Part shown: positions 1-64,000 of the stretch, piece after piece | Layout of the letters: each line of letters begins with the position of its first letter | Position numbering within the stretch: the first letter of the stretch is position 1 | Source of the DNA: an uncultured Armatimonadota bacterium | GTDB lineage: Bacteria; Armatimonadota; Fimbriimonadia; Fimbriimonadales; Fimbriimonadaceae | Direction of reading: 5' to 3' | Assembly (NCBI GenBank): GCA_903927025.1 | Contig: CAIYLG010000051.1 | Coordinates: 1-64,000 of the forward strand | Length of the DNA stretch: 64,000 nt | Program-made: the position numbers and the translations under genes | Notes under the pieces: generated by a model | The model's input: the letters and a program-made list of their open reading frames with translations, nothing else | Database searches by the model: none | Told to the model about the DNA's origin: nothing

Positions 1-1032
1 CTTTCCGTTGAGCGTAATCGTGGCGGTAGCACCGGTTCCCCCCTGAACGCCTGTCGGGCTGATGGTGAAGGTGCTGACACCAACCTTTTGAACCGTGAGG
101 GACTGGGTAATACTAGTCGTGCCAAGCTTCGCCGTGATCTTACATACGGTATCAACCGAAACCGGAAGAGTGTCAACTGTAAAGGTATCGACGATCCTGC
201 CGCCAAGCACCGTAATGAAGGCAGGGACGACTGCAGCCTTATTTGAAGAAGAGAGCAAGATCTTATCGCCGACGGGCGAAGCCGGTCCACTCAGCTGAAC
301 GGTCCCGCTCGCGGACCCGCCGCCCACGACCTTGGATGGGCTAAGTCCGAAGCCCTCTAACGAGGGTGGAAGCACCTTCAAATTGGTGGTTGCGGTCTTG
401 GTACCCAGCTTTGCGGTAATGACGACGGCAGTGGCTAAATTCACGTTCTTCGTGTCTACGTAGAAAACCGCTGCGTTTGAATTGGGCCCCACGGCGACTG
501 ATGCCGGGACAGAGGCACTTGCGCTGCTGGACTTCAGTGAGACCGTCACGCCACCGATAGCCGCAAGTCCCGTGAGCGAAACCGTACCCACCACCGGGCT
601 GTTGCCCCCGGAAGTCGTGGTCCCGCCAGTGACAGACCCGACATTGAGCGCAACGCTGGATAGGGTGGCTGCCTTAACGATCAGCTTCTGAACCTTCGAC
701 ACGGAATTGAGCGTGCCGACAATAATCGCCGTGACATCGGTGGTCTCGGCGCCCGTTGTAATCGTAAACGTGGCGCTCGTCTTTCCCCCGGGCACAGTTA
801 CGTTCGGCGGCAATAGCGTATAGCCGCTCGTGTCCATCAGGTCAACCGTTATCCCAGTGCCAGGGGCCTTGGCTGTGAGGGTCACGGTTCCGATTAGCTT
901 TGCCCCGCCAATCACGGAAGTAGGGGAGAGTGTGAGTGATGAGAGCTTTTGGCCATAGCTGAGGCTCACAGCCATGAGCAGTGCGAGGGCGGCAATCGCT
1001 TTAGTGAACCTCTGCCCCTTTCTGGTAGGCAC
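1..1032 (-). CDS. Secreted Ig-like repeat protein (C-terminus outside window)
   Basis: The frame is open from a GTG at 1032 to the left edge, so the C-terminus is missing. The first ~28 residues form a signal peptide (basic start, hydrophobic ALALLMAVSLSYG). Then come three full copies and part of a fourth of a ~94-residue beta-rich repeat with the core SPxSVxGG...GTVxLxGPA...VPxxVTVxGG...ATFTxxT. The same repeat makes up most of the 1519-residue protein at 3210-7769. Such Bacterial-Ig/invasin-like strings are usually surface or extracellular stalks; no enzymatic domain is visible here. GTG 1032 is the only reasonable in-frame start I found, and an AGGAGAAAG stretch lies about 30 bases too far upstream to be its ribosome site, so the start is uncertain. 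It lies downstream of the SARP regulator on the same strand. Confidence 0.75.
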   Translation of the reverse strand, partial: MPTRKGQRFTKAIAALALLMAVSLSYGQKLSSLTLSPTSVIGGAKLIGTVTLTAKAPGTGITVDLMDTSGYTLLPPNVTVPGGKTSATFTITTGAETTDVTAIIVGTLNSVSKVQKLIVKAATLSSVALNVGSVTGGTTTSGGNSPVVGTVSLTGLAAIGGVTVSLKSSSASASVPASVAVGPNSNAAVFYVDTKNVNLATAVVITAKLGTKTATTNLKVLPPSLEGFGLSPSKVVGGGSASGTVQLSGPASPVGDKILLSSSNKAAVVPAFITVLGGRIVDTFTVDTLPVSVDTVCKITAKLGTTSITQSLTVQKVGVSTFTISPTGVQGGTGATATITLNGK

Positions 1033-1193
1033 CCGGGCATCGCCTCGATAATTTGAGTTGATATTCTTTCTCCTAAAGGCATTGCCGTGCGGACACGCAC
1101 GAAGACCTTTTGACAGAAGTGTCAACGGTACTGCGTCATCAAAACGTCAGCATGAATAGTTTTGCGGGCAATAGCACTTGATCAACTTGCTCT

Positions 1194-3158
1194 TTAGGCA
1201 CATCGAGCGATAAGAGAGGAGGCTTCCGTCACGGCGGATACTCCGCTTCTGCCGATGGACCTCTTTTCGTGAACAGTCATGCCTCGGAGGAGTTTTCTTG
1301 CTCGTCGAGCAAGGCTGACCGCGTAGGAAGGCCGGTCGGACTTTTCTTCTACCACCGCTAAAGCGAGGAGGACGCTGGCGTAGCCCGGCATCGCTTCCTC
1401 ATTGAGATAGAGATGAGCCGATTCCAACAGGGCCTCGCGAGCTGCGTTCAATTCGTTCAGGTCGGAGTAAGCCTTTCCTAAACCTCGAAGTGAGGTAGCC
1501 ACCCCTAAATCTTGATTGAGGTCCCGACGGATGCCGACGGCTCGGCTGTGGAGAGCCACCGCTTCCCGGGGGCGTCCAGTGTCCTGAACAATGTCGCCGA
1601 GGTAGGTAAGCGCAAGGGCTTCTAAGAATTGATTCTCAAAGTTTTGGATCTCACTTAGGGCCCGTCGGTAGCCCGCTTCCGCCTCGTCGAGTCTTCCTAA
1701 GTTTTCCATTAGGCGCGCAGACGATAGGCGATGGCGTGCAGCCCGAGGCGACTGGATACCTTCGACGATTTGGAGGCCCATCTGCACATTCTCCTCTGCC
1801 GCTTCGGCTCGCCCATCTGCCTCCAGCACCTGTGCCATCGTGAGATGTGCCGCTCCGCCGGACATCTTTTGGCCCAATTGCTTGGCAAGAGCCAGCGTTG
1901 CTTCAGCATCTGACAGCGCTTGCGAAAGATTCGGCGTGTACAGTTCAGCGGTCGCCTTAACTGCTAGGGCATCGCACTTCATCAGCAGGTCCTGAGACCC
2001 TTCTGCGATCTGCAAAGCGGCCTGTGCCTTCATTGCTGCCGACTTGCCTTCAAGACGGGATAAGTGGATCCAAGCATGTACCAACAGGATTTGAAACTGG
2101 GTCTGATTCGTCAGTGCGATCCCGGTTTGGGTTACTTCTTTAAGCAGGTCTTCCGCTGCCATGACATCCCCCTTCGACAGGGAGAGTTCGGCTACCGCCA
2201 CTCTTGCTTCGGCGATCCTGGCATTCGAGAGAAGGTGCTTAGATCGGTCAATAGCCTGTTGGATCTTCTCGATTCCGAGGCCCGGTGTTCCTACCTCCAT
2301 CCAATGCGGCACCGCGGCGAGAGCTAGGGAGACAGCACGGTCCGGGCGGTCTCCAAACCCAAGTGTATCTAGGGCAAAGGTCAGGTCCGTGGAAACGTTG
2401 GGACGATCGGGAACAACGGTTCGGCGAGGAATAACCGGTTGGTCGTTAAGAGCATTCCTTACTGCGTCGGAGGGTGTGAGCCCAAGTTCATGGTCGAGCA
2501 GTTCGGCGAAAGCTTCGTACTCAAGCTGCGCCGCCGTGTGCTCTCCCATGCGAACGAGGGCCTTGAGCTTTCGCACCCGAGCCCCATCCAGGAGGGGTTC
2601 TTCGAGAATCGCTCTATTGGCGTACGAGAGTGCGGTTTCCGGGTCGTTTTCGAGCTGGTAATCGGCCAGCGCCAGCAGCGCCCTGACGTAGACGAGCATG
2701 AGATGAGCCCGTTCGTCTCGGATCCAGTCATCGTCGATGCCTGGCATGAAGGCACCTTCCACAAGGTTGACGGCAGCTTCGTAAAGGCCGATTTTGAGTT
2801 CCGGCTCGCAGTATCTCGTTGTGCTCACGAGGACTCCCACGTCGGATTCGATGGCATCCAGATTGAGCCCAAGGTGCGAGCGTGTGGCCGCCAGCGCTAG
2901 GTCTGCCGCCTTTCCAAATGACTGCCTCAGGTAGACCAGAGTTTGCCTTAGGTTGTGCCGCTGAACGCGCTCTACGGCTTCTGGCCAAAGTTGGGCTGCT
3001 ACCACCTGGCGAGGTTGCGGGCCGGGATGCGTGACCAGCCAGCCAAGCAGTGCCGGAACCCGATTGGAGCGGTACGAAGAAGCGACGCCTTCCGAAGTCT
3101 CAACTACCACTCTTCCCAGCAGTCGAATCCGTATGGGTTTCGACTCTGCGAACGTCAT
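1194..3158 (-). CDS. SARP-type transcriptional regulator with BTAD and TPR domains
   Basis: This is a 654-residue cytoplasmic regulator. Residues ~10-85 form a winged-helix domain of the OmpR/SARP kind (LLGRVVVET, LLGWLVTHPG, AAQLWP, LRQTLVYLR). Residues ~105-235 form the all-alpha bacterial transcriptional activator domain (AVNLVEGAFMPG, RDERAHLMLVYVRALLALADY, ALLDHELGL-type ending). The C-terminal half is a run of TPR helices (~290-620). Stand-alone SARP-TPR proteins generally activate nearby genes, but no ligand or target is known for this one. It lies between two same-strand genes for Ig-repeat surface proteins, so these are plausible targets; that is inference. A -10-like TATACT (3171-3176, minus strand) ends 12 bases before the ATG, implying a very short leader. 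Confidence 0.85.
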   Translation of the reverse strand: MTFAESKPIRIRLLGRVVVETSEGVASSYRSNRVPALLGWLVTHPGPQPRQVVAAQLWPEAVERVQRHNLRQTLVYLRQSFGKAADLALAATRSHLGLNLDAIESDVGVLVSTTRYCEPELKIGLYEAAVNLVEGAFMPGIDDDWIRDERAHLMLVYVRALLALADYQLENDPETALSYANRAILEEPLLDGARVRKLKALVRMGEHTAAQLEYEAFAELLDHELGLTPSDAVRNALNDQPVIPRRTVVPDRPNVSTDLTFALDTLGFGDRPDRAVSLALAAVPHWMEVGTPGLGIEKIQQAIDRSKHLLSNARIAEARVAVAELSLSKGDVMAAEDLLKEVTQTGIALTNQTQFQILLVHAWIHLSRLEGKSAAMKAQAALQIAEGSQDLLMKCDALAVKATAELYTPNLSQALSDAEATLALAKQLGQKMSGGAAHLTMAQVLEADGRAEAAEENVQMGLQIVEGIQSPRAARHRLSSARLMENLGRLDEAEAGYRRALSEIQNFENQFLEALALTYLGDIVQDTGRPREAVALHSRAVGIRRDLNQDLGVATSLRGLGKAYSDLNELNAAREALLESAHLYLNEEAMPGYASVLLALAVVEEKSDRPSYAVSLARRARKLLRGMTVHEKRSIGRSGVSAVTEASSLIARCA

Positions 3159-3209
3159 GGCGTGAGGAAAAGTATAGCTGCCTTTGGAGGATTTCGCCTA
3201 TCGAGATAT

Positions 3210-6200
3210 CTAAGTGACTGTCAAAGTTGCAGTCTTCGACGTTCCACCAGCCGACGCAGAAATCGTGACTGTCGTTTTGGATGTGACCTTGACGGTCTTA
3301 ACTGTAAACGTTGCCGAAGTCTTTCCAGCCGCGATCGTCACGGTGGTCGGAACCGACGCAGAGGAACTGCTGCTCGATACCGTCACGGTCAGTCCGCCAG
3401 TAGGCGCGGCCGCGCTGATCTTGAGGGTTCCGGTTGATGTCTTCCCGCCGGCAACCGTTATAGGACTGAGCGTCAACGAAACTAATACAGGTGGCAGGAC
3501 GGTGAACGAACCCGTTTGAGTCGTGCCGTTAAGGTTAGCGCTGACGGTTGCCTTTGCTGCCGATGCTACCGGAAGCGTCTTGATGCTGAACGTGCCACTG
3601 GTTTTGCCTGAAGCGATGGTGACGCTTAGCGGAATAGTTGCACCATTGTTGGACCCGCTCAAGGTGACCTTGATCCCAGTTGAAGGAGCGGGGCCGCTGA
3701 GGGTTGCGGTTCCCGTCGCCGCTGCCCCTCCTGTCACCGAACTGGGCGATACGGAAACCGAAACGAGATTTGGAGGAAGAATCGTGAGGGAAGTGCTTAC
3801 TGTGGCAGTTCCCACTGTCCCCGAAAGGGTTGAAGTCTTTGTCGCCGCCACCGCGGTCGTGGTCACCTTAAAGGTAACTGAAGCCTGACCCAAGGGGATG
3901 GTTACCGAAGCGGGAACCACAACACCGGTCAGGCTGCTCTTCAGCTTCACCACCACACCACCCTTTGATGCCGCACCGCTGAGCGAGACGGTGCCAGTTG
4001 CAGCCGTACCCCCAGGCACTGAGTTTGGATTGACACTGATGCTGGAAAGTGCCGCGGCTGTGATGGTCAACGAAGCCGTTTGGCTGGTTCCGCTGAGGTT
4101 TGCGGTTATGAGGGCCGTGGCTGAACTGGAGACTCCCAAGGTCGAGATACTGAACGTGGTGGAAGTTGAGCCTCCTGGCACCATGGTCGTACTTGGAACG
4201 GTAGCCGAATTGTTGTTGGAACTCAGAGCAATCGGGATACCGCCTGGTCCCGCGACTCCGTTCAGCGTTACCGTGCCGGTTGCCGTGTTTCCGCCCACAA
4301 TAGAACCCGGGTTCACCAAGAGGCTGGCCAAGCCAGCAGGATTGATCGTAAGGACCGCCGATTGGCTAATGCCGTTGAGTGATCCGGAGATGGTCGCGGG
4401 CGTCGAACTGGTGACTCCTCCCGTGCCCACGGAGAACGTGGCAGAAATCTGTCCAGACAGCACATTGACGCTGGCTGGAACCTTAGCCGAGCCATTCGCG
4501 CTTGTAAGGGTTACCGTCGCGCCAGCCGGTCCAGCCGGTCCGGAGAGAGTTACGGTCCCCGTACTGCTTGCACCTCCGATCACAGACGTCGGATTGAGAT
4601 TCACGCTGGCCAACGTTGCCGGAGTGAGGTTCAGGGTAGTCGACTTTAACTGTGAACCAAGGCTTGCCGAGATCGACACCTGGGCTGGGGCGCTCACTGC
4701 AACTGAATTCACCACGAACGAAGCGGAAAGCTGTCCTGCCTGAATCGTCACCGATGGCGGAACAGTCGCCTGACTACCGCTCGTGAGGGTGATCACAACA
4801 CCGGACGACCCGGCGGCAGCGCCGAGCGTCACCGTTCCTGTCGTTGAGCTTCCTCCCTGGATCGTGCCGGGATTAACGCTCACGCTGATCAGCGCGGGTG
4901 GAGTGATCGTCAGCGTAGCGAGTTCACTCACTCCCGCCAGGGTTGCCGTGATCGTAGCAGCTACCTGACTATTTGTGGCGAGGGTGTTAATGGCAAAGGT
5001 CGCCGACGTTCTTCCTGGGGCAACGGAGACCGAGATCGGAACCGATGCCTGGGAGGAATTGCTTGAGAGTCCGACGATCGCGCCACTGGGACCAGCCGGG
5101 CCGTCCAGGGTCACCGTGCCCGTGCTGCTGACACCACCTTGGACGGTAGTTGGAGATAGGGTTAGCGAGGCGAGCACCGCTGGGGTGATCGTGAGCGTCG
5201 TGTTCAGGGTGTTGCCAAAGTAACGGGCAGATAAAGTTGCGACGAACTTGCTGCTCACAGCAAGCGTGTTGGCGGTGAACGTCGTGCTCGACGTTCCACC
5301 AAGAATGGTGACATTGGCTGGGACCACCGCGTTTGGACTGCTGCTCAACAGCGCAATCACGGACCCGCCTGAGCCAGCTAGGCCGTTCAACGTGACGGTG
5401 CCATTTGCTGCAGTACCACCCTCAACTGTTGTAGGCGTCACTGTGATGGACAGAAGCGTTGCCACGTTGATAGTGAGAATCGCTGAATACTTGTTGGTCC
5501 CTTGACCTGCAGTGATCGTCGCGGAAGTTTGTGAACTGACGCCGGAAGTCGGAATCGTGAAGTTCGAGCTCGTCTGGCCGTAGGCAACCGATACTGTCGC
5601 AGGTGGGGTTGCCGCCGGTGAAGAACTTGCGATGGGCACTGAGACTCCACTAGGTCCAGCGGGGCCATTCAGGGTGACAGTGCCGGTCGTAGAGGTGCCG
5701 CCTACGACAGATGCCGGGGACATCGTGAAGCCGATCAAGGTGGCTGGGGTTACGGTAAGGCTTGCCTGTGCGCTCGCGGTTCCCTGAGTCGCCGTTATCG
5801 TTGCCGTAGCGGTGGCATCCACCCCGCTCGCCGAAGCTGTGAAGGTCACTGAGCTTTGTCCAGAAGGTACCGTGACCGTAGCTGGAACGCCCACGGCGCT
5901 AAGACTGCTCTTCAACTGAACGACAATCCCGGAAGAGCCCGCTTGACCCGTGAGGTTAACGGTGCCGGTGGATGTGTTGCCGGCCAAAACCGAAGTTGGG
6001 CTCACCGAGACGCTTGAGAGACTTGCCGGCGTGATCCTCAGAGCAGCGCTCTGAGGAGTGCTGGTGGTCGAAGCAGAAATGTGGGCAGTCGATTGGCTGT
6101 CGACCCCGGAAGTTGTCACCGTGAAGGTTCCCGTCGTTTGGCCACCCGCAACCGTCGCTGTGGTAGGAACGATCGCCTTGGTGCTATCGCTAGAAATCGA

Positions 6201-7769
6201 AACCACCACACCGCCAGATCCTGCTGGACCGGCAAGGGTAATGGTGCCGGTTGAGGGATTCCCGCCTACGACAGAGGAAGGGCTCAAGGAAAGGCCCGTA
6301 ACCGCTGGCGGATATATCGTGAGGTTTGCCGACACATTGAGCCCCGGCATTGCTGAAACCGGCGCGACAGTCAGCGCAGACACTGCATTCGTACCCACAG
6401 TTGCCGTTGCGGAAGTCGCACCAGCAGGCACTGTCAGCGTCGTAGCAATGACCGCAGGGTTTGTGCTTGAAATGGCGACGGGAAAGCCACCGGAGGGAGC
6501 CGCGGTGTTGAGGGTTACCGTGGCAGTTGTGGATGCGCCACCCTGCAATGACGTAGGACTGAGCGAGATGGCAGTGGCATGGATGCTTGCCATTGCCATC
6601 AGATTGGTTCCAGACCCAACGTAGAGGGTTCCATCGTTACCAATCGCGGGGGAAGAAGTTCCGGCGGCCGTGGCATAGCTCCAAAGCGTTGCCCCCGTCT
6701 TCCCGTTGAGCGCGTAGAGGTTTCCATCATCAGGACCAACGTAGACGACTCCAGAGGCATCCACGGCAGGTGTGGAGTTGATTGCGGCCTTCATCGTCAC
6801 TTGCCAAAGCAGCTTAGCCGAACTTCCCTGATCCTGATAGGCGAAAACATTGCCGTTCTGATCAGTGAAATAGAGGGTTCCGTCTGGACCGATTGCAGGC
6901 GCAGATCGCGAAACGTAACTGAGGGTTTGGTGCCACTTCTGCGTCCCTTTGTGATTGGATCCGATGCTGAAGGCATAGAAGTCATAGGCGTTGTACTGGG
7001 CAAAGAAACTGAGCACGTAAAGGGTATTGCCGTCAGGAGATAGCGACAACACGCACGTTTGCAGATCGACATTCGTGAACCAGTAATCCGCTCCATTCGC
7101 TGGGTTTTCTACGGCGAGCTGTCCGCCCGGCACGAAGACGGTGCCGTCAAGCCCGATCGTCGGCAATACGGAAATGAGGTTGCCACTATGAGCATTGCCA
7201 GTCCAAACCACAGTCCCGGTGGTGCTGTTGAGGCAGATAACCCCTGAGTCGGTATCCATCATGTAGATGTTGTTGTTGGGACCGATGGTGGGTGCTGTGA
7301 AAGAGTAGTAAGTCGAAAACTCCCACTTCACCGATGCGTTCGATGCGACAAGGGCAAACAGATTCTTGTCCGAAGTGACGTAAATCGTTCCATCTTGTCC
7401 AAGGGCTGGTGAACCTGGGATGGTGCCTCCCGTGGCAAATGCCCACTTCTTCGTGCCTGTCTGTCCATCAAATGCGTACAGACTGCCGTCGCTCGAAGAT
7501 GCGTAAACGGTGCCATCGGGTCCGATGATGGGAGATCCCACAACCGATCCATTGACGGGAGCCGACCAAAGGAGCTTATTCACCGTGCCCGATCCTGCGC
7601 CAAGCGAACTGTTCAGCGTATTGCCGCGAAATGTGGGCCACCCAGACGATGCTAACTGCGCATTGGCGGTGGTCCCCGCCAATAGCATCGCAAGCTGAAG
7701 GATCCCCGACATCAAGGCGAAACTCATTCGCTTGAAAGGGATAGGGCAGGAGGCAAAAAACGGATTCAT
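3210..7769 (-). CDS. Secreted PQQ-like propeller protein with 12 Ig-like repeats
   Basis: The 1519-residue protein starts with a signal peptide of ~37 residues (ending TTANAQ). Residues ~40-395 form a PQQ-type beta-propeller (BamB-like blades: repeated GPDGTVYxxxxDGxLYAxDGxTGxxxW), a fold used for binding or scaffolding as well as for quinoprotein dehydrogenases. No dehydrogenase-specific residues were recognised. From ~398 to the end run twelve tandem Ig-like repeats averaging ~94 residues, the last ending at the C-terminus without a visible sorting or anchor domain. It is probably exported and surface-associated or released. Its neighbour at 1-1032 has the same repeats, and the SARP regulator sits 51 bases downstream. 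Long open frames on the opposite strand here follow from the repetitive, stop-poor composition. Confidence 0.85.
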   Translation of the reverse strand: MNPFFASCPIPFKRMSFALMSGILQLAMLLAGTTANAQLASSGWPTFRGNTLNSSLGAGSGTVNKLLWSAPVNGSVVGSPIIGPDGTVYASSSDGSLYAFDGQTGTKKWAFATGGTIPGSPALGQDGTIYVTSDKNLFALVASNASVKWEFSTYYSFTAPTIGPNNNIYMMDTDSGVICLNSTTGTVVWTGNAHSGNLISVLPTIGLDGTVFVPGGQLAVENPANGADYWFTNVDLQTCVLSLSPDGNTLYVLSFFAQYNAYDFYAFSIGSNHKGTQKWHQTLSYVSRSAPAIGPDGTLYFTDQNGNVFAYQDQGSSAKLLWQVTMKAAINSTPAVDASGVVYVGPDDGNLYALNGKTGATLWSYATAAGTSSPAIGNDGTLYVGSGTNLMAMASIHATAISLSPTSLQGGASTTATVTLNTAAPSGGFPVAISSTNPAVIATTLTVPAGATSATATVGTNAVSALTVAPVSAMPGLNVSANLTIYPPAVTGLSLSPSSVVGGNPSTGTITLAGPAGSGGVVVSISSDSTKAIVPTTATVAGGQTTGTFTVTTSGVDSQSTAHISASTTSTPQSAALRITPASLSSVSVSPTSVLAGNTSTGTVNLTGQAGSSGIVVQLKSSLSAVGVPATVTVPSGQSSVTFTASASGVDATATATITATQGTASAQASLTVTPATLIGFTMSPASVVGGTSTTGTVTLNGPAGPSGVSVPIASSSPAATPPATVSVAYGQTSSNFTIPTSGVSSQTSATITAGQGTNKYSAILTINVATLLSITVTPTTVEGGTAANGTVTLNGLAGSGGSVIALLSSSPNAVVPANVTILGGTSSTTFTANTLAVSSKFVATLSARYFGNTLNTTLTITPAVLASLTLSPTTVQGGVSSTGTVTLDGPAGPSGAIVGLSSNSSQASVPISVSVAPGRTSATFAINTLATNSQVAATITATLAGVSELATLTITPPALISVSVNPGTIQGGSSTTGTVTLGAAAGSSGVVITLTSGSQATVPPSVTIQAGQLSASFVVNSVAVSAPAQVSISASLGSQLKSTTLNLTPATLASVNLNPTSVIGGASSTGTVTLSGPAGPAGATVTLTSANGSAKVPASVNVLSGQISATFSVGTGGVTSSTPATISGSLNGISQSAVLTINPAGLASLLVNPGSIVGGNTATGTVTLNGVAGPGGIPIALSSNNNSATVPSTTMVPGGSTSTTFSISTLGVSSSATALITANLSGTSQTASLTITAAALSSISVNPNSVPGGTAATGTVSLSGAASKGGVVVKLKSSLTGVVVPASVTIPLGQASVTFKVTTTAVAATKTSTLSGTVGTATVSTSLTILPPNLVSVSVSPSSVTGGAAATGTATLSGPAPSTGIKVTLSGSNNGATIPLSVTIASGKTSGTFSIKTLPVASAAKATVSANLNGTTQTGSFTVLPPVLVSLTLSPITVAGGKTSTGTLKISAAAPTGGLTVTVSSSSSSASVPTTVTIAAGKTSATFTVKTVKVTSKTTVTISASAGGTSKTATLTVT
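3213..6578 (-). repeat. Twelve in-frame ~280-bp coding repeats
   Basis: These are the twelve tandem units encoding the Ig-like domains of the 1519-residue protein. Each unit spans about 280 bases. The best conserved part encodes GG..STGTVTLxGPAG. Spacing stays constant while sequence differs between copies, which indicates old duplication with drift rather than a recent slippage array. Units in the partial gene at 1-1032 belong to the same family. Confidence 0.85.
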
Positions 7770-7880
7770 ATGGGATCAACCAGAGTCTAATGGGAAGACT
7801 TCGCAAAAATGCTGGGCGTTGCGTTAAGAGAATAGTGAATTTCTGAGTTGTTGACCAATTTCTTCGCTGCGCCATCCGCA

Positions 7881-7909
7881 TTGCAACATTAGGTCTCGGC
7901 CTGTAACAT
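7881..7909 (+). promoter_or_regulatory. Sigma-70-type promoter for a leaderless transcript
   Basis: TTGCAA (7881-7886) and TAACAT (7904-7909) are separated by exactly 17 bases. The -10 element ends 6 bases before the ATG at 7916, so the expected transcription start coincides with the start codon. There is no Shine-Dalgarno sequence before that ATG. Confidence 0.5.
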
Positions 7910-7915
7910 AAACGG

Positions 7916-9274
7916 ATGCTTTCGCTTGTTTGTTCGCTTGCCATAGTCGCCTCAGGCGCAGCCCGTTCAGAGCAGGCGGGCTGGGTTTGCCTTCACTTGT
8001 CCGGATCTCCCCACCACATCGGCTATGAATACGGTCGCCAGGCGGCAAAGGAGATCGACGATGCGAACCGGACGCTCCGTGCGTACCTCAAACACTCGAC
8101 CAACAAGGACTGGAAATTTTTTCGAAGTGCCGCCACTCGACTATTCAAGTCCAAGCTGGAACCTGAGTATCGGCAGGAGATCCAGGGGTTGAGTGATGGT
8201 CTCAAGTCAAATGGATATCACTATGATTTCACCGATATGCTTGTCCAAAACGCCTGGATTGAACTCGCCTGGTACTACGTGCCCAAGTTCGACGCAGAGC
8301 AGGCTAAGAAGCCAGTGGAAAGCAAGGCTCCCTACAATTGCTCCGCGTTCGTTGCCACAGGAAGCCAGACGAAAGACCACAAAGTCGTGATGGCTCACAA
8401 CTGCTGGGTCGACTACGTGATTGGCGAGCGATGGAACCTCATCCTGGATATTAAGCCCGAGCACGGCAACCGCATCCTCATGGATGCCTGGCCCGGCTTC
8501 ATCCACTCCGGCGATGACTTCGCCGTGAATTCAGCCGGCATTATGGTCACCGAAACCACGATTGGCTCCTTCCACGGTTTTGATGAGAAGGGCGTGCCCG
8601 AATTCATGCGTGCCCGAAAGGCGGTGCAGTACTCCAACTCACTCGACGATTTCGCTCGCATTATGAAAGCGGGGAACAATGGCGGCTACGCCAACGACTG
8701 GTTAGTTGCCAACGCGAACACAAATGAAATCGGCGAGCTTGAGCTGGGTCTCAAGAATGTCGTGTTTAAGACAACAACAGATGGCGTCATCGTCAGCTCC
8801 AACTTCCCCAAAGACGGCAAGCTTGTGGCTGAGGAATGTGATGGAAGCCTATCCAAGGGCCCGAACTGCTGTGTCGATCGCCACGCTCGGTGGGATTACT
8901 TGATGGGTAAAAACCTCGGCAAGGTGGATGCCCAAGTCGGCAAGCAGTGGCTAGGAGATCATCATGACCAAGTGCGCGGGCTGGATAAAGCATGCGGCTC
9001 AACCCTGTGTGGTCACCTCGACGCAGACAACCGCCCTGGTTTCGCCGCAATCCTTGGACCCGACTACACGCCCGCCGGTGCTGTACAGGGCAAAGTGATG
9101 ACCTCCGACCTCGCCAAAAAGATGAGCTTCTGGGCCCACATGGGACATCCCTGCGGACAGGACTTCTTGGTGACTCCCTTCTACGCCAAGCACCCCGAGT
9201 ACAAATGGGAGTCGCCGTATCTGAAAGACATGAAGTCCAAGCCCTGGACCTTGGTGTCCGCTTTAAGTCGGTGA
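7916..9274 (+). CDS. C45/phospholipase-B-like Ntn hydrolase, secreted
   Basis: This 452-residue protein has a short hydrophobic N-terminus (LSLVCSLAIVASGAARS), probably a signal peptide. It resembles the C45 acyltransferase / phospholipase-B-like group of N-terminal-nucleophile hydrolases. The hallmark is the segment at Cys142: NCSAFVATGS, then KDHKVVMAHNCW. In this fold the Cys becomes the N-terminal nucleophile after self-cleavage and attacks an amide or ester. A HxxGYEYGRQAA segment near residue 35 and the GELELGLKN segment also fit the family. The substrate is unknown (acyl-amide, lysophospholipid or peptide). It is transcribed divergently from the 1519-residue propeller/Ig protein, 146 bases away, and looks monocistronic. 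Confidence 0.75.
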   Translation: MLSLVCSLAIVASGAARSEQAGWVCLHLSGSPHHIGYEYGRQAAKEIDDANRTLRAYLKHSTNKDWKFFRSAATRLFKSKLEPEYRQEIQGLSDGLKSNGYHYDFTDMLVQNAWIELAWYYVPKFDAEQAKKPVESKAPYNCSAFVATGSQTKDHKVVMAHNCWVDYVIGERWNLILDIKPEHGNRILMDAWPGFIHSGDDFAVNSAGIMVTETTIGSFHGFDEKGVPEFMRARKAVQYSNSLDDFARIMKAGNNGGYANDWLVANANTNEIGELELGLKNVVFKTTTDGVIVSSNFPKDGKLVAEECDGSLSKGPNCCVDRHARWDYLMGKNLGKVDAQVGKQWLGDHHDQVRGLDKACGSTLCGHLDADNRPGFAAILGPDYTPAGAVQGKVMTSDLAKKMSFWAHMGHPCGQDFLVTPFYAKHPEYKWESPYLKDMKSKPWTLVSALSR

Positions 9275-9437
9275 AGGGAGGGGTGGCGCACTAAAAACGC
9301 GCCCGTGGCGCCGAGTTAATTTCAAGCTATAAATCACGAAGAACAAGGACCCCCGCTGCGCCGGGAACGGTGACTTTCGCCAGGTCGTGAGGAAGCCGTG
9401 AATCGGCTGCTGTCAAAACAATCGCCCGGTTGCGCGG

Positions 9438-9929
9438 CTACCGCCTCCCTATCCAGTTCACATCAATCCCCTGGGCATACAAAAGCTCCTGCAATTGCCC
9501 CACGTGCACCCCAATATGTCTGATGTTTACAAGCTGGTGGTCTAACTTCGGAATTCGATACCAATCGAAGCCGGAAGTAGGAGAATCTAGGTCCAGCGCA
9601 TCGACCCACTCGTTAACGTGATCGTAAACGAACTCCAGATACTCGATCATTTCGGCCTGAGTGAAGGTTGTTTCATTAGGTGGCAGCCCTTCCTCATCAC
9701 CTTCCCAAAGGATGCGACCGTGCCACACATTCTTCTCCCAGGGCACCATGTCATTCATGGTGGGCATTAAGTAGAGATGGGCATAGAACAGCGTGTGATA
9801 GGCGATGCGCCAAAAGGTGCGGGGGTGGATTCCCGCTGACCAAACTTCATCTGGGCACTTCTCGATGCACTGCCGAAGCATCGCCAATCCCGCCAGATAC
9901 TGACCTTTGAGTGCTGCCCGAGTCTCCAT
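9438..9929 (-). CDS. DinB-family protein
   Basis: The 163-residue protein is an all-alpha DinB/YfiT-like bundle. Metal-ligand candidates sit in AYHTLFYAH (residues ~44-51) and in HIGVHVGQLQELL near the C-terminus, where the HxxxHxxQL pattern is typical. Such proteins act as thiol-dependent S-transferases or are uncharacterised stress proteins; the reaction here cannot be told. The ATG at 9929 has no Shine-Dalgarno sequence, but TAAGAT (9936-9941, minus strand) ends 6 bases upstream, matching the leaderless pattern seen elsewhere in the window. The 163 bases between this stop and the upstream hydrolase gene hold nothing I recognise. Confidence 0.75.
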   Translation of the reverse strand: METRAALKGQYLAGLAMLRQCIEKCPDEVWSAGIHPRTFWRIAYHTLFYAHLYLMPTMNDMVPWEKNVWHGRILWEGDEEGLPPNETTFTQAEMIEYLEFVYDHVNEWVDALDLDSPTSGFDWYRIPKLDHQLVNIRHIGVHVGQLQELLYAQGIDVNWIGRR

Positions 9930-9966
9930 CGGTCGATCTTACCAAGAGAGACGCCGGATGCATCGC

Positions 9967-12900
9967 CTATTTTGCGGACGGGTCAGGCAAAGCGCTTGGC
10001 AGAACCGGATCCGTCGCGGGCACGATAAAGCGAACGGCACTGAGGCCGTAGGCGTTGCCTCCCCAATTTCCCTCGTCGGAGTCGGCCGAGATCACGACCG
10101 AGCGGATGGGCCTCTCCGGAGCCGCATTGAAGAAGTTGATTCCCGCAGAAAGCGGCGCACCGTTGGCCTGCGGAATCTGGATCCATTCGTCGTGAGTCAG
10201 CGGAAACCAAGACACACCGTCTGAAGTGCCGTAGATTCGCACCTTCTTCAGGCCGCGATTGGTGAGGTGCAATTGGTTGTGGTTCCAAATGCGAATCGCT
10301 TCTAGATAGCGGGGAGTGGAGAAATTAAACCGTACCCATGCTGGAGAAGACGGGAGCAGAGGGGCAGGCAGGCTGAAATCCTGCCGCTCTGGGGTCTGCC
10401 ACATCGTTGCCGCTCCCCCATGGTTGTCATGAAACTCGCCAATCATTCCCGAACCATCGATGAGGTGGTTGGCGGACTGGGAGTTGCTGAATTGGGAGGA
10501 GGCTCGAACCTGAACCTGGTAGGAGGGAACGGCAGAGAAGACTGGGTGGCACACAAATCGGACCGCGCTCAGTCCGTAATCGACACTTCCGTAGTTACCA
10601 TCCTTTGTGGCAGCGGCGATGATCACAGACTTGAGCAGCCAGCCCGACGAGAGCGTTGGAACCGTCTCGCAGGGTTCATTTGGGTTCCCGCTTGCTCTTG
10701 CCAATTCGGCACGACGTGTGAGCGGAGCCCACACTTTGCCGTCTGACGTGCCGTAAATGGTGAACTTGTGGAACCCTCTGTCGGTGAGATTGGCCTGGTT
10801 GTGGTTCCAGATCTCGACCGCGTCAAAGGCTCGCGGCTTGTCGAAGTTGAACCTCACCCATGCCGGGGAGGCAGGGATTCCGGGCGCTGGAACGGTACTG
10901 GCAGGATTGTCGATGGTTTGCCACATCGTGTCCGCTGGACCGCTATTATCGTGAATTCCACCATTGAGACCTGCGCCATTGATTAGATGATGAACATCCT
11001 GGGTGGGGCTGTAGGTGCTGGAAGCGATCACCTCAATTCCCTCGTTGGAAAGCGGAACGTTGATGGTTTCGAGGGCCGCGGCAGCGGACGCCTCACCAAG
11101 CCGCGCGGCACGGATGTAATAGTCCCGTGCGCGTGAGGAGTCTCGGACGACGCCATCTCGGTCCAGATATCGCTGCCCCATACGCATACATCCGAACGCA
11201 TTTCCCTGGTCTGCCAGTTTGCGGTCGTATTCTGCTCCCTGCGCAGCGACGGTGGTTGTCTTTGTCCCGGCATAGCGCTTGGTGAAGTTCGAAAGATCTT
11301 CGCCGCTAATTCCCGGTGTGTCGGAAAGGACTCTGTATGCTTCGTGCATCGAAGCCTCATCCTCTGGAGCCCCTTTGGCAAGCACGGTAAACCGGGAGAG
11401 GTTTTCCTGTAAGACTGACCAGTAGTCGTTCATCCCACCGAGGGCAGGTCCTGCCAAGCCACTCTTAGTGAATTTCGACATTGCAGGTGAATCGAAACCA
11501 CCTGCGAGGGAATTTGGATTATGAGCTCGGGCGACTTTCACAAGCACCAATCCCTTCTGAACATTGGGTGCCGAGCTGCCCAGTCGATACCAGACCTCGG
11601 GGTTGAAAGGGTTGGTGCGGATGGCATCCTGCAACAGCTTTTCTCCAAGCGTTGCCTTGGCTTTCGCGGGGAGCACGTCGAAGATTCGTGCCGAAATGCG
11701 GGTGGAGATGTAGGAATCGAGTCCCAGATTCATCGCCGTTGCCAATCCGAGGTGGTATTCGGCCCCAGCCCACCCAAATAGGTTTCGGAAGCGCATATCC
11801 TCTCGAGCGGGGTCGTCGAAGTACCAAGCCGAATAAGTCACCCGGGGACCGCCGGCAAAATCTTGCTCGACTTCAGCTTTCCAGGTTCCACCGTCGTTTT
11901 GGAAGGTCACCAGGTTCGCATGGCCAGGTTGGCCCGCTCCCATCACCGGCTTGCAAAGGGAGGCGTAGAGGTCAATCGTCGCCCGCGAAATGGGCATGCA
12001 CTGTCCGCCGTGGATCACTTGGTCCGGGACGGCGTTCCAATACCACTTTGAGGGACGCAGCATATCTGGCATTGCGGTGAGGTCATCCCGGTATGGCCCG
12101 TAGGTGTGGTACCGATCCTCACCGTGTTGTCCTTGGAACGTCTCCCAGAGATACGTCGCCTCGTCCAATGGAACGGGATGACTCAGAGGCATCAGCAGAG
12201 GCCATGGCGCTGATTCCATCGGAAACAAGGGCCAAGGCATGGAGTGTCCATCGGAACCGGGAGTACTTGCTGGTCGAGATTCGTAAACCTTGACGAGATG
12301 CTTGAGCCAATCAATGCAGTTAGGATCCGGGGTCCTACCGTTGGGCCGCTTCCCCATCTCGATCATCGCATTCTTGAGGCGCTCGCCGAACGCAGTGGTT
12401 TTCCCGATCTCATCGAGGTACTGCTTTTCCACTTGGATGCCTGCAAGTGCTGCTTTGAGCTTTAGCTGAACTTCGGGCTTTTCAAACAAATCGCTGGGAG
12501 AGCAGTTGCGAACCTGCATAAACTCAACTAGGTGAGAAATGAACTGCTTCTCACCCTGAGTTCGTGGGCGGTGAACTGGCTCGTATGCCCAAATCGGTGT
12601 CTGATTCTCGCGCCCAATTCCGTCGCCAGGGTCAAACTCGACTCCATGGATGCGGCGGGCCACAGAGATGCCAATCGCCAGGTTTCGGTACTTCGCGGTG
12701 AAGCCGGCTCCCATCTCCTTGCGAAGGATGTCGTAGTTTTGCAGGATGCTCGGATCGGGCGGGTAGACGGACGCTGAAACTGCCTCTCTCAATTGGGCGT
12801 CGGAGGCAACATCGGACATTGTCGCTTCCGAAACGGAGCGCTGCTTTAGCTGAAGGTTCTTGAGGATCGTGCCCCAGCACCAGTCGAGGTATGCCTTCTT

Positions 12901-13089
12901 GAGAGCGGGGCTGAGACTTCCATCGCTGGACTTAAGCTGGGGGGTCAACCGCAGCAGACATTCTTTCGAGAGCGCATCCGCACCATCGTCAGGCTTTAGG
13001 TCAACGGGTAACTGCGAGTATCCGGACGCGTAAACGCAGGCCAGCAGACCGAGGGAAGCCGCCGCTTTACGCGTGGAAAAATCAGGCAT
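9967..13089 (-). CDS. Large secreted protein with Sel1 repeat and two discoidin-like domains
   Basis: About 1040 residues with a signal peptide (ASLGLLACVYASGYSQ). The N-terminal ~600 residues match no family I recognise. They contain a possible papain/transglutaminase-like pair: Cys364 in GGQCMPISRATIDLYASL and His390 in GAGQPGHANLV. Residues ~620-680 look like a Sel1/TPR unit (GNAFGCMRMGQRYLDRDG, ARDYYIRAARLGEA). Then come two related beta-sandwich domains (~683-840 and ~850-1025), each with HHLINGxG/NHLIDGSGM, TMWQT, PAWVRFNF, IWNHNQ..LTxRG and IYGTSDG; these resemble F5/8C discoidin carbohydrate-binding modules. A role in binding or processing extracellular polymers is inferred. ATG 13089 is chosen; a TTG directly before it is the alternative. 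Confidence 0.65.
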   Translation of the reverse strand: MPDFSTRKAAASLGLLACVYASGYSQLPVDLKPDDGADALSKECLLRLTPQLKSSDGSLSPALKKAYLDWCWGTILKNLQLKQRSVSEATMSDVASDAQLREAVSASVYPPDPSILQNYDILRKEMGAGFTAKYRNLAIGISVARRIHGVEFDPGDGIGRENQTPIWAYEPVHRPRTQGEKQFISHLVEFMQVRNCSPSDLFEKPEVQLKLKAALAGIQVEKQYLDEIGKTTAFGERLKNAMIEMGKRPNGRTPDPNCIDWLKHLVKVYESRPASTPGSDGHSMPWPLFPMESAPWPLLMPLSHPVPLDEATYLWETFQGQHGEDRYHTYGPYRDDLTAMPDMLRPSKWYWNAVPDQVIHGGQCMPISRATIDLYASLCKPVMGAGQPGHANLVTFQNDGGTWKAEVEQDFAGGPRVTYSAWYFDDPAREDMRFRNLFGWAGAEYHLGLATAMNLGLDSYISTRISARIFDVLPAKAKATLGEKLLQDAIRTNPFNPEVWYRLGSSAPNVQKGLVLVKVARAHNPNSLAGGFDSPAMSKFTKSGLAGPALGGMNDYWSVLQENLSRFTVLAKGAPEDEASMHEAYRVLSDTPGISGEDLSNFTKRYAGTKTTTVAAQGAEYDRKLADQGNAFGCMRMGQRYLDRDGVVRDSSRARDYYIRAARLGEASAAAALETINVPLSNEGIEVIASSTYSPTQDVHHLINGAGLNGGIHDNSGPADTMWQTIDNPASTVPAPGIPASPAWVRFNFDKPRAFDAVEIWNHNQANLTDRGFHKFTIYGTSDGKVWAPLTRRAELARASGNPNEPCETVPTLSSGWLLKSVIIAAATKDGNYGSVDYGLSAVRFVCHPVFSAVPSYQVQVRASSQFSNSQSANHLIDGSGMIGEFHDNHGGAATMWQTPERQDFSLPAPLLPSSPAWVRFNFSTPRYLEAIRIWNHNQLHLTNRGLKKVRIYGTSDGVSWFPLTHDEWIQIPQANGAPLSAGINFFNAAPERPIRSVVISADSDEGNWGGNAYGLSAVRFIVPATDPVLPSALPDPSAK

Positions 13090-13143
13090 CAACCATTTAA
13101 CGGCTGATCCACCCCCTAAGTTCGTCTGAATCTGGTTGAGAGC

Positions 13144-13392
13144 CTAATCTTGTCCAGATTCCACCTTGCTGATCTCAGCCTTCTTCTGCTCTGCAGGCAT
13201 GGCCGACCGCTTGATTGCCGCAATCTTGTCTTCCTTAGTCCAATGCTTGGGAGAACTAGGGGGAGTTGGCGTGTGGAAAACCGCTGCGTTGGCGGGCCTT
13301 TCCGTTGAAGAGCTGCCGCACCCTGTCACGGCTATGCCAGTTGCAATCATCAAGCCGAGCGCCGTTGCTGTCTTCACGTTACTGATCTTCAT
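13144..13392 (-). CDS. Small lipoprotein
   Basis: The ATG at 13392 is chosen because GAGGAA lies 9 bases upstream and because it gives a proper lipoprotein signal: MKISNVKTATALG, a hydrophobic stretch, then the lipobox AVTG|C. The mature part is ~60 residues, with a Pro-rich linker and a charged helix (WTKEDKIAAIKRSAMPAEQKKAEISKVESG). Its function is unknown. It lies 54 bases upstream of the large discoidin-like protein on the same strand and may be co-transcribed with it. Confidence 0.7.
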   Translation of the reverse strand: MKISNVKTATALGLMIATGIAVTGCGSSSTERPANAAVFHTPTPPSSPKHWTKEDKIAAIKRSAMPAEQKKAEISKVESGQD

Positions 13393-13473
13393 CTTCTTGT
13401 CTTCCTCACTGTCCGCCTCGTGAGAGTCCAAAGTTCACCTGTGTGAATTGTCACCGTAAATTTATTGGCTCAC

Positions 13474-13502
13474 TTGGCAGATTCGAAATCCTATGATACA
13501 AT
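13474..13502 (+). promoter_or_regulatory. Strong sigma-70-type promoter for a leaderless lacI-type gene
   Basis: TTGGCA (13474-13479), a 17-base spacer and TACAAT (13497-13502) each match the consensus at five of six positions. The -10 element ends 6 bases before the GTG at 13509, so transcription should begin at the start codon. An inverted repeat TGTAC-N9-GTACA (13510-13528) follows at once and could be an autoregulatory operator. Confidence 0.6.
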
Positions 13503-13508
13503 GATCAC

Positions 13509-14546
13509 GTGTACAGAACACGCGTACATTCACCAAAAAGCACAAGACCAACCCGTGATGATGTGGCGAAGGCCGCAAACATTTCAGGGGCTACGGTTTC
13601 GCGTGTTCTAAGTGGAAGAACAGATATCTCCATCTCGGAGGAGGCGCGCGCCAAGGTTCTGGAGGCGGCGAAGAGTCTCGGCTATCAGCCCAATCGAATG
13701 GCTCGAGCGCTTGTGACCGGCCGCACGGGGTTAGTCGGCGTTTGGATGTCTCTTCATTACTCGCGGTACCGAAGCCAAGTTCTGGATCGGATGAGAGCCT
13801 TGCTGGGTCAAACCGAACTTGCAATGGCGGTCACGGACATTGACGAGGAGTACAGCTGGGACCATTCGTTTGACCGTGCGCTTCGCATGCCGGTTGAGGG
13901 GATCATCGCTTTTGATGCTGAGAAATCTGTAGAAGCATTCGCCAAGAATTCAGACCGACTCGCACCTAGGATGCCGTTTGTCAGCATGGGTGCCTACTGG
14001 GCCCATGAGAAGAGCTACGTAGGCATTGACCTGAGATCGGGCGCTGAAGCTGCTATGGACCACCTGCTCGGTACGGGTCGAAGGCATGTTGCATTCATGG
14101 CGCCTGCCAACTCCGGCCTTCTCCTGCGCGGAGCTCGTGCCGAATCCTATCAAGAAAGGATGCGGGATAGTGGTCTGCCGACTAGGGTGCTCGCCGCCGA
14201 GGGTGTTCGAATGGATTCGGTGATGCAGACGCTTTCTGACGCGATTGCAACCGATCCGAAATTGGACGCGATCCTCTGCATGAACGACGATCTCGCCATT
14301 TACACCGTGTTTGCCCTCCAGAAAATGGGCATTCGGCCCGGACTTGACATCGCGGTCGTCGGCTTTGACGGCATCGATGAAGCTGAACAGTGTCCGTGTC
14401 CAATCACAACCGTGAGCCAGCCAGCCTCGCAGATGTGCTCCCTCGCCATCGAATTCCTCAATGCGCAGATGGAGGACCCATCTGCCGAACCCCAACAGAT
14501 TGTTCTCCAGCCCACACTCGTCATTCGAAGTTCTTCGATGGCGTGA
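13509..14546 (+). CDS. LacI-family transcriptional regulator (cassette 1)
   Basis: The protein has 345 residues. Residues ~15-70 form the LacI DNA-binding head (RPTRDDVAKAANISGATVSRVLSGR, then YQPNRMARAL with the hinge helix and its minor-groove Leu). Residues ~75-340 form a periplasmic-binding-protein-like sensor domain, which usually binds a sugar or nucleoside. The GTG start at 13509 leaves a 12-residue extension ahead of the head; no Shine-Dalgarno sequence is present and the promoter implies a leaderless transcript. The next gene, 95 bases downstream, encodes a pseudopilin, and an alpha-galactosidase-like gene follows. A galactoside or related oligosaccharide is therefore a reasonable guess for the effector, by context only. 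Confidence 0.88.
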   Translation: MYRTRVHSPKSTRPTRDDVAKAANISGATVSRVLSGRTDISISEEARAKVLEAAKSLGYQPNRMARALVTGRTGLVGVWMSLHYSRYRSQVLDRMRALLGQTELAMAVTDIDEEYSWDHSFDRALRMPVEGIIAFDAEKSVEAFAKNSDRLAPRMPFVSMGAYWAHEKSYVGIDLRSGAEAAMDHLLGTGRRHVAFMAPANSGLLLRGARAESYQERMRDSGLPTRVLAAEGVRMDSVMQTLSDAIATDPKLDAILCMNDDLAIYTVFALQKMGIRPGLDIAVVGFDGIDEAEQCPCPITTVSQPASQMCSLAIEFLNAQMEDPSAEPQQIVLQPTLVIRSSSMA

Positions 14547-14641
14547 GCCTAAGCATCCCACTCTAATCTCCGTAAGAGTCTCTCATTCGCAATCATTCCG
14601 TCTCGGAGGACGGATTCCCGACCAAAGAGGGTCAGAAATTA

Positions 14642-15544
14642 ATGAATCGAAGAGCATTCACACTCATAGAGCTGCTTGTCGTCATCGCGATTATCGCGAT
14701 TCTCGCCGCTATCCTATTCCCCGTGTTCGCCCAGGCAAAGCAGGCCGCGAAGCGAACCCAAGACGTATCCAACCTCAAGAACCTCACTCTCGGCGTCATC
14801 ATGTACTCCGGGGACTACGATGACACCGCCTGCCCCATCATGGCTGGCTATTGGGACGATCCTCGGTATCAACTGATTCTCTGGAAGGATGAAGTCCTGC
14901 CGTACATCAAGAGCGGTGGTAAGCCGGTCAAGGCTGATGGATCGGCCTACTCTGGCACGTCTAATCAGAATGGTGGGATCTTCGCTTCTCCAACCTGGTC
15001 AGGCTCTTGGGCCGTATTGCAGGACGGCGAAGGGCCGAATCTGTACGGAGACACCACCACCCGATTCCCTCGATCCTACTCGCTGAACGCCAGTGCAGGA
15101 ATGAACGAAGGGATGGGCGGCACCAACGACTCCGGATTTTGGCCCTGGGTTGAAAACTGGTCCTGGAATCCGCTCAGCAACCGCGGCGGTTCTGGAATCA
15201 TGACGGCTCTTACCAATCCCGCAGGCACGATGATGATCAGCGGCACCGAAGACCCGTATCCCAACATCTACCCTCAGCAACTGTGCTACGGATGCAGCTA
15301 TAACGGTCAGCCAGCCAACTCCTGCGCAGACAATGATCCCAGTCTCACCGTTATTCGTAGCGTAGGCAACGCATTTATGAACATGAGCTTCTTTGATGGT
15401 CACGTGAAGAATGTGAATGGCTACAAGTCTCTGACGGATGACGTGTGGGACGAATTCCAGGCTCCTGGCTATAATCAGCCGGGCTGGCCAGGTCGGCAGC
15501 AGATTGCGTCGTATATGCAGGGTTACAAGGAGTGGAACCCCTAA
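14642..15544 (+). CDS. DUF1559-type pseudopilin (cassette 1)
   Basis: This 300-residue protein has a class III (type IV pilin-like) leader: MNRRA then [20 protein letters not shown] with Glu at +5. The residue before the cleavage point is Ala, where Gly is usual; prepilin peptidases tolerate Ala. The following [11 protein letters not shown] is typical of Armatimonadota pseudopilins. The globular part ends with the [11 protein letters not shown] motif characteristic of the DUF1559 / H-X9-DG family, although the His of the full motif is not evident. These proteins insert in the inner membrane and are thought to serve type II-like secretion or surface structures. An AGAGGG stretch 10 bases before the ATG is the likely ribosome site. 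It follows the LacI gene on the same strand. Confidence 0.85.
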
Positions 15545-15560
15545 CATTTTCGATGCAATA

Positions 15561-15589
15561 GGGTCCTGCTCTCACCCCGGGTGGGACCC
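15561..15589 (+). terminator. Hairpin after pseudopilin gene
   Basis: GGGTCC (15561-15566) pairs with GGACCC (15584-15589), and CACCC pairs with GGGTG inside, with a bulge between. It begins 16 bases after the pseudopilin stop. The downstream sequence has only a weak T-rich tract, so it may attenuate rather than fully terminate. Confidence 0.35.
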
Positions 15590-15618
15590 ACTTCTTAGCC
15601 TGCTCCGGCAAAAACTAA

Positions 15619-17661
15619 ATGGTCACGACCGTTCTCTGCTTGCTTGCCTCCCAAGCGATTCACGTCCAGAAAGCTTCAGATCGCTTCATTTGCTCAAACG
15701 GACTGGTGAAGCTCACCATTCAAAAATCGGGTTCCTACTCTGTCGAGTGGCCGGGCGGCACGAGTCTCCGTCGCCTGTACAGTGAGGCGGTGATAGATGG
15801 AAAGTGGAACGTCAAGGTTTCCAACTATCCGGTTCACCTCTCTTCAGCTGGGGATCTGCGTAAGGTCTCTGATACGCTGGGGCGCGGAATTCAGCTCACC
15901 ATTCATCATCTTGCGCAGGGTGGGCCAGAACTGGAACAGCAGTTTTGGATCTATGAATCCAAACCGGAGGTCTTTGTCCGGGTTGATATCCGAAGCGACA
16001 AACCGATCTCCTCAAACAGCATTTCTCCAATCGTCGCCGATTCACCGGTGACGCTTCCCAAATCCTCATCCCTCCAGTCTCTGTTTGTCCCTTATGACAA
16101 TGACGGATATGCCCGCTTTCGATCAGATGCGTGGAAGGAGGCATCGCCCAGTTCGGAAGTTGGAGCTCTGTACGACGACTCATCGCGCAGCGGAATTGTC
16201 ATCGGCTCGATCGATCACGACACTTGGAAGTCTGGAGTCCGAATGGGAAATCGCGGCGGTCCATTAAATCAAGGGCTCCGCGCGTTTGCGGGGTTCACCA
16301 GCTCCTACACGCACGACTCTCAGCCTCACGGATCTTTATCCGGCAAAGAGATCCACTCCCCCCGGTTCTCGATTGGATGCTATGCAGACTGGCGAACGGG
16401 AATGGAGCGATATGGAGAACTGAATGGAAGGGTCTCCCCACCTGTGGACTGGAAGGGTGGGGTTCCGTTCGGGTGGAGTTCTTGGTCTGGTCACAAGACA
16501 CAGCTAAGCGCGCCTGATGCTGCCGCAGCAACGGATTTCATTAAATGGCAGGTTCCAAATCTTCGATCTGGCGGTACCGCCTTCATCAATCTCGATTCGT
16601 TTTGGGACAACCTCACTAAGGAGCAGAGACAGGAGTTTGTCCGCCACGCCCACTCTCTCGGGCTCAAAGCTGGAATCTACTACACCCCGTTTACGGCATG
16701 GGGCAAGCTTACGGATTCGGTTGACGGCACCAAAGACACGTACGACGATATTGTGCTCAAAGATGGGCATGGGAATCCATTGCCACGCCTAGATGGCGGT
16801 TACCCTATCGACCCAACACACCCTGCCGCTTTGGCTCGAATTGATCGGGAACTCGCCACTTTTGTCGCCGAAGGCTACGACTTCGTGAAGCTGGATTTTC
16901 TGACACACGGTGCCTTGGAAGGCGAGCACCACAACAGCCAGATTCACACGGGAACTCAGGCTTATTCCCTTGGGATGCACCACATTGTTGAGCGGCTGTC
17001 GCCTAAAGTCGCCGGCCGACCCATCTTTATCGCTCTCAGCATCGCTCCTGTGTTCCCATCCGGCCTGGGTCACAGTCGACGGATTTCCTGCGACATCTTT
17101 GCCAACATTGGAGCCACCGAGTACCTCCTCAACTCATCTGCCTACGGCTGGTGGGAAGGTGGGCGACTGTACGCCTTCACCGATGCGGACAGCAGTTCCG
17201 TCTATCAACCTCTTGGTGAGCCTGCTGTCTCAATGGAAGAGTCTTTCAGCCGCTTGACGGCCAGCGTAATAACTGGCGGCATCGCTATCGATGGTGACAA
17301 TCTGAAGGACTCCCAAGGTCGTGCCCGGGTAAAGCAAGTTTTCTCACACCCCGAGGTCCTTGACCTTGCACGCAAGGCGATCTCGTTTCGACCGGTCAAC
17401 GCTGATACAGGAAATCGAGCGGGCACCCTCTTTCAGTGGCTGGACACCCGTTCAGGCGATTGCTACTTAGCGGTCTTCAACGTTGAAAAGTCGGCCCAGC
17501 GAGTGGTTTACGTCCCTCCCTCAAGGATAGGGCTCCGCGCCGACGGCAGATGGGAAGTTCATGACCTCTGGACGGGCGAGAATAGCGGTTTTGCGGGAAC
17601 GCTGGCGCTAATTCTGCCACCGAAAACCTGCCGTCTCATAAGACTTCACCATCACCGGTGA
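15619..17661 (+). CDS. GH36/clan GH-D alpha-galactosidase-like glycoside hydrolase
   Basis: The 680-residue protein has an N-terminal beta-supersandwich (~20-250), a TIM barrel (~260-580) and a C-terminal beta-domain (~590-680), the GH36 arrangement. The predicted nucleophile is Asp426 in YDFVKLDFLTHG, and the predicted acid/base is Asp492 in SRRISCDIFANIG. PFGWSSWSGHK at the barrel start and GLKAGIYYTPF also fit. It probably hydrolyses alpha-galactosides; close relatives act on other alpha-linked sugars, so the exact substrate is open. The first ~15 residues (MVTTVLCLLASQAIHV) resemble a signal peptide lacking basic residues. It follows the LacI and pseudopilin genes on the same strand and may be controlled by that regulator. 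Confidence 0.8.
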   Translation: MVTTVLCLLASQAIHVQKASDRFICSNGLVKLTIQKSGSYSVEWPGGTSLRRLYSEAVIDGKWNVKVSNYPVHLSSAGDLRKVSDTLGRGIQLTIHHLAQGGPELEQQFWIYESKPEVFVRVDIRSDKPISSNSISPIVADSPVTLPKSSSLQSLFVPYDNDGYARFRSDAWKEASPSSEVGALYDDSSRSGIVIGSIDHDTWKSGVRMGNRGGPLNQGLRAFAGFTSSYTHDSQPHGSLSGKEIHSPRFSIGCYADWRTGMERYGELNGRVSPPVDWKGGVPFGWSSWSGHKTQLSAPDAAAATDFIKWQVPNLRSGGTAFINLDSFWDNLTKEQRQEFVRHAHSLGLKAGIYYTPFTAWGKLTDSVDGTKDTYDDIVLKDGHGNPLPRLDGGYPIDPTHPAALARIDRELATFVAEGYDFVKLDFLTHGALEGEHHNSQIHTGTQAYSLGMHHIVERLSPKVAGRPIFIALSIAPVFPSGLGHSRRISCDIFANIGATEYLLNSSAYGWWEGGRLYAFTDADSSSVYQPLGEPAVSMEESFSRLTASVITGGIAIDGDNLKDSQGRARVKQVFSHPEVLDLARKAISFRPVNADTGNRAGTLFQWLDTRSGDCYLAVFNVEKSAQRVVYVPPSRIGLRADGRWEVHDLWTGENSGFAGTLALILPPKTCRLIRLHHHR

Positions 17662-17663
17662 AG
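17644..17663 (+). terminator. Hairpin at the end of the glycosidase gene
   Basis: CTTCACC (17644-17650) and GGTGAAG (17657-17663) form a perfect 7-bp stem with a 6-base loop that spans the stop codon. No T-tract follows, so terminator function is uncertain. Confidence 0.35.
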
Positions 17664-17680
17664 GCCCGCTAAACTACGGT

Positions 17681-18145
17681 ATGTCCGTCCCCAGACAGAT
17701 CGTCGCCGCTAGTGGAACATGGAAGGGCCGCTCGAAGCTCCACCTTTCGTGGCTCCCAGAAGATCAGCGCATTAGTGAGTCGGACTCAGAACTTCAAGTG
17801 CAGATCGACTTCCAGGTCACGTACGCCACCCTAAGTTACTCATGGATCTATCAAGGAAATCGCCAGGAGGGCATCATGTTGATCGCAGGGAAACCTGATG
17901 CTGGTGAGGTTCAAATAGCCTGGTGCGACTCTTGGCACCAAAACTCCGCTGTTCTGCATCTTCACGGAGAACCCACGGAAACCGGAATCAAAACGAAGGG
18001 AACCTATGCAGCGGAAGGCGAAATCTGGGGCTGGACCATCACTCTCAATCTAACTGGGGACGTTCTCTACCTTGAGATGGAAAATGTAACTCCTAATGGA
18101 GAGGCCGAGTGGGCTGTTCGCGGCGAATACCTTCGGTCAAGCTGA
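17681..18145 (+). CDS. Conserved hypothetical protein, DUF1579-like
   Basis: This 154-residue cytoplasmic protein has no signal peptide. The predominantly beta pattern (GTWKGRSKL, ATLSYSWIYQGNRQEG, IAWCDSWHQNSAVLHLHGE, GWTITLN) resembles calycin-like DUF1579 relatives that bind small hydrophobic ligands or heme; I am not certain of the family. A TAAACT ends 5 bases before the ATG (17670-17675). The GNAT gene starts 8 bases after this stop, so the two probably form a small operon. Confidence 0.6.
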   Translation: MSVPRQIVAASGTWKGRSKLHLSWLPEDQRISESDSELQVQIDFQVTYATLSYSWIYQGNRQEGIMLIAGKPDAGEVQIAWCDSWHQNSAVLHLHGEPTETGIKTKGTYAAEGEIWGWTITLNLTGDVLYLEMENVTPNGEAEWAVRGEYLRSS

Positions 18146-18152
18146 ACAAACA

Positions 18153-18569
18153 ATGTCATTCCGATACACCACGAACCCTCAAGAAGTCGACTGGACTCAA
18201 CTCAAAGCCGTCCTTATGGCCGATGACTTCTGCAATGGCCGTACGCCGGATGAATACCGCCGGTCGGCTGAAGGGAGCCATCTCAACATCTATGTGTGGG
18301 ATGGCGACACGATCATCGGCAATGGTCGGATCCTATCAGATGGAGTCTGCAATGCCTACATCGTGGACATCTGGACAGCGACGCCGTTTCGCAGGCAGGG
18401 CATTGGTGGTGAGATCGTTCGGCTGCTCTGCGAGTCCGTTCCCGGCCAGCATGTCTATCTTCAGACAGATGATGCCTTTGAATTCTACGCCGCCTGTGGC
18501 TTCTCAAGGCACGACTTTGGATTGGCCCGGGTCGTAGGGACATGGCTCAATCGAGAGCCCGCTTCTTGA
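18153..18569 (+). CDS. GNAT-family N-acetyltransferase
   Basis: A 138-residue GNAT domain. The acetyl-CoA-binding motif A is visible as IVDIWTATPFRRQGIGGEIVRLL (R-R-Q-G-I-G pyrophosphate loop), followed by VYLQTDDAFEFYAACGF, the usual last strand and helix. The ATG at 18153 is chosen over an in-frame ATG at 18096 because the longer form would overlap the preceding gene by 50 bases and adds no family sequence. The substrate is unknown; single-domain GNATs of this size act on amines, amino acids, peptides or antibiotics. Confidence 0.8.
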   Translation: MSFRYTTNPQEVDWTQLKAVLMADDFCNGRTPDEYRRSAEGSHLNIYVWDGDTIIGNGRILSDGVCNAYIVDIWTATPFRRQGIGGEIVRLLCESVPGQHVYLQTDDAFEFYAACGFSRHDFGLARVVGTWLNREPAS

Positions 18570-18636
18570 GAGAAAACCCTTCTACTTAGCCCATGTGGGC
18601 TCCAAGATATTTTTCCTAAAACCTCTTGTCGAATTT

Positions 18637-18674
18637 GATATATCGGTGTATCTTATTTGATATACCGTGATATC
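18637..18674 (+). promoter_or_regulatory. Two tandem 16-bp operator-like palindromes
   Basis: GATATATCGGTGTATC (18637-18652) and GATATACCGTGATATC (18659-18674) are two versions of one imperfect palindrome. Each has six of eight half-site positions matching, each is preceded by TTT, and their centres lie exactly 22 bp apart (two helical turns). They lie just upstream of the LacI gene at 18708. A TTGTCG/TATCTT promoter (18626-18631, 18649-18654) would be covered by them. Alternatively TAATCT (18696-18701), ending 6 bases before the GTG, would place the sites near -41 and -63. Confidence 0.55.
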
Positions 18675-18707
18675 ACCCCGTTTGGGGGCTCCCGGTAATC
18701 TGTTTCG

Positions 18708-19748
18708 GTGAAGAAACAAATGTCAGTGACGATGCGCGATGTTGCGGCGGAGGCAGGGGTGACACCCGTGGTCGTTTCGCGTGTCCTGCACAACAAGGCA
18801 CAGGCTGTGCGCGTCAGCGACAAGACTGCAGAGCGCGTCCGTGAAGCGGCAATTAAGCTCGGCTACAACTGCAACGTCTGGGCGCGCAACTTTCGGAGTC
18901 AGGAGACATTTACGATCGGCGTCCTTCACGGCGTCGGGTTCTCCCGACCCATGTTCGATAGAGGATCCAGATACTTTGCCTCCTTGATGGATGGCATCGT
19001 CGAAGGTGCCTTTCGCCACGGATACTCAGTCAATCTCTGTCCCCGGCTACTGGGTCAGCATCCCGAGTCTGCGATAAGCGACGGGCGCTTTGACGGTTTG
19101 GTTTGGTACAGCAACAACTACACTGCTGAGAACCGAGCGATGTTGCTGCAGTGCCCGGTGCCACTCGTGTTGATCCACGCCCCCGAACAGATGTTTGAGG
19201 GAAAGTTCTCCACCGTCATCTGCGACAACCACCAAGGTATCGGGCTGGCGATAGAGCACTTGGTGCACCTCGGACACCGACAGATTTCATTTATCTACGA
19301 AGGCGACCAGCCATCCCTAGAAAGCCAGATTCGAATTGAGGCGTTCAAAAGGCAGATGGCGGAGAGGTCACTTCCGGTTTCAGAGACAAGCATTCTTCGC
19401 ACCGGTTGGGGTGGAGAAGGGCTAGATGAGTACCTGTCGTCGCGACACCTTCACACCGCGATCATTGCGAACAATGAGTGGCTCGCCTCGGAGATCCTCC
19501 TTCGCGCACCGCGATTGGGCGTCCGAGTACCCGAGGACATTTCAGTGGTGGGCTTCGACTCCACCGCCTACTGCAACGAGCTTCAGCCAAAGCTCACCGC
19601 CATCTTTCAACCCCTTGTAGCTCTTGGAAATTCTGCCATCGACCTTTTGGTCGATACGATTAAGGCAGATGCTCCAACTCCAAGGCACCTCGTCATCCCG
19701 TGCGGGTTCGATATTCGAAACTCCACCCAGCCAATAAATAGCGAGTAA
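18708..19748 (+). CDS. LacI-family transcriptional regulator (cassette 2)
   Basis: A 346-residue LacI protein. The head occupies residues ~8-65 ([37 protein letters not shown]). The conserved hinge Leu after Ala-Arg is replaced by Asn-Phe here, so minor-groove contact may differ from classical members. The sensor domain follows ([10 protein letters not shown]...VVGFDSTAY). GTG 18708 is the start used; an in-frame ATG at 18720 is the alternative. The tandem palindromes upstream suggest autoregulation. The pseudopilin gene begins 5 bases after the stop, so regulator and pseudopilin share a transcript, unlike cassette 1 where 95 bases separate them. Confidence 0.87.
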
Positions 19749-19753
19749 TTCTT

Positions 19754-20626
19754 ATGAAAACGAGAGGATTTACCCTCATTGAACTCTTGGTCGTTATTGC
19801 AATCATTGCAATCCTAGCCGCCATCCTTTTCCCAGTCTTTGCTCAGGCAAAGGCAGCCGCCAAAGCTACCGCTGAGGTTTCCAATGTGAAACAGCTCACC
19901 TTGGCAAACATCATGTACACCAACGACTATGACGATGCATTTAGTTGGGGCATGGACGCCAACTGGCAGATCACTTGGGCCGTCAACATCATGCCGTATG
20001 TTAAAAACGGCAATATGACCCAGTTCGGCGCCGGCAGCGAGTCTGGCGAGTCAACGGCGAACGTTGGCATTTACCGTAGCCCGCTTGACAGCGGTTTTGC
20101 CCCAGGCACCCCTAACGCCTACAACTGGGGACTCGGCGTCCCAATGTCTTTCGGAGCCAACGCGCTAGAAACTCAATCTGCCGCTACTAATTGGCAGATG
20201 AAGCAGCTTGGTGTCTTCGCCCAAGAGTGGCAGTCGTGGATCAACCCGGTCACAGTTACCACCACCAGCATTTCGCATGTCGCAGAAACAGTTCTCATTG
20301 CTCCCAAGTACAACGGTGCAGCCGTGAAGTTCGGCAGCTACGGCGTTCTCAGTGGTTTCGCAGGAAACACATTCTTCAACTTTAACTGGTTCGACTGGGC
20401 TGCCCCTGGAGAAATCCCCAACGGCAACACCGCCGCATCCTATCCATGGAACAACAACACCGGAACCGCCTACCCAAGCTTAAACAATGGAGCGGTCGGT
20501 CTTACGAGTTCCAACAAGACGAATATTGGATTTGCAGATGGACACACCAAGGCGATGACCCCGGTCGCCACGAACCCAGATCCCGTGAACACGCCTCTCA
20601 GCAACATGTGGGATGCGACTCGATAG
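19754..20626 (+). CDS. DUF1559-type pseudopilin (cassette 2)
   Basis: The 290-residue protein has the canonical leader MKTRG then [20 protein letters not shown] (Gly at -1, Glu at +5) and [23 protein letters not shown]. The N-terminal third is closely similar to cassette 1, including the [11 protein letters not shown] segment, while the globular part is Asn/Gly/Trp-rich and diverged. FADGHTKAM near the C-terminus matches the family signature. It probably inserts in the inner membrane after prepilin peptidase cleavage and assembles into, or serves, a pseudopilus or surface structure. The gene is in tight operon order with the LacI gene upstream and a lipoprotein gene downstream. Confidence 0.85.
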
Positions 20627-20630
20627 GTTG

Positions 20631-20870
20631 ATGCTGAAATACGCTGCCATCACCCTTGTCTTAGGTTCTGCGGCCGCTTGTATAAGCGGCTGCAAGGATC
20701 CGACGACGCCTACTAAAGAGGAGGCTAGCCTGTTCAAGCCCAAGCCTGGAGTCCGAAGTCCGGAGGCGCAGGCAGGTATGGCCGCTCAGCAGCAGAAGTT
20801 CTATCAGATGCACCCAGAGCTGAAGCCCAAGGACGGATCCCCACACGGGCCTCCGTCTTCAGGCGGCTAG
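20631..20870 (+). CDS. Small lipoprotein, cassette 2
   Basis: This 79-residue protein has a lipoprotein signal peptide (MLKYAAITLVLGSAAACISG|C). The mature part is Pro/Lys-rich and probably disordered (PTTPTKEEASLFKPKPG, ending in Gly/Pro/Ser). ATG 20631 is chosen; an ATG at 20613 would overlap the pseudopilin gene by 14 bases. Its function is unknown. It is the third gene of the lacI-pseudopilin-lipoprotein operon and could be an accessory or anchor for the pseudopilin. Confidence 0.65.
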   Translation: MLKYAAITLVLGSAAACISGCKDPTTPTKEEASLFKPKPGVRSPEAQAGMAAQQQKFYQMHPELKPKDGSPHGPPSSGG

Positions 20871-20874
20871 CTTA

Positions 20875-20907
20875 GTTCGGGGCGCGGGTCTATCCCGTGC
20901 CCCGAAC
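20875..20907. terminator. Bidirectional terminator hairpin
   Basis: GTTCGGGGCGCGGG (20875-20888) pairs with CCCGTGCCCCGAAC (20894-20907): a 14-bp stem with one G-U pair and a 5-base loop. It lies between the convergent lipoprotein and 20890-22533 genes and overlaps the stop codon of the latter. A short A-tract on the right (TTTT for the leftward transcript only if read on the minus strand before the stem) gives limited poly-U support. Confidence 0.65.
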
Positions 20908-22533
20908 AAAACGGATGGACGACTCAACGATCGGAGGCTTGCCTCCCTGCCTCTCCAGGCGGAGAGTAACGACCCGGTCCCTTTGATCCACCACGAGTTC
21001 CTCCTGGGAGAGGATCTCCACGACATCTGGAAGGTATCCGCAATACCGACCAATACTCCCTCGCGTCACCTCCAAAATCTCGGCCAGCTTCTGAGGACCC
21101 AACTCAGAAAGCGGAATTCGAGACGCAACTGGACGATTCAGGCTGAGCCAGCAGTTAAAGGCAAGTATTCCACCGGCCATCTCACGGATGGGCATTCCCA
21201 AGTAGCTCTCGGGAAGTTCGCCCTGCCAGCACCACGGCGTCGGTTGCTCGCCTGCAGAGGAGGACGCAAATGCATTCATTGCAGCTTCGAGAATCGGGCG
21301 GTCTCCGACCGAGTCTCCATTTTTAGCCCGAGCCCGAATGATGGGCAATAGATTGAGATGAACTGCCTCATCGATGAACTCGAGTTCATCCTTGATCTCT
21401 AAGCAGCCAAACTCGACGCCGGCCGATAGCTGTGGCGAAGCGGTGACGGCATCAGGAACATTGAGGGACGCGTGCCGCGCAAGAGCGTCTGCCCATGGAT
21501 TCAGCTCTTCGGCAACATCGGAGCCAGTTGCCAGACTCCAACTAAGCAGGCACTGAGGCACAGAGTCAAACTTGGCGGGCAGGGCAGAGGATTGACCAAC
21601 TTCCATAGTGGTTTTAGCGTCCTGACTGATCGGATCACTGATTGGTATGCTCGTTCCCTCCCAGCTTATGATGCCTGTTGCCCCTTTGAGGAAGCCCTGC
21701 ACCTGTTCTCGGGTTGACAGCGGAAAACCTGCTAAATCAAAGGCCGAACACTTCACTAAGTAGCTTGGACTAAGCAGAATCCAAGATGGACTGATTAAAA
21801 GCACATTGGAGGCCCGCTTTACTTCCCACCCCCCTAAACACTTTTTGGGGAGTGGCCGACCTTCCGGTTGCGGCACTGACGCTGGGGGGATCAACGCCCA
21901 GCCATTAGGGCTGCTGGATAAGTCCTCTGGGACGCTTGGACAGCAGGACACGAAGAGGTCCATCCCAAATCGATTCTCGCCCGATTGGTAATCCACGGCA
22001 AGCCTGAGATCACTTTCGGAAAGAGCCAGCCGCTGTGCCTCGACCGTGGAGGGCGCTTGGGCCTGTCGCGCCTTGAGATCTGACAGTCTTCGATTGAGTT
22101 CCTCTTCGCTCCAGTTCGCATCAGCAACCGTGTCCAGAATGGTGGCTGCTTGGCGTTGCAGGTACTCGACGGAGCGGGTCAATAGCTGTCTTCGAAGCTT
22201 GGCTCGATTCAGCCTTAATGCAGGAGGCTCGACCATCCTGAAGTTGAGAGGATTGGCATTTGATGTGCGCTCGAAACTGACTCCAAGAGTGTTGAGCAGG
22301 AGGGTCTGAACCTGATCCCACGACTGCGACCGGAGCGCCAAAACACAGGCTCGGTCCCGAATTGCCTTCTCACACACAATCCGTCGACCTTCTGTGGATA
22401 GCTGGCGGGCAAGGTCTTGAAAGGTGTAGATCCCCGGGGCAACTTGAACTGGAACCTGGCTCTGGCCAAGCGCAATTCCCACCATCAGCGCGCGAAAAAC
22501 GGTAAGCACGATCGTCTTGAGTTGCCTTTCCAT
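20890..22533 (-). CDS. Secreted protein of unknown function
   Basis: A 547-residue protein with a signal peptide (MERQLKTIVLTVFRALMVGIALGQS). I recognise no family. After the signal, FQDLARQLSTEGRRIVCEKAIRDRACVLALRSQSWDQVQTLLLNTLGVSFER resembles the secretin/TonB short N-terminal (STN) or N0-like fold, in which a small alpha/beta domain sits at the periplasmic face of an outer-membrane machine; this is a weak resemblance. A charged helical region (~110-170) and a long mixed region follow. The start is uncertain because TATAAA lies directly against the ATG. It is convergent with cassette 2 across the hairpin at 20875-20907. Confidence 0.6.
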   Translation of the reverse strand: MERQLKTIVLTVFRALMVGIALGQSQVPVQVAPGIYTFQDLARQLSTEGRRIVCEKAIRDRACVLALRSQSWDQVQTLLLNTLGVSFERTSNANPLNFRMVEPPALRLNRAKLRRQLLTRSVEYLQRQAATILDTVADANWSEEELNRRLSDLKARQAQAPSTVEAQRLALSESDLRLAVDYQSGENRFGMDLFVSCCPSVPEDLSSSPNGWALIPPASVPQPEGRPLPKKCLGGWEVKRASNVLLISPSWILLSPSYLVKCSAFDLAGFPLSTREQVQGFLKGATGIISWEGTSIPISDPISQDAKTTMEVGQSSALPAKFDSVPQCLLSWSLATGSDVAEELNPWADALARHASLNVPDAVTASPQLSAGVEFGCLEIKDELEFIDEAVHLNLLPIIRARAKNGDSVGDRPILEAAMNAFASSSAGEQPTPWCWQGELPESYLGMPIREMAGGILAFNCWLSLNRPVASRIPLSELGPQKLAEILEVTRGSIGRYCGYLPDVVEILSQEELVVDQRDRVVTLRLERQGGKPPIVESSIRFVRGTG

Positions 22534-22644
22534 TTATACACCGCCAGAAGGGGCACTTACAGCAGATTCCGCTCGTCTTAGCAAGTAGAATTGCGCGTGC
22601 GTCCCCAATGCTGAGCGACGGCCCCACACTTTCTGCACGAAACC

Positions 22645-24063
22645 ATGGAAGCCATCAGCGTATTTGACATCTTCAAGATTGGAGTGGGACCCTCAAGCTC
22701 CCACACGATGGGCCCCTGGCGGGCATCCCAACAGTTTCTAGATCGGTGCCGCCAGCTTCATAGCTTTGAAAAAGTGGTCAGCGTACGGGTTGATCTGTTC
22801 GGCTCCCTTGCCAAAACAGGAAAGGGACACGGTACCGATGTCGCCGTCATCCTCGGGCTCGCCGGCGAGGATCCCGTAACTTGCGATACGAAGGGCCTCA
22901 AAGATCGGGTTGAGGACATTCGCGCGGCTGGAAGCCTCAATCTCGGAGGATTACGCAAGATTGCTTTTCACCCGGCGGCGGACATCATCTTCCACTTTGA
23001 CCGAGTTCTGCCTTTTCATCCCAACGGCATCTCCTTCACAGCGTCTCTGCAGGATGGATCCGCAATCGAGGAGACCTACTATTCGGTAGGTGGTGGTTTC
23101 GTAGTTCAGGAAGAGGATGACCAGCTGAGGGTCGAGGTTACTCAGTTGCCGTTTCCCGTTCAGTCCGGTGCTCAGTTAGCGTCTTACTGTCACGACGAGG
23201 GAGAAACCATTCCCCGTATCGTTTGGAAGAACGAATCCGTTTGGCGATCAGTGGAAGAAATTCAAGCTGGTATCTCCAGACTCTGGCATGAGTTTCGAGA
23301 GTGTGTCTATCGTGGCTGTCATCAGGACGGCATTTTGCCGGGCGGCCTCGGAGTTGTTCGCAGAGCAGCATCGATGAATCGGGCGTTGATTCAAGATCAG
23401 GAATACAGCTCGATTGATGAGTGGATCCGCGCAATCCGTGCCGGCAGTAGAGACTTCCGAGAGATCTCACGTTGGGTCAGCTGCTTCGCTCTCGCAGTCA
23501 ACGAAGAAAATGCCTCGTTCAGCAGGGTAGTGACGGCGCCCACAAATGGTGCCGCCGGGGTCATTCCAGCGGTCCTGTTCTACTACGTTTGCTTCTGCGA
23601 TGGAGATGAGCGCGGAGTCGAGGACTTCATCCTGACCGCAGGAGAGATTGGCAGCCTGTTCAAAAAGGGAGCGACAATCTCCGCCGCAATGGGCGGGTGC
23701 CAGGCCGAAATAGGTGTCTCCTCAGCAATGGCTGCCGCTGGTCTCACGCAGTGCCTCGGCGGCAGCATCGACCAAGTCCTCATGGCCTCGGAAATCGCCA
23801 TGGAGCATCACTTGGGTCTCACGTGCGATCCCATCGGCGGGCTGGTCCAGATTCCCTGCATCGAGCGAAACACCATGGGGGCAATCAAGGCTATAACCGC
23901 GGCCAACATTGCGATGGATAGTGACCCCAGCAATGCTAAGGTCTCATTGGACGGAGTGATCAAATCAATGTGGGAAACCGCGCTGGACATGAACTCCAAG
24001 TACAAAGAGACCGCCGAAGGTGGACTTGCCCTCTACATCCCAGTCAGCATCAGCGAGTGCTAG
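22645..24063 (+). CDS. sdaA: L-serine ammonia-lyase (L-serine dehydratase), single-chain iron-sulfur type
   Basis: This 472-residue enzyme deaminates L-serine to pyruvate and ammonia in the cytoplasm. The N-terminal beta domain starts [23 protein letters not shown], the family signature. The three [4Fe-4S] ligands are Cys352 (GGCQAEIG), Cys394 (TCDPIGG) and Cys405 (IPCIERN); their 42- and 11-residue spacing is that of characterised single-chain enzymes. The protein ends in Cys472, and in the Legionella enzyme the C-terminal Cys reaches into the active site as a removable fourth cluster ligand. No other amino acid catabolism genes are adjacent. It converges with the zinc-ribbon gene, overlapping it by 4 bases. 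Confidence 0.95.
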
Positions 24064-24554
24064 GCACTCTTAGGCTTGGCCGAAGGCTTTCGCCGGAGCC
24101 CAGCATTGATCCGCGCGATAATCAGCGCCAATACGCCGAGAACTCCAAGTACCGCCCCGCCCGTTTCGCCCCAGCTCACGTACTCATCCCCCTTTACGGA
24201 CTTCTTCCCATCCACAACTGACACTTCATCGTAGTACGGGGCGATGTACTCGTTGCCAGGATAATGATTTTCGTGGATTTGTTGAGCGCCAAAGGATGCG
24301 CCTGCAACGATCACTCCGAGTGTGATGAACTTCTTTCCGATACCTGCCTGAACCTGCCTCTGCTCAGCCGAGGGCCTTCCATCACGACTCGAACCACAGC
24401 GCACGCAGAAACTTTCCGACTCGTGGAAGAGATGGGGGCAAGCGATGATTCCGGGTCTAAAGGTGGAGGGACGATTGTCGGTTCCACAGTAAGGACAAAA
24501 TTGCCATCCGGCTTGGACTTTCTGTCCACAAGGCTTCCATGCACACTGCGCCAT
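24060..24554 (-). CDS. Zinc-ribbon membrane protein
   Basis: A 164-residue protein. The first ~55 residues carry two zinc-ribbon-like knuckle pairs (CAWKPC...FCPYCG and CPHLF...FCVRCG). One hydrophobic segment follows at ~75-90 ([15 protein letters not shown]), a polar loop with [18 protein letters not shown], then a second hydrophobic segment at ~132-147 ([14 protein letters not shown]) and a basic tail. It is probably an inner-membrane protein with the ribbons in the cytoplasm; its function is unknown. A TAATAT (24562-24567, minus strand) ends 7 bases before the ATG. Confidence 0.7.
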
Positions 24555-24673
24555 CGCCGAAATATTATGTCAAATTATTGCTTGAATAAAGAAGCAACGT
24601 AAAGTAATTTACGCCAGTCCTCAGAAAATATTCAGATCTTCTCCATAGTGCCCGCGAAGTACGGATGTTGAAA

Positions 24674-25750
24674 TCAAATCCCGAGTCTTGGGGTGAAGTC
24701 CGTAGTGGGCAGTACACGACGACAATAGGCCGCCATCAGCCTCGCACAATTTTCTACGTCAGTAAGCGACAGCAGTTCGCAAGGGGTGTGCATGTAGCGA
24801 AGAGCGACTCCTAAAATTCCAACTGCCATCCCGCCACGGCTGATCTGCATTGCGTTTCCGTCTGTTCCTGTGCCGCCTGGGGCCACATCCACCTGGTAAG
24901 GAATGCCGTCTTCTCTCGCCGCCTCGGTGACCATCTTGAAGACAATCGGGTTGCTGTTTGCGCCGCGCATTACAGAAGGACCCTTGCCGATGTCGAGGGC
25001 ACCGTATCGTGTCTTGCTGACACCCGGATAGTCGATCGCGTGGTTGACATCGACAGCCAATCCTGTCTGAGGAGCAATGTTGAAGCTAGCTGTCCGGGCA
25101 CCTCTGAGACCGATCTCCTCTTGGACGGTTCCTACCGCATACACGCCAACGCCTGGGTGGAGCCCGCCTTCCTCTTTGAGGAGTCGGATGGTTTCAGCAA
25201 CGATGAATCCACCCATCTTGTTGTCAAATCCACGAGCCGTCGCTCGATCCCCAATCAGGTGCTGAAACTCGTACTGGAACGTGACGACATCGCCCAGCTG
25301 CACTAGATTTTCTGCCTCTGCGCGGTTTTGAGCGCCAATATCGATCCAAAGGTCCCTCAGCTCCGGCTTTTTCTTTCGCTCTTCATCTTCTAAAAGGTGG
25401 ATCGCCTTTCGGCCGATGATTCCTGGAACCCTTGTGGCGCTGTGAATCCAAACTCGCTGGCCCACAGGAATCACACTGTCATGGCCCCCAATTCCGCTGA
25501 AATACAGCAGGCCATCTTCGCTGATATAGTGGATGATGAACCCAATTTCGTCGATGTGCCCCGCCAGCATGATCTTCATCTCGGCGGCAGGGTTAAGGAT
25601 CGCGGCAACGTTTCCATGAACGTCGGTTGCCACGTCGTCAGAGTACGGCCGCGTGTATTGCCGGAACACTTCCGCCGCTCGCTCTTCATAACCGGAAGGG
25701 CTCGGAGTGTTGACAAGTTCTTTCAGGAACGAAAGGGATTCGGCACGCAT
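24674..25750 (-). CDS. M42-family metallo-aminopeptidase
   Basis: This 358-residue cytoplasmic peptidase belongs to the M42 (TET/glutamyl aminopeptidase, formerly 'cellulase M') family, which trims amino acids from peptides in dodecameric shells. The two-metal centre is visible: His65 and Asp67 (AGHIDEIG), Asp176 (GFDNKMGG), the Glu211/Glu212 pair (QEEIGLRGA), Asp234 (AVDVNHA) and His321 (RYMHTPCE). All catalytic positions are intact and the length is normal. TATCCT (25758-25763, minus strand) ends 7 bases upstream of the ATG, with no Shine-Dalgarno sequence. It appears to be monocistronic. Confidence 0.9.
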   Translation of the reverse strand: MRAESLSFLKELVNTPSPSGYEERAAEVFRQYTRPYSDDVATDVHGNVAAILNPAAEMKIMLAGHIDEIGFIIHYISEDGLLYFSGIGGHDSVIPVGQRVWIHSATRVPGIIGRKAIHLLEDEERKKKPELRDLWIDIGAQNRAEAENLVQLGDVVTFQYEFQHLIGDRATARGFDNKMGGFIVAETIRLLKEEGGLHPGVGVYAVGTVQEEIGLRGARTASFNIAPQTGLAVDVNHAIDYPGVSKTRYGALDIGKGPSVMRGANSNPIVFKMVTEAAREDGIPYQVDVAPGGTGTDGNAMQISRGGMAVGILGVALRYMHTPCELLSLTDVENCARLMAAYCRRVLPTTDFTPRLGI

Positions 25751-25835
25751 AAGCTCAAGGATAGCAGGTTATTCGCACACCTCACTTGGGTACTGCATTA
25801 ATAAGTCAGTTGCTATTGCCGGGAAAACATGCGTT

Positions 25836-26216
25836 TCATTTCCTGCTGGATACTTCCTCAAGGAGATTCAAAAGCGAGTTCAGTCCGATTCCCCAACAGA
25901 AAAGCGCAATCAGCATCCACAAAATCGCCGGTTGGCTGAGGTGATTGCTCACCCTGTAGAGGCAGAATCCCGAGAAGAAGGCCGCACAGATTCCCCTAAA
26001 ACCGTACGCCGTGATCCAGTTCCATTGGGTCTGCTTGAGCAGGAGTCGTGTGATCTGCAGTATCAATAGGATCGCTCCTGCCGCTGATAGTGGAGCGAAC
26101 TGCGTCAATCGAGGAAGATTGAGCTGAGCGATAAGGGAGCAAAGAACTAGCGAGAACACGATCGCCGCTCCCATCGCCACAAGGTTAACCTTCCGAGATC
26201 GGCCGCTGCCGGTCAA
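25836..26216 (-). CDS. Small integral membrane protein
   Basis: A 126-residue protein with about four hydrophobic helices (~13-30, ~42-60, ~68-85, ~96-115) and a basic N-terminus (MTGSGRSRK). No family is recognised. It overlaps the end of the LptC/OstA-like gene by 4 bases, so the two are translationally coupled and may work together at the inner membrane. Confidence 0.6.
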   Translation of the reverse strand: MTGSGRSRKVNLVAMGAAIVFSLVLCSLIAQLNLPRLTQFAPLSAAGAILLILQITRLLLKQTQWNWITAYGFRGICAAFFSGFCLYRVSNHLSQPAILWMLIALFCWGIGLNSLLNLLEEVSSRK

Positions 26217-27664
26217 ATTTTTGAAAGCCCGCCACCCTTTCCAGTTCCCTTGGTTGGCGGCGGCGACTTCTTGTCATCCTTTGGCAAGTCCTCGTCGGTG
26301 GAGTAGATATGCCCCTCCGCTTGGTTGCCTTCGATGTAGTCGTCATCCTCTTTGGTCGAAACGAGGATATCTAGGGCAGACATCTCGTCACCTAGAGAGT
26401 TCTTCATAAGAGCTTCGTGCTTGCCGGGTGAACTCAGCAGCTTCAGCGTCTCCTTTTCCCCATCGTACAGTGCTTGGTGGGACCAAACATGACGCCATTC
26501 GTCGTGCTGCAGAGATTGACGGGCCTGCGGGGTCCCCGTAATCACAGCATGGCGGCCACCTTTGGCGTACCAATATTCCGTGCGATCCGACACGACCACC
26601 AATGGAAATTCTCTGAGGTTCTTGCTGGACCGAATCTCGTCTTCCTTAGCCTTGAGTTCGTCCTTATCCAGCGCTTTGCTGTCATGTGTTGCCACAACCT
26701 GGCCCGGCGTTACCGGTTTGTATTCCGGCATGGGTTCGATCTTAGGAGGGTCTTCCTGCTCGGCTTTTGGCTTCACATACATGAACACATGTCCCTCGAG
26801 CACTACCCGCTTCTCTTTGCGGAAGATGGTGCACCGATCTGCCTTGATGTTCGCCTTGCCGCTGTAGTATTCGATTCCGCCCGAAGCTGTGAGGACGTCG
26901 GTCTTCTTGTTCTGCTGGACCAGCGGAGCCACGATGATCAGCTCATCGTCTTTGGCAATCGCGTGTTCGTACACCATCACATCCGATCCGCGTCCAAGCG
27001 AACTCCATTTCTCACCCTTGATATCCCACTTCTTGGGTACCGCAGAGTTATCATCTTGGGGGCTCAGAGCGACGGATCCGACCCAGTCGATTGGGCCAGC
27101 CGAAACAGCTCCGGACTTCATATTGTAAAGAAGGCTCGCCGCCGTGATTTCGCCCTTGTACATCCGACCCGTGACGTTTCCCATCACGCTGAGCTTGCCG
27201 GTGTTGTCGTCAAACGTAAGTCCGTTTGACTTGAGGTCCATGTCCTGGTTCTCGACGTGGACGCTCTGGGTCACAAACAGGCGCTTCTGCTGCATGTTCC
27301 AAATCGCGTTGGCAGCTGAGTAATGAATCGGCCCCTGGTCTGACTGGTACAAGCCGTCCCTAACTCCATAGAGCGAGGCGGCCTGGCGATCCTTTCGGAC
27401 GTCAACACGCTTGGCAAAGGCGCTGGACGTAAGCTTTGCGCCGCTATAGTCGCGAACCTCAACATCGTCCATTCGAATCCCGATGCTGTCGTCAAGGCCC
27501 TCCAGTCGCTTAGCCTGGAGACCCACAAATGGGTCGCTGGTGATGAATTCCCCAATCGCTCGATAAGCGTACGGCGCTCCGACGATAAGGATCGCACCTC
27601 CGAAGATATTTCGGATGAAGTGGACGCGCTTCCTATTTGTCTTGCCAGGTGAACCCATGTTCAC
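26213..27664 (-). CDS. LptC/OstA-like lipopolysaccharide transport protein
   Basis: A 483-residue protein with a basic N-terminus and one membrane anchor at ~18-38 (HFIRNIFGGAILIVGAPYAYRAIG), then a long periplasmic beta-strand region. Repeating segments such as LTFDDNTGKLSVMGNVTGRMYKGEITAASLLYNMKSG and ADRCTIFRKEKRVVLEGHVFMYV are typical of the beta-jellyroll of LptC/LptA/OstA, which bridges LPS from the inner to the outer membrane. It is longer than E. coli LptC (191 residues), with several OstA-like units and a Lys/Pro/Gly-rich tail. The start is GTG 27664 or ATG 27658 two codons later. Together with lpxA and lpxB, it argues that the cell makes a lipid-A-based outer leaflet. Confidence 0.7.
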   Translation of the reverse strand: MNMGSPGKTNRKRVHFIRNIFGGAILIVGAPYAYRAIGEFITSDPFVGLQAKRLEGLDDSIGIRMDDVEVRDYSGAKLTSSAFAKRVDVRKDRQAASLYGVRDGLYQSDQGPIHYSAANAIWNMQQKRLFVTQSVHVENQDMDLKSNGLTFDDNTGKLSVMGNVTGRMYKGEITAASLLYNMKSGAVSAGPIDWVGSVALSPQDDNSAVPKKWDIKGEKWSSLGRGSDVMVYEHAIAKDDELIIVAPLVQQNKKTDVLTASGGIEYYSGKANIKADRCTIFRKEKRVVLEGHVFMYVKPKAEQEDPPKIEPMPEYKPVTPGQVVATHDSKALDKDELKAKEDEIRSSKNLREFPLVVVSDRTEYWYAKGGRHAVITGTPQARQSLQHDEWRHVWSHQALYDGEKETLKLLSSPGKHEALMKNSLGDEMSALDILVSTKEDDDYIEGNQAEGHIYSTDEDLPKDDKKSPPPTKGTGKGGGLSKI

Positions 27665-27720
27665 CTAAACCGGTATCCGATAAGCGAAGTGCCCGTCTGT
27701 GGAGATTTGCATAACCACTC

Positions 27721-28788
27721 TCAGCGAACAGCGGTCTGCAACAGTTCAATGTTCAACTCTGCTAGCTTTCGCATTTCGTCTCGCTTGCGCTCGATGATCC
27801 TCGCATTTCGCTCTCGATCCTTTTGGAAGGCAGTGAACGAATCCATCAATCGCTGAGCAGTGAGACCCTGAATCGAAAGCGGTGTTCCCAGATCCATCAT
27901 TTTTGAGAATGAAGTCACTTTCGGGTCGTAGCTCACCATGAGGGGTGGAATTCCAACCGTAGAAGCCAAGATTCCAGCGTGAAGCCGCATAGCCACGATG
28001 CTGTCCATTCTCAGCAAACGCTGTTGAAGCTGCATGGGCGTGGTGAGCTTACGGATATCCGGAATTTTTCCACCCTGCCGCTTTGCGATCTCCGCAATGA
28101 GGGGGCCGTCCTCCTCTTTATCCATTTCGATGAGCACCGGCATGGAGCCGTTTTGGTAAAGGAGCCTACAGAAGTCGCCGAACAGCGCCGCAACGTCGGT
28201 CTTCTTGTCCATCGGACGTGCAGAAATTCCAACGGTCTTCATGTTTCCAACCGTGAAGCCCTGAACGTCGTCGCTCGCCTGAACAGGAGGGAGTAGGAAC
28301 GCCATATCCGCGGTCATGCGGACGGATGTTTTGACTCCTAAGTCCTTTAGGGCCTGCAGAGAATCAGGATCTCGCACCGAGATCACATCTGCATCGTTGA
28401 AGGCACCCTGTGCCATGCGCTTGCCCAAGAACGTTGTGAGTGGTCCTACTCCCTGCCCGAGCAACAAAACCTTCTTCTTGGCCGTCTTGGCCAACGTGAT
28501 GATCTTGGAGTAATAGGCAACGCTTCGAACGCTCGTCGCATCCTGGAAAATGCTTCCGCCGGGAAACACCACGGCATCACAGGACTTTACCGCTTCTTCG
28601 TATTGCTTGAAGTCGCGGCGATCAATTACGGAAAACCCGTAGAGTCTGTTCGTTTCCTCAGGTCTGCCGGACATGACGGTGACGTCATATCCTGAATTCC
28701 CCAGTCCCTGAACAAATCCAAGAGCAATGGCATCGTCGCCTAGGTTGCCACACCCAATGTATCCGGCTAATAAAAGTCGTCCTGCCAA
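27721..28788 (-). CDS. csaB: Polysaccharide pyruvyl transferase CsaB
   Basis: The 355-residue protein matches CsaB, which transfers pyruvate ketals to cell-envelope polysaccharide so that SLH-domain proteins can bind. It starts GRLLLAGYIGCGNLGDDAIALGF (family hallmark: GYYGxxNxGDExxL-like) and contains VFPGGSIFQDATS, LLGQGVGPL, SVRDPDS, and AMRLHAGILAS near residue 270. The gene begins 3 bases after the DUF5693 gene, a pairing known from csaB loci in Firmicutes and Cyanobacteria. Its presence suggests an S-layer or SLH-type attachment system, although no SLH-domain protein is visible in this window. Confidence 0.9.
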   Translation of the reverse strand: MAGRLLLAGYIGCGNLGDDAIALGFVQGLGNSGYDVTVMSGRPEETNRLYGFSVIDRRDFKQYEEAVKSCDAVVFPGGSIFQDATSVRSVAYYSKIITLAKTAKKKVLLLGQGVGPLTTFLGKRMAQGAFNDADVISVRDPDSLQALKDLGVKTSVRMTADMAFLLPPVQASDDVQGFTVGNMKTVGISARPMDKKTDVAALFGDFCRLLYQNGSMPVLIEMDKEEDGPLIAEIAKRQGGKIPDIRKLTTPMQLQQRLLRMDSIVAMRLHAGILASTVGIPPLMVSYDPKVTSFSKMMDLGTPLSIQGLTAQRLMDSFTAFQKDRERNARIIERKRDEMRKLAELNIELLQTAVR

Positions 28789-28791
28789 AAA

Positions 28792-30723
28792 TTAAGCCTC
28801 GGCCTTCGGGAGCAGTCTTAGAACAATTGCCCAAAGCGCCAGACCGATAATACACCCCAATAGGCCCCCTAACAGGACTCTGAAGACGCTGAGCATCACC
28901 GGAATGTGTAAATGGCACAGAGTATTTACAATGTCGGTCTGGCCCATAGACCCAATCATCATCGCCAGGGCAGCCCATCCGGCAAGAGGAGGGGGTGGGT
29001 TCGTCGCCGTTCCGTCTTCCGCTACCTCGCCTTTTGGCCACTGTTTTAGGAATCCGAGAAGGCCGATTCCTAGGATCAGCAGAGGATGTCCAATCATGAA
29101 CTCCTTGGTTCGAGGACGAACAAACAGCACTCGATCCAAAATTCCCCGGAAGGCCACTTCGCCGTCGCTGGCTCCTACGCCGTTGTCATTGCCCGTTCTG
29201 GCGATCATGAGCCCAAGCATCACGAGAATCCCAAAACCAAGGACCACTGAACTCCAGTTGATCGGGCTAGCGAGGGTCTTCTTTAAGTTGCCGATGCGCG
29301 AAAGGTAGAACACTCCCACCGCGATGATCGGGAGGAACACCGAGATCTTGATCCCCTTGAATTCATCGGCCTTCACATAAAACGCCAGACCGTTGAGCAG
29401 ACCCGCCACGCAGATTCCACCGAGAAGGCTGAAGAACGAGATCAGCACAAACTTTGGCAGCGGTTGAAGCCAACGGGGAAGCGGAAGTTCTGGAACCTCT
29501 TCCGCAATGATAAACCCTAGAAATGGGAAGGCAATGGAGGCCAAGAACGCCATCGCATGCAGACCGACTTTCAAGGCGCATGCAGCGCCGACAAGGCTGA
29601 GGAGGACAGCACCAGCGGCTCTCCACTTCACATTCGATACAAAATTGGCGACTGAGAACCAGACGCAAGGCGCGATTGCCAATCCCAAGAGAATCAGGAG
29701 AACCCGCGGAACGCCGGGTTCGCGGTATGGCTTTGCCTGCCCGATCGCTCCCCCTTCCGCCACGATCTGTTCGTTGATCTTCTTGATGAAAGAGGCGAAT
29801 GAACCAATCGGTTCTGCCGATGCTAGGGTCAGCGGCCGAATCATCAGGATTCGCATATTCCGCTCGCGTGCCGCTTTCGCGTATCGATCCACCGCATCCG
29901 CGAGTGTCAGCTTGTCCAATTCCGCAATCTGCGCAGAGTGCAGGCGAATCACGTTGCCCGGCATCGCCTCGACAACGTTCACGTCTCCGCCAATCTTTGC
30001 AAATTCCGGAGTGGCGTAAAAAATCTTGAATTCAGTGAGGGCGTCTTCCGTTGCCGTAACGGCTTCGCGTCGTCCAAGAAGCTGGTCGCCCTCAGGGAGG
30101 AAGATCGTGCCTCCCATGTCGCGAATCCATTGGATGGTTTCTCTGACTCCAGTTGCGCTGATCCCCGGAGGATTGACGCAGCGGGCGATGATCGTCATGT
30201 TGTTTCGCTTGGCAGCTTCGACCTGGGTCGGATCAAGCCCTATAGGAGTGGTGCGAACCAGCATCGGCGAAACCTGCGGCAGGTTTAAGGTGTTCGCATC
30301 GCGACCTTGGAGGCGGCCCGCGAGCTTTTGAAATCGGATGTGCAGTCCGCGCTCAGCACGAGGCAGCTGACTCACATCTGTAAATTTGAGCGTCGACATC
30401 GCCATGGAAGGAACCTTCCCGGGGACATCAGCTGGAATCGCGGTGGTTTCAAGGGTTGCCTGACCTCGAGCAAGCAGCTCGCCAACGGTGGCTTCACTCA
30501 GAACCAAAGCATTGACACCCTGAGCGCGAAGATCCGTGAGGGCTCTGTCCAAAGTGATGCCTTGTGCCGCAGCGAGGCCCTCCACATTGTCGAACTCAAC
30601 TGCCAGCGATGTGGCCCTATTCTCTGTCTCGACTTGAAATCGCTTGTAGACGGAGTAGGAGGCGATCAGCGCGGAGAGCGCGATGGAGGCGAAGAGCCAG
30701 ATTGGCAGTTTGGGTTTGGTCAT
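28792..30723 (-). CDS. DUF5693-family membrane protein
   Basis: A 643-residue inner-membrane protein. A single N-terminal segment (~8-25) is followed by a soluble domain (~45-320; GLAAAQGITLDRALTDLRAQGVNALVLSEATVGELLARGQ, DMGGTIFLPEGDQLLGRRE) and then about eight to nine membrane helices from ~345 to the C-terminus. This is the DUF5693 layout. The family has no established biochemical function but recurs next to csaB, which suggests a role in making or exporting the pyruvylated polysaccharide. It sits between the rhomboid and csaB genes in one minus-strand operon. Confidence 0.8.
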   Translation of the reverse strand: MTKPKLPIWLFASIALSALIASYSVYKRFQVETENRATSLAVEFDNVEGLAAAQGITLDRALTDLRAQGVNALVLSEATVGELLARGQATLETTAIPADVPGKVPSMAMSTLKFTDVSQLPRAERGLHIRFQKLAGRLQGRDANTLNLPQVSPMLVRTTPIGLDPTQVEAAKRNNMTIIARCVNPPGISATGVRETIQWIRDMGGTIFLPEGDQLLGRREAVTATEDALTEFKIFYATPEFAKIGGDVNVVEAMPGNVIRLHSAQIAELDKLTLADAVDRYAKAARERNMRILMIRPLTLASAEPIGSFASFIKKINEQIVAEGGAIGQAKPYREPGVPRVLLILLGLAIAPCVWFSVANFVSNVKWRAAGAVLLSLVGAACALKVGLHAMAFLASIAFPFLGFIIAEEVPELPLPRWLQPLPKFVLISFFSLLGGICVAGLLNGLAFYVKADEFKGIKISVFLPIIAVGVFYLSRIGNLKKTLASPINWSSVVLGFGILVMLGLMIARTGNDNGVGASDGEVAFRGILDRVLFVRPRTKEFMIGHPLLILGIGLLGFLKQWPKGEVAEDGTATNPPPPLAGWAALAMMIGSMGQTDIVNTLCHLHIPVMLSVFRVLLGGLLGCIIGLALWAIVLRLLPKAEA

Positions 30724-30756
30724 AGAACTCGTTCAGGCAGGGCGAAGACTCAATTG

Positions 30757-31452
30757 TTACGCAGGAAACGTGTCAGAAGTGCGCCCTTTTAGGATGGCAG
30801 AGCGTCCGCCCATCACTAAGACGGTCAGCATGCCCGCAAGAAACCCACCAACATGCTCCCAGCTCGCAACTCCGTTTTGAGGGAGCAGCACCTGAAGGGC
30901 AAACCAGACTCCCAACAGAATCCAGGCGCTGACGGCAAAGGATACGACGAGAAACATGGGAATGTAGATTTGAATTTTGTTTCCCGGAAAGAGGAGAAGA
31001 TAGGCTCCCAGCACCCCGCCAATCGCCCCGGAGGCTCCAATTGTAGGGACCAGAGAGTCTGGATGAATATAAATCTGCGTGGCCGAAGCGGCAATGCCCC
31101 AAGCCATGTAGTAGAGGGCGAATCGTGGTCCGCCGATTGCCTCTTCCACCCCTGGGCCAAAAACCAGCAGGAAGATCACATTCCCCAGCACGTGGGTCAG
31201 ACCGCCGTGAATAAACATCGACGTGATCACAGTCGCAAACGAAAAAAGATTGGTGTTCGGATTGTGGTTGATCACACCCTGAAGGGCGTCAAGGACTTCC
31301 TTCGGCCGCATCGCAGAGTCAGCGAAGACAATATTCGCGCCGAACAGGTGTCCCTGCCGATCCCAGAAGTAAATGAGCATGTTCAGCGCGACGATGGTCA
31401 GCGTCAGGATTGGGAAGGTATCCCTCTTCTGATTGTCGCGCAGCGGAATCAT
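30757..31452 (-). CDS. Rhomboid-family intramembrane serine protease
   Basis: This 231-residue protein has six membrane helices. The catalytic dyad is Ser141 in GASGAIGG and His200 in WEHVGGFLAG; HGGLTHVLGN, the oxyanion-side loop, is at ~82-91. It cleaves within or near transmembrane segments of other membrane proteins; substrates are unknown. It is the first gene of the rhomboid-DUF5693-csaB set and diverges from queC with only 41 bases between start codons. TAGACT (31462-31467, minus strand) lies 9 bases upstream of the ATG. Confidence 0.9.
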   Translation of the reverse strand: MIPLRDNQKRDTFPILTLTIVALNMLIYFWDRQGHLFGANIVFADSAMRPKEVLDALQGVINHNPNTNLFSFATVITSMFIHGGLTHVLGNVIFLLVFGPGVEEAIGGPRFALYYMAWGIAASATQIYIHPDSLVPTIGASGAIGGVLGAYLLLFPGNKIQIYIPMFLVVSFAVSAWILLGVWFALQVLLPQNGVASWEHVGGFLAGMLTVLVMGGRSAILKGRTSDTFPA

Positions 31453-31493
31453 GGTGGCGAGAGTCTACCGGTGTGGGCGTAACATACTAAGTT

Positions 31494-32201
31494 GTGTCCA
31501 GCGACCGAAAACCTAAATGTGTTGTGCTGCTCAGTGGCGGCCTCGATTCGGCGACCTGCCTCGCGATTGCCAAGTCCCTCGGCTTTGAACCTTGCGCACT
31601 AACCGTGCTGTATGGCCAGAGGCACGAGGTCGAAGTCGTAGCTGCCCGGCGAGTTGCGGAGGCGTTCGGCATCGCAGAGCACAAGTTTGTTTCTGTTGAC
31701 CTGAGCCAAATTGGAGGCAGCGCACTCACTTCGGATATTGCTGTGCCCAAAGACCGAGACGAAACGACCATGGCCGCGGATATCCCCGTCACCTATGTTC
31801 CGGCACGAAACACCGTGATGTTGGCGATTGCCCTTGGCTACGCGGAAGTGCTTGGCGCAGAGGATATCTTTGTCGGCGTCAACGCCGTGGACTACAGCGG
31901 ATATCCAGATTGTCGGCCAGAATTTATCCAGGCCTTTGAAAAGGTCGCGACACTGGCAACCAAAGCCGGTGTGCAAGGTCGCTCGATCCGTATCGATGCG
32001 CCGCTGATCCTGCTCACAAAGGCTGAAATCATTCAAAGGGGCTTGGCGCTGGGGGTGGATTACAGCATCACCCACTCCTGCTACGACCCGGATGCCGAAG
32101 GGCGGTCCTGTGGACGCTGCGATTCCTGCCAAATTCGCCTCAAGGCATTTCAGTCCCTTGGAATGCAGGACTCGGCTCCTTACGTGGACGCCGTTGGGTA
32201 A
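31494..32201 (+). CDS. queC: 7-cyano-7-deazaguanine synthase QueC
   Basis: The 235-residue enzyme makes preQ0 from 7-carboxy-7-deazaguanine, ammonia and ATP on the way to queuosine. The ATP-binding PP-loop [13 protein letters not shown] is at ~14-26, and the zinc site [17 protein letters not shown] is near the C-terminus (four Cys). The start is a GTG at 31494; a TAACAT ends 8 bases upstream and no Shine-Dalgarno sequence is evident. It is followed directly by queE with an 8-base overlap. QueD and QueF are not in the window. Confidence 0.95.
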
Positions 32202-32910
32202 ATCCGAACCCGAATTAGCTCGCCTCCGAATTGCGGAGATCTTCGCCAGCGTGCAGGGCGAGGGGATTTGGGTGGGTGTCCCGTCCGTCTTCGTCCGCGT
32301 AAGCGGCTGCAATCTTCGCTGCGTTTGGTGCGACACGCCCTATGCCAGTTGGTATCCGGAAGGGCCAGTGAAGACTGTGGATGAGGTGGTCCGTCAAGTC
32401 GAGGAGGCAAAAATCGATCACGTTGTAATCACCGGCGGCGAACCGATGCTCTTTGATCCGATCGAGTCCCTCGCCGCCCAGCTCAAAGGTTTAGGGAAGA
32501 CAATCACTTTCGAAACGGCTGGCACCATCTATCGCGATCTGCCTTGCGATCTCATGTCCATCAGCCCGAAGCTAGCCAATTCAACCCCGGTGCGAGATGC
32601 CCATTGGGCCCCCAAGCATGATAAAACTCGACTCAACCTACCGGTTCTCCAAAACCTAATCAGCAACTACCCCTACCAGCTCAAATTTGTCGTCAATCCC
32701 GAAGAGGGAGACGACCTCTCGGAAATTGAGCAGCTGCTAGCCCAGCTTCATGGCGTGGAGCCGAACCGAGTTTTGCTGATGCCCGAAGGTACGGACAGCG
32801 AAACCCTCCATCGCCGTGCCACGATGTTGGTGAAGCCTGTGATGGATCGTAACTGGCGCCTGACGCAGCGGCTGCACATCGATCTCTTCGGCAATACCAA
32901 GGGAACCTGA
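32194..32910 (+). CDS. queE: 7-carboxy-7-deazaguanine synthase QueE
   Basis: A radical-SAM enzyme that contracts the pterin ring of 6-carboxytetrahydropterin to 7-carboxy-7-deazaguanine, the substrate of QueC. The cluster motif CNLRCVWC (CX3CX2C), [19 protein letters not shown] at the start and ITGGEPMLF are diagnostic. I place the start at TTG 32194, inside the last codons of queC, giving 238 residues. An in-frame ATG at 32092 would add 34 residues unlike the family and overlap queC by over 100 bases. No strong ribosome site precedes the TTG, so translation may be coupled to queC. Confidence 0.92.
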
Positions 32911-32913
32911 ATT

Positions 32914-33396
32914 GTGAAAAAGCTACTCCTTCTGATCCCGTTTGCCCTTCTTCTATGCGGGTGCAATCGAAACGCGGCTTTGATGCCGTTTCTAGGGAAG
33001 TGGAGTGGCCACTTTGAAGTTACCGACCTAACAAATGGCGGCACCGCCGCCGATATCAAGCGGGAAACACTCAGCGGCTATGTTCAGGTTTACGCCACTC
33101 AGCGAAGCTACAAGATGGAACTCCAAGGTGAGCAGGAGACCATCAGCATCACTGGTTTTTGGACAATCAAGGGAAATCGAATTACGCTAAATCCCAAGAC
33201 AGTGAGCATCGACGATCAAGGAGGTGCGGAGCTGCGAGACCCCAACAAGAAGTTTATTCCTGCGGCAGACGTGCATGCCGCTTATGGCCGTCCCCTGGTC
33301 CTGGCAGAAACCACTAACAATAAGGCCCTCGACGGTCTCAAAATGTCAGTGGGCAACCTGATCGGAACCCATCACTTCGTGAAGGACAGCTTCTAG
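32914..33396 (+). CDS. Lipoprotein of unknown function
   Basis: The 160-residue protein has a lipoprotein signal (MKKLLLLIPFALLLCG|C). The mature part looks like a small beta-barrel (FLGKWSGHFEVTD, GYVQVYATQRSYKMELQGEQETISITGFWTIKGNRITL), of the lipocalin/calycin-like kind common in secreted hypotheticals. GTG 32914 starts 3 bases after queE, so it is in the queuosine operon, but no functional link is evident. An AGGGAA lies ~9 bases upstream of the GTG. It converges with the ankyrin gene with a 4-base overlap. Confidence 0.7.
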   Translation: MKKLLLLIPFALLLCGCNRNAALMPFLGKWSGHFEVTDLTNGGTAADIKRETLSGYVQVYATQRSYKMELQGEQETISITGFWTIKGNRITLNPKTVSIDDQGGAELRDPNKKFIPAADVHAAYGRPLVLAETTNNKALDGLKMSVGNLIGTHHFVKDSF

Positions 33397-34736
33397 TCGA
33401 CTAGGCCCCGCGCACGAAGAACGGCTTTGACCGCCTCGCTGCCTTCGAGACGCTCCGGCAGCGGAGATCCTGCGTTAAGAAGGACCTCAGCCGTTTTGCC
33501 GTAGTCGCCGTGAGGTTCGTTCCAATACTCTGAGCCCCAGTAGACCCACTGAACGGGAACGCAGTTGTGGTTTCTCTCGATCACGTCTTGCGGGGCGCCA
33601 CGTTCGAGAAGGAGTTCGGCGGCCTCAGCGCGTCCCGCCACACATGCCCAGTGAAGAGGTGTCTCGTTGTACTGGTTCCGAGCCCCCGGGTCCATTCCTA
33701 GGTCAAGCAGTGCCTTCAGCGCCTTGACATGTCCCAGCCTTGCCATATCGTGCAGAAGCTGCCCGGCCGCTCCAAGGGCGAACCCGTCATGCTCTTGGCG
33801 ACCTAAATCAGATAGCCCTTGAAGAATCTCCGGATAGGTCGATACCAACCGTTCAACCTCGGCCTGGTCTTCATCGGCCGCCGCAATGAGCACGGCATCG
33901 TAAGGGCCAAACTCAGCCCTTGCTCCGTGACTTTCCAGCAGTTCGGAAGCGGCGCGGTCCGCCAGCCTTCTCGCCATGACGTAGGGCGTGGTGCCGTCAA
34001 GCTCCAGGTGATTGGGATCGGCCCCAGCTGCCAGCAACAAGGCGAGAATCGTGGTACTTCTCCCCCTGAGAATGGCGTGGCTCAGAGCTGACCTTGTCTT
34101 GTTTCCGTTCGGATTTGCGCCGTGGTCCAAGAATAGGCGAACGCCCTCTTCATCCTCAAAATCCAGTTTTCGGTTGAGGCTGTATTCGGCCGCCACCTGC
34201 GATGGATTGGCTTCCAGCAACAGGCGCAGACACTCATTTCTCCCTGGAAAGTCGCAGGCGTGGTAAAGCGACTCCCCGTGGTAGATTCCGTCTTGGATCG
34301 CGCCATCATCTGGATCCGCGCCGGCATCAAGCAGCAACTTTGTCAGCCCCGCATGGTTCACCACGCCAGCTGCTCCGTAAAGGGCTGTCTCCTTCCATTC
34401 CTCATTTCCCCACTCAGAGGAATAAGAGGAGTCGGGGTCCGCACCTGCCTTCAGCAGTGCTCTGACAACATCCAGTATTCCCTGTTCGAAGCGAGGAACT
34501 TCGATGAGCCGGCTCTGGCAGACGTAGCACAGGATCGGACGGTCATATGGCGGAAGCGTCTGGCGTGCCAGTCCTCGGTCGATTTCCAGCATCGCCTGGA
34601 CAGACTCTAGATCCCCAGCCATCGCGGCGGCGACAAAGTCCAGCTTCAGCTCGTCGCGGTGCGCGTCCCATTGTTGGACTGATTCCGGAACTCTGTTCTC
34701 AAAGATCGCCTCGATAAAAGCTTCAACGCTGTTCAA
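33393..34736 (-). CDS. Ankyrin-repeat protein
   Basis: About 447 residues with ankyrin helices from ~30 to the end (VRALLKAGADPDSS, LTKLLLDAGADPDDG, VRLFLDHGANPNGN, ILALLLAAGADPNHLELDGTTPYVMA, LKALLDLGMDPGARNQYNETPLHWACVAGRAEAAELLLERGA). Such domains mediate protein-protein contacts; no catalytic or secretion domain is seen, so it is probably cytoplasmic. I choose TTG 34736 because AGGAGG (34746-34751, minus strand) lies exactly 9 bases upstream; a TTG at 34754 in the same frame has no ribosome site. This is one of the few perfect Shine-Dalgarno sites in the window. Confidence 0.8.
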   Translation of the reverse strand: MNSVEAFIEAIFENRVPESVQQWDAHRDELKLDFVAAAMAGDLESVQAMLEIDRGLARQTLPPYDRPILCYVCQSRLIEVPRFEQGILDVVRALLKAGADPDSSYSSEWGNEEWKETALYGAAGVVNHAGLTKLLLDAGADPDDGAIQDGIYHGESLYHACDFPGRNECLRLLLEANPSQVAAEYSLNRKLDFEDEEGVRLFLDHGANPNGNKTRSALSHAILRGRSTTILALLLAAGADPNHLELDGTTPYVMARRLADRAASELLESHGARAEFGPYDAVLIAAADEDQAEVERLVSTYPEILQGLSDLGRQEHDGFALGAAGQLLHDMARLGHVKALKALLDLGMDPGARNQYNETPLHWACVAGRAEAAELLLERGAPQDVIERNHNCVPVQWVYWGSEYWNEPHGDYGKTAEVLLNAGSPLPERLEGSEAVKAVLRARGLVD

Positions 34737-34925
34737 ATCTGCAGACCTCCTCAAGTCATTGGATTGCCGTTTTACCGGAATTCTTTGGCACTCTACCTAC
34801 TCTACGGGAGGGCAGTCGCAGGTGCCCGCCAATCGAGAAAAACTGGAAAAGGCCATTAAGCAGCTGACTTGTGACGGTTTGGGCGCGGCGCTTCAACCTT
34901 TGGTCTCATTCCATGAAAACCAACC

Positions 34926-34931
34926 TATAAT
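34926..34931 (+). promoter_or_regulatory. Perfect -10 element 7 bases before a start codon
   Basis: A consensus TATAAT lies with 7 bases between it and the ATG at 34939. A clear -35 at the right distance is not seen; TTGGTC at 34900-34905 would need a 20-base spacer. The position supports the 34939 start and a leaderless transcript. Confidence 0.5.
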
Positions 34932-34938
34932 TCCCCAG

Positions 34939-35688
34939 ATGTTCCTTTTCGCCCTGGCCCTAGGCATGAAGACTCTTACCACCGGACAGTGGACTGCCCC
35001 CAATGGGGCAAGGGTATCCGTCATTTTCGTCTTGCCAAAGATGAAGCAGGCGTGGCGGCCCGATGGATCTCCAATCGAACTTCACACGCTGCCAAAGGCG
35101 ACGAAGCCGATTTGGACGGGACGAGAAACCGACCCCATCGCGGTAGCATTGGTGGCCCCGCCAGCTTTGCCGGGGGGCGAGCCCAGTGTGAAGTTTAAAC
35201 TTCCTGCGACGCCCGATCTCGATGCTTCTTTCATCACTGCAACCGCAGGGGGGAAGGTTTGGATTTCGGGGCTCAGAATGCCGCCAGGGCAACCATCCCA
35301 ACAGGATATGGCAGTCGGGATTTCAACCGGCAACTGGAAGGTTTATAGCTGGATTGCCTTAGCCAAAGCCGGCAAGCCGGTTCACGCAATTGCGCATGGT
35401 GGCCAGCCGACTCGAATCGAGGTCACGGGAACTAGACCAAGCCACGCCGGACCGTACACGATGGTCGCCACACCCACGCCTCCATTGAACAGCCCGGCAG
35501 CCTATGAAATCATCGTCCGTGACTCCAGTGGGAACAATCTGACGCTTGTGAACACAAATCCAATTGAAGGTCGTCCAGGTTGGACTAACTTCACGTTCCA
35601 GGGGGACTTCTCCACGGTTTCCCGAGTCGAGCTAGCTTCTCGGCCGTTGGCGTGGCATACGATCCGAGCCGCTCATTTTAAGCCGTGA
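34939..35688 (+). CDS. Secreted protein of unknown function
   Basis: A 249-residue protein with a short hydrophobic N-terminus (MFLFALALGMKTLTTGQ). The rest is rich in Pro, Gly, Thr and beta-strand patterns with no recognised family; it includes repeated VRV/VAL strands such as DPIAVALVAPPALPGG and RIEVTGTRPSHAGPYTMVATPTPP. I choose ATG 34939 because of the TATAAT just upstream; an in-frame ATG at 34759 would add 60 residues without family support and put a hydrophobic segment in the interior. The 202 bases back to the ankyrin start otherwise hold nothing recognisable. Confidence 0.5.
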   Translation: MFLFALALGMKTLTTGQWTAPNGARVSVIFVLPKMKQAWRPDGSPIELHTLPKATKPIWTGRETDPIAVALVAPPALPGGEPSVKFKLPATPDLDASFITATAGGKVWISGLRMPPGQPSQQDMAVGISTGNWKVYSWIALAKAGKPVHAIAHGGQPTRIEVTGTRPSHAGPYTMVATPTPPLNSPAAYEIIVRDSSGNNLTLVNTNPIEGRPGWTNFTFQGDFSTVSRVELASRPLAWHTIRAAHFKP

Positions 35689-35694
35689 CGCAGA

Positions 35695-36513
35695 TCAATC
35701 CTTGCCGCTGAGTCGCTCGTAGCCGGGGGTTGAAGCAACAGTTCTCAACGAACTGACCGCTCGTGTCAGTCGCTTCTGTCCCGCTCCCTCTTCGATCCGC
35801 TCTGCAACAGAAACCAGACAGACTTGGCTGGCTAGCCCCTGATGTTGGGCAACGACAACGGCAGGGCTGCGCGTCCAAATTGCCTGAATCAGCTGCCCGT
35901 CCACATCGTAAAGCGCCATCAGAACTTCATCGCAGTCGACGGAAATCTGGAGGGTTGAGAGACCCTTTTCCTCTTCCGTCCAGACCACTGATTCCACGCC
36001 CTCGATCCGAACGGCAATGTCTGATTGGATCGCAACATCCACGCCGGACGCTGCCGCTTCAAGGAGTGCATCGGCGAGTTCGGTGACGAGTACGCTGGGA
36101 ATTGAGGCCAATGCCACTTGCTTGGCAACTGCCAGCATCTCCCGGGCACGCTGTAGAACCTGATCTTTCGATCGAATCTGATAGATGCGCTCGTCCACCG
36201 TGACGTTGTTCAGCGAGCTCAAGCTCGACAACGCACTGGCGCGCTTCTTCTCGAATTCTCGGCTCAAACGGCTGAGAAGCTCTTCGGAAGAGATTGCCCT
36301 GCACTTGCGAGAGGTTCCGTCCTCGACAATCACTGCGCCCTTTTGCTCAAGCGTCTGAATCGCTTTGTAGGTGTTCGCCGCTGGCTTTCCAATCGCTTGG
36401 GCAATGCGATAGCCAGTGGCGGGTGATTCCTGAAGTAGGAACGCGTAAATCTCAGCTTCCAAATTGGTGAAACCGAGGTCGGCAAGCGCCCTCACACTAT
36501 CCCTAACCGACAT
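35695..36513 (-). CDS. TrmB-family transcriptional regulator
   Basis: The 272-residue protein begins with a TrmB winged-helix domain (~1-75: LADLGFTNLEAEIYAFLLQESPATGYRIAQAIGKPAANTYKAIQTLEQKGAVIVEDG). A coiled-coil follows (~85-105), then a PLD-like ligand-binding domain (~110-250). TrmB proteins respond to sugars or other metabolites and are best known from Archaea, but occur in many bacteria. TACAAT (36523-36528, minus strand) ends 9 bases upstream of the ATG. It diverges from the first M28 peptidase gene, which it could control; that link is only by location. Confidence 0.85.
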   Translation of the reverse strand: MSVRDSVRALADLGFTNLEAEIYAFLLQESPATGYRIAQAIGKPAANTYKAIQTLEQKGAVIVEDGTSRKCRAISSEELLSRLSREFEKKRASALSSLSSLNNVTVDERIYQIRSKDQVLQRAREMLAVAKQVALASIPSVLVTELADALLEAAASGVDVAIQSDIAVRIEGVESVVWTEEEKGLSTLQISVDCDEVLMALYDVDGQLIQAIWTRSPAVVVAQHQGLASQVCLVSVAERIEEGAGQKRLTRAVSSLRTVASTPGYERLSGKD

Positions 36514-36606
36514 CGTCTGACCATTGTATGCCCAACCGGGTCCCGAATGGGTGGCAGACGGTGTATAAACCTATTCTGCGACGCTTGTTGCACGGGGATT
36601 CCACGC

Positions 36607-38010
36607 ATGAAATGTTCCGCTTACCTTCGTTTGGCTGCCCTATCTGCCGTTATTCCGCTTTCGGCGACCCTTTTCGCCCAAGGTGATCCTGCCACCCTTG
36701 ATCGAATTGCCGATCTAGGTAAAAACCACAGTCAGATCATGGATCGCTTTCATCATCTGTGCTTCGACATCGGCGCCCGCCTCACCAGTTCGCCTGAACT
36801 CTACACCGCTCAAAAATGGGCTGTGGGTCAGTTCAAAAAGTTCGGTTGCACGAACGTACACCTGGAAAAGTGGGGAGAATTTCCGACCGGATTTGACCGT
36901 GGACCTGTCCAAATCTGCCGGATGGTCGAGCCATTTGAGTCAGACATGGTTTTCACCACCCCAGCCTGGGCGAACGGCACAAAGGGCCTTCAGCGTGGAG
37001 AGGCCATTTTGCAGCCGGAATCGCTTGAGGAGATTAAGGCGCATGCCGCCGACTTCAAAGGGAAGTGGGTCATCGCTCCTCCGAGCCGATCGGGAAGCGG
37101 CGCTGAGGTTAATGCAGAACTCGAAAAGGATGGTGCTCTTGGCAAGATCAATGGTTCTCGAAACGAACTTGTCGTGACCAGCGGACCCAACTGGAAGGGA
37201 GTGACCTACGACAAGCACCCCGGTCTCCTTCAGGTCACGGTTCGGAAATCTGACTACGACCGAATACTTCGAAACATCGACTTCAAGCGGAACGTCGCGC
37301 TGGAAATCAATGCGGACAACCGGTTCTACAAGGGGCCTATTCCCCAGTACAACGTGATTGCCGAAATCAAGGGGACGGAAAAGCCAGACGAGGTGGTGAT
37401 CGTCAGCGGCCACTTCGACTCATGGAATGGGCCCGGCTCTCAGGGCGCACAGGATAACGGAGTCGGATCCATGACAGCGATGGAAGCCGCGCGCATCCTC
37501 TGCGCGGCTCATGCCAAGCCGAAGCGTACGATTCGCTTTATCCTCTGGTCCGGAGAAGAGCAGGGAATCTTTGGCTCAACTGCCTATGTGAAGATTCACA
37601 AAGACGAGCTGGACAAGATCAGCGCCGTGCTGGTCGATGATGGCGGCGGAAACTACCAAGGTGGCTACGTGATCCTTCCTCAGATGAAACCGATGATGGA
37701 GGAAGCGATCAAGAAGAGCCAGGCAACCTTCCCAGATATGCCTCAGGTGCTCAAACTTGCCGGTGGTTCCAAAATGCCGCGAGGCGGCGGCAGCGACCAC
37801 GCCCCGTTCAACGCTGTTGGCGTACCCGGCTTCTTCACTATCGAAACCGGAACGTTGAACTACACGTTTGTTCACCACACTCAGAACGACCGGTTCGAGA
37901 CCTGCATTCCTGCGTACCTCATCCAATCTGGAACCAACCACGCGTTGGTTTCCTATAACCTTGCCTGTGCCGAGACGCTCCTTCCGAGGGAGCCAAAGCC
38001 AGCCCAATAG
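36607..38010 (+). CDS. Secreted M28-family zinc peptidase, copy 1
   Basis: About 467 residues from ATG 36607, giving a good signal peptide (MKCSAYLRLAALSAVIPLSATLFAQG). An ATG at 36547 in the same frame would bury it. A PA-type domain is inserted (~120-250), and the catalytic domain carries the two-zinc motifs GHFDSWNGPGSQGAQDNGVGS, WSGEEQGIFGS, VDDGGGNYQ and VHHTQNDRFE. It is an aminopeptidase- or carboxypeptidase-like enzyme that digests peptides outside the cytoplasm. It is followed 28 bases later by a paralogue. Confidence 0.9.
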   Translation: MKCSAYLRLAALSAVIPLSATLFAQGDPATLDRIADLGKNHSQIMDRFHHLCFDIGARLTSSPELYTAQKWAVGQFKKFGCTNVHLEKWGEFPTGFDRGPVQICRMVEPFESDMVFTTPAWANGTKGLQRGEAILQPESLEEIKAHAADFKGKWVIAPPSRSGSGAEVNAELEKDGALGKINGSRNELVVTSGPNWKGVTYDKHPGLLQVTVRKSDYDRILRNIDFKRNVALEINADNRFYKGPIPQYNVIAEIKGTEKPDEVVIVSGHFDSWNGPGSQGAQDNGVGSMTAMEAARILCAAHAKPKRTIRFILWSGEEQGIFGSTAYVKIHKDELDKISAVLVDDGGGNYQGGYVILPQMKPMMEEAIKKSQATFPDMPQVLKLAGGSKMPRGGGSDHAPFNAVGVPGFFTIETGTLNYTFVHHTQNDRFETCIPAYLIQSGTNHALVSYNLACAETLLPREPKPAQ

Positions 38011-38038
38011 ACAGAACCTGCCAAACTGAGGCGGCCAC

Positions 38039-39439
38039 ATGAACCGTCCCCACCTGCTGCTCGCCTCAGTCTTTCTCGTCACCTTGGCCCACGGCCAGGG
38101 TGACCCGGTTACCCTCGGTCGCATCATCAATCAAGGAAAGAATCACAACCAGGTGATGAAGCGGCTCCACGAGCTGTGCTTTGACATTGGACCCCGCGTC
38201 ACCGGCTCTCCCAAGTTGGCGAAAGCTCAGAAATGGGCGATGGCTAAATTTAAGTCGTGGGGGCTCACCAACATCCACCTAGAGCAATGGGGTGAGGTTC
38301 CCGTCGGTTTTGAGCGCGGAGGCAACCAGTTCGCCCGCATGGTTGAGCCTTACGATGTGCCGATTTCATTCACGACCATGAATTGGATGCCCGGCACCAA
38401 AGGGCTAATCAGAGCTGATGCGGTCCTAGAGCCGAAAACAATTGCTGAGTTCGACCAGAACAAAGCCAAACTCAAAGGTGCTTGGGTTATCTGCCAGGCA
38501 GACATGGGCATGCACGGCCCCGACGTCAAAGAGTCGCCGGAGGTCAGAAAAGCCCTAGATGATCTCGGTATTGCCGGAAGAATTTACGGCACAAAGGATG
38601 AGCGAGTCTGGTCGCACGGTTCGTACCGAAACAAGACCCTCGATAAGCATCCTGCCGACGTCCAAATCCTCGTCAGCCGGCCCGACTACGACCGAATCGT
38701 CCGTAACATCGGCTTTGGGCGTAAGACCGTTCTAGAATTCAACGCAGAGAACAAGTGGTTTAAGGGCCCGATTCCTCAGTACAACGTCGTCGCAGAGATC
38801 AAGGGCACCGAGAAACCGGATGAGGTCGTCATTGTTTGCGGACACCTTGATTCATGGAATTCTCCCGGATCGCAAGGGGCCAACGACAACGGAACGGGAA
38901 CCGTGACGGCCATCGAAGCTGCCCGCATCCTCTCTGCCGCCCACGCGAAGCCTAAGAGGACCATTCGCTTCATCCTGTGGTCGGGTGAGGAGCAGGGATT
39001 ACTAGGATCGCTGGCTTACGTCAAGGCGCATGAGTCGGAGTGGGACAAAATTTCCGCCGTTCTCAATGACGATGACGGAAGCAACTATCAGTCCGGTTTC
39101 TGGGGCTATGAAGTGATGAAGCCAATGCTGATGGAGGCCTGTGCTCCCACCGTGAAGGCTTTCCCAGCGATGCCTCAGCACTTCGACGTCTATACCGACA
39201 TGACGAATGACGGCGGCAGCGACCAGGCTCCGTTCAATTACGTCGGAATTCCGGGTCTTAGCGTCCGCCAAGCGGGTCGGCAAGACTACATGCACGTGTG
39301 GCATACCCAGTTCGACCGGTACGAGGAGGCCATCCCCGAATACCTCGTCCAGGCGTCCACGAATCACGCAGTCGTCTCATACAACCTTGCCTGTGCAGAG
39401 ACGCTTCTGCCACGTGGCCCGAAGCCTAAGAAGAAGTAG
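38039..39439 (+). CDS. Secreted M28-family zinc peptidase, copy 2
   Basis: The 466-residue paralogue of the preceding gene has a signal peptide (MNRPHLLLASVFLVTLAHGQG). It keeps every zinc ligand region: GHLDSWNSPGSQGANDNGTGT, WSGEEQGLLGS, NDDDGSNYQ and WHTQFDRYE. The two copies align end to end, with shared stretches such as FKGPIPQYNV and EIKGTEKPDEVVIV, but the domain around residues 130-220 differs more, which could change peptide preference. Tandem duplication followed by divergence is the simplest explanation. Confidence 0.9.
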   Translation: MNRPHLLLASVFLVTLAHGQGDPVTLGRIINQGKNHNQVMKRLHELCFDIGPRVTGSPKLAKAQKWAMAKFKSWGLTNIHLEQWGEVPVGFERGGNQFARMVEPYDVPISFTTMNWMPGTKGLIRADAVLEPKTIAEFDQNKAKLKGAWVICQADMGMHGPDVKESPEVRKALDDLGIAGRIYGTKDERVWSHGSYRNKTLDKHPADVQILVSRPDYDRIVRNIGFGRKTVLEFNAENKWFKGPIPQYNVVAEIKGTEKPDEVVIVCGHLDSWNSPGSQGANDNGTGTVTAIEAARILSAAHAKPKRTIRFILWSGEEQGLLGSLAYVKAHESEWDKISAVLNDDDGSNYQSGFWGYEVMKPMLMEACAPTVKAFPAMPQHFDVYTDMTNDGGSDQAPFNYVGIPGLSVRQAGRQDYMHVWHTQFDRYEEAIPEYLVQASTNHAVVSYNLACAETLLPRGPKPKKK

Positions 39440-39448
39440 CGACCAAGG

Positions 39449-40201
39449 GTGCTAAAGCTCGGCAAGTTTCTCGACGTTCGAACGACTCCGGCATCGCCGA
39501 TCCGCGATGCCGTGAATATTCCGCTTGCCGAACTTGCCGACCGAGTCTGCGAACTCCCTGCCAAGCAACAGGCTGTCCTCGTCGCAGATACGGGTCCTGA
39601 TGCGACTTATGCCTGCGAGTGGCTCCAGACTCAGGGCAGACTCGCCCGGGTCACCCGCGAATTCGAGTTGGGTCCCAGCGATCCAGTGCGACTGTGGAGG
39701 CCGAACGCATTTTTGGAGGAAGTCATCGATCAGATCCCGGTTGGATCTGCGGTAGACCTTGCCTGCGGCTCCGGCCGCGACTCTGTCTTCCTGTCATCGG
39801 TTGGATTTCGGGTGACCGCCATCGACCACCTTGAAGATGCTATTGATCTGGGCCGAAATCTGGAGTTTCACTCGGCAACAAGCGGAGCACCAATCGCCTG
39901 GAAGGCTCAAGACTTGGAATCAATGCTCCCGGAAGGGCAGTTCAGTCTCGCCGTCTCTTTCTTCTATCTGGACCGCAGGCTTCTGGCTCACTTGTCAGAG
40001 ATCGTGGTTCCTGGCGGGTTCGTGGTCATCGAAACGTTCACCGTTGAACATCGCCTGAAGTTCGGAAAGCCGAGACGGGAAAAGTTGGTTCTCGAGCTCG
40101 GTGAGCTGACCATTCTCCTTCCCGACTTTGAGGTCATTCGATACGAAGAGGGCCTTCACGGCGACCGCTATACCGCCCGATATCTTGGCCGACGAATTTA
40201 G
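39449..40201 (+). CDS. Inactive rhodanese domain fused to SAM methyltransferase
   Basis: A 250-residue fusion. Residues 1-~72 form a short rhodanese-like domain (DVRTTPASPIRDAVNIPLAELADRV). At the active loop the usual CRTG is VADTG: the catalytic Cys is Ala46. Residues ~85-245 form a TehB-like class I methyltransferase with motif I AVDLACGSGRDSVFLSSVGFRVTAID (~101-126) and an acidic second motif. An active rhodanese transfers sulfane sulfur; here it probably binds a ligand or partner. The methyl acceptor is unknown. It starts with GTG 39449, 9 bases after the second M28 stop. Confidence 0.8.
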   Translation: MLKLGKFLDVRTTPASPIRDAVNIPLAELADRVCELPAKQQAVLVADTGPDATYACEWLQTQGRLARVTREFELGPSDPVRLWRPNAFLEEVIDQIPVGSAVDLACGSGRDSVFLSSVGFRVTAIDHLEDAIDLGRNLEFHSATSGAPIAWKAQDLESMLPEGQFSLAVSFFYLDRRLLAHLSEIVVPGGFVVIETFTVEHRLKFGKPRREKLVLELGELTILLPDFEVIRYEEGLHGDRYTARYLGRRI

Positions 40202-41430
40202 GACAGCAAAGTATTTCGAAGCAGACTTAGCGCCGTCTGCGTGCTTCTGCGCTGGATATCCTCTCGAATCCCTCGGTACTTGGCGTTGTCAACAATCGTT
40301 CCGAGCGGACCAGCGATCCCGATATAGGTGAGCCCAATCGGTTTGTCATCGATATCGGCAGTTGGCCCCGCATTGCCGGTGATGGAAACCCCGTAAGTTG
40401 CGCCCAGCCGCTCCCGGACCGCCTCTGCCATCGCCAGAGCGGTTGCCTCGGATACGGGACCATGCTCCTCCAGTAGTTCTGGCGAGATGCCAAGTAGGGT
40501 CGTTTTGGCACCAACCGTGTAAACGATCGTTCCACCCACGAACGCCTTGCTGGACCCGGGCACTGACGTCAGACGAGCGGCCAGCGAGCCCCCAGACATA
40601 CTCTCTGCAACCGCAACCGTTTCGCCCCTCTCAATCAGAAGCTGGATGGTTGCCGATTCGAGGGTGGCCAGGTTGATGCCATACAGGTGGTTGCCAAGAA
40701 TGGCCCGGATCTGGTCGACAACTGGGTCGATCAAAAGGTCTGCCGCTTCACGGGTCTCAGCTCGGGCAGTAACCCGTAGGTGCACTTCGGCGGGTTGAGC
40801 GTATGGAGCCACCGTTGGATTTTCTGCATCCATGAGGTGTCGAATCGCTTCTTCAACGTGGCTCTCCCCCATCCCTGCGACCTTAAGGACTCGCGAGTGA
40901 ATCACCTGACCACCTTGGAGGTGCTCCAAGAAAGTGCGTACAGGACCCGTCGCCATCGGGTCAAATTCGCCCTTTGGTCCCGGTAGGGCGATCACGACCT
41001 TGCCATTTTTCTGACAAATCAAGCCGGGCGCAGTGCCGTTAGGGTTGTCAATAAGCTGCGCCGAAGTTGGCTTTTGGGCCTGCCGGAGCGTGGATTCTGC
41101 CATCCGAATGCCACGTGACGCAAAGAATTCTTTGAGGCGCTCTGCAACTTCGGGCACATTCTCGAGCTCATCTCCGAGGGCTGCCGCGATACCGTCTCGG
41201 GTGAGATCGTCGACCGTCGGGCCCAGTCCGCCAATCGTGACCACCAAATCCGCCCTCTCCAGAGAATCCTTAAGCATGCTGACAAGTCGGTCCATGTTGT
41301 CGCCCACCGTCGAGCGGCGCGTGCAGCCAATTCCACAGTCGGCAAGGATCCGAGCCATGTGCGCCGCGTGCGTGTCCACGATCTGACCCAAGAGAAGTTC
41401 CGTCCCAACAGACACGATTTCGGCAGTCAT
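40198..41430 (-). CDS. cinA: CinA-like NMN amidohydrolase / ADP-ribose pyrophosphatase-type protein
   Basis: The 410-residue protein has the two CinA domains. The N-terminal MoaB/MogA-like domain (~1-250: VSVGTELLLGQIVDTHAAHMARILADCG, GGLGPTVDDLTRDGIA, ALPGPKGEF) is the COG1058 pyrophosphatase. The C-terminal domain (~255-405: AVAESMSGGSLAARLTSVPGSSKAFVGGTIVYT, GNAGPTA) is the nicotinamide-nucleotide amidohydrolase (PncC-like, COG1546). It recycles nicotinamide mononucleotide to nicotinate mononucleotide and clears ADP-ribose. It converges with the methyltransferase gene, overlapping by 4 bases. Confidence 0.9.
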   Translation of the reverse strand: MTAEIVSVGTELLLGQIVDTHAAHMARILADCGIGCTRRSTVGDNMDRLVSMLKDSLERADLVVTIGGLGPTVDDLTRDGIAAALGDELENVPEVAERLKEFFASRGIRMAESTLRQAQKPTSAQLIDNPNGTAPGLICQKNGKVVIALPGPKGEFDPMATGPVRTFLEHLQGGQVIHSRVLKVAGMGESHVEEAIRHLMDAENPTVAPYAQPAEVHLRVTARAETREAADLLIDPVVDQIRAILGNHLYGINLATLESATIQLLIERGETVAVAESMSGGSLAARLTSVPGSSKAFVGGTIVYTVGAKTTLLGISPELLEEHGPVSEATALAMAEAVRERLGATYGVSITGNAGPTADIDDKPIGLTYIGIAGPLGTIVDNAKYRGIREDIQRRSTQTALSLLRNTLLS

Positions 41431-41448
41431 GGATTTATTCTGAGCGAA

Positions 41449-41476
41449 TTGTCGGGGGTGAGTCGTCTGCTACACT
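41449..41476 (+). promoter_or_regulatory. Sigma-70-type promoter for a leaderless transcript
   Basis: TTGTCG (41449-41454), 16 bases, then TACACT (41471-41476). The -10 element ends 7 bases before the ATG at 41484, and no Shine-Dalgarno sequence is present. Confidence 0.45.
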
Positions 41477-41483
41477 CGAAACG

Positions 41484-43100
41484 ATGAGTTTCACCGTCCA
41501 AGTCACTCCGGACTTGATCCCCCTGGAGCCCGGAGCCACAACTCCTGTGTCCGTGGTGGTTGTCAATCGAACGGATGAGGCGGACCGATACGAGCTGGAA
41601 ATCGAAGGGGTTGATCCTGAGTGGACTGCCGTTCCGGTACCTGTCTTCGGCTCCGAGCCCGGCGAAAGCCACGTCGAAAGAGTCTTTTTCAAGCCGTCGC
41701 GATCCAGCGAGAGCCTTGCTGGCAACTATCCTTTCGTTGTCCGCGTGCGATCGCTGATTTCCGGTGAGGCTAAGACCGTTCAGGCTGTCCTCGAAGTCAA
41801 GCCGTTCAACCATGTGACCATGGAGATCACCCCCAAGAAGGGCTCTTACTCGGCATGGCGAAAGCACAACGTGTTTTCTGCGGTCCTGATGAACCTGGGA
41901 AATACCGAGCACACGATGCGGCTGGTTGGAACCGATCCAGAAGACTCGTGCGCCTACGAATTTGAGTCAGAGCAGGTCACAGTTGGCCCCGGTCAGCAGC
42001 GAGAAGTTGAGTTCGTCGCCTCTCCCACAAGCAAGCCATTCTTTGCAGGCGGCAAGCTGATTGGCTTTTCTGTGACAGCTCGCGGCGTGGATAAGCCCTC
42101 GGTGGCAACCTCCGCCCAGGCCCAGCTTGAGCATCGGCCATTTATCACCCCAAGCGGCTTAATCCTGTCTCTCATTGTCGCAGTCATCATCTTCCTGTGG
42201 TTTCTGATGAGGCCCCAGCCTCTGCAGATCACGTCTTTCAGCGTCAATCCGCCAATGCCGCTTACCGGGCAAGAGGTGAAAGTGACATGGGCGACCTCAC
42301 CTTCGACCCACGTGAAAGTGACCGCGGGAGCAGACGTTCTTACCGACGGCAATGAGAGCGCGGGAAGCTACCCATACACCGTAAGCGCCGCCGGGACCAT
42401 CAGCTTTAGGATTTACGCCAACAAGGACGGCCAGGAGAAGACCCAGGAAATCCGAGTGACGGTCAAGGACCCCCCAACCGCCCTCGATCCAGAGATCCTC
42501 GCGCTTTCAGCAAAGCCCACCAAGGTGAAGCTTGGCTCAACATTCGAACTGGACTATTCGCTTGGCAGTTCGGTAACCAAGGCGATTCTCGAGCCGGTCA
42601 ACCTCGTCATTGACCCAAGCCTTAGCCGCATTGACATCCTCACGACCAAGGTCGGCGATCAGGAATACACCCTTGCCGCAACCAATAAGGACGGAAAGAC
42701 GATCACCAAGTCGATCAAGGTCAACGTTTACGAAGAGAGTGACGCCACCATCATCGCTTTCTCGCCCAGCAATGTTTCCGTTCCGATGTCAGTGGCCAAA
42801 GTCACTTTGAGCTGGCAAGTGAACGGAGCCGTGCGCGTGGAGCTTTCCTCGAGCACGGGCGCCACCCAACAGGTGGACCCCTCAACCAGCATGGACATTC
42901 CTCTTACAGCTAAGACAACCTTCACTCTCACCGCCTACGATTCAAAAGGTCGCAAGACTTCTCAGAGCCGCGTGGTCAACGTGGTGCAGGATATTCCTCC
43001 ACCCGATCCAGCAGGCGCGCCGCCGATCATTCCTCCAACATCCGGCACGACCGGCGGAGCCACCACTGGTGGCGCGACAACTGGTGGAGGTATTCGATGA
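41484..43100 (+). CDS. Single-pass membrane protein with Ig-like domains
   Basis: A 538-residue protein without a signal peptide. Residues 1-~215 contain two NEW3/CARDB-like immunoglobulin-fold domains (MSFTVQVTPDLIPLEPGATTPVSVVVVNRTDEADRYELEIEG, NVFSAVLMNLGNTEHTMRL). One membrane helix lies at ~220-241 (LILSLIVAVIIFLWFLM), followed by further Ig-like domains and a Gly/Thr-rich tail (TTGGATTGG). With no N-terminal signal, the topology may be N-in/C-out; the family COG1470 has a similar layout. Its role is unknown. It starts a transcript with purH, whose ATG overlaps its stop. Confidence 0.7.
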   Translation: MSFTVQVTPDLIPLEPGATTPVSVVVVNRTDEADRYELEIEGVDPEWTAVPVPVFGSEPGESHVERVFFKPSRSSESLAGNYPFVVRVRSLISGEAKTVQAVLEVKPFNHVTMEITPKKGSYSAWRKHNVFSAVLMNLGNTEHTMRLVGTDPEDSCAYEFESEQVTVGPGQQREVEFVASPTSKPFFAGGKLIGFSVTARGVDKPSVATSAQAQLEHRPFITPSGLILSLIVAVIIFLWFLMRPQPLQITSFSVNPPMPLTGQEVKVTWATSPSTHVKVTAGADVLTDGNESAGSYPYTVSAAGTISFRIYANKDGQEKTQEIRVTVKDPPTALDPEILALSAKPTKVKLGSTFELDYSLGSSVTKAILEPVNLVIDPSLSRIDILTTKVGDQEYTLAATNKDGKTITKSIKVNVYEESDATIIAFSPSNVSVPMSVAKVTLSWQVNGAVRVELSSSTGATQQVDPSTSMDIPLTAKTTFTLTAYDSKGRKTSQSRVVNVVQDIPPPDPAGAPPIIPPTSGTTGGATTGGATTGGGIR

Positions 43101-44632
43101 GTCTAAGAGCCCTTCTCTCCGTAACGGACAAAACCGGAGTTGTCGATTTTGCAAAGGGTCTTGTCGCTCAGGGTTTTGAGCTGATCAGCACCGGTGGAAC
43201 CGCGAAGGCGCTTCGCGAAGCCGGCCTTGCGGTCAAAGACGTTTCTGAAGTCACTGGTTTCCCAGAGATGCTGGATGGCAGGGTCAAGACCCTTCATCCC
43301 CTCGTTCACGGCGGACTCCTCGGAGACCTTCGGCTAGAAAGCCATGTCGCCGCGATGCAGGAGGCGGGAATTGAGCCCATTTCGCTCCTTTGCGTCAACC
43401 TCTACGCCTTTGAAAAGACGGTGACCGCTCCTCATGACCTAGAGGAAGCGATTGAGTCCATCGACATCGGTGGACCCGCTATGATTCGAGCCGCCGCCAA
43501 GAACTGGGCAAACGTTGCCGTAGTGGTTGATCCAGGTGACTACTCAGCGGTGCTTCAAAGTTTGTCTGAGGGAACAATCGCTGAGAAGCGCCTCGCCCTG
43601 AGCGCTAAGGCTTTCCGCCACACCGCGTTCTACGATTCGATGGTCTCCCGGTACCTGACTGCCGCCGCTGGAGAATCGCCCTATTCGGAGACGCTCACCC
43701 TGGGCTATCGCAAGGCTGTCCCCCTGCGGTACGGAGAGAATCCGCACCAGGCTGGCGCGATGTTTCACGATCCGCTCGGTCTCCCCGGTATCGCCCAGGC
43801 GAAACACCTTTCTGGTTGGGAACTGGGCTACAACAACTACAACGATGCGGATGGAGCATGGGAACTCGTTGCAGACCTTCCCGTTCCTGCCTGCGCGATC
43901 ACCAAGCACGGCAACCCCTGTGGTGCCGCGATTGCCTCCACCTACGGAGAAGCGTTCCGCCTTGCCCGGGAGGCGGATCCAATCTCCGCTTTTGGTGGCG
44001 TCGTCGCCATCAATGGAGTGCTGGATGAAGAAGCAGCTGCTGCGATGATTGAGAAGGGCAACAAGCTCGATGTCGTGATTGCCACTGAATTCACGCCCGG
44101 GGCTCTGGAGATGTTCACCACCCGAAAGATTTGGGGACAGGAGGTCCGCCTCCTGTCGGCGTCTCTCCCTGCGAACAGTGCGAGCGTCATGGTGCGAGCC
44201 ATCCGCGGTGGTGCTCTGATCCAGGACACCGACGAGGATCCAGGCAAGCCATGGACGGTGGTGACTGAGAAGCAGCCAACTCAGGAGCAGATGGATGCGA
44301 TGAAGTTCCTCTGGAAAGTCATCCCGCACGTTAAGTCCAACGCCATCGTGGTCGGTACGTCCACCCGACTTTTGGGAGTTGGTGCCGGTCAGATGAACCG
44401 AGTCCAGTCGGTCCGCCTCTCGCTAGAGCAAGCCGGAGAGGGAGCCAAGGGGGCCGCTTTGGCAAGCGATGCATTCTTCCCATTCCCAGATAGTGTGGAG
44501 ACAGCGGCGGCGGCAGGAATCGCCTGCCTGGTGCAGCCTGGTGGCAGCAAGAAGGATGCTGATGTCATCGCCAAGGCGGATGAATTGGGCCTTGTGATGG
44601 TCTTTACCGGGGTGCGGCACTTCCGCCACTAA
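43097..44632 (+). CDS. purH: Bifunctional AICAR transformylase/IMP cyclohydrolase PurH
   Basis: The 511-residue enzyme carries out the last two steps of purine synthesis, formylating AICAR and closing the ring to IMP. The N-terminal IMP cyclohydrolase (~1-195) has STGGTAKALREAGL, TGFPEMLDGRVKTLHPLVHGGLL and the substrate loop IDIGGPAMIRAAAKN. The C-terminal transformylase contains LRYGENPHQ, KHGNPCGAA and ADAFFPFPDSVE-like ending ASDAFFPFPDSVETAAAAG. Length and motifs are normal. It starts at an ATGA overlap with the Ig-like membrane gene, with GGAGGT 5 bases upstream; that coupling to a gene of unrelated function is unusual. Confidence 0.95.
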   Translation: MSLRALLSVTDKTGVVDFAKGLVAQGFELISTGGTAKALREAGLAVKDVSEVTGFPEMLDGRVKTLHPLVHGGLLGDLRLESHVAAMQEAGIEPISLLCVNLYAFEKTVTAPHDLEEAIESIDIGGPAMIRAAAKNWANVAVVVDPGDYSAVLQSLSEGTIAEKRLALSAKAFRHTAFYDSMVSRYLTAAAGESPYSETLTLGYRKAVPLRYGENPHQAGAMFHDPLGLPGIAQAKHLSGWELGYNNYNDADGAWELVADLPVPACAITKHGNPCGAAIASTYGEAFRLAREADPISAFGGVVAINGVLDEEAAAAMIEKGNKLDVVIATEFTPGALEMFTTRKIWGQEVRLLSASLPANSASVMVRAIRGGALIQDTDEDPGKPWTVVTEKQPTQEQMDAMKFLWKVIPHVKSNAIVVGTSTRLLGVGAGQMNRVQSVRLSLEQAGEGAKGAALASDAFFPFPDSVETAAAAGIACLVQPGGSKKDADVIAKADELGLVMVFTGVRHFRH

Positions 44633-44744
44633 GCCAAATCGTCGTATCATGTTGTCTCTTGAGCAATCAAGATCAAACTTTCTGGCCCAGGTGTGACGTC
44701 TGTCCAACCGGGTATCGTCAGAATTCAGTAGAGAGTCTCGCGTT

Positions 44745-45080
44745 ATGAAGAATCAAAACGACATTATCGTCATAGGTGTGTGCGCCTTCCTATCGATCGT
44801 AGCCGGCCTGTGCATGTTTTTCATGAAGCGTGAGCCGATTGCTCCTCCCGCACCGACGGCAGTGATCACCTCGGCGCCGACTTATCCAACCAACACCGCA
44901 CCGGTGATGGCAGCGTCGCTTTCCGGCGGAAGCAACTCCGGAGCAGGCGGTGGTGGAGCCTCCCCCAACATGGGCGGAATGGGCGGTCCCCCTCCAGGAG
45001 TGGGAATGCCTCCAGGCGTTGGCGCAGGTCGAGCAGGTGGCTCTGGCCGCAGTCGTCCTGGAATGCCGGGAATGAAGTAG
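44745..45080 (+). CDS. Small membrane-anchored Gly/Pro-rich protein
   Basis: A 111-residue protein with one helix (~7-27: IIVIGVCAFLSIVAGLCMFFM) and a low-complexity tail of Pro, Gly, Ser and Met (GGGGASPNMGGMGGPPPG, ending GMPGMK). No family is recognised. It probably faces the periplasm. It precedes remA-mreBCD on the same strand, 106 bases upstream, with hairpin sequences between; it may be part of that cell-shape locus or independent. The 112 bases before it hold no recognised element. Confidence 0.55.
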   Translation: MKNQNDIIVIGVCAFLSIVAGLCMFFMKREPIAPPAPTAVITSAPTYPTNTAPVMAASLSGGSNSGAGGGGASPNMGGMGGPPPGVGMPPGVGAGRAGGSGRSRPGMPGMK

Positions 45081-45153
45081 CCTTAACCGAGCGGATTTGC
45101 CGCTAGAAACGTCTCAACCTCGGATCTTTAGGTTGGGACTAGACTCCCCAGTG

Positions 45154-45180
45154 TAAACTCCTTGCCTAGCAAGGAGTTTA
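45154..45180 (+). promoter_or_regulatory. Perfect 12-bp inverted repeat covering remA ribosome site
   Basis: TAAACTCCTTGC (45154-45165), loop CTA, then GCAAGGAGTTTA (45169-45180). All twelve pairs match. The right arm contains AAGGAG, the remA Shine-Dalgarno site, 10 bases before the ATG at 45187. TGTTTT follows, so it also looks like an intrinsic terminator for the upstream gene. A -10-like TAAACT (45154-45159) with TTGGGA 15 bases upstream would start transcription near the loop. Confidence 0.6.
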
Positions 45181-45186
45181 TGTTTT

Positions 45187-46507
<1,321 letters not shown>

Positions 46508-46542
46508 AGCGCCGCAAGTCGGCGACGCCCGTCGACGCCGCG

Positions 46543-47349
46543 GTGCTGATTGGGCTGTGCGCGCTTGGAATTGTCCTGGGCAGCATTCAAAACGGCGCTC
46601 GGGTCTCGCAAAAGCCAGACCACGTCGCCTCATTGCTCAGGACACTGATTCGTCCGGTTTCGTCTCCTCTAGCGAGTCTGACTAGGGGGACGTCGGATTT
46701 CTTTCATGGGATCCTATCGGCCTCAAGGCTGACTGCGGAGAACCGCAGGCTTCATGAACTGGAAGCGGCTCAGTCCCTGTACTCCACGACCATGCTGGAT
46801 CGAGACGATCAAATCTCCCGACTGCGGTCGATGCTGAAGTTTGGGGAAGTCCCTGGTAAGAAGCGAATACCAGCCTCATTGATCGGCATGTCGATTAATG
46901 AAAATCGCCTTACTCTCAACGTTGGCAGCGCTCAGGGCGTCGTTCTCGGGTCGCCAGTCGAATCTGCGCAAGGACTCGTTGGAACGGTAGAGGAAGTGGA
47001 ACCTCGCGAATGCCAGGTCCTGATGTTGACCAGCGCGGGGCTGCAAATGACCTCTCGGGGCAAAACGCAGCTCATCGGCGCCATCGACGTAAACCGGACG
47101 CCACCTCTGGTTGGGCTTGTGCGCGGCGAGAACGCAAGCACGCTCAGCATGACGTTTCTGGACCCCAAGGCCCCTGTTCAGGTTGGTGATCTCATCATGA
47201 CCTCGGGATACTCCGACAAGATTCCCCGTGGAATCAACATCGGAAAAGTCATTCAGGTTGAGCCGAACGAGGAGTTCGGCACCCTTAAGGCACGAATTGA
47301 TCCGGCATTCTCCCCCGGAAATCTAGACGTCGTGTTCGTGCTCGGATGA
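46543..47349 (+). CDS. mreC: Rod shape-determining protein MreC
   Basis: A 268-residue (from GTG 46543) periplasmic scaffold of the elongasome: membrane anchor, coiled-coil (~65-90: ENRRLHELEAAQ), then the double beta-barrel (NVGSAQGVVLGSPVESAQGLVGTV...IPRGINIGKV). GTG 46543 lies within the hydrophobic anchor. The frame stays open upstream and encodes [14 protein letters not shown], a proper basic flank, right after GGAGAAGG (46486-46493). No ATG, GTG or TTG is present there, so translation may start at a rare codon (GTC 46495 or ACG 46498). Confidence 0.9.
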   Translation: MLIGLCALGIVLGSIQNGARVSQKPDHVASLLRTLIRPVSSPLASLTRGTSDFFHGILSASRLTAENRRLHELEAAQSLYSTTMLDRDDQISRLRSMLKFGEVPGKKRIPASLIGMSINENRLTLNVGSAQGVVLGSPVESAQGLVGTVEEVEPRECQVLMLTSAGLQMTSRGKTQLIGAIDVNRTPPLVGLVRGENASTLSMTFLDPKAPVQVGDLIMTSGYSDKIPRGINIGKVIQVEPNEEFGTLKARIDPAFSPGNLDVVFVLG

Positions 47350-47828
47350 AGGGACCCAAAGGCTGGCTTATAGCGATCCTGACCCTGTGGATTGCAGGCG
47401 GGCTGCAGCAGGCGGTGGCCTTTCAGGTCTCGGCCGGAGGCGTTGCCCCCGATTTTCTGTTGGTTGCAATCGTAAGTCTGAGCCTCTTCTCCCTCCGTCG
47501 GAACGGGTCGGTGGTCGGATTTATCGGCGGTGCCCTCCATGGCGCCATCGCAGGCGGCCACATGGCAGCCTATGTCATCACGCGCACCCTAGTCGGGTTT
47601 TGTGTCGGCTGGTTCACGGGGATGGAATTTGAGGGGAATACGGCAGTGGCTGCGATCGTCACCGCGGCCGCCACGCTGGCCTCACAACTGACATTTTTGC
47701 TGATGAATCCTCATGGCGCCATCCTTTCCGCCTTGTTGGCTACAATAGGATCAGCGGTGTACAACGGTGTCCTCGCAATACCCTTATACGCGCTCCTAAG
47801 AAAGGTCTTGGACTCGCCTAGACGATAG
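47346..47828 (+). CDS. mreD: Rod shape-determining protein MreD
   Basis: The 160-residue integral membrane protein has about five helices (WLIAILTLWIAGGLQQAVAF, DFLLVAIVSLSLFSL, GFIGGALHGAIAGG, AAIVTAAATLASQLTFLL, VYNGVLAIPLYALL). MreD partners MreC in the elongasome. Sequence conservation in this family is low; the call rests on size, helices, the PDFLLVAI segment and gene order. Its ATG overlaps the mreC stop. Confidence 0.85.
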   Translation: MKGPKGWLIAILTLWIAGGLQQAVAFQVSAGGVAPDFLLVAIVSLSLFSLRRNGSVVGFIGGALHGAIAGGHMAAYVITRTLVGFCVGWFTGMEFEGNTAVAAIVTAAATLASQLTFLLMNPHGAILSALLATIGSAVYNGVLAIPLYALLRKVLDSPRR

Positions 47829-47847
47829 CGCGAGTTTTTGGTGCCCG

Positions 47848-49101
47848 ATGAGCCAACACATAAACGTTCTCGATATGGCCCGCGAACAACTCGCAGTGGC
47901 CGCTAATTTCCTGGATCTCGACAAAGGTCTCCACTCCGTTCTTTCCCAGCCGATTAGACAGCTGATTGTCCATTTCCCAGTCGTTTTAGATAACGGCGAA
48001 GTCCAAGTTTTTGAGGGGTACCGTGTTCAGCACAATGCCTCTCGCGGCCCCACGAAGGGTGGCATTCGCTATCACCCAGAAGTCGACCTCGATGAGACGT
48101 CGGCTCTGGCGATGTGGATGACCTGGAAGTGCGCCGTCGCCAACATCCCTTATGGAGGCGCAAAGGGCTCGGTCAAAGTCGACACGAAAAAGCTCTCCAA
48201 GCGAGAGCTTGAAAAGCTCACCCGCAGGTACGTCACCGAGATCAGTTCCATGATCGGTGAGCGAAGTGACATCCCTGCCCCCGACATCGGAACAAATGCC
48301 CAAGTAATGGCCTGGGTGATGGACACAGTGTCCATGCAGAAGGGCTATACCGTTCCTGGATGCGTCACCGGCAAGCCGATTGAGCTTGGAGGCTCAGAGG
48401 GGCGTACCGAGGCCACTGGGCGTGGCGTTGTGGTCACGATGGAAGAAGCCGCCAAAGTGCGAAACCTTGACCTCAGCAAATCTAAGGTCATCGTTCAGGG
48501 CTTCGGCAACGTTGGTTCCACTGCGGCAAAGCTTGTGGAAGAATCTGGCGCCACCGTCGTTGGAATCAGCGACGCCATTGGCGGCATTTACAACGAAAAC
48601 GGCCTTCCTGTCCACGATCTGTTTAATCGCTACTCTGGACGCGATGGCGGAATCCGCGAGTATAAGGATGCGCAGCCGGTTTCCAACGCTGAGATTCTTG
48701 AGATGCCCTGCGACATTCTCATTCCGGCCGCAGTTGCCACCCAGATCACCGTCGATAATGCCGACAAGATCAAGGCCAAGCTGATCGTCGAGGGTGCCAA
48801 CGGCCCCACGACGCCGGAAGCCGACCACATTCTCTCCGACAAGGGAGTCTTCGTGGTACCGGATATCCTTGCCAATGCTGGCGGCGTCGTGGTCAGCTAC
48901 TTCGAATGGGTCCAGGACCTCCAGAACTTCTTTTGGGAAGAGAACGAGGTCAATGCCAAACTCACCCGCATCATGCGCGCTTCCTTTTCCGAAGTGGAGC
49001 GGGGCATGCGAGCCCACAAGACCGACATGCGCACAGCCGCTCTGATCATTGGGGTCAAGCGTGTCGCCGAGGCAACGATCCGTCGCGGCATCTTCCCCTG
49101 A
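47848..49101 (+). CDS. gdhA: Glutamate dehydrogenase (Glu/Leu/Phe/Val family)
   Basis: A 417-residue enzyme interconverting glutamate and 2-oxoglutarate plus ammonia. The N-terminal substrate domain has VFEGYRVQHNASRGPTKGGIRYHP and MTWKCAVANIPYGGAKG (conserved lysines). The Rossmann domain has VIVQGFGNVGSTAAKLVEESGATVVGISD; the Asp after this glycine loop suggests NAD preference. AGGVVVSYFEWVQ is the usual C-terminal motif. Size matches NAD-type GudB/RocG-like enzymes. It begins 19 bases after mreD and may be read from the same transcript. Confidence 0.93.
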   Translation: MSQHINVLDMAREQLAVAANFLDLDKGLHSVLSQPIRQLIVHFPVVLDNGEVQVFEGYRVQHNASRGPTKGGIRYHPEVDLDETSALAMWMTWKCAVANIPYGGAKGSVKVDTKKLSKRELEKLTRRYVTEISSMIGERSDIPAPDIGTNAQVMAWVMDTVSMQKGYTVPGCVTGKPIELGGSEGRTEATGRGVVVTMEEAAKVRNLDLSKSKVIVQGFGNVGSTAAKLVEESGATVVGISDAIGGIYNENGLPVHDLFNRYSGRDGGIREYKDAQPVSNAEILEMPCDILIPAAVATQITVDNADKIKAKLIVEGANGPTTPEADHILSDKGVFVVPDILANAGGVVVSYFEWVQDLQNFFWEENEVNAKLTRIMRASFSEVERGMRAHKTDMRTAALIIGVKRVAEATIRRGIFP

Positions 49102-49119
49102 TTCTCACTTGACCAGCTG

Positions 49120-49148
49120 CCCGCGCCGTCGAATTTGGACAGCGCGGG
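49120..49148 (+). terminator. GC-rich hairpin after gdhA
   Basis: CCCGCGC (49120-49126) pairs with GCGCGGG (49142-49148), a perfect 7-bp stem with a 15-base loop, 18 bases after the gdhA stop. It lacks a T-tract. It could equally be part of the fabZ upstream region, as TTGGAC (49135-49140) lies within it. Confidence 0.35.
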
Positions 49149-49169
49149 TAACCTTAACCTTAAGATCAC

Positions 49170-49613
49170 ATGGCCGTACTCAACATCGATCAGATTCTTC
49201 ATTTTCTGCCGCACCGGTACCCGATGCTCTTGGTGGACAGGATCATCTCGGTCTCCGAGGATGGAAAGCAGTGTATTGGCCTTAAGAACGTGACGATCAA
49301 CGAACCGTTTTTTCAGGGTCACTATCCCGGATTGCCGATCATGCCCGGCGTCCTGATCCTCGAAGCCATGGCGCAAACCGGAGCCGCACTGTTTCTCTCA
49401 AAACCTGAGTACACCGGCAAGGTCCCGCTCATCGGAGCGATGGATGACATCAAGTTCCGCCGAATGGTCCGCCCAGGGGACCAGCTTCTGATGGAAGTCG
49501 AGATCCTTTGGACCCGCGGCATGATTGGCAGAATGAAAGGGGTTGCAAGGGTCGATGGCGATATTGCCGCCAGCATGGAGATGACCTTTAAGTGGGCCGA
49601 CAAGGATCAGTAG
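49170..49613 (+). CDS. fabZ: 3-hydroxyacyl-ACP dehydratase FabZ
   Basis: The 147-residue hot-dog-fold enzyme dehydrates 3-hydroxyacyl-ACP in fatty acid elongation and shares its substrate with LpxA. The start ILHFLPHRYPMLLVDR is diagnostic. Catalytic residues are His51 (GHYPGLPIMPGVLILEAMAQ) and Glu65. It lies directly upstream of lpxA, 1 base before the TTG start, so fatty acid and lipid A supply are co-regulated, as in many Gram-negatives. Confidence 0.96.
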   Translation: MAVLNIDQILHFLPHRYPMLLVDRIISVSEDGKQCIGLKNVTINEPFFQGHYPGLPIMPGVLILEAMAQTGAALFLSKPEYTGKVPLIGAMDDIKFRRMVRPGDQLLMEVEILWTRGMIGRMKGVARVDGDIAASMEMTFKWADKDQ

Positions 49614-49614
49614 A

Positions 49615-50403
49615 TTGCCCAAGGTCCACTCGCTTTCCTTTGTTGATCCTGCAGCTGAGTTAGCCGACGATGTGTTGGTTGGCCCGTTTTGCTACGTGGA
49701 AGCAGGCGTTAAGATTGGAGCTGGATGCGTGTTGGATTCTCACGTCACCGTGAAATCTGGGACCACGCTCGGCACCAACAACTTTATGGCCCAAGGTGTG
49801 GTTTTGGGTGGCAACCCCCAAGATCGCAAATACAAAGAAGAGCTGACGTTCCTCAATGTTGGCAATGACAATATCTTCCGGGAGTACGTCACCGTGCACC
49901 GAGCCACCGGCGAGGGCAACGCCACCGTCATTGGAAACGACAACTTCCTGATGGCCAACGTTCACCTTGGCCACAACGTGGTTCTGCACGACCACATCAC
50001 CATCGCCAACAACACAGGAGTCTCTGGGCATGTGACCATCGAGGACCTCGTCACGATGGGTGGAATGACTGGAGTGCACCAGTTCGTTAGAATTGGTCGC
50101 GTTTCGATGGTCGGCGGCATGATGCGCGTGGTCAGAGACATCCCCCCCTTTATGCTGGTGAGCGGAGAGGGTGAAGAGGTCCGAGATATCAATGCCATTG
50201 GCCTGCGGCGCCTCGGAATCACTCCGCAGTCTCGCATGGCGCTACACAAAGCGTGCAAGTTGCTGTTCAAGTCGCAGCTCGGTCTCACCAATGCTATGGA
50301 GATCGTTCGCCGCGAGGTCACCCTCACTCCTGAGGTGGAAACCCTACTCGGGTTTGAAGAGCGACGCACGAAGGGAAAGAACGGCCGCCAAGACCAGAAA
50401 TGA
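49615..50403 (+). CDS. lpxA: UDP-N-acetylglucosamine acyltransferase LpxA
   Basis: A 262-residue trimeric left-handed beta-helix enzyme that begins lipid A synthesis by acylating UDP-GlcNAc. Hexapeptide repeats are seen from residue 15 to ~180 (VLVGPFCYVEAGVKIGAGCVL). His117 and His120 in ANVHLGHNV correspond to His122 and catalytic His125 of E. coli. The C-terminal helices RRLGITPQSRMALHKACKLLFKS fit. The start is TTG 49615, supported by AGGA 8 bases upstream. It overlaps lpxB by an ATGA. Confidence 0.95.
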   Translation: MPKVHSLSFVDPAAELADDVLVGPFCYVEAGVKIGAGCVLDSHVTVKSGTTLGTNNFMAQGVVLGGNPQDRKYKEELTFLNVGNDNIFREYVTVHRATGEGNATVIGNDNFLMANVHLGHNVVLHDHITIANNTGVSGHVTIEDLVTMGGMTGVHQFVRIGRVSMVGGMMRVVRDIPPFMLVSGEGEEVRDINAIGLRRLGITPQSRMALHKACKLLFKSQLGLTNAMEIVRREVTLTPEVETLLGFEERRTKGKNGRQDQK

Positions 50404-51500
50404 ACGTCTTTCTGTCTGCCGGTGAGGCGTCAGGAGATGCCTACGCTTCTGCCCTCATCTCTGAAATGCGCCGCCTCAGTCCGGACGCCAAGCTCACCTT
50501 CATGGGCATCGGCGGGAAGCGGTTTGAAGCCACCGGTGCGCAAATGGTCGCCGATTCCTCGCAATGGGGCGCTGTCAGCATCCTAGAGTCGCTCAAGTTG
50601 GTGCCCAGGGTAATCCTTGGCTACTACCGCGCAAAGCAGGCGATCCGTCGATCTAAGCCCGGTTTAATGGTTCCCATCGACTTTGGCTATGTCAACATCC
50701 GCCTTGCGCGCCATGCCAAGAACCACGGCTGGAAGGTGCTCTATTTCGTTCCCCCCAGCTCTTGGAGACGGGATAAGCAGGGGAAGGACATTCCCAAGAT
50801 TTCGGATGCAATCTCCACTCCGTTTTCCTGGTCGGCTATCAAGCTGAAGGAGATGGGGGCGAATGCTCACTGGTTTGGCCACCCGATCCTCCAGCTTCTG
50901 CGGGACCGCGGGGTGAAGTCCTCGCCGGAGACGTCTGAGCGGATCGCGGTTTTGCCAGGCAGCCGCTCTCACGAAATCAAAGAGAACCTGCCACTGTTGG
51001 CCGCCTCGGTGAAGGAGCCGGTCGAATTTGGCCTCGCACCAAGTGTCGACCTAAGGGAATTCAAAGCTCAATGGGAGCGTCTGGCACCCGGCCGCAGGGA
51101 CGACAAATTTACCCAGGGCGATGTTTACGGCGTCCTCTCCCGCTGCCGGGCCGCTGTCGTCTGCAGTGGCACTGCGACGCTAGAAGCCGCCCTGTGCCGG
51201 TGTCCAATGGTGGTGATCTACCGCTTCCCCAAGATCGCAGAACTGGAAGCAAAGCTGGTCGGCTTCAAGATGCCCGAATACATCTCGCTGCCCAACCTGC
51301 TTCTGCAAAAGCGAATCGTCCCCGAACTCGTGCAGTGGACCGCAACGCCAGAGAACCTGTCCACCGAACTCAACAACCTGCTCACCGATCCTCAGGTGCG
51401 AGCAGCGCAAATTCAAGGCTTCACCGAGCTTGAGGCGCTTCTTGGCGAGGGCGATGCCATCTCCAAAACCGCTGAGTTAGCATTCACGCTAGTCGCTTGA
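50400..51500 (+). CDS. lpxB: Lipid-A-disaccharide synthase LpxB
   Basis: A 366-residue GT19 glycosyltransferase that joins UDP-diacylglucosamine and lipid X into the lipid A disaccharide. The N-terminal motif SAGEASGDAYASALISEMRR, the VPIDFGYVNIRLARHAK segment (usually IDxPDFN), PPSSWRRDK and IAVLPGSRSHEIKENLPLL are family hallmarks. CSGTATLEAALCRCPMVVIYR is the donor site. It is slightly shorter than E. coli LpxB (382). The fabZ-lpxA-lpxB operon ends here. Confidence 0.93.
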   Translation: MNVFLSAGEASGDAYASALISEMRRLSPDAKLTFMGIGGKRFEATGAQMVADSSQWGAVSILESLKLVPRVILGYYRAKQAIRRSKPGLMVPIDFGYVNIRLARHAKNHGWKVLYFVPPSSWRRDKQGKDIPKISDAISTPFSWSAIKLKEMGANAHWFGHPILQLLRDRGVKSSPETSERIAVLPGSRSHEIKENLPLLAASVKEPVEFGLAPSVDLREFKAQWERLAPGRRDDKFTQGDVYGVLSRCRAAVVCSGTATLEAALCRCPMVVIYRFPKIAELEAKLVGFKMPEYISLPNLLLQKRIVPELVQWTATPENLSTELNNLLTDPQVRAAQIQGFTELEALLGEGDAISKTAELAFTLVA

Positions 51501-51530
51501 ACTCCCTCTGTCGCTCTCAAAAGGGGCGTA

Positions 51531-51536
51531 TATAAT
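51531..51536 (+). promoter_or_regulatory. Perfect -10 element before decayed antitoxin gene
   Basis: TATAAT with 7 bases between it and the ATG at 51544. The -35 region is weak. The location again implies a leaderless transcript, although the gene behind it is broken. Confidence 0.45.
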
Positions 51537-51543
51537 CACCCTC

Positions 51544-51776
51544 ATGAAGCCTTTGAGCGTCACGAAATTTAAAGCTCATTGCCTCAGGATGGTGGATGAG
51601 GTTGTTAACACGGGGAGCCACTGCTGCTGACGGAGCACGGAAGGCCGTTTGTGGTCGTCTCGCTGCCTGCCAAGGAAAGCCCTCAAAGGTGGGTCCTTGG
51701 CCAATTCTCTGGTTCTTGCTGCAGCGTGGGAGACATCCTCTCGCCACTAGACGAACCGTGGGAGGCTCTCTCCTGA
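51544..51776 (+). pseudogene. Frameshifted Phd/YefM-type antitoxin
   Basis: From ATG 51544 the frame reads MKPLSVTKFKAHCLRMVDEVVNTG and then hits a TGA at 51628. In the next frame from ~51617 the family sequence continues: EPLLLTEHGRPFVVVSLPAKE, ending at TGA 51774-51776. Adding one base in the GGGG run at 51612-51615 would restore a ~77-residue antitoxin. The N-terminal half is a typical Phd/YefM DNA-binding domain, and the C-terminal half is the toxin-neutralising arm. The gene is probably inactive, unless frameshifting or a sequencing error is involved. Confidence 0.8.
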
Positions 51777-51777
51777 T

Positions 51778-52175
51778 TGTTTTGACACGTACATCAGGAT
51801 TTGTCGAACATCGCCCCATCTAAGATTCCACACAACTTTTTCCGAGTCATGGAGGCTGAAGATGCGTCCATTCCTTTAGCGATCAGCTTGTGGGAAGCAC
51901 ATCTGCTCATCGAAAGAGGCAAGATTGCCTCGGCGAGTAGCCCAACCGAAACCTTTAGACAATGGCTGGCATTCAGCCCAATCCAAGTGATCCCGGTGAC
52001 CCAAGAGATTGCGGTTTTATCGAGGTCCCTCAATTTCGTCCATGCCGACCCTGCGTATCGCTATATTGCTGTAACAGCTTTCCAACTAAAAGCCAAACTT
52101 GTGACCGTGGATGACCTTCTGCCGCAACTGGATTGGATTGACAAGCTCGACGGAGCCGGACCTAACCGATTCTGA
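51778..52175 (+). pseudogene. Decayed PIN-domain toxin
   Basis: The main frame encodes SNIAPSKIPHNFFRVMEAEDASIPLAISLWEAHLLIERGKI...VTVDDLLPQLDW, a PIN-domain (VapC-like) ribonuclease toxin without its start. The first catalytic Asp lies in another frame, GAC at 51784 (DTYIRI); adding one base after ATTTG (~51803) would join them. The Glu of SLWE and the Asp of TVDD are present, but the Asp expected in the DPxDR motif is Tyr (DPAYRYIAVTA). With a broken start, a frameshift and a lost catalytic residue, it should be inactive. It converges with the GyrI-like gene, overlapping by 14 bases. Confidence 0.75.
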
Positions 52176-52632
52176 GCAGCGGACGGTTGAGCTGGGTCTG
52201 CCACTTGGACGAATCCGTGCCCGACTCGGGGCCGGAGAGGTAGCACTCCCACAGGTCTGCTGCTGACTCGTGGCCTTCGGACGCAATCCACTCTCCGAAC
52301 TCACCCCATGCATCCCCTAGCTCTTCGTAGGGACCCGAGTAGACGGTGCGCGCAACGGTTGCTGCCGGCAATAAACCCTGTTCGACTCGGCCCGACGGTG
52401 TAAACGGTCCATTGACCGGGACGCCGATTTCAAAGTCAAAGATGCCTGGATCCATCCGGAGGTGATGGGAAAAAAGCGGTCCAGCCGGGGAAACCCCCTG
52501 GCTTCCCAGCGTCGACATCAACTCCATAATCCCTGGCCCCATCACATTCTGAATCTCCTCTCGAGGAATCGTCAGTCGGATCACGGCGGCAGACTGAGCT
52601 TCGGTCTTGATGATGGTTGGTGTTTCTAACAT
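52162..52632 (-). CDS. GyrI-like small-molecule-binding protein
   Basis: A 156-residue stand-alone GyrI-like/SRPBCC-type effector-binding domain (family of Rob/BmrR C-terminal domains). Hallmarks are the N-terminal strand IIKTEAQSAAVIRLTIPREEIQNVMG, the DFEIGVPVN segment, ATVARTVYSGPYEELGDAWGEFGEWIASEG and the WECYLSGPES ending with the conserved buried Glu. It binds or hydrolyses hydrophobic or cationic small molecules; it lacks a DNA-binding domain. A TATACT lies ~27 bases upstream on the minus strand. No partner gene is evident. Confidence 0.85.
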   Translation of the reverse strand: MLETPTIIKTEAQSAAVIRLTIPREEIQNVMGPGIMELMSTLGSQGVSPAGPLFSHHLRMDPGIFDFEIGVPVNGPFTPSGRVEQGLLPAATVARTVYSGPYEELGDAWGEFGEWIASEGHESAADLWECYLSGPESGTDSSKWQTQLNRPLLRIG

Positions 52633-52672
52633 GATGTTGATGGTCGCTAGGACGCTCAGTATATCAGTGCCC

Positions 52673-54253
52673 TTAACCCTCGTGGATATCCAACAGCCTG
52701 AGTTGAAGCACCAGGGCGCCGTAGTGGAACCAACTCGACGACTGGCCGAACAGGCTGGGGAAGCTGACTAGGAGCCGGCGGACTCCGCCTCGCTTCATGC
52801 CTAGTATCGCCTTTCGGATCGTGGTTCCCGTGGCGAGATTGAAGTCTTGAACGCCCGTCACGTTCGGGATGACGACCTCGCGGCCATCTAAGCGAAACAC
52901 CTTGCAGCTGACCTTAACGTTAGCCCCAGAGGGCACCGGCGCGCCGCGTCCGACTTTGACTTCATGAAGGCGAAGCACCCGCTCAGTGGCATCGCTAAAG
53001 CTGCGCTCGGTGGCAAAGTGCAGGACCTGCACCCGAATCGTCAGGTCAGCTCCGGCGGGAATCACGTCCGCACCTGCCTCCGAATAAGCAAGGCTGGCGG
53101 GGACTTGAAGGACTCTCACACCCCCGACCTTCATCCCAACTAGGCCCTGCGAAAGCCCCTCAATGATCTGGTTGCTCCCCACCTCGACAAGGGCGGGGTT
53201 TTCTTCCCCCTCGAAGTTGGTAAAGGCGATCGTCTTATTGGGGAGCGCGATTCCGTACTGAATCACAACTTTGTCTCCCAGCTTCACAGTCGCTTCGCGG
53301 GTGTCAAACTCCCCACCTTCCCCAACGCGGATGTCCTTCCAGGTCAGCCGCTTCAAGGAGGGACTGAACTGCTGGTTCGGCATCGATTGCGGTTTGTTCA
53401 TCGACACGTAGAACCTTGCCGCCTGGGCAACCCATGGCACCTGAGAACTTGCCAGAGAACTGGCCGCCTGCGAGACCGCGGAATCCGTCGAAATAGTCCA
53501 ATACCGAATGCTGTCGGGCACTGGCTCATGGGTATCGCTGGAGATGTCGGCCGTCAGGGTGCTGTGTACGCCAGAAAGCCAAGTGAGCGCCTCAAGCTGA
53601 ACCATCGGGTTGTATCCCGAGAGGGCATCCAGCACATCCGCGCGGTCATGGGCGATCGGCTTGGGACCACCGGCGAAGTTGGGGGTGCAGTAAGGGTTCT
53701 GAACAAGCGACCCGTCCGAATATGCATAGCGCAGGAGTACCGGCCGATAGACGTCGAGCCCAAAGTCGAGCTGAATCGGACGGCTGATCGCCCCGCCCAA
53801 ATTGGCTTCCACCACAAAGCCCGAAACCCCAGGAACGCTTACCAGCGAGCAACTCTGATAGAACGCCCGACTCCCGGTCCGAAAGGCAGTGGAAGAAATC
53901 GGCTGTCCATGGAGGTCAAACCAGTAAAACCCTGCCGAACTCTGCCCATCGCTGGAAACAGGATCGTTTGCCTGAAACACCAGATCCTCAGACCGGATGC
54001 GCCACACGTAGAACCGCCCGTTCAGCTTGCTGAAGGCGTGCTGATCGGGAAAGCTGTGGTACACCAGCTTCTTCAGCGGGAGCCAATCCGCTTGGCCGCT
54101 GGACAGGCTGGTTCCTTCAAGTCGCCGGATGGCATCCGTTTCTTGGGGGGGAACTTGGCGAGGACCTTGGGCAGGCGCAGGGGCCTTGACTTGACAAAAG
54201 GCAGTGCAGCACAGGGCCGCCGCGCATAGGGATGCAAACCGTCGGAGCCGCAC
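52673..54253 (-). CDS. Secreted protein with two FKBP-type peptidyl-prolyl isomerase domains
   Basis: A 526-residue protein with a signal peptide (ASLCAAALCCTAFCQ). Residues ~35-300 are a region of unknown fold with WYF-rich strands (KLNGRFYVWRIRSEDLVFQAND). Then come two FKBP-like domains: ~306-412 (KLGDKVVIQYGIALPNKTIAFTNF, IEGLSQGLVGMKVGGVRVLQVPASLAYSEAG) and ~423-525 (VKVSCKVFRLDGREVV, AILGMKRGGVRRLLVSFPSLFG). Domain 1 keeps more typical substrate-pocket residues than domain 2. It probably assists folding in the periplasm. It follows the HAD gene on the same strand. Confidence 0.8.
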   Translation of the reverse strand: MRLRRFASLCAAALCCTAFCQVKAPAPAQGPRQVPPQETDAIRRLEGTSLSSGQADWLPLKKLVYHSFPDQHAFSKLNGRFYVWRIRSEDLVFQANDPVSSDGQSSAGFYWFDLHGQPISSTAFRTGSRAFYQSCSLVSVPGVSGFVVEANLGGAISRPIQLDFGLDVYRPVLLRYAYSDGSLVQNPYCTPNFAGGPKPIAHDRADVLDALSGYNPMVQLEALTWLSGVHSTLTADISSDTHEPVPDSIRYWTISTDSAVSQAASSLASSQVPWVAQAARFYVSMNKPQSMPNQQFSPSLKRLTWKDIRVGEGGEFDTREATVKLGDKVVIQYGIALPNKTIAFTNFEGEENPALVEVGSNQIIEGLSQGLVGMKVGGVRVLQVPASLAYSEAGADVIPAGADLTIRVQVLHFATERSFSDATERVLRLHEVKVGRGAPVPSGANVKVSCKVFRLDGREVVIPNVTGVQDFNLATGTTIRKAILGMKRGGVRRLLVSFPSLFGQSSSWFHYGALVLQLRLLDIHEG

Positions 54254-54265
54254 GATCCCTCAATT

Positions 54266-55054
54266 CTACAACGAATCTTCGATAAGTCCCCGAAGGTCCT
54301 GACTGAAGGCCTGTCCAACGGGTGGAACTTCCGTGACGCCGGTCAATACCAAATGGGTCGGGCAGCCGGCAAGTTCGCCGCAAAGCAGGTCCGTATCCAC
54401 CCGATCTCCCACCACAAGCGCTTCCGAAGCAGGCACGCCGGTCTCCACCAGGATCAGCTCGACTAGGAACGGATTCGGCTTGCCAACCACGAATGGCTCG
54501 GTCTCAGAGCACGTTCGGATGCCCGCCACAATGGAGCCCGCACCCGGGATAAGCGTTCCGCCTTCGAGCGGATAGCTGGAATCGGTGTTGGTTGCCACAA
54601 ACGGTTGACCCTGCCGGATGCGCTGCATCGCCCCCCGCATCAGTTCGTAGGTGAAGCTGCGGCAAATACCAACCACTACCGAGTCCGATTCGCCTCCGTC
54701 AGGTTGAACCGTTCCATCCGGCTGTGCGTTGACCACGGAGAGTCCCTCTGTCCTCAACGTCTGGACAAGTCCCGGCTCGCCGACTACAAACGTTCGCTCT
54801 GCCCCAATCGACTCCAGGTGGATGGCAGCGCCAGTAGCGGTGGAAAGGATCTCGTTAAGCTCCGCAGGATAACCCATTCTCAGGAGTCTCTCTAAGAAGA
54901 ATTGGCGTGTTTGCCCTGAATTATTGGTGAGGTACCGAATAAGGGAGCCTTGCGACTTCAGTGTCGATACAGTCTCGACCGCGTACGGCAACACGCTTTC
55001 CCCTCGGTAGAGGGTCCCGTCCAGGTCAAAGATATAGAGCGGATAGCGGCGCAT
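54266..55054 (-). CDS. HAD-IIA phosphatase (NagD-like)
   Basis: A 262-residue HAD hydrolase with a large C2 cap. Motif I YIFDLDGTLYRG (Asp10, Asp12), motif II TNNSGQTRQFF, motif III Lys in VVGKPNPFLVELIL and motif IV VVGDRVDTDLLCG are all intact. Family members dephosphorylate nucleotides, sugar phosphates, p-nitrophenyl phosphate or damaged metabolites. The ATG directly abuts the stop of the polyprenyl synthase gene, so the two are translationally coupled, which might hint at a role in isoprenoid or quinone phosphate handling; this is conjecture. Confidence 0.88.
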   Translation of the reverse strand: MRRYPLYIFDLDGTLYRGESVLPYAVETVSTLKSQGSLIRYLTNNSGQTRQFFLERLLRMGYPAELNEILSTATGAAIHLESIGAERTFVVGEPGLVQTLRTEGLSVVNAQPDGTVQPDGGESDSVVVGICRSFTYELMRGAMQRIRQGQPFVATNTDSSYPLEGGTLIPGAGSIVAGIRTCSETEPFVVGKPNPFLVELILVETGVPASEALVVGDRVDTDLLCGELAGCPTHLVLTGVTEVPPVGQAFSQDLRGLIEDSL

Positions 55055-56068
55055 TTACGACTGGCGGGAGACCACGTGATGCGCCACGGTCTCCAACAGT
55101 TCGCGGGCTGGAGAGGCTGGCAGAGCCTGTAGGCTCATCACGGCCTGGGTGATATGCTGCTTGGCAGCCTTTTCCGCGAGTTCAAAGCAGCCGCGAGTGT
55201 CCATCCAATCTGCGATCATTCGGATTTCGTCGTCCGTAACGCCATTCCCAAAACGCATTCGTGCAATCGTTGACTCGGCGTCGGAAAGCTCAGTCCGCAG
55301 GTAAATCAGCGGGAGCGTTGCCTGCCCTTCTCGGAAGTCGGTGGCCAGTGGCTTGCCGGTTTTTGCCTTGTCGCCACGGTAGTCAAGAAGATCATCCACG
55401 ATCTGGAACGCCATCCCGACATGGAATCCAAAAGACCGAAGCGCTTGGCAGATTTCAGGGGAAGCCTTCGCGACAATCGCCCCAACCTCGCAGCAGCACT
55501 CGATAAACGAAGCCGTCTTCATGCGGAGGATTTCAAGGTGAGTGGCCTCGTCAAGGTCGAAGTCGCCTCGAACGTCCATCTCCCGCACTTCGCCCTGTGC
55601 CATGTCGACGGCTGCCCCGGAGATGCTTCGAATGATCTCTAGGTCTCCATCGCTGGCGAGAACCACCATTGCCTTGGAGAGGAGCACGTCACCGCTGAGA
55701 ATTGCCGCCGCGTTGCCGAATTCGGCTCCTGCGGTAGGCCGTCCTCGCCGAGTTCCAGAGTTGTCGATGACGTCGTCGTGGATCAGGGTGGCCATGTGGA
55801 TCATTTCGATACAGGCACCCAGCTTTCGCGTTCGGGTTGCGTCGAAATCGTATCCGGTTGCCTTGGCGGCTAGGGTCACAAACGCCGGTCGCAGACGTTT
55901 ACCGCCCGCACTCAGCGTGAGCTTGCCAATCTTGTCGACCAACTCCACTGAGGAGCGAACTTGCTGAACGAGCTCCTCTTCAACGATGGCGACTTCATCA
56001 GAAATCTGAGACAGCAAGTCGGGATCAACTTTGCCTTGGCTCATAACGGAAAATGCGGTTGCAGTCAT
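55055..56068 (-). CDS. Polyprenyl diphosphate synthase
   Basis: A 337-residue trans-prenyltransferase. The first Asp-rich motif is DDVID (98-102, in LIHDDVIDNSGTRRGRPT), and the second is DDLLD (~226, in FQIVDDLLDYRGDKAKTGK). GGKRLRP at 55-61 is the diphosphate site. It extends allylic diphosphate with isopentenyl units, most likely to the long side chain of menaquinone since menG overlaps it by 4 bases. Product length cannot be read reliably from the sequence; heptaprenyl or octaprenyl is usual for this subfamily. Confidence 0.93.
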   Translation of the reverse strand: MTATAFSVMSQGKVDPDLLSQISDEVAIVEEELVQQVRSSVELVDKIGKLTLSAGGKRLRPAFVTLAAKATGYDFDATRTRKLGACIEMIHMATLIHDDVIDNSGTRRGRPTAGAEFGNAAAILSGDVLLSKAMVVLASDGDLEIIRSISGAAVDMAQGEVREMDVRGDFDLDEATHLEILRMKTASFIECCCEVGAIVAKASPEICQALRSFGFHVGMAFQIVDDLLDYRGDKAKTGKPLATDFREGQATLPLIYLRTELSDAESTIARMRFGNGVTDDEIRMIADWMDTRGCFELAEKAAKQHITQAVMSLQALPASPARELLETVAHHVVSRQS

Positions 56069-56796
56069 GCTTGTCTTGCTCCGGGCTTCCGGGCATAGTG
56101 CACGCAGACGTTGCCAAGCAAGAGGTCTTTGTACATGATATCAGTGAATCCCGCTCTCTCCATCGAGGCGGCAAGCTGCTCCCTGGTCCAAAACTTTTGC
56201 GTGCTCTTTGGAAGATAAGTGTACGCGGCAGTCTTTCCGAACAGGGATCCCAACTTCGGGATCAGCATGTTTGTCACAAAGTTGGACACCCTCTTGACCA
56301 GCGGGTTCACGGGAACCGCCATGTCAAGCGAAACAAAGTGTCCACCCGGCTTCAAAATACGAAACAGTTCCTGGTGAGCCAGATCGAAATCGGGCACGTT
56401 TCTAATGCCCCAACCTACCGTCACACCTTCAAATTGACTGGATCCAACCGGCAGACAACAGGCGTCTGCGAGTGAAAGGGCTTCATGCACCTTGTCCTGA
56501 GCGCGAACCAGCATTGGCTCGCAGAAGTCCATACCAACCACCAGCCCCTTTGGACCGACTGCAGTGCGAAGCGGTTTCATAAAGTCACCGGTTCCGCAAC
56601 ACACGTCCAGAGCCTGATCTCCCGGTTGAAGTTTCAGAGTTGAAACCGCAAACCGACGCCAGCGGTGGTGAAGGGAGAGGCTCAGAATGGAATTGAGCAG
56701 GTCGTAGGTCGGCGCAATCTCTGCGAACATGCCCTGAACCGCAGATCGTTTTCTGCTTCCTTCAGTCGTCCAAATCGCGTCTTCGACTTTCGCCAT
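56065..56796 (-). CDS. menG: Demethylmenaquinone methyltransferase
   Basis: A 243-residue class I SAM methyltransferase of the UbiE/MenG family that does the last step of menaquinone (or C-methylation of ubiquinone) synthesis. Signatures are YDLLNSILSLSLHHRWRR, motif I ALDVCCGTGDF (62-72), VGWGIRNVPDFDLAHQELFRILKPGG and a C-terminal YTYLPKSTQKFWTREQLAASMERAGF. MenG is preferred to UbiE by phylum. AGGCGG ends 3 bases before the ATG, and TATAAC lies ~24 bases upstream. It leads the menG-polyprenyl synthase-HAD-FKBP gene run. Confidence 0.92.
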   Translation of the reverse strand: MAKVEDAIWTTEGSRKRSAVQGMFAEIAPTYDLLNSILSLSLHHRWRRFAVSTLKLQPGDQALDVCCGTGDFMKPLRTAVGPKGLVVGMDFCEPMLVRAQDKVHEALSLADACCLPVGSSQFEGVTVGWGIRNVPDFDLAHQELFRILKPGGHFVSLDMAVPVNPLVKRVSNFVTNMLIPKLGSLFGKTAAYTYLPKSTQKFWTREQLAASMERAGFTDIMYKDLLLGNVCVHYARKPGARQA

Positions 56797-56893
56797 TTCC
56801 GCCTACAGGGTGGTTATACCTTTCTGCATCCGGTGAAATGGCGCAACTTTCAAAAGAATTTGAAAACTCATCGCGCAGTAGGTGTAAAACTCT

Positions 56894-57526
56894 CTACGAT
56901 TTCACGGTTCCCAGGTCCTTAGGCACATCGGGATTCTCGACCGTGTCCGCAAACTCGGTCCACGAACTCTGCGGTCCACTGACCACCTCGGTGCCCAACA
57001 GTTGCTGGTAGTTGCCGGTGAGATAGTAGGAGATGCTTTGGGATGCGCCGTTGACGCTGATGGTCTCAATGATTTCGCTCACCCCTTTGCCGTGCCAGCT
57101 CATCGTTTTTCCGTACTCAAAGCTGATCTTGATCGGCTTTTCCGGATGGAGAAGCTGGTTCGCCATCGACCCCTTCATGAGGTTGGAAAGCAAAATGCCT
57201 CCCCGCGCTTCCCACGGCTTCGTATGGGTGAGGTCAGGGGCGTACGGCTCGCTTAGCGGCACAATCTGCGGAATCACGGTGGTGAGCCGCTTGCCGTCGC
57301 AAAGCAACTTTGGGATGGATGCCTGATCGCTGACGATCTCGAACCGCTTGGGTGCGGACCAAACCAGCTTGTCGGTGGAGTCCTTCACATCTGCCATGAA
57401 GTCGGCGTGATGGATGATGGTCACGCTCAGCGACTTCAACTTCAGATAGTGCGCCATCGCACTTCTTAGAACGCCTTCGGCGGGCGGGCGCTGAAGGCCC
57501 ATAAGGACTGCTGCAAGGATCACCAT
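56894..57526 (-). CDS. LolA-like/DUF2092 outer-membrane lipoprotein-sorting protein
   Basis: This 210-residue protein has a short hydrophobic start (MVILAAVLMGLQRPPA) and a LolA-fold pattern: helix AMAHYLKLKSLSVTIIHHADF, then strands DKLVWSAPKRFEIVSDQASIPKLLCDGKRLTTVIPQIVPLSEPY and SEIIETISVNGASQSISYYLTGNYQQL. The fold binds lipid or acyl groups in a half-barrel. Whether it carries lipoproteins as LolA does or is a DUF2092 relative is unclear. It is separate from menG by 97 bases. TATCGT lies 7 bases before the ATG on the minus strand. Confidence 0.6.
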   Translation of the reverse strand: MVILAAVLMGLQRPPAEGVLRSAMAHYLKLKSLSVTIIHHADFMADVKDSTDKLVWSAPKRFEIVSDQASIPKLLCDGKRLTTVIPQIVPLSEPYAPDLTHTKPWEARGGILLSNLMKGSMANQLLHPEKPIKISFEYGKTMSWHGKGVSEIIETISVNGASQSISYYLTGNYQQLLGTEVVSGPQSSWTEFADTVENPDVPKDLGTVKS

Positions 57527-57653
57527 CTCCTAAACGATACTCCGGGTTTTGTCGATTACGATCCCTATAAAGCGGTCTTAAGAAACTCAGCCTTCCAATC
57601 CCACTCCATTTGAGGGAAACTACGACCCTTAAACCTATGAAATCAGGGGAACT

Positions 57654-59354
57654 ATGAAAGCAAAGTCGCTAGGAGATGTGCTTCGCCAAACCGCCAACCG
57701 CGTGCCGGACAAGGTGGCGATGCTCTTGCCGCAGAACAGTCAGTTCGTTGAACTCACCTATCGAGACCTATTGGAGAAGGTCCGGGCCTATGCCGGCGCC
57801 ATCGCGGCTCTCGGTGTCACCCGCGGAGATCGCTTGGCCATCCTCAGTGACAACTGCCCAGAGTGGGCATTTGTCGACTGGGCGTGCCAGACCCTTGGTG
57901 TTGTTGTTGTCCCCATATACCCAACCCTCCCCGCCGACCAGGCCTCTTACATCGTTCGAGACTGTGGTGCAAAAGTGGTCGCCGCGGGCAGTCAGGAGCA
58001 GATGCTTAAGGTGGAGTGCCTGGAAGGCGTGGCGTCCCACCTCATCCGAGGCGAGAGCAGCATCGACCAAATGGCAACGGAAGGGAAGTCTCCGATCTCG
58101 GTAGAGGCCTGGAATCAGGGTATCGATGCGATCGAATCGGAAGACCTTGCCACCTTCATCTACACGAGCGGTACCACCGGGCTTCCCAAAGGTGCGATGC
58201 TGTCGCACCGAGCAATCATGTACGTGTGCGAGCGAGCCAGCATCCAGTTTCCACTTTACGAAACGGACACCTTCCTCGCTTTCTTGCCCATGTCCCACGT
58301 GTTTGAACGCGTGGCAGGACAGTGCCTCCCCATCTACCTAGGTGCGACCATTGCCTACGCCAAGAGTCTGGTGAGCCTTGCCAACGATATTCTTAAGGTC
58401 CGTCCTACTGTCCTGCTCTGTGTCCCCCGATTCTTGGAGGCGTTCCGAGACAAGGTGGAAGACACGATTGCAAAGGCTCCGCCCCTTCGACAGAAGCTGT
58501 TCCGCCTTGCCATGGCCCAAGGCCTGGCCAAGCAGGCAGGCAAGTTCGCCCCTCTTGCCGGAATCTTGGACAAGATTGTGGGCACCAAGCTGCGAGAGCG
58601 GATGGGAGGCAGAATGCGCTTCTTTATCTCCGGTGGTGCCGCTCTTCCCAAGCACCTCGCCGAGTTCTACATTGGAGCCGGCTTCACCGTACTCCAGGGC
58701 TACGGACTCACCGAGACGACGGCAGGTACCTGCGTGAACCACCCCGACCGCAACAAGTATTGGACCGTCGGCGAGTCGCTTGGCATGGATATAAAGATCG
58801 CGGAGGATGGAGAGATCCTCATCAAGGGACCCGCCCTGATGAGCGGCTACTACAACCTTCCCGAAGAAACTGCCCAGGCGATTGATGCGGATGGCTGGTT
58901 CCACAGTGGAGACATCGGCGAGTTCGAGGGGACCAACCTTAAGATTACGGACCGCAAAAAGGACCTCATCGTGCTCGCGAACGGAAAGAACGTGGCGCCT
59001 CAGCCCATCGAGAGCAAGCTGACCGCGTCCCCCTACATCTCCGAGGCCGTTGTGTTTGGCGACAACATGGACCACTGCGTGGCCCTCATCATCCCGACCT
59101 TTGACGTCGTCCGCAACGTCCTCAAGCTCCCGGAGGGCACCGTTCTATCCCAAAGTCCAGAGGCAAAGGCTCTGATTAAGAAGGAGATCGACCGAATCAA
59201 CAAGACCTTGGCCGGTTTTGAAATGGTCAAGCGGCACACCATACTTGATGCACCGTTCACTTTGGAAGGTGGCGAACTGACGCCGACTCAGAAGGTCAAG
59301 CGGAAAGTGGTTCGAGAGAAGTACGCGGCCAAGATTGCGGAAATGGGTGGCTAG
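57654..59354 (+). CDS. Long-chain acyl-CoA synthetase
   Basis: A 566-residue AMP-forming ligase that activates fatty acids to acyl-CoA. The AMP/phosphate loop YTSGTTGLPKGAMLSH is at ~168-183; GYGLTETTAGT (A5-like), the ATP-ribose site GWFHSGDIGEFEG and DRKKDLIVLANGKNVAPQPIE (hinge) follow, and the catalytic Lys lies in LTPTQKVKRKVV near the C-terminus. Length fits FadD15/AACS-type enzymes. AGGGGA 3 bases before the ATG provides a ribosome site. It is followed by the S9 peptidase gene on the same strand 58 bases later. Confidence 0.93.
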   Translation: MKAKSLGDVLRQTANRVPDKVAMLLPQNSQFVELTYRDLLEKVRAYAGAIAALGVTRGDRLAILSDNCPEWAFVDWACQTLGVVVVPIYPTLPADQASYIVRDCGAKVVAAGSQEQMLKVECLEGVASHLIRGESSIDQMATEGKSPISVEAWNQGIDAIESEDLATFIYTSGTTGLPKGAMLSHRAIMYVCERASIQFPLYETDTFLAFLPMSHVFERVAGQCLPIYLGATIAYAKSLVSLANDILKVRPTVLLCVPRFLEAFRDKVEDTIAKAPPLRQKLFRLAMAQGLAKQAGKFAPLAGILDKIVGTKLRERMGGRMRFFISGGAALPKHLAEFYIGAGFTVLQGYGLTETTAGTCVNHPDRNKYWTVGESLGMDIKIAEDGEILIKGPALMSGYYNLPEETAQAIDADGWFHSGDIGEFEGTNLKITDRKKDLIVLANGKNVAPQPIESKLTASPYISEAVVFGDNMDHCVALIIPTFDVVRNVLKLPEGTVLSQSPEAKALIKKEIDRINKTLAGFEMVKRHTILDAPFTLEGGELTPTQKVKRKVVREKYAAKIAEMGG

Positions 59355-59412
59355 CGCAAATTAAGCGCATCTCTAACCGACTCGGTGGGCGTGATCGGGT
59401 AACACGCTCACC

Positions 59413-61926
59413 ATGTTTGCCCGTCGTTCGATTGCCCTCGCGCTTGGCCTCGTTGTTGCCAGCGTCCACGCACAAAAGGCCGCGTCGGACCCACTCCATG
59501 AAGAGTCTTACATCCTGCCACCCAAGGAGGTCGCCGAGGCGGCTCTGGCGCCGTGGTACAAAAACGTCTCCGTCACCAACCTCAGCCCTGACCACCGATA
59601 TTTCGTGGAGCTGATTCGGGACGGAATTCCGACCTTGGAGGCGATGGGCAAACAGCACGTGAATCTGGGAGGCTTCCAGGTGGACACCGCTGCCAGCCGA
59701 GCGCGGGAACTCACAACCCGAAGCGCCAAGGGCATCCGAATTGTGGAACTTGCCACCAGGAAGTCCATCGATATTCCCCTTCGTCCTGATGCGCGGGTCA
59801 CCGATGCGGTGTGGTCTCCAGACAACAAGTCGATCGCATTTTTAGCACATTTCCTGGATCGCAGCGAAGTCTGGGTCGCCAGTCCCGAAACCGGTAAGTG
59901 CCATCCCGCCACTGCCACCGCGGCTCAGCCGACGATGGTGACCACCCTCCGGTGGACTTCAGATGGCTACATCGTTGCGACAATCGTCCCCAAGGGACGC
60001 GGTCAGATGCCGGTTAAGCCCGCCACGGCGACGACGCCCAAGGTGAAGGTGACCGACGGCAAGCCGACCTCGATCCGTACCTATCCATGTCTTCTTCAGA
60101 GCCCCTATGAGGCTCAACTCGTTGAGTTCTTCGCCACCACGCAGCTGGCTAAGATCGACCCTGCGACCGGAACGGTGAAGGCAATTGGCAAGCCTGCGAT
60201 GATTCGGTCGGTTGACCCATCTCCGGACGGAAAAAGCTTCCTGGTCACCCTTGTGGAAAAACCGTTCAGCATGATCTTTCCCGTCTCGAATTTCCCCCAG
60301 CGCGAAGTCATCTGGGACGAGACCGGAAAGGAGGAAGCCGAGATCACCAAACGCGGGCTGAGCACAGGTGAAGATGCCCCAGCACCTGCCGCCGGGAGAG
60401 CGGCCGCCACGCAGAAGCGGCTGCTGGAATGGCGGCCAGACGGAAAGGGGCTCAGCTACATCCAGACCGAGCCAGCTCCCGCTGCGCCAGATCCTGCCGA
60501 GCAGGACGAAGACGAGCAGGCCCGCGGCCAGCGCGGAGCGCGGAGCGGAGCCGCGGGGCAGGGCCCGCAACGGCCAGACCAAGTGTTTCAGTGGCTTCCG
60601 CCGTTTGGTGCAAAGGATGCCAAGGTCCTCTACACCGCAACCACTCGCATCAACAACCTGGTCTATTCGGGTGACATGAAATCCCTGTTTCTCACCACGA
60701 CGGCGGGGACAAAGACCCGGGTGAGCGTGGTTGCTCTCGAGGGAGATAAGAAGAGCACTACCCTCTTCGAAACCGGCCCCGACGATGACGCAGTCAGTCT
60801 CGCCCTGAAGCCTGGCCCCAAGACGGGATCGGTGGTCCGAATCTCCGCCGATGGCAAGACAGCCTTCGTTGCCGGAACTCAGTCTGCCAAAGCCCCCGCC
60901 GAGGCGCCCAAGCCGTTCATTGACCGCATCAGCCTGGCGGATGGAAAGCGCACAAACCTGTTCACCAGCAGTGCTGCCCAGTTCGAGCAGCCAACCCTGC
61001 TGGACGACGAAGCCACCCAGCTCTTGGTGGTTCGCCAGTCATCGGTTCAGCCGCCAAACACGTTCCTCGTCACCAAGAACGCTCCAGAGGAAAGGCTCAC
61101 CGAGAACATCGACTTTAATCCCGAACTCTCCCACGCGAAACGGTACACCATCACCGTCACAAGGCAAGATGGGTTCAAGTTCGAGGTCAAGGTCACGCTG
61201 CCTCGCTACTACACGTACGGCGCCAAACCGCCCGCATTCTTCTGGTTCTATCCCAGCGAGTTTGTGGATCAGGCCGCCTACGATAAGAGCAAGAAGGGCT
61301 TCAACAAGAACCTGTTCACCCAGTACGGCGGGGCAAACAAGGCCATTCTCACTGAACTAGGCTACACGCTTGTGGAACCAGACTGCCCCATCGTCGGCCC
61401 CGCCGATCGCAAGAACGACGAGTACGTTCCCCAACTGCGAAATAACCTCGCCGCCGTCATCGATGATCTGGACCGTCGGCAGTGGATCGACCGACAGCGA
61501 CTCGGCATCGGCGGACACAGCTACGGAGCCTTCAGTACCGCCAACGCAATGGTGAACACCCCGTTCTTCAAGGCCGGAATCGCCGGAGACGGCAACTTCA
61601 ACCGAACCCTAACCCCGTTCGGCTTCCAAACCGACGACCGAAAGCTGTGGGACGGCAGAGCGTTCTACCTGGAGATGTCCCCCTTCCTTTTCGCCGAGCG
61701 AATGACCGGGGCGCTGCTGATGTATCACGGCATGGAGGATCAAAACGTCGGCACCGATCCCATTAACTCAGAACGCATGTTCGACGCGATGGAAGCCCTC
61801 GGCAAAACCGCCGCCCTGTACAAATATCCGTATGAGGACCACGGCCAAGTCGCCAAGGAAACCATCCTCGACCAATGGGCCAGATTCGTGGCATGGCTGG
61901 AGAAGTACGTCAAGAACGCGAAGTAG
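59413..61926 (+). CDS. Secreted S9-family prolyl oligopeptidase-like peptidase
   Basis: The 837-residue protein has a signal peptide (ARRSIALALGLVVASVHAQ). Beta-propeller blades occupy ~100-530 (WSPDNKSIAFLAH, SPDGKSFLVTLVEK), and the alpha/beta-hydrolase domain is C-terminal. The triad is Ser703 (GGHSYGAFSTANAM), Asp776 (MEDQNVGTDP) and His810 (PYEDHGQV). Dipeptidyl- or acylaminoacyl-peptidase activity on short peptides is expected. A low-complexity insert of Ala, Pro, Gly, Arg and Glu lies at ~317-392 in the propeller, encoded by a very GC-rich stretch. Confidence 0.92.
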   Translation: MFARRSIALALGLVVASVHAQKAASDPLHEESYILPPKEVAEAALAPWYKNVSVTNLSPDHRYFVELIRDGIPTLEAMGKQHVNLGGFQVDTAASRARELTTRSAKGIRIVELATRKSIDIPLRPDARVTDAVWSPDNKSIAFLAHFLDRSEVWVASPETGKCHPATATAAQPTMVTTLRWTSDGYIVATIVPKGRGQMPVKPATATTPKVKVTDGKPTSIRTYPCLLQSPYEAQLVEFFATTQLAKIDPATGTVKAIGKPAMIRSVDPSPDGKSFLVTLVEKPFSMIFPVSNFPQREVIWDETGKEEAEITKRGLSTGEDAPAPAAGRAAATQKRLLEWRPDGKGLSYIQTEPAPAAPDPAEQDEDEQARGQRGARSGAAGQGPQRPDQVFQWLPPFGAKDAKVLYTATTRINNLVYSGDMKSLFLTTTAGTKTRVSVVALEGDKKSTTLFETGPDDDAVSLALKPGPKTGSVVRISADGKTAFVAGTQSAKAPAEAPKPFIDRISLADGKRTNLFTSSAAQFEQPTLLDDEATQLLVVRQSSVQPPNTFLVTKNAPEERLTENIDFNPELSHAKRYTITVTRQDGFKFEVKVTLPRYYTYGAKPPAFFWFYPSEFVDQAAYDKSKKGFNKNLFTQYGGANKAILTELGYTLVEPDCPIVGPADRKNDEYVPQLRNNLAAVIDDLDRRQWIDRQRLGIGGHSYGAFSTANAMVNTPFFKAGIAGDGNFNRTLTPFGFQTDDRKLWDGRAFYLEMSPFLFAERMTGALLMYHGMEDQNVGTDPINSERMFDAMEALGKTAALYKYPYEDHGQVAKETILDQWARFVAWLEKYVKNAK

Positions 61927-61932
61927 TCAAGT

Positions 61933-63606
61933 CTAGGCGCGCTTCAGGAGGCCCCACAGGCGCACGGGCTCTCCTGAGGCGATGGCTTGCTCAGTCGCTT
62001 TTCCGGCGAGGAAGAAGAACAGCAGGATCAGGGGGAATTGAACCAGCGTAACGGCGGCGAGTGAGATCCAGTAGGACCTCAACAAAATCCCAGGCACCGC
62101 GACGATGACCTCGCCGATCATAAACGGCATTGCGAGTAGGCCATACACGCCAATGGCGAAGAACTGCTGGATCTTGTCGGCGGCATCGGCGTAAATCACT
62201 CCGATAAGATACTGGAGCGCCATCCGCGCCGCCAGCCGCAGCGGCATCAGCACGGCAATTCCCACGCTGATCGGAAGCCAAAACGGACCCTGCAGCGCCG
62301 CGTAGGTCGCCGAAACTCCTATAAAGAACAGCGTTCCCGATACGAAAGGCGTCCCGAGGTTGGCGACTACCGTCTTCCATCCCTTAATCGGCAGAGGTCC
62401 GATCAGTTCTCGCCTTCTGTTGGCAGATTCCGAAGCTGTCTTCGCCGTGGTCATGAATCCCAGGGAGCCGTAGACGGTAAAGAATCCAATCCCGGCGAGC
62501 CCCAGCACTTGGGAGGCCATGTCGTCGCCATGAATACTCTTGGCGGACACCGCACCGAAAACCCCGACACCAATTCCGCCAAGAACAGGAACCAGAAAGT
62601 TCGCCCATGGGCGCTTGCCCGCCGCGCACAGGTGTGCCCAAAACAGGGCGACGGCACCTTGGCCGAACGGTCGGATGGTATACAGTCGGTCGCTCTGGTA
62701 CTTGAACGATGACGCCCGGGTCGCCATCAGGGACGCATAGCCGCCTCTGGCCGCATTCACCACCGTGGATCGTCGCTCCGTACTTGCAATCGACTGCTCG
62801 TACCAATTGGCGTTGGACGTCAGCACCGGAATCAGTGAGATTACATAGCCGACCGCCAGCCACAGGATCGACCCGCCCACGGGAAGCTTGGCGTACCCAT
62901 CCAGAAGCGCCTGAGAGCTGAGCGAAGCGGGCAGGAACGTCCAATAGACGATAGGCGAGTTGATCACCTCGCCAAGAGTCTTGGCGCCAAACAACATCCC
63001 GATTCCCCCGACGCCGATCATTCCACCAATCAGACCCGCCGTATGCAGTCGCTGGTAAACCTTGCGATCCACCACCTTCATCGATACGTACATCGCCAGG
63101 TTGAGATAGATGCCGCCGCAGAAGTACAGCGCGACCGGACTTGCCCAAGCGGGAGCGATGGTGTGACCCGTCAAGGGTAGCTTCGGCTGGGTGAGATGGC
63201 TGATCATGCCAAACGCAAACAGCAGGAAGGCGGCCGTGAACAGGCTATTGAACATCAGTGCAGGTAAGCGATAGAAAAGGACCGCCCGACGTGGAATCGG
63301 CGATGGAAACAGGTAGTCCACGTCACTTGGCCCGAACGCCAGCAGTCCGTCCCCAAGACCTGCCCCGATAAACCCGTAGGCGATAAACAGGATCGCGATC
63401 TTGACGCCAACGGTGAACACATCTCCGCTGATCATCTGCTGGGCGCCGGGAATAGCCGGCTGGCTTGCGCTTAGGCTGTAAAGCCCCCCAAACCCAACCA
63501 TGATCAGGATGAAGATGATCAGCGGAATCAGCTTGCGCGGGTCGCTCAGGACCGTTCGCACGCTGTTTCGCAGCTTAAAGGACGCCAAAAGCGCAATCGG
63601 GTACAT
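61933..63606 (-). CDS. ABC exporter membrane protein
   Basis: About 557 residues with ten or more membrane helices arranged as a duplicated half (FILIMVGFGGLYSLS, AILFIAYGFIGAGLGDGLLAFG...; GVAVLFWAHLCAA; SGTLFFIGVSATYAAL), of the putative ABC exporter group that includes ABC-2-like permeases. ATG 63606 overlaps the stop of the ATPase by one base (TGATG); a longer frame to 63747 adds 47 Arg/His-rich residues from another reading frame. The substrate is unknown. Confidence 0.8.
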   Translation of the reverse strand: MYPIALLASFKLRNSVRTVLSDPRKLIPLIIFILIMVGFGGLYSLSASQPAIPGAQQMISGDVFTVGVKIAILFIAYGFIGAGLGDGLLAFGPSDVDYLFPSPIPRRAVLFYRLPALMFNSLFTAAFLLFAFGMISHLTQPKLPLTGHTIAPAWASPVALYFCGGIYLNLAMYVSMKVVDRKVYQRLHTAGLIGGMIGVGGIGMLFGAKTLGEVINSPIVYWTFLPASLSSQALLDGYAKLPVGGSILWLAVGYVISLIPVLTSNANWYEQSIASTERRSTVVNAARGGYASLMATRASSFKYQSDRLYTIRPFGQGAVALFWAHLCAAGKRPWANFLVPVLGGIGVGVFGAVSAKSIHGDDMASQVLGLAGIGFFTVYGSLGFMTTAKTASESANRRRELIGPLPIKGWKTVVANLGTPFVSGTLFFIGVSATYAALQGPFWLPISVGIAVLMPLRLAARMALQYLIGVIYADAADKIQQFFAIGVYGLLAMPFMIGEVIVAVPGILLRSYWISLAAVTLVQFPLILLFFFLAGKATEQAIASGEPVRLWGLLKRA

Positions 63607-64000
63607 CAGGCGATCGGCTCTTCCGTGAGTTCTAGGAACATGTCTTCCAGCGACGTGGCGTCGGAGGACTGAAGACGCTGCTTGAGCTCCGGAACCGTGC
63701 CCTCCGCGATCAGTTGGCCCCGCTTCAGGATGATCACTCGGTCGCACAGTCTCTCGGCGGTGTCCAGCATGTGGGTGGAGATCAGCACCGAGTTCCCCAG
63801 TGCCCTCCGCTCCATGATCATCGCCTTCAGCTCCCGCATGCCTTTGGGGTCTAGGCCAATAAGAGGCTCGTCAAAGCAGAAAACCTGGGCCTTGTGAATG
63901 AACGCGCAGGCGCAGGCCAACTTTTGGCGCATGCCCTTGCTTAGGCTCGCGCCAAGGTCTCCCCGCTTCTCCCAAAGGTCCAAGCGGGTAAGGATCTCTT
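63606..64000 (-). CDS. ABC transporter ATP-binding protein (N-terminus outside window)
   Basis: The frame stays open to the right edge, so the Walker A region is not visible. Visible are a signature LSKGMRQKLACACAFIH, Walker B VFCFDEPLIGLDPKGMRELK, the D-loop and switch His in VLISTHMLDTAERLCDRVIILKRGQLIAEG. It energises the permease encoded next to it. The C-terminal tail (TSLEDMFLELTEEPIA) is typical of exporters of the ABC-2 type. Confidence 0.9.
   Translation of the reverse strand, partial: EILTRLDLWEKRGDLGASLSKGMRQKLACACAFIHKAQVFCFDEPLIGLDPKGMRELKAMIMERRALGNSVLISTHMLDTAERLCDRVIILKRGQLIAEGTVPELKQRLQSSDATSLEDMFLELTEEPIA

Follow-up and report, generated by a model that had tools for sequence, protein, structure and literature searches.

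LacI-family regulators bind mostly even palindromes with a central CG, according to the comparative survey of Ravcheev et al. (2014, PMC4052901), which also reports 72% autoregulation. Tandem sites were recorded there before about 20% of operons, and the spacing between sites peaked at 13, 22 and 32 bp, which was interpreted as cooperative binding. The closest described systems are RafR of Enterobacteriales and ScrR of Burkholderiales, both with tandem operators 21-22 bp apart. The locus presented here resembles them in its even CG-centred palindromes, in the expected placement of two dimers two turns apart and in an operon that would be local and autoregulated (PMC4052901). It differs from them in that the gene presumably co-transcribed with the regulator codes for a prepilin-like protein, not for a sugar enzyme or transporter, and in that 22-bp pairs are common in this clade but not obligatory (8 of 19 loci). 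The operator arrangement itself is of a well-known kind, as CG-centred even palindromes, autoregulation and 22- or 32-bp spacing have already been described for LacI regulators in the same survey; the less familiar part is a recurring lacI-prepilin cassette.

The window, i.e. the whole stretch of 64,000 nucleotides that we analysed, contains two palindromes between a GNAT gene (end 18569) and a lacI-family gene (Table 1). Both are imperfect, each with six of eight base pairs symmetric, and both have the even, CG-centred form of operators of LacI/GalR transcription factors; the spacing is 22 bp. The same region can be read as a 20-nt direct repeat at 18633 and 18655 (80% identity, spacing 22). 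The 150-bp gap (18570-18719) was shuffled with dinucleotides preserved, and a comparable pair, defined as two CG-centred 16-mers with a symmetry of at least 6/8, a mutual identity of at least 11/16 and a spacing of 17-45, appeared in none of the 20,000 shuffles. By the same criteria only one pair was found in the window, that at 18637-18674. The statistics of a single palindrome are weak (best CG-centred 18-mer in the 160 bp scanned, shuffle p = 0.033). The original prediction had described two 16-bp palindromes 22 bp apart before a LacI gene, and its coordinates were right. The pair is not a product of chance: the sites are real, and relatives have retained them together with the distance between them. 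We also noticed an inverted repeat, CCCC-GTTT-GGGG (18676-18688), which directly follows the downstream operator and would belong to the leader; a comparison with Rfam gave no matches in the window.

Table 1. Positions of the predicted regulatory elements and of the two genes that follow them (window coordinates).
Feature	Position	Strand	Details
Presumed -35 hexamer	18626-18631	+	TTGTCG, 4/6; inferred
Upstream operator	18637-18652 (18-mer form 18636-18653)	+	GATATATCGGTGTATC; PWM 23.0
Presumed -10 hexamer	18649-18654	+	TATCTT, 4/6; inferred; place of TATAAT in orthologues
Downstream operator	18659-18674 (18-mer form 18658-18675)	+	GATATACCGTGATATC; PWM 22.3
lacI-family gene	18720-19748	+	342 aa; PF00356, PF13377; orthologue alignment
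Prepilin-type gene	19754-20626	+	PF07963; ATG 5 nt after lacI stop

Absence of the motif before orthologous genes had been named in the original prediction as grounds for giving it up. We list the sites at 19 orthologous lacI loci, the window included (12 from the first genome set and seven more in the family); the motif proved to be conserved, 14 of the 19 being site-bearing. Tandem operators at exactly 22 bp were present in eight (the window, L004, L005, L007, L187, L181, L182 and L183, the last three belonging to one genus), a pair at 32 bp in one (L176), and a single site in five (L002, at -180, L006, L031, L172 and L174, the last two with weaker distal sites in addition). The L187 pair lies before a prepilin gene located upstream of the lacI gene L173. 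Five loci had no site within 200 bp (L003, with one at -242, L008, L009, L030 and L033). Because five orthologues lack a nearby site and five have only one, the 22-bp tandem cannot be obligatory. The 22-bp pairs are spread across several branches of a tree, calculated by a quick method from 18 orthologues (all but L033, whose gene is broken). On this tree P22 needs five changes against a mean of 5.9 in shuffles, values too close to speak for or against an ancestral pair.

Fifteen comparisons, made between six of the eight promoters with 22-bp pairs, gave a mean identity of 0.72 for site 1 and 0.71 for site 2, and of 0.29 upstream, 0.28 in the linker and 0.26 downstream. These values bear on the idea that the two sites are independent single operators which do not cooperate and whose 22-bp spacing is historical. 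Five orthologues do manage on one site, but the spacing is exactly 22 bp in eight loci while the linker and flanks vary freely, and we consider independent action rather unlikely. The motif is kept before orthologues, which supports the earlier suggestion that the palindromes are operators of the neighbouring LacI-family regulator on roughly the same helix face. Very probably, judging from these patterns, they are tandem operators of the repressor encoded downstream, which would shut off the lacI-prepilin operon.

The predicted repressor contains a LacI helix-turn-helix (HTH) and a periplasmic-binding-protein-like ligand domain (PF00356, PF13377 and PF00532, all above the cut-off). Its nearest solved structures are CcpA and PurR, with which it has in common the fold, the HTH, the hinge and an operator with a central CG; in contrast to these two, its control looks local and not global. 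It also differs from CcpA in the hinge leucine, the usual LacI/GalR feature that inserts at the central CG: Phe58 is aligned to the CcpA Leu, and Phe occupies this position in most orthologues, with the central CG retained. Since a leucine was reported at the hinge position in 82% of domains (Camas et al., 2010, PMC2978694), Phe58 does not exclude LacI/GalR membership. The CcpA alignment reaches residue 337 of 342 and the protein has no C-terminal tetramerisation helix (the LacI-type loop former); cooperation, if it occurs, would thus have to involve adjacent dimers. The orthologue alignment begins at ATG 18720 (MSVTMRDVA), which is most likely the translation start; GTG 18708, the start assumed earlier, is probably wrong.

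The presumed promoter hexamers (Table 1) are 17 bp apart, and 3 nt separate TATCTT from the downstream operator in its 18-mer form. Compared with the consensus this promoter is weak (8/12), and it was not among the output of an automatic consensus promoter scan of the window. A perfect TATAAT occurs 3-10 nt before an operator in five of the 14 site-bearing promoters examined (3 nt in L006 and L031, 5 nt in L172, 6 nt in L174 and 10 nt in L176). In all eight paired promoters the downstream site is preceded, at a distance of 3-5 nt, by a -10-like hexamer that matches at 4/6-5/6; no such hexamer was found before the single site of L002. The position of the sites relative to the presumed -10 element in the window is that seen in the orthologues, and transcription is presumed to start near 18660-18662. 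In L015, L016 and L017 the lacI ATG comes about 10 nt after the end of a TATGAT hexamer, and transcripts from such a promoter would have no leader or almost none.

The original prediction had offered two layouts. One had the sites blocking a TTGTCG/TATCTT promoter, and it is favoured by the TATAAT found 3-10 nt before an operator in five orthologues and by TATCTT, which is placed likewise. The other had them activating the operon, with TAATCT (18696-18701) as the -10 element, a start at about 18708 and a regulator bound at -41 and -63 that would recruit polymerase. This arithmetic is correct if TAATCT is the -10, and some LacI regulators do activate, FruR/Cra being an example given in PMC4052901; the layout also depends on GTG 18708, however, which is not the conserved start, and it does not agree with an operator following TATAAT so closely in the five orthologues. 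Activation is thus most unlikely. The sites would cover both the promoter and the presumed start, which argues for autorepression rather than activation. In such a mechanism two repressor dimers would occupy the two predicted operators and, given the distance of two helical turns from centre to centre, probably help each other. The dimer on the upstream site, at about -16 from the presumed start, would cover the -10 element and the spacer between -35 and -10, and that on the downstream site, at about +6, the presumed start itself, resulting in steric repression. The repressor would shut off the lacI-prepilin operon, its own gene included, until a ligand, probably a sugar, frees it from the operators.

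A genome search for further copies of the motif, proposed together with the original prediction, returned the window pair as the only exact matches: the pattern common to both sites, TTGATAYAYCGNNRTATC, has two matches with no mismatch in the 5.25-Mb genome, both in this pair, and a single match with one mismatch, which is on contig C47 and precedes a LacI paralogue. With a PWM built from orthologue sites only (the window's own sites were left out), the window sites had the top scores among the 81 genomic strings scored (up to three mismatches); the next best match was the C47 lacI pair (18.1), the sites of which are 24 bp apart. Among 21 further sites inspected, a set that left out C35:54005 (15.0), C59:48669 (14.9) and C52:127136 (13.5), only the C47 pair and C56:25771 (15.0) were intergenic with a PWM score above 13. 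C56:25771 has a BNR/sortilin-like gene on one side and a GH26-CBM35 gene on the other. C61:4049 (14.4) falls within an ORF. On the basis of the sites inspected, a wider regulon in this genome was rejected.

The similar 24-bp pair of the C47 lacI makes cross-binding possible, and the window pair might be bound by another LacI paralogue such as the C47 protein (40% identity), or by both proteins. The window sites, however, agree better than the C47 pair with the PWM derived from orthologues of the adjacent lacI, and in other genomes, too, the motif accompanies the orthologous gene, which leaves binding by a paralogue improbable.

The surroundings of sites in relatives were inspected in 18 stretches picked by eye. 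In genus g46 a 22-bp pair has a divergent GH42 gene on one side and a GH1-lacI-prepilin operon on the other, which suggests that the ligand of the g46 proteins may be a beta-galactoside or beta-glucoside. In the window's own genome neither the GH1 gene nor the two best of five GH42 matches has an operator site, so this link is not directly transferable. In other relatives, genes for a GH5 cellulase, an acetylesterase, a GH13 and a halogenase-like protein have similar sites ahead of them, where paralogues could bind instead. Three copies of TGATACAACGACATATCG (L138:2039, 2103 and 2164) were noticed in the interval that separates a tryptophan-halogenase-like gene from a divergent prepilin gene.

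As the prepilin-type ATG follows the lacI stop so closely (Table 1), the operator pair presumably controls both genes, and the operon would consist of lacI and the prepilin-like gene. A structure model of the prepilin had a mean pLDDT of 59.7, too poor for a fold search. A prepilin-type start was found within 450 bp downstream in 31 of 61 LacI genes examined, and in the window's own genome this applies to 8 of 17 LacI genes if the start is allowed to lie up to about 1.3 kb from the HTH on the same strand. When the presence of an operator was set against that of a prepilin gene in the operon, the 19 loci gave 14/0 against 0/5 (Fisher p = 8.6e-5), a value that is only indicative, with a definition set post hoc and loci that are related; a stricter post hoc cut (9,4/0,6) gave p = 0.011. 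The window holds a second lacI and prepilin-type pair (13509-15544), followed by a Melibiase_C-domain gene (15619-17661), and no CG-centred palindrome of equal strictness was found before that lacI. A 30-codon stub of a prepilin N-terminus was observed upstream of lacI in L007 (935-1024, minus strand).

No description of a LacI-prepilin cassette was found among the listed literature on Armatimonadota LacI regulators, prepilins and DUF1559. As a tentative reading, Armatimonadota might carry repeated cassettes of a LacI repressor and a prepilin-like protein, each with its own operator type, in which a ligand, perhaps a sugar, would switch on one dedicated pilin-like surface protein for polysaccharide capture. 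The present results yield an operator and spacing rule that can be tested in this regulator clade, whose phylum has been little studied. They also connect the clade with a prepilin-like gene and, in relatives, with GH1/GH42 genes. If the cassettes do work in this way, sugar sensing would be linked to the choice of pilin-like proteins.
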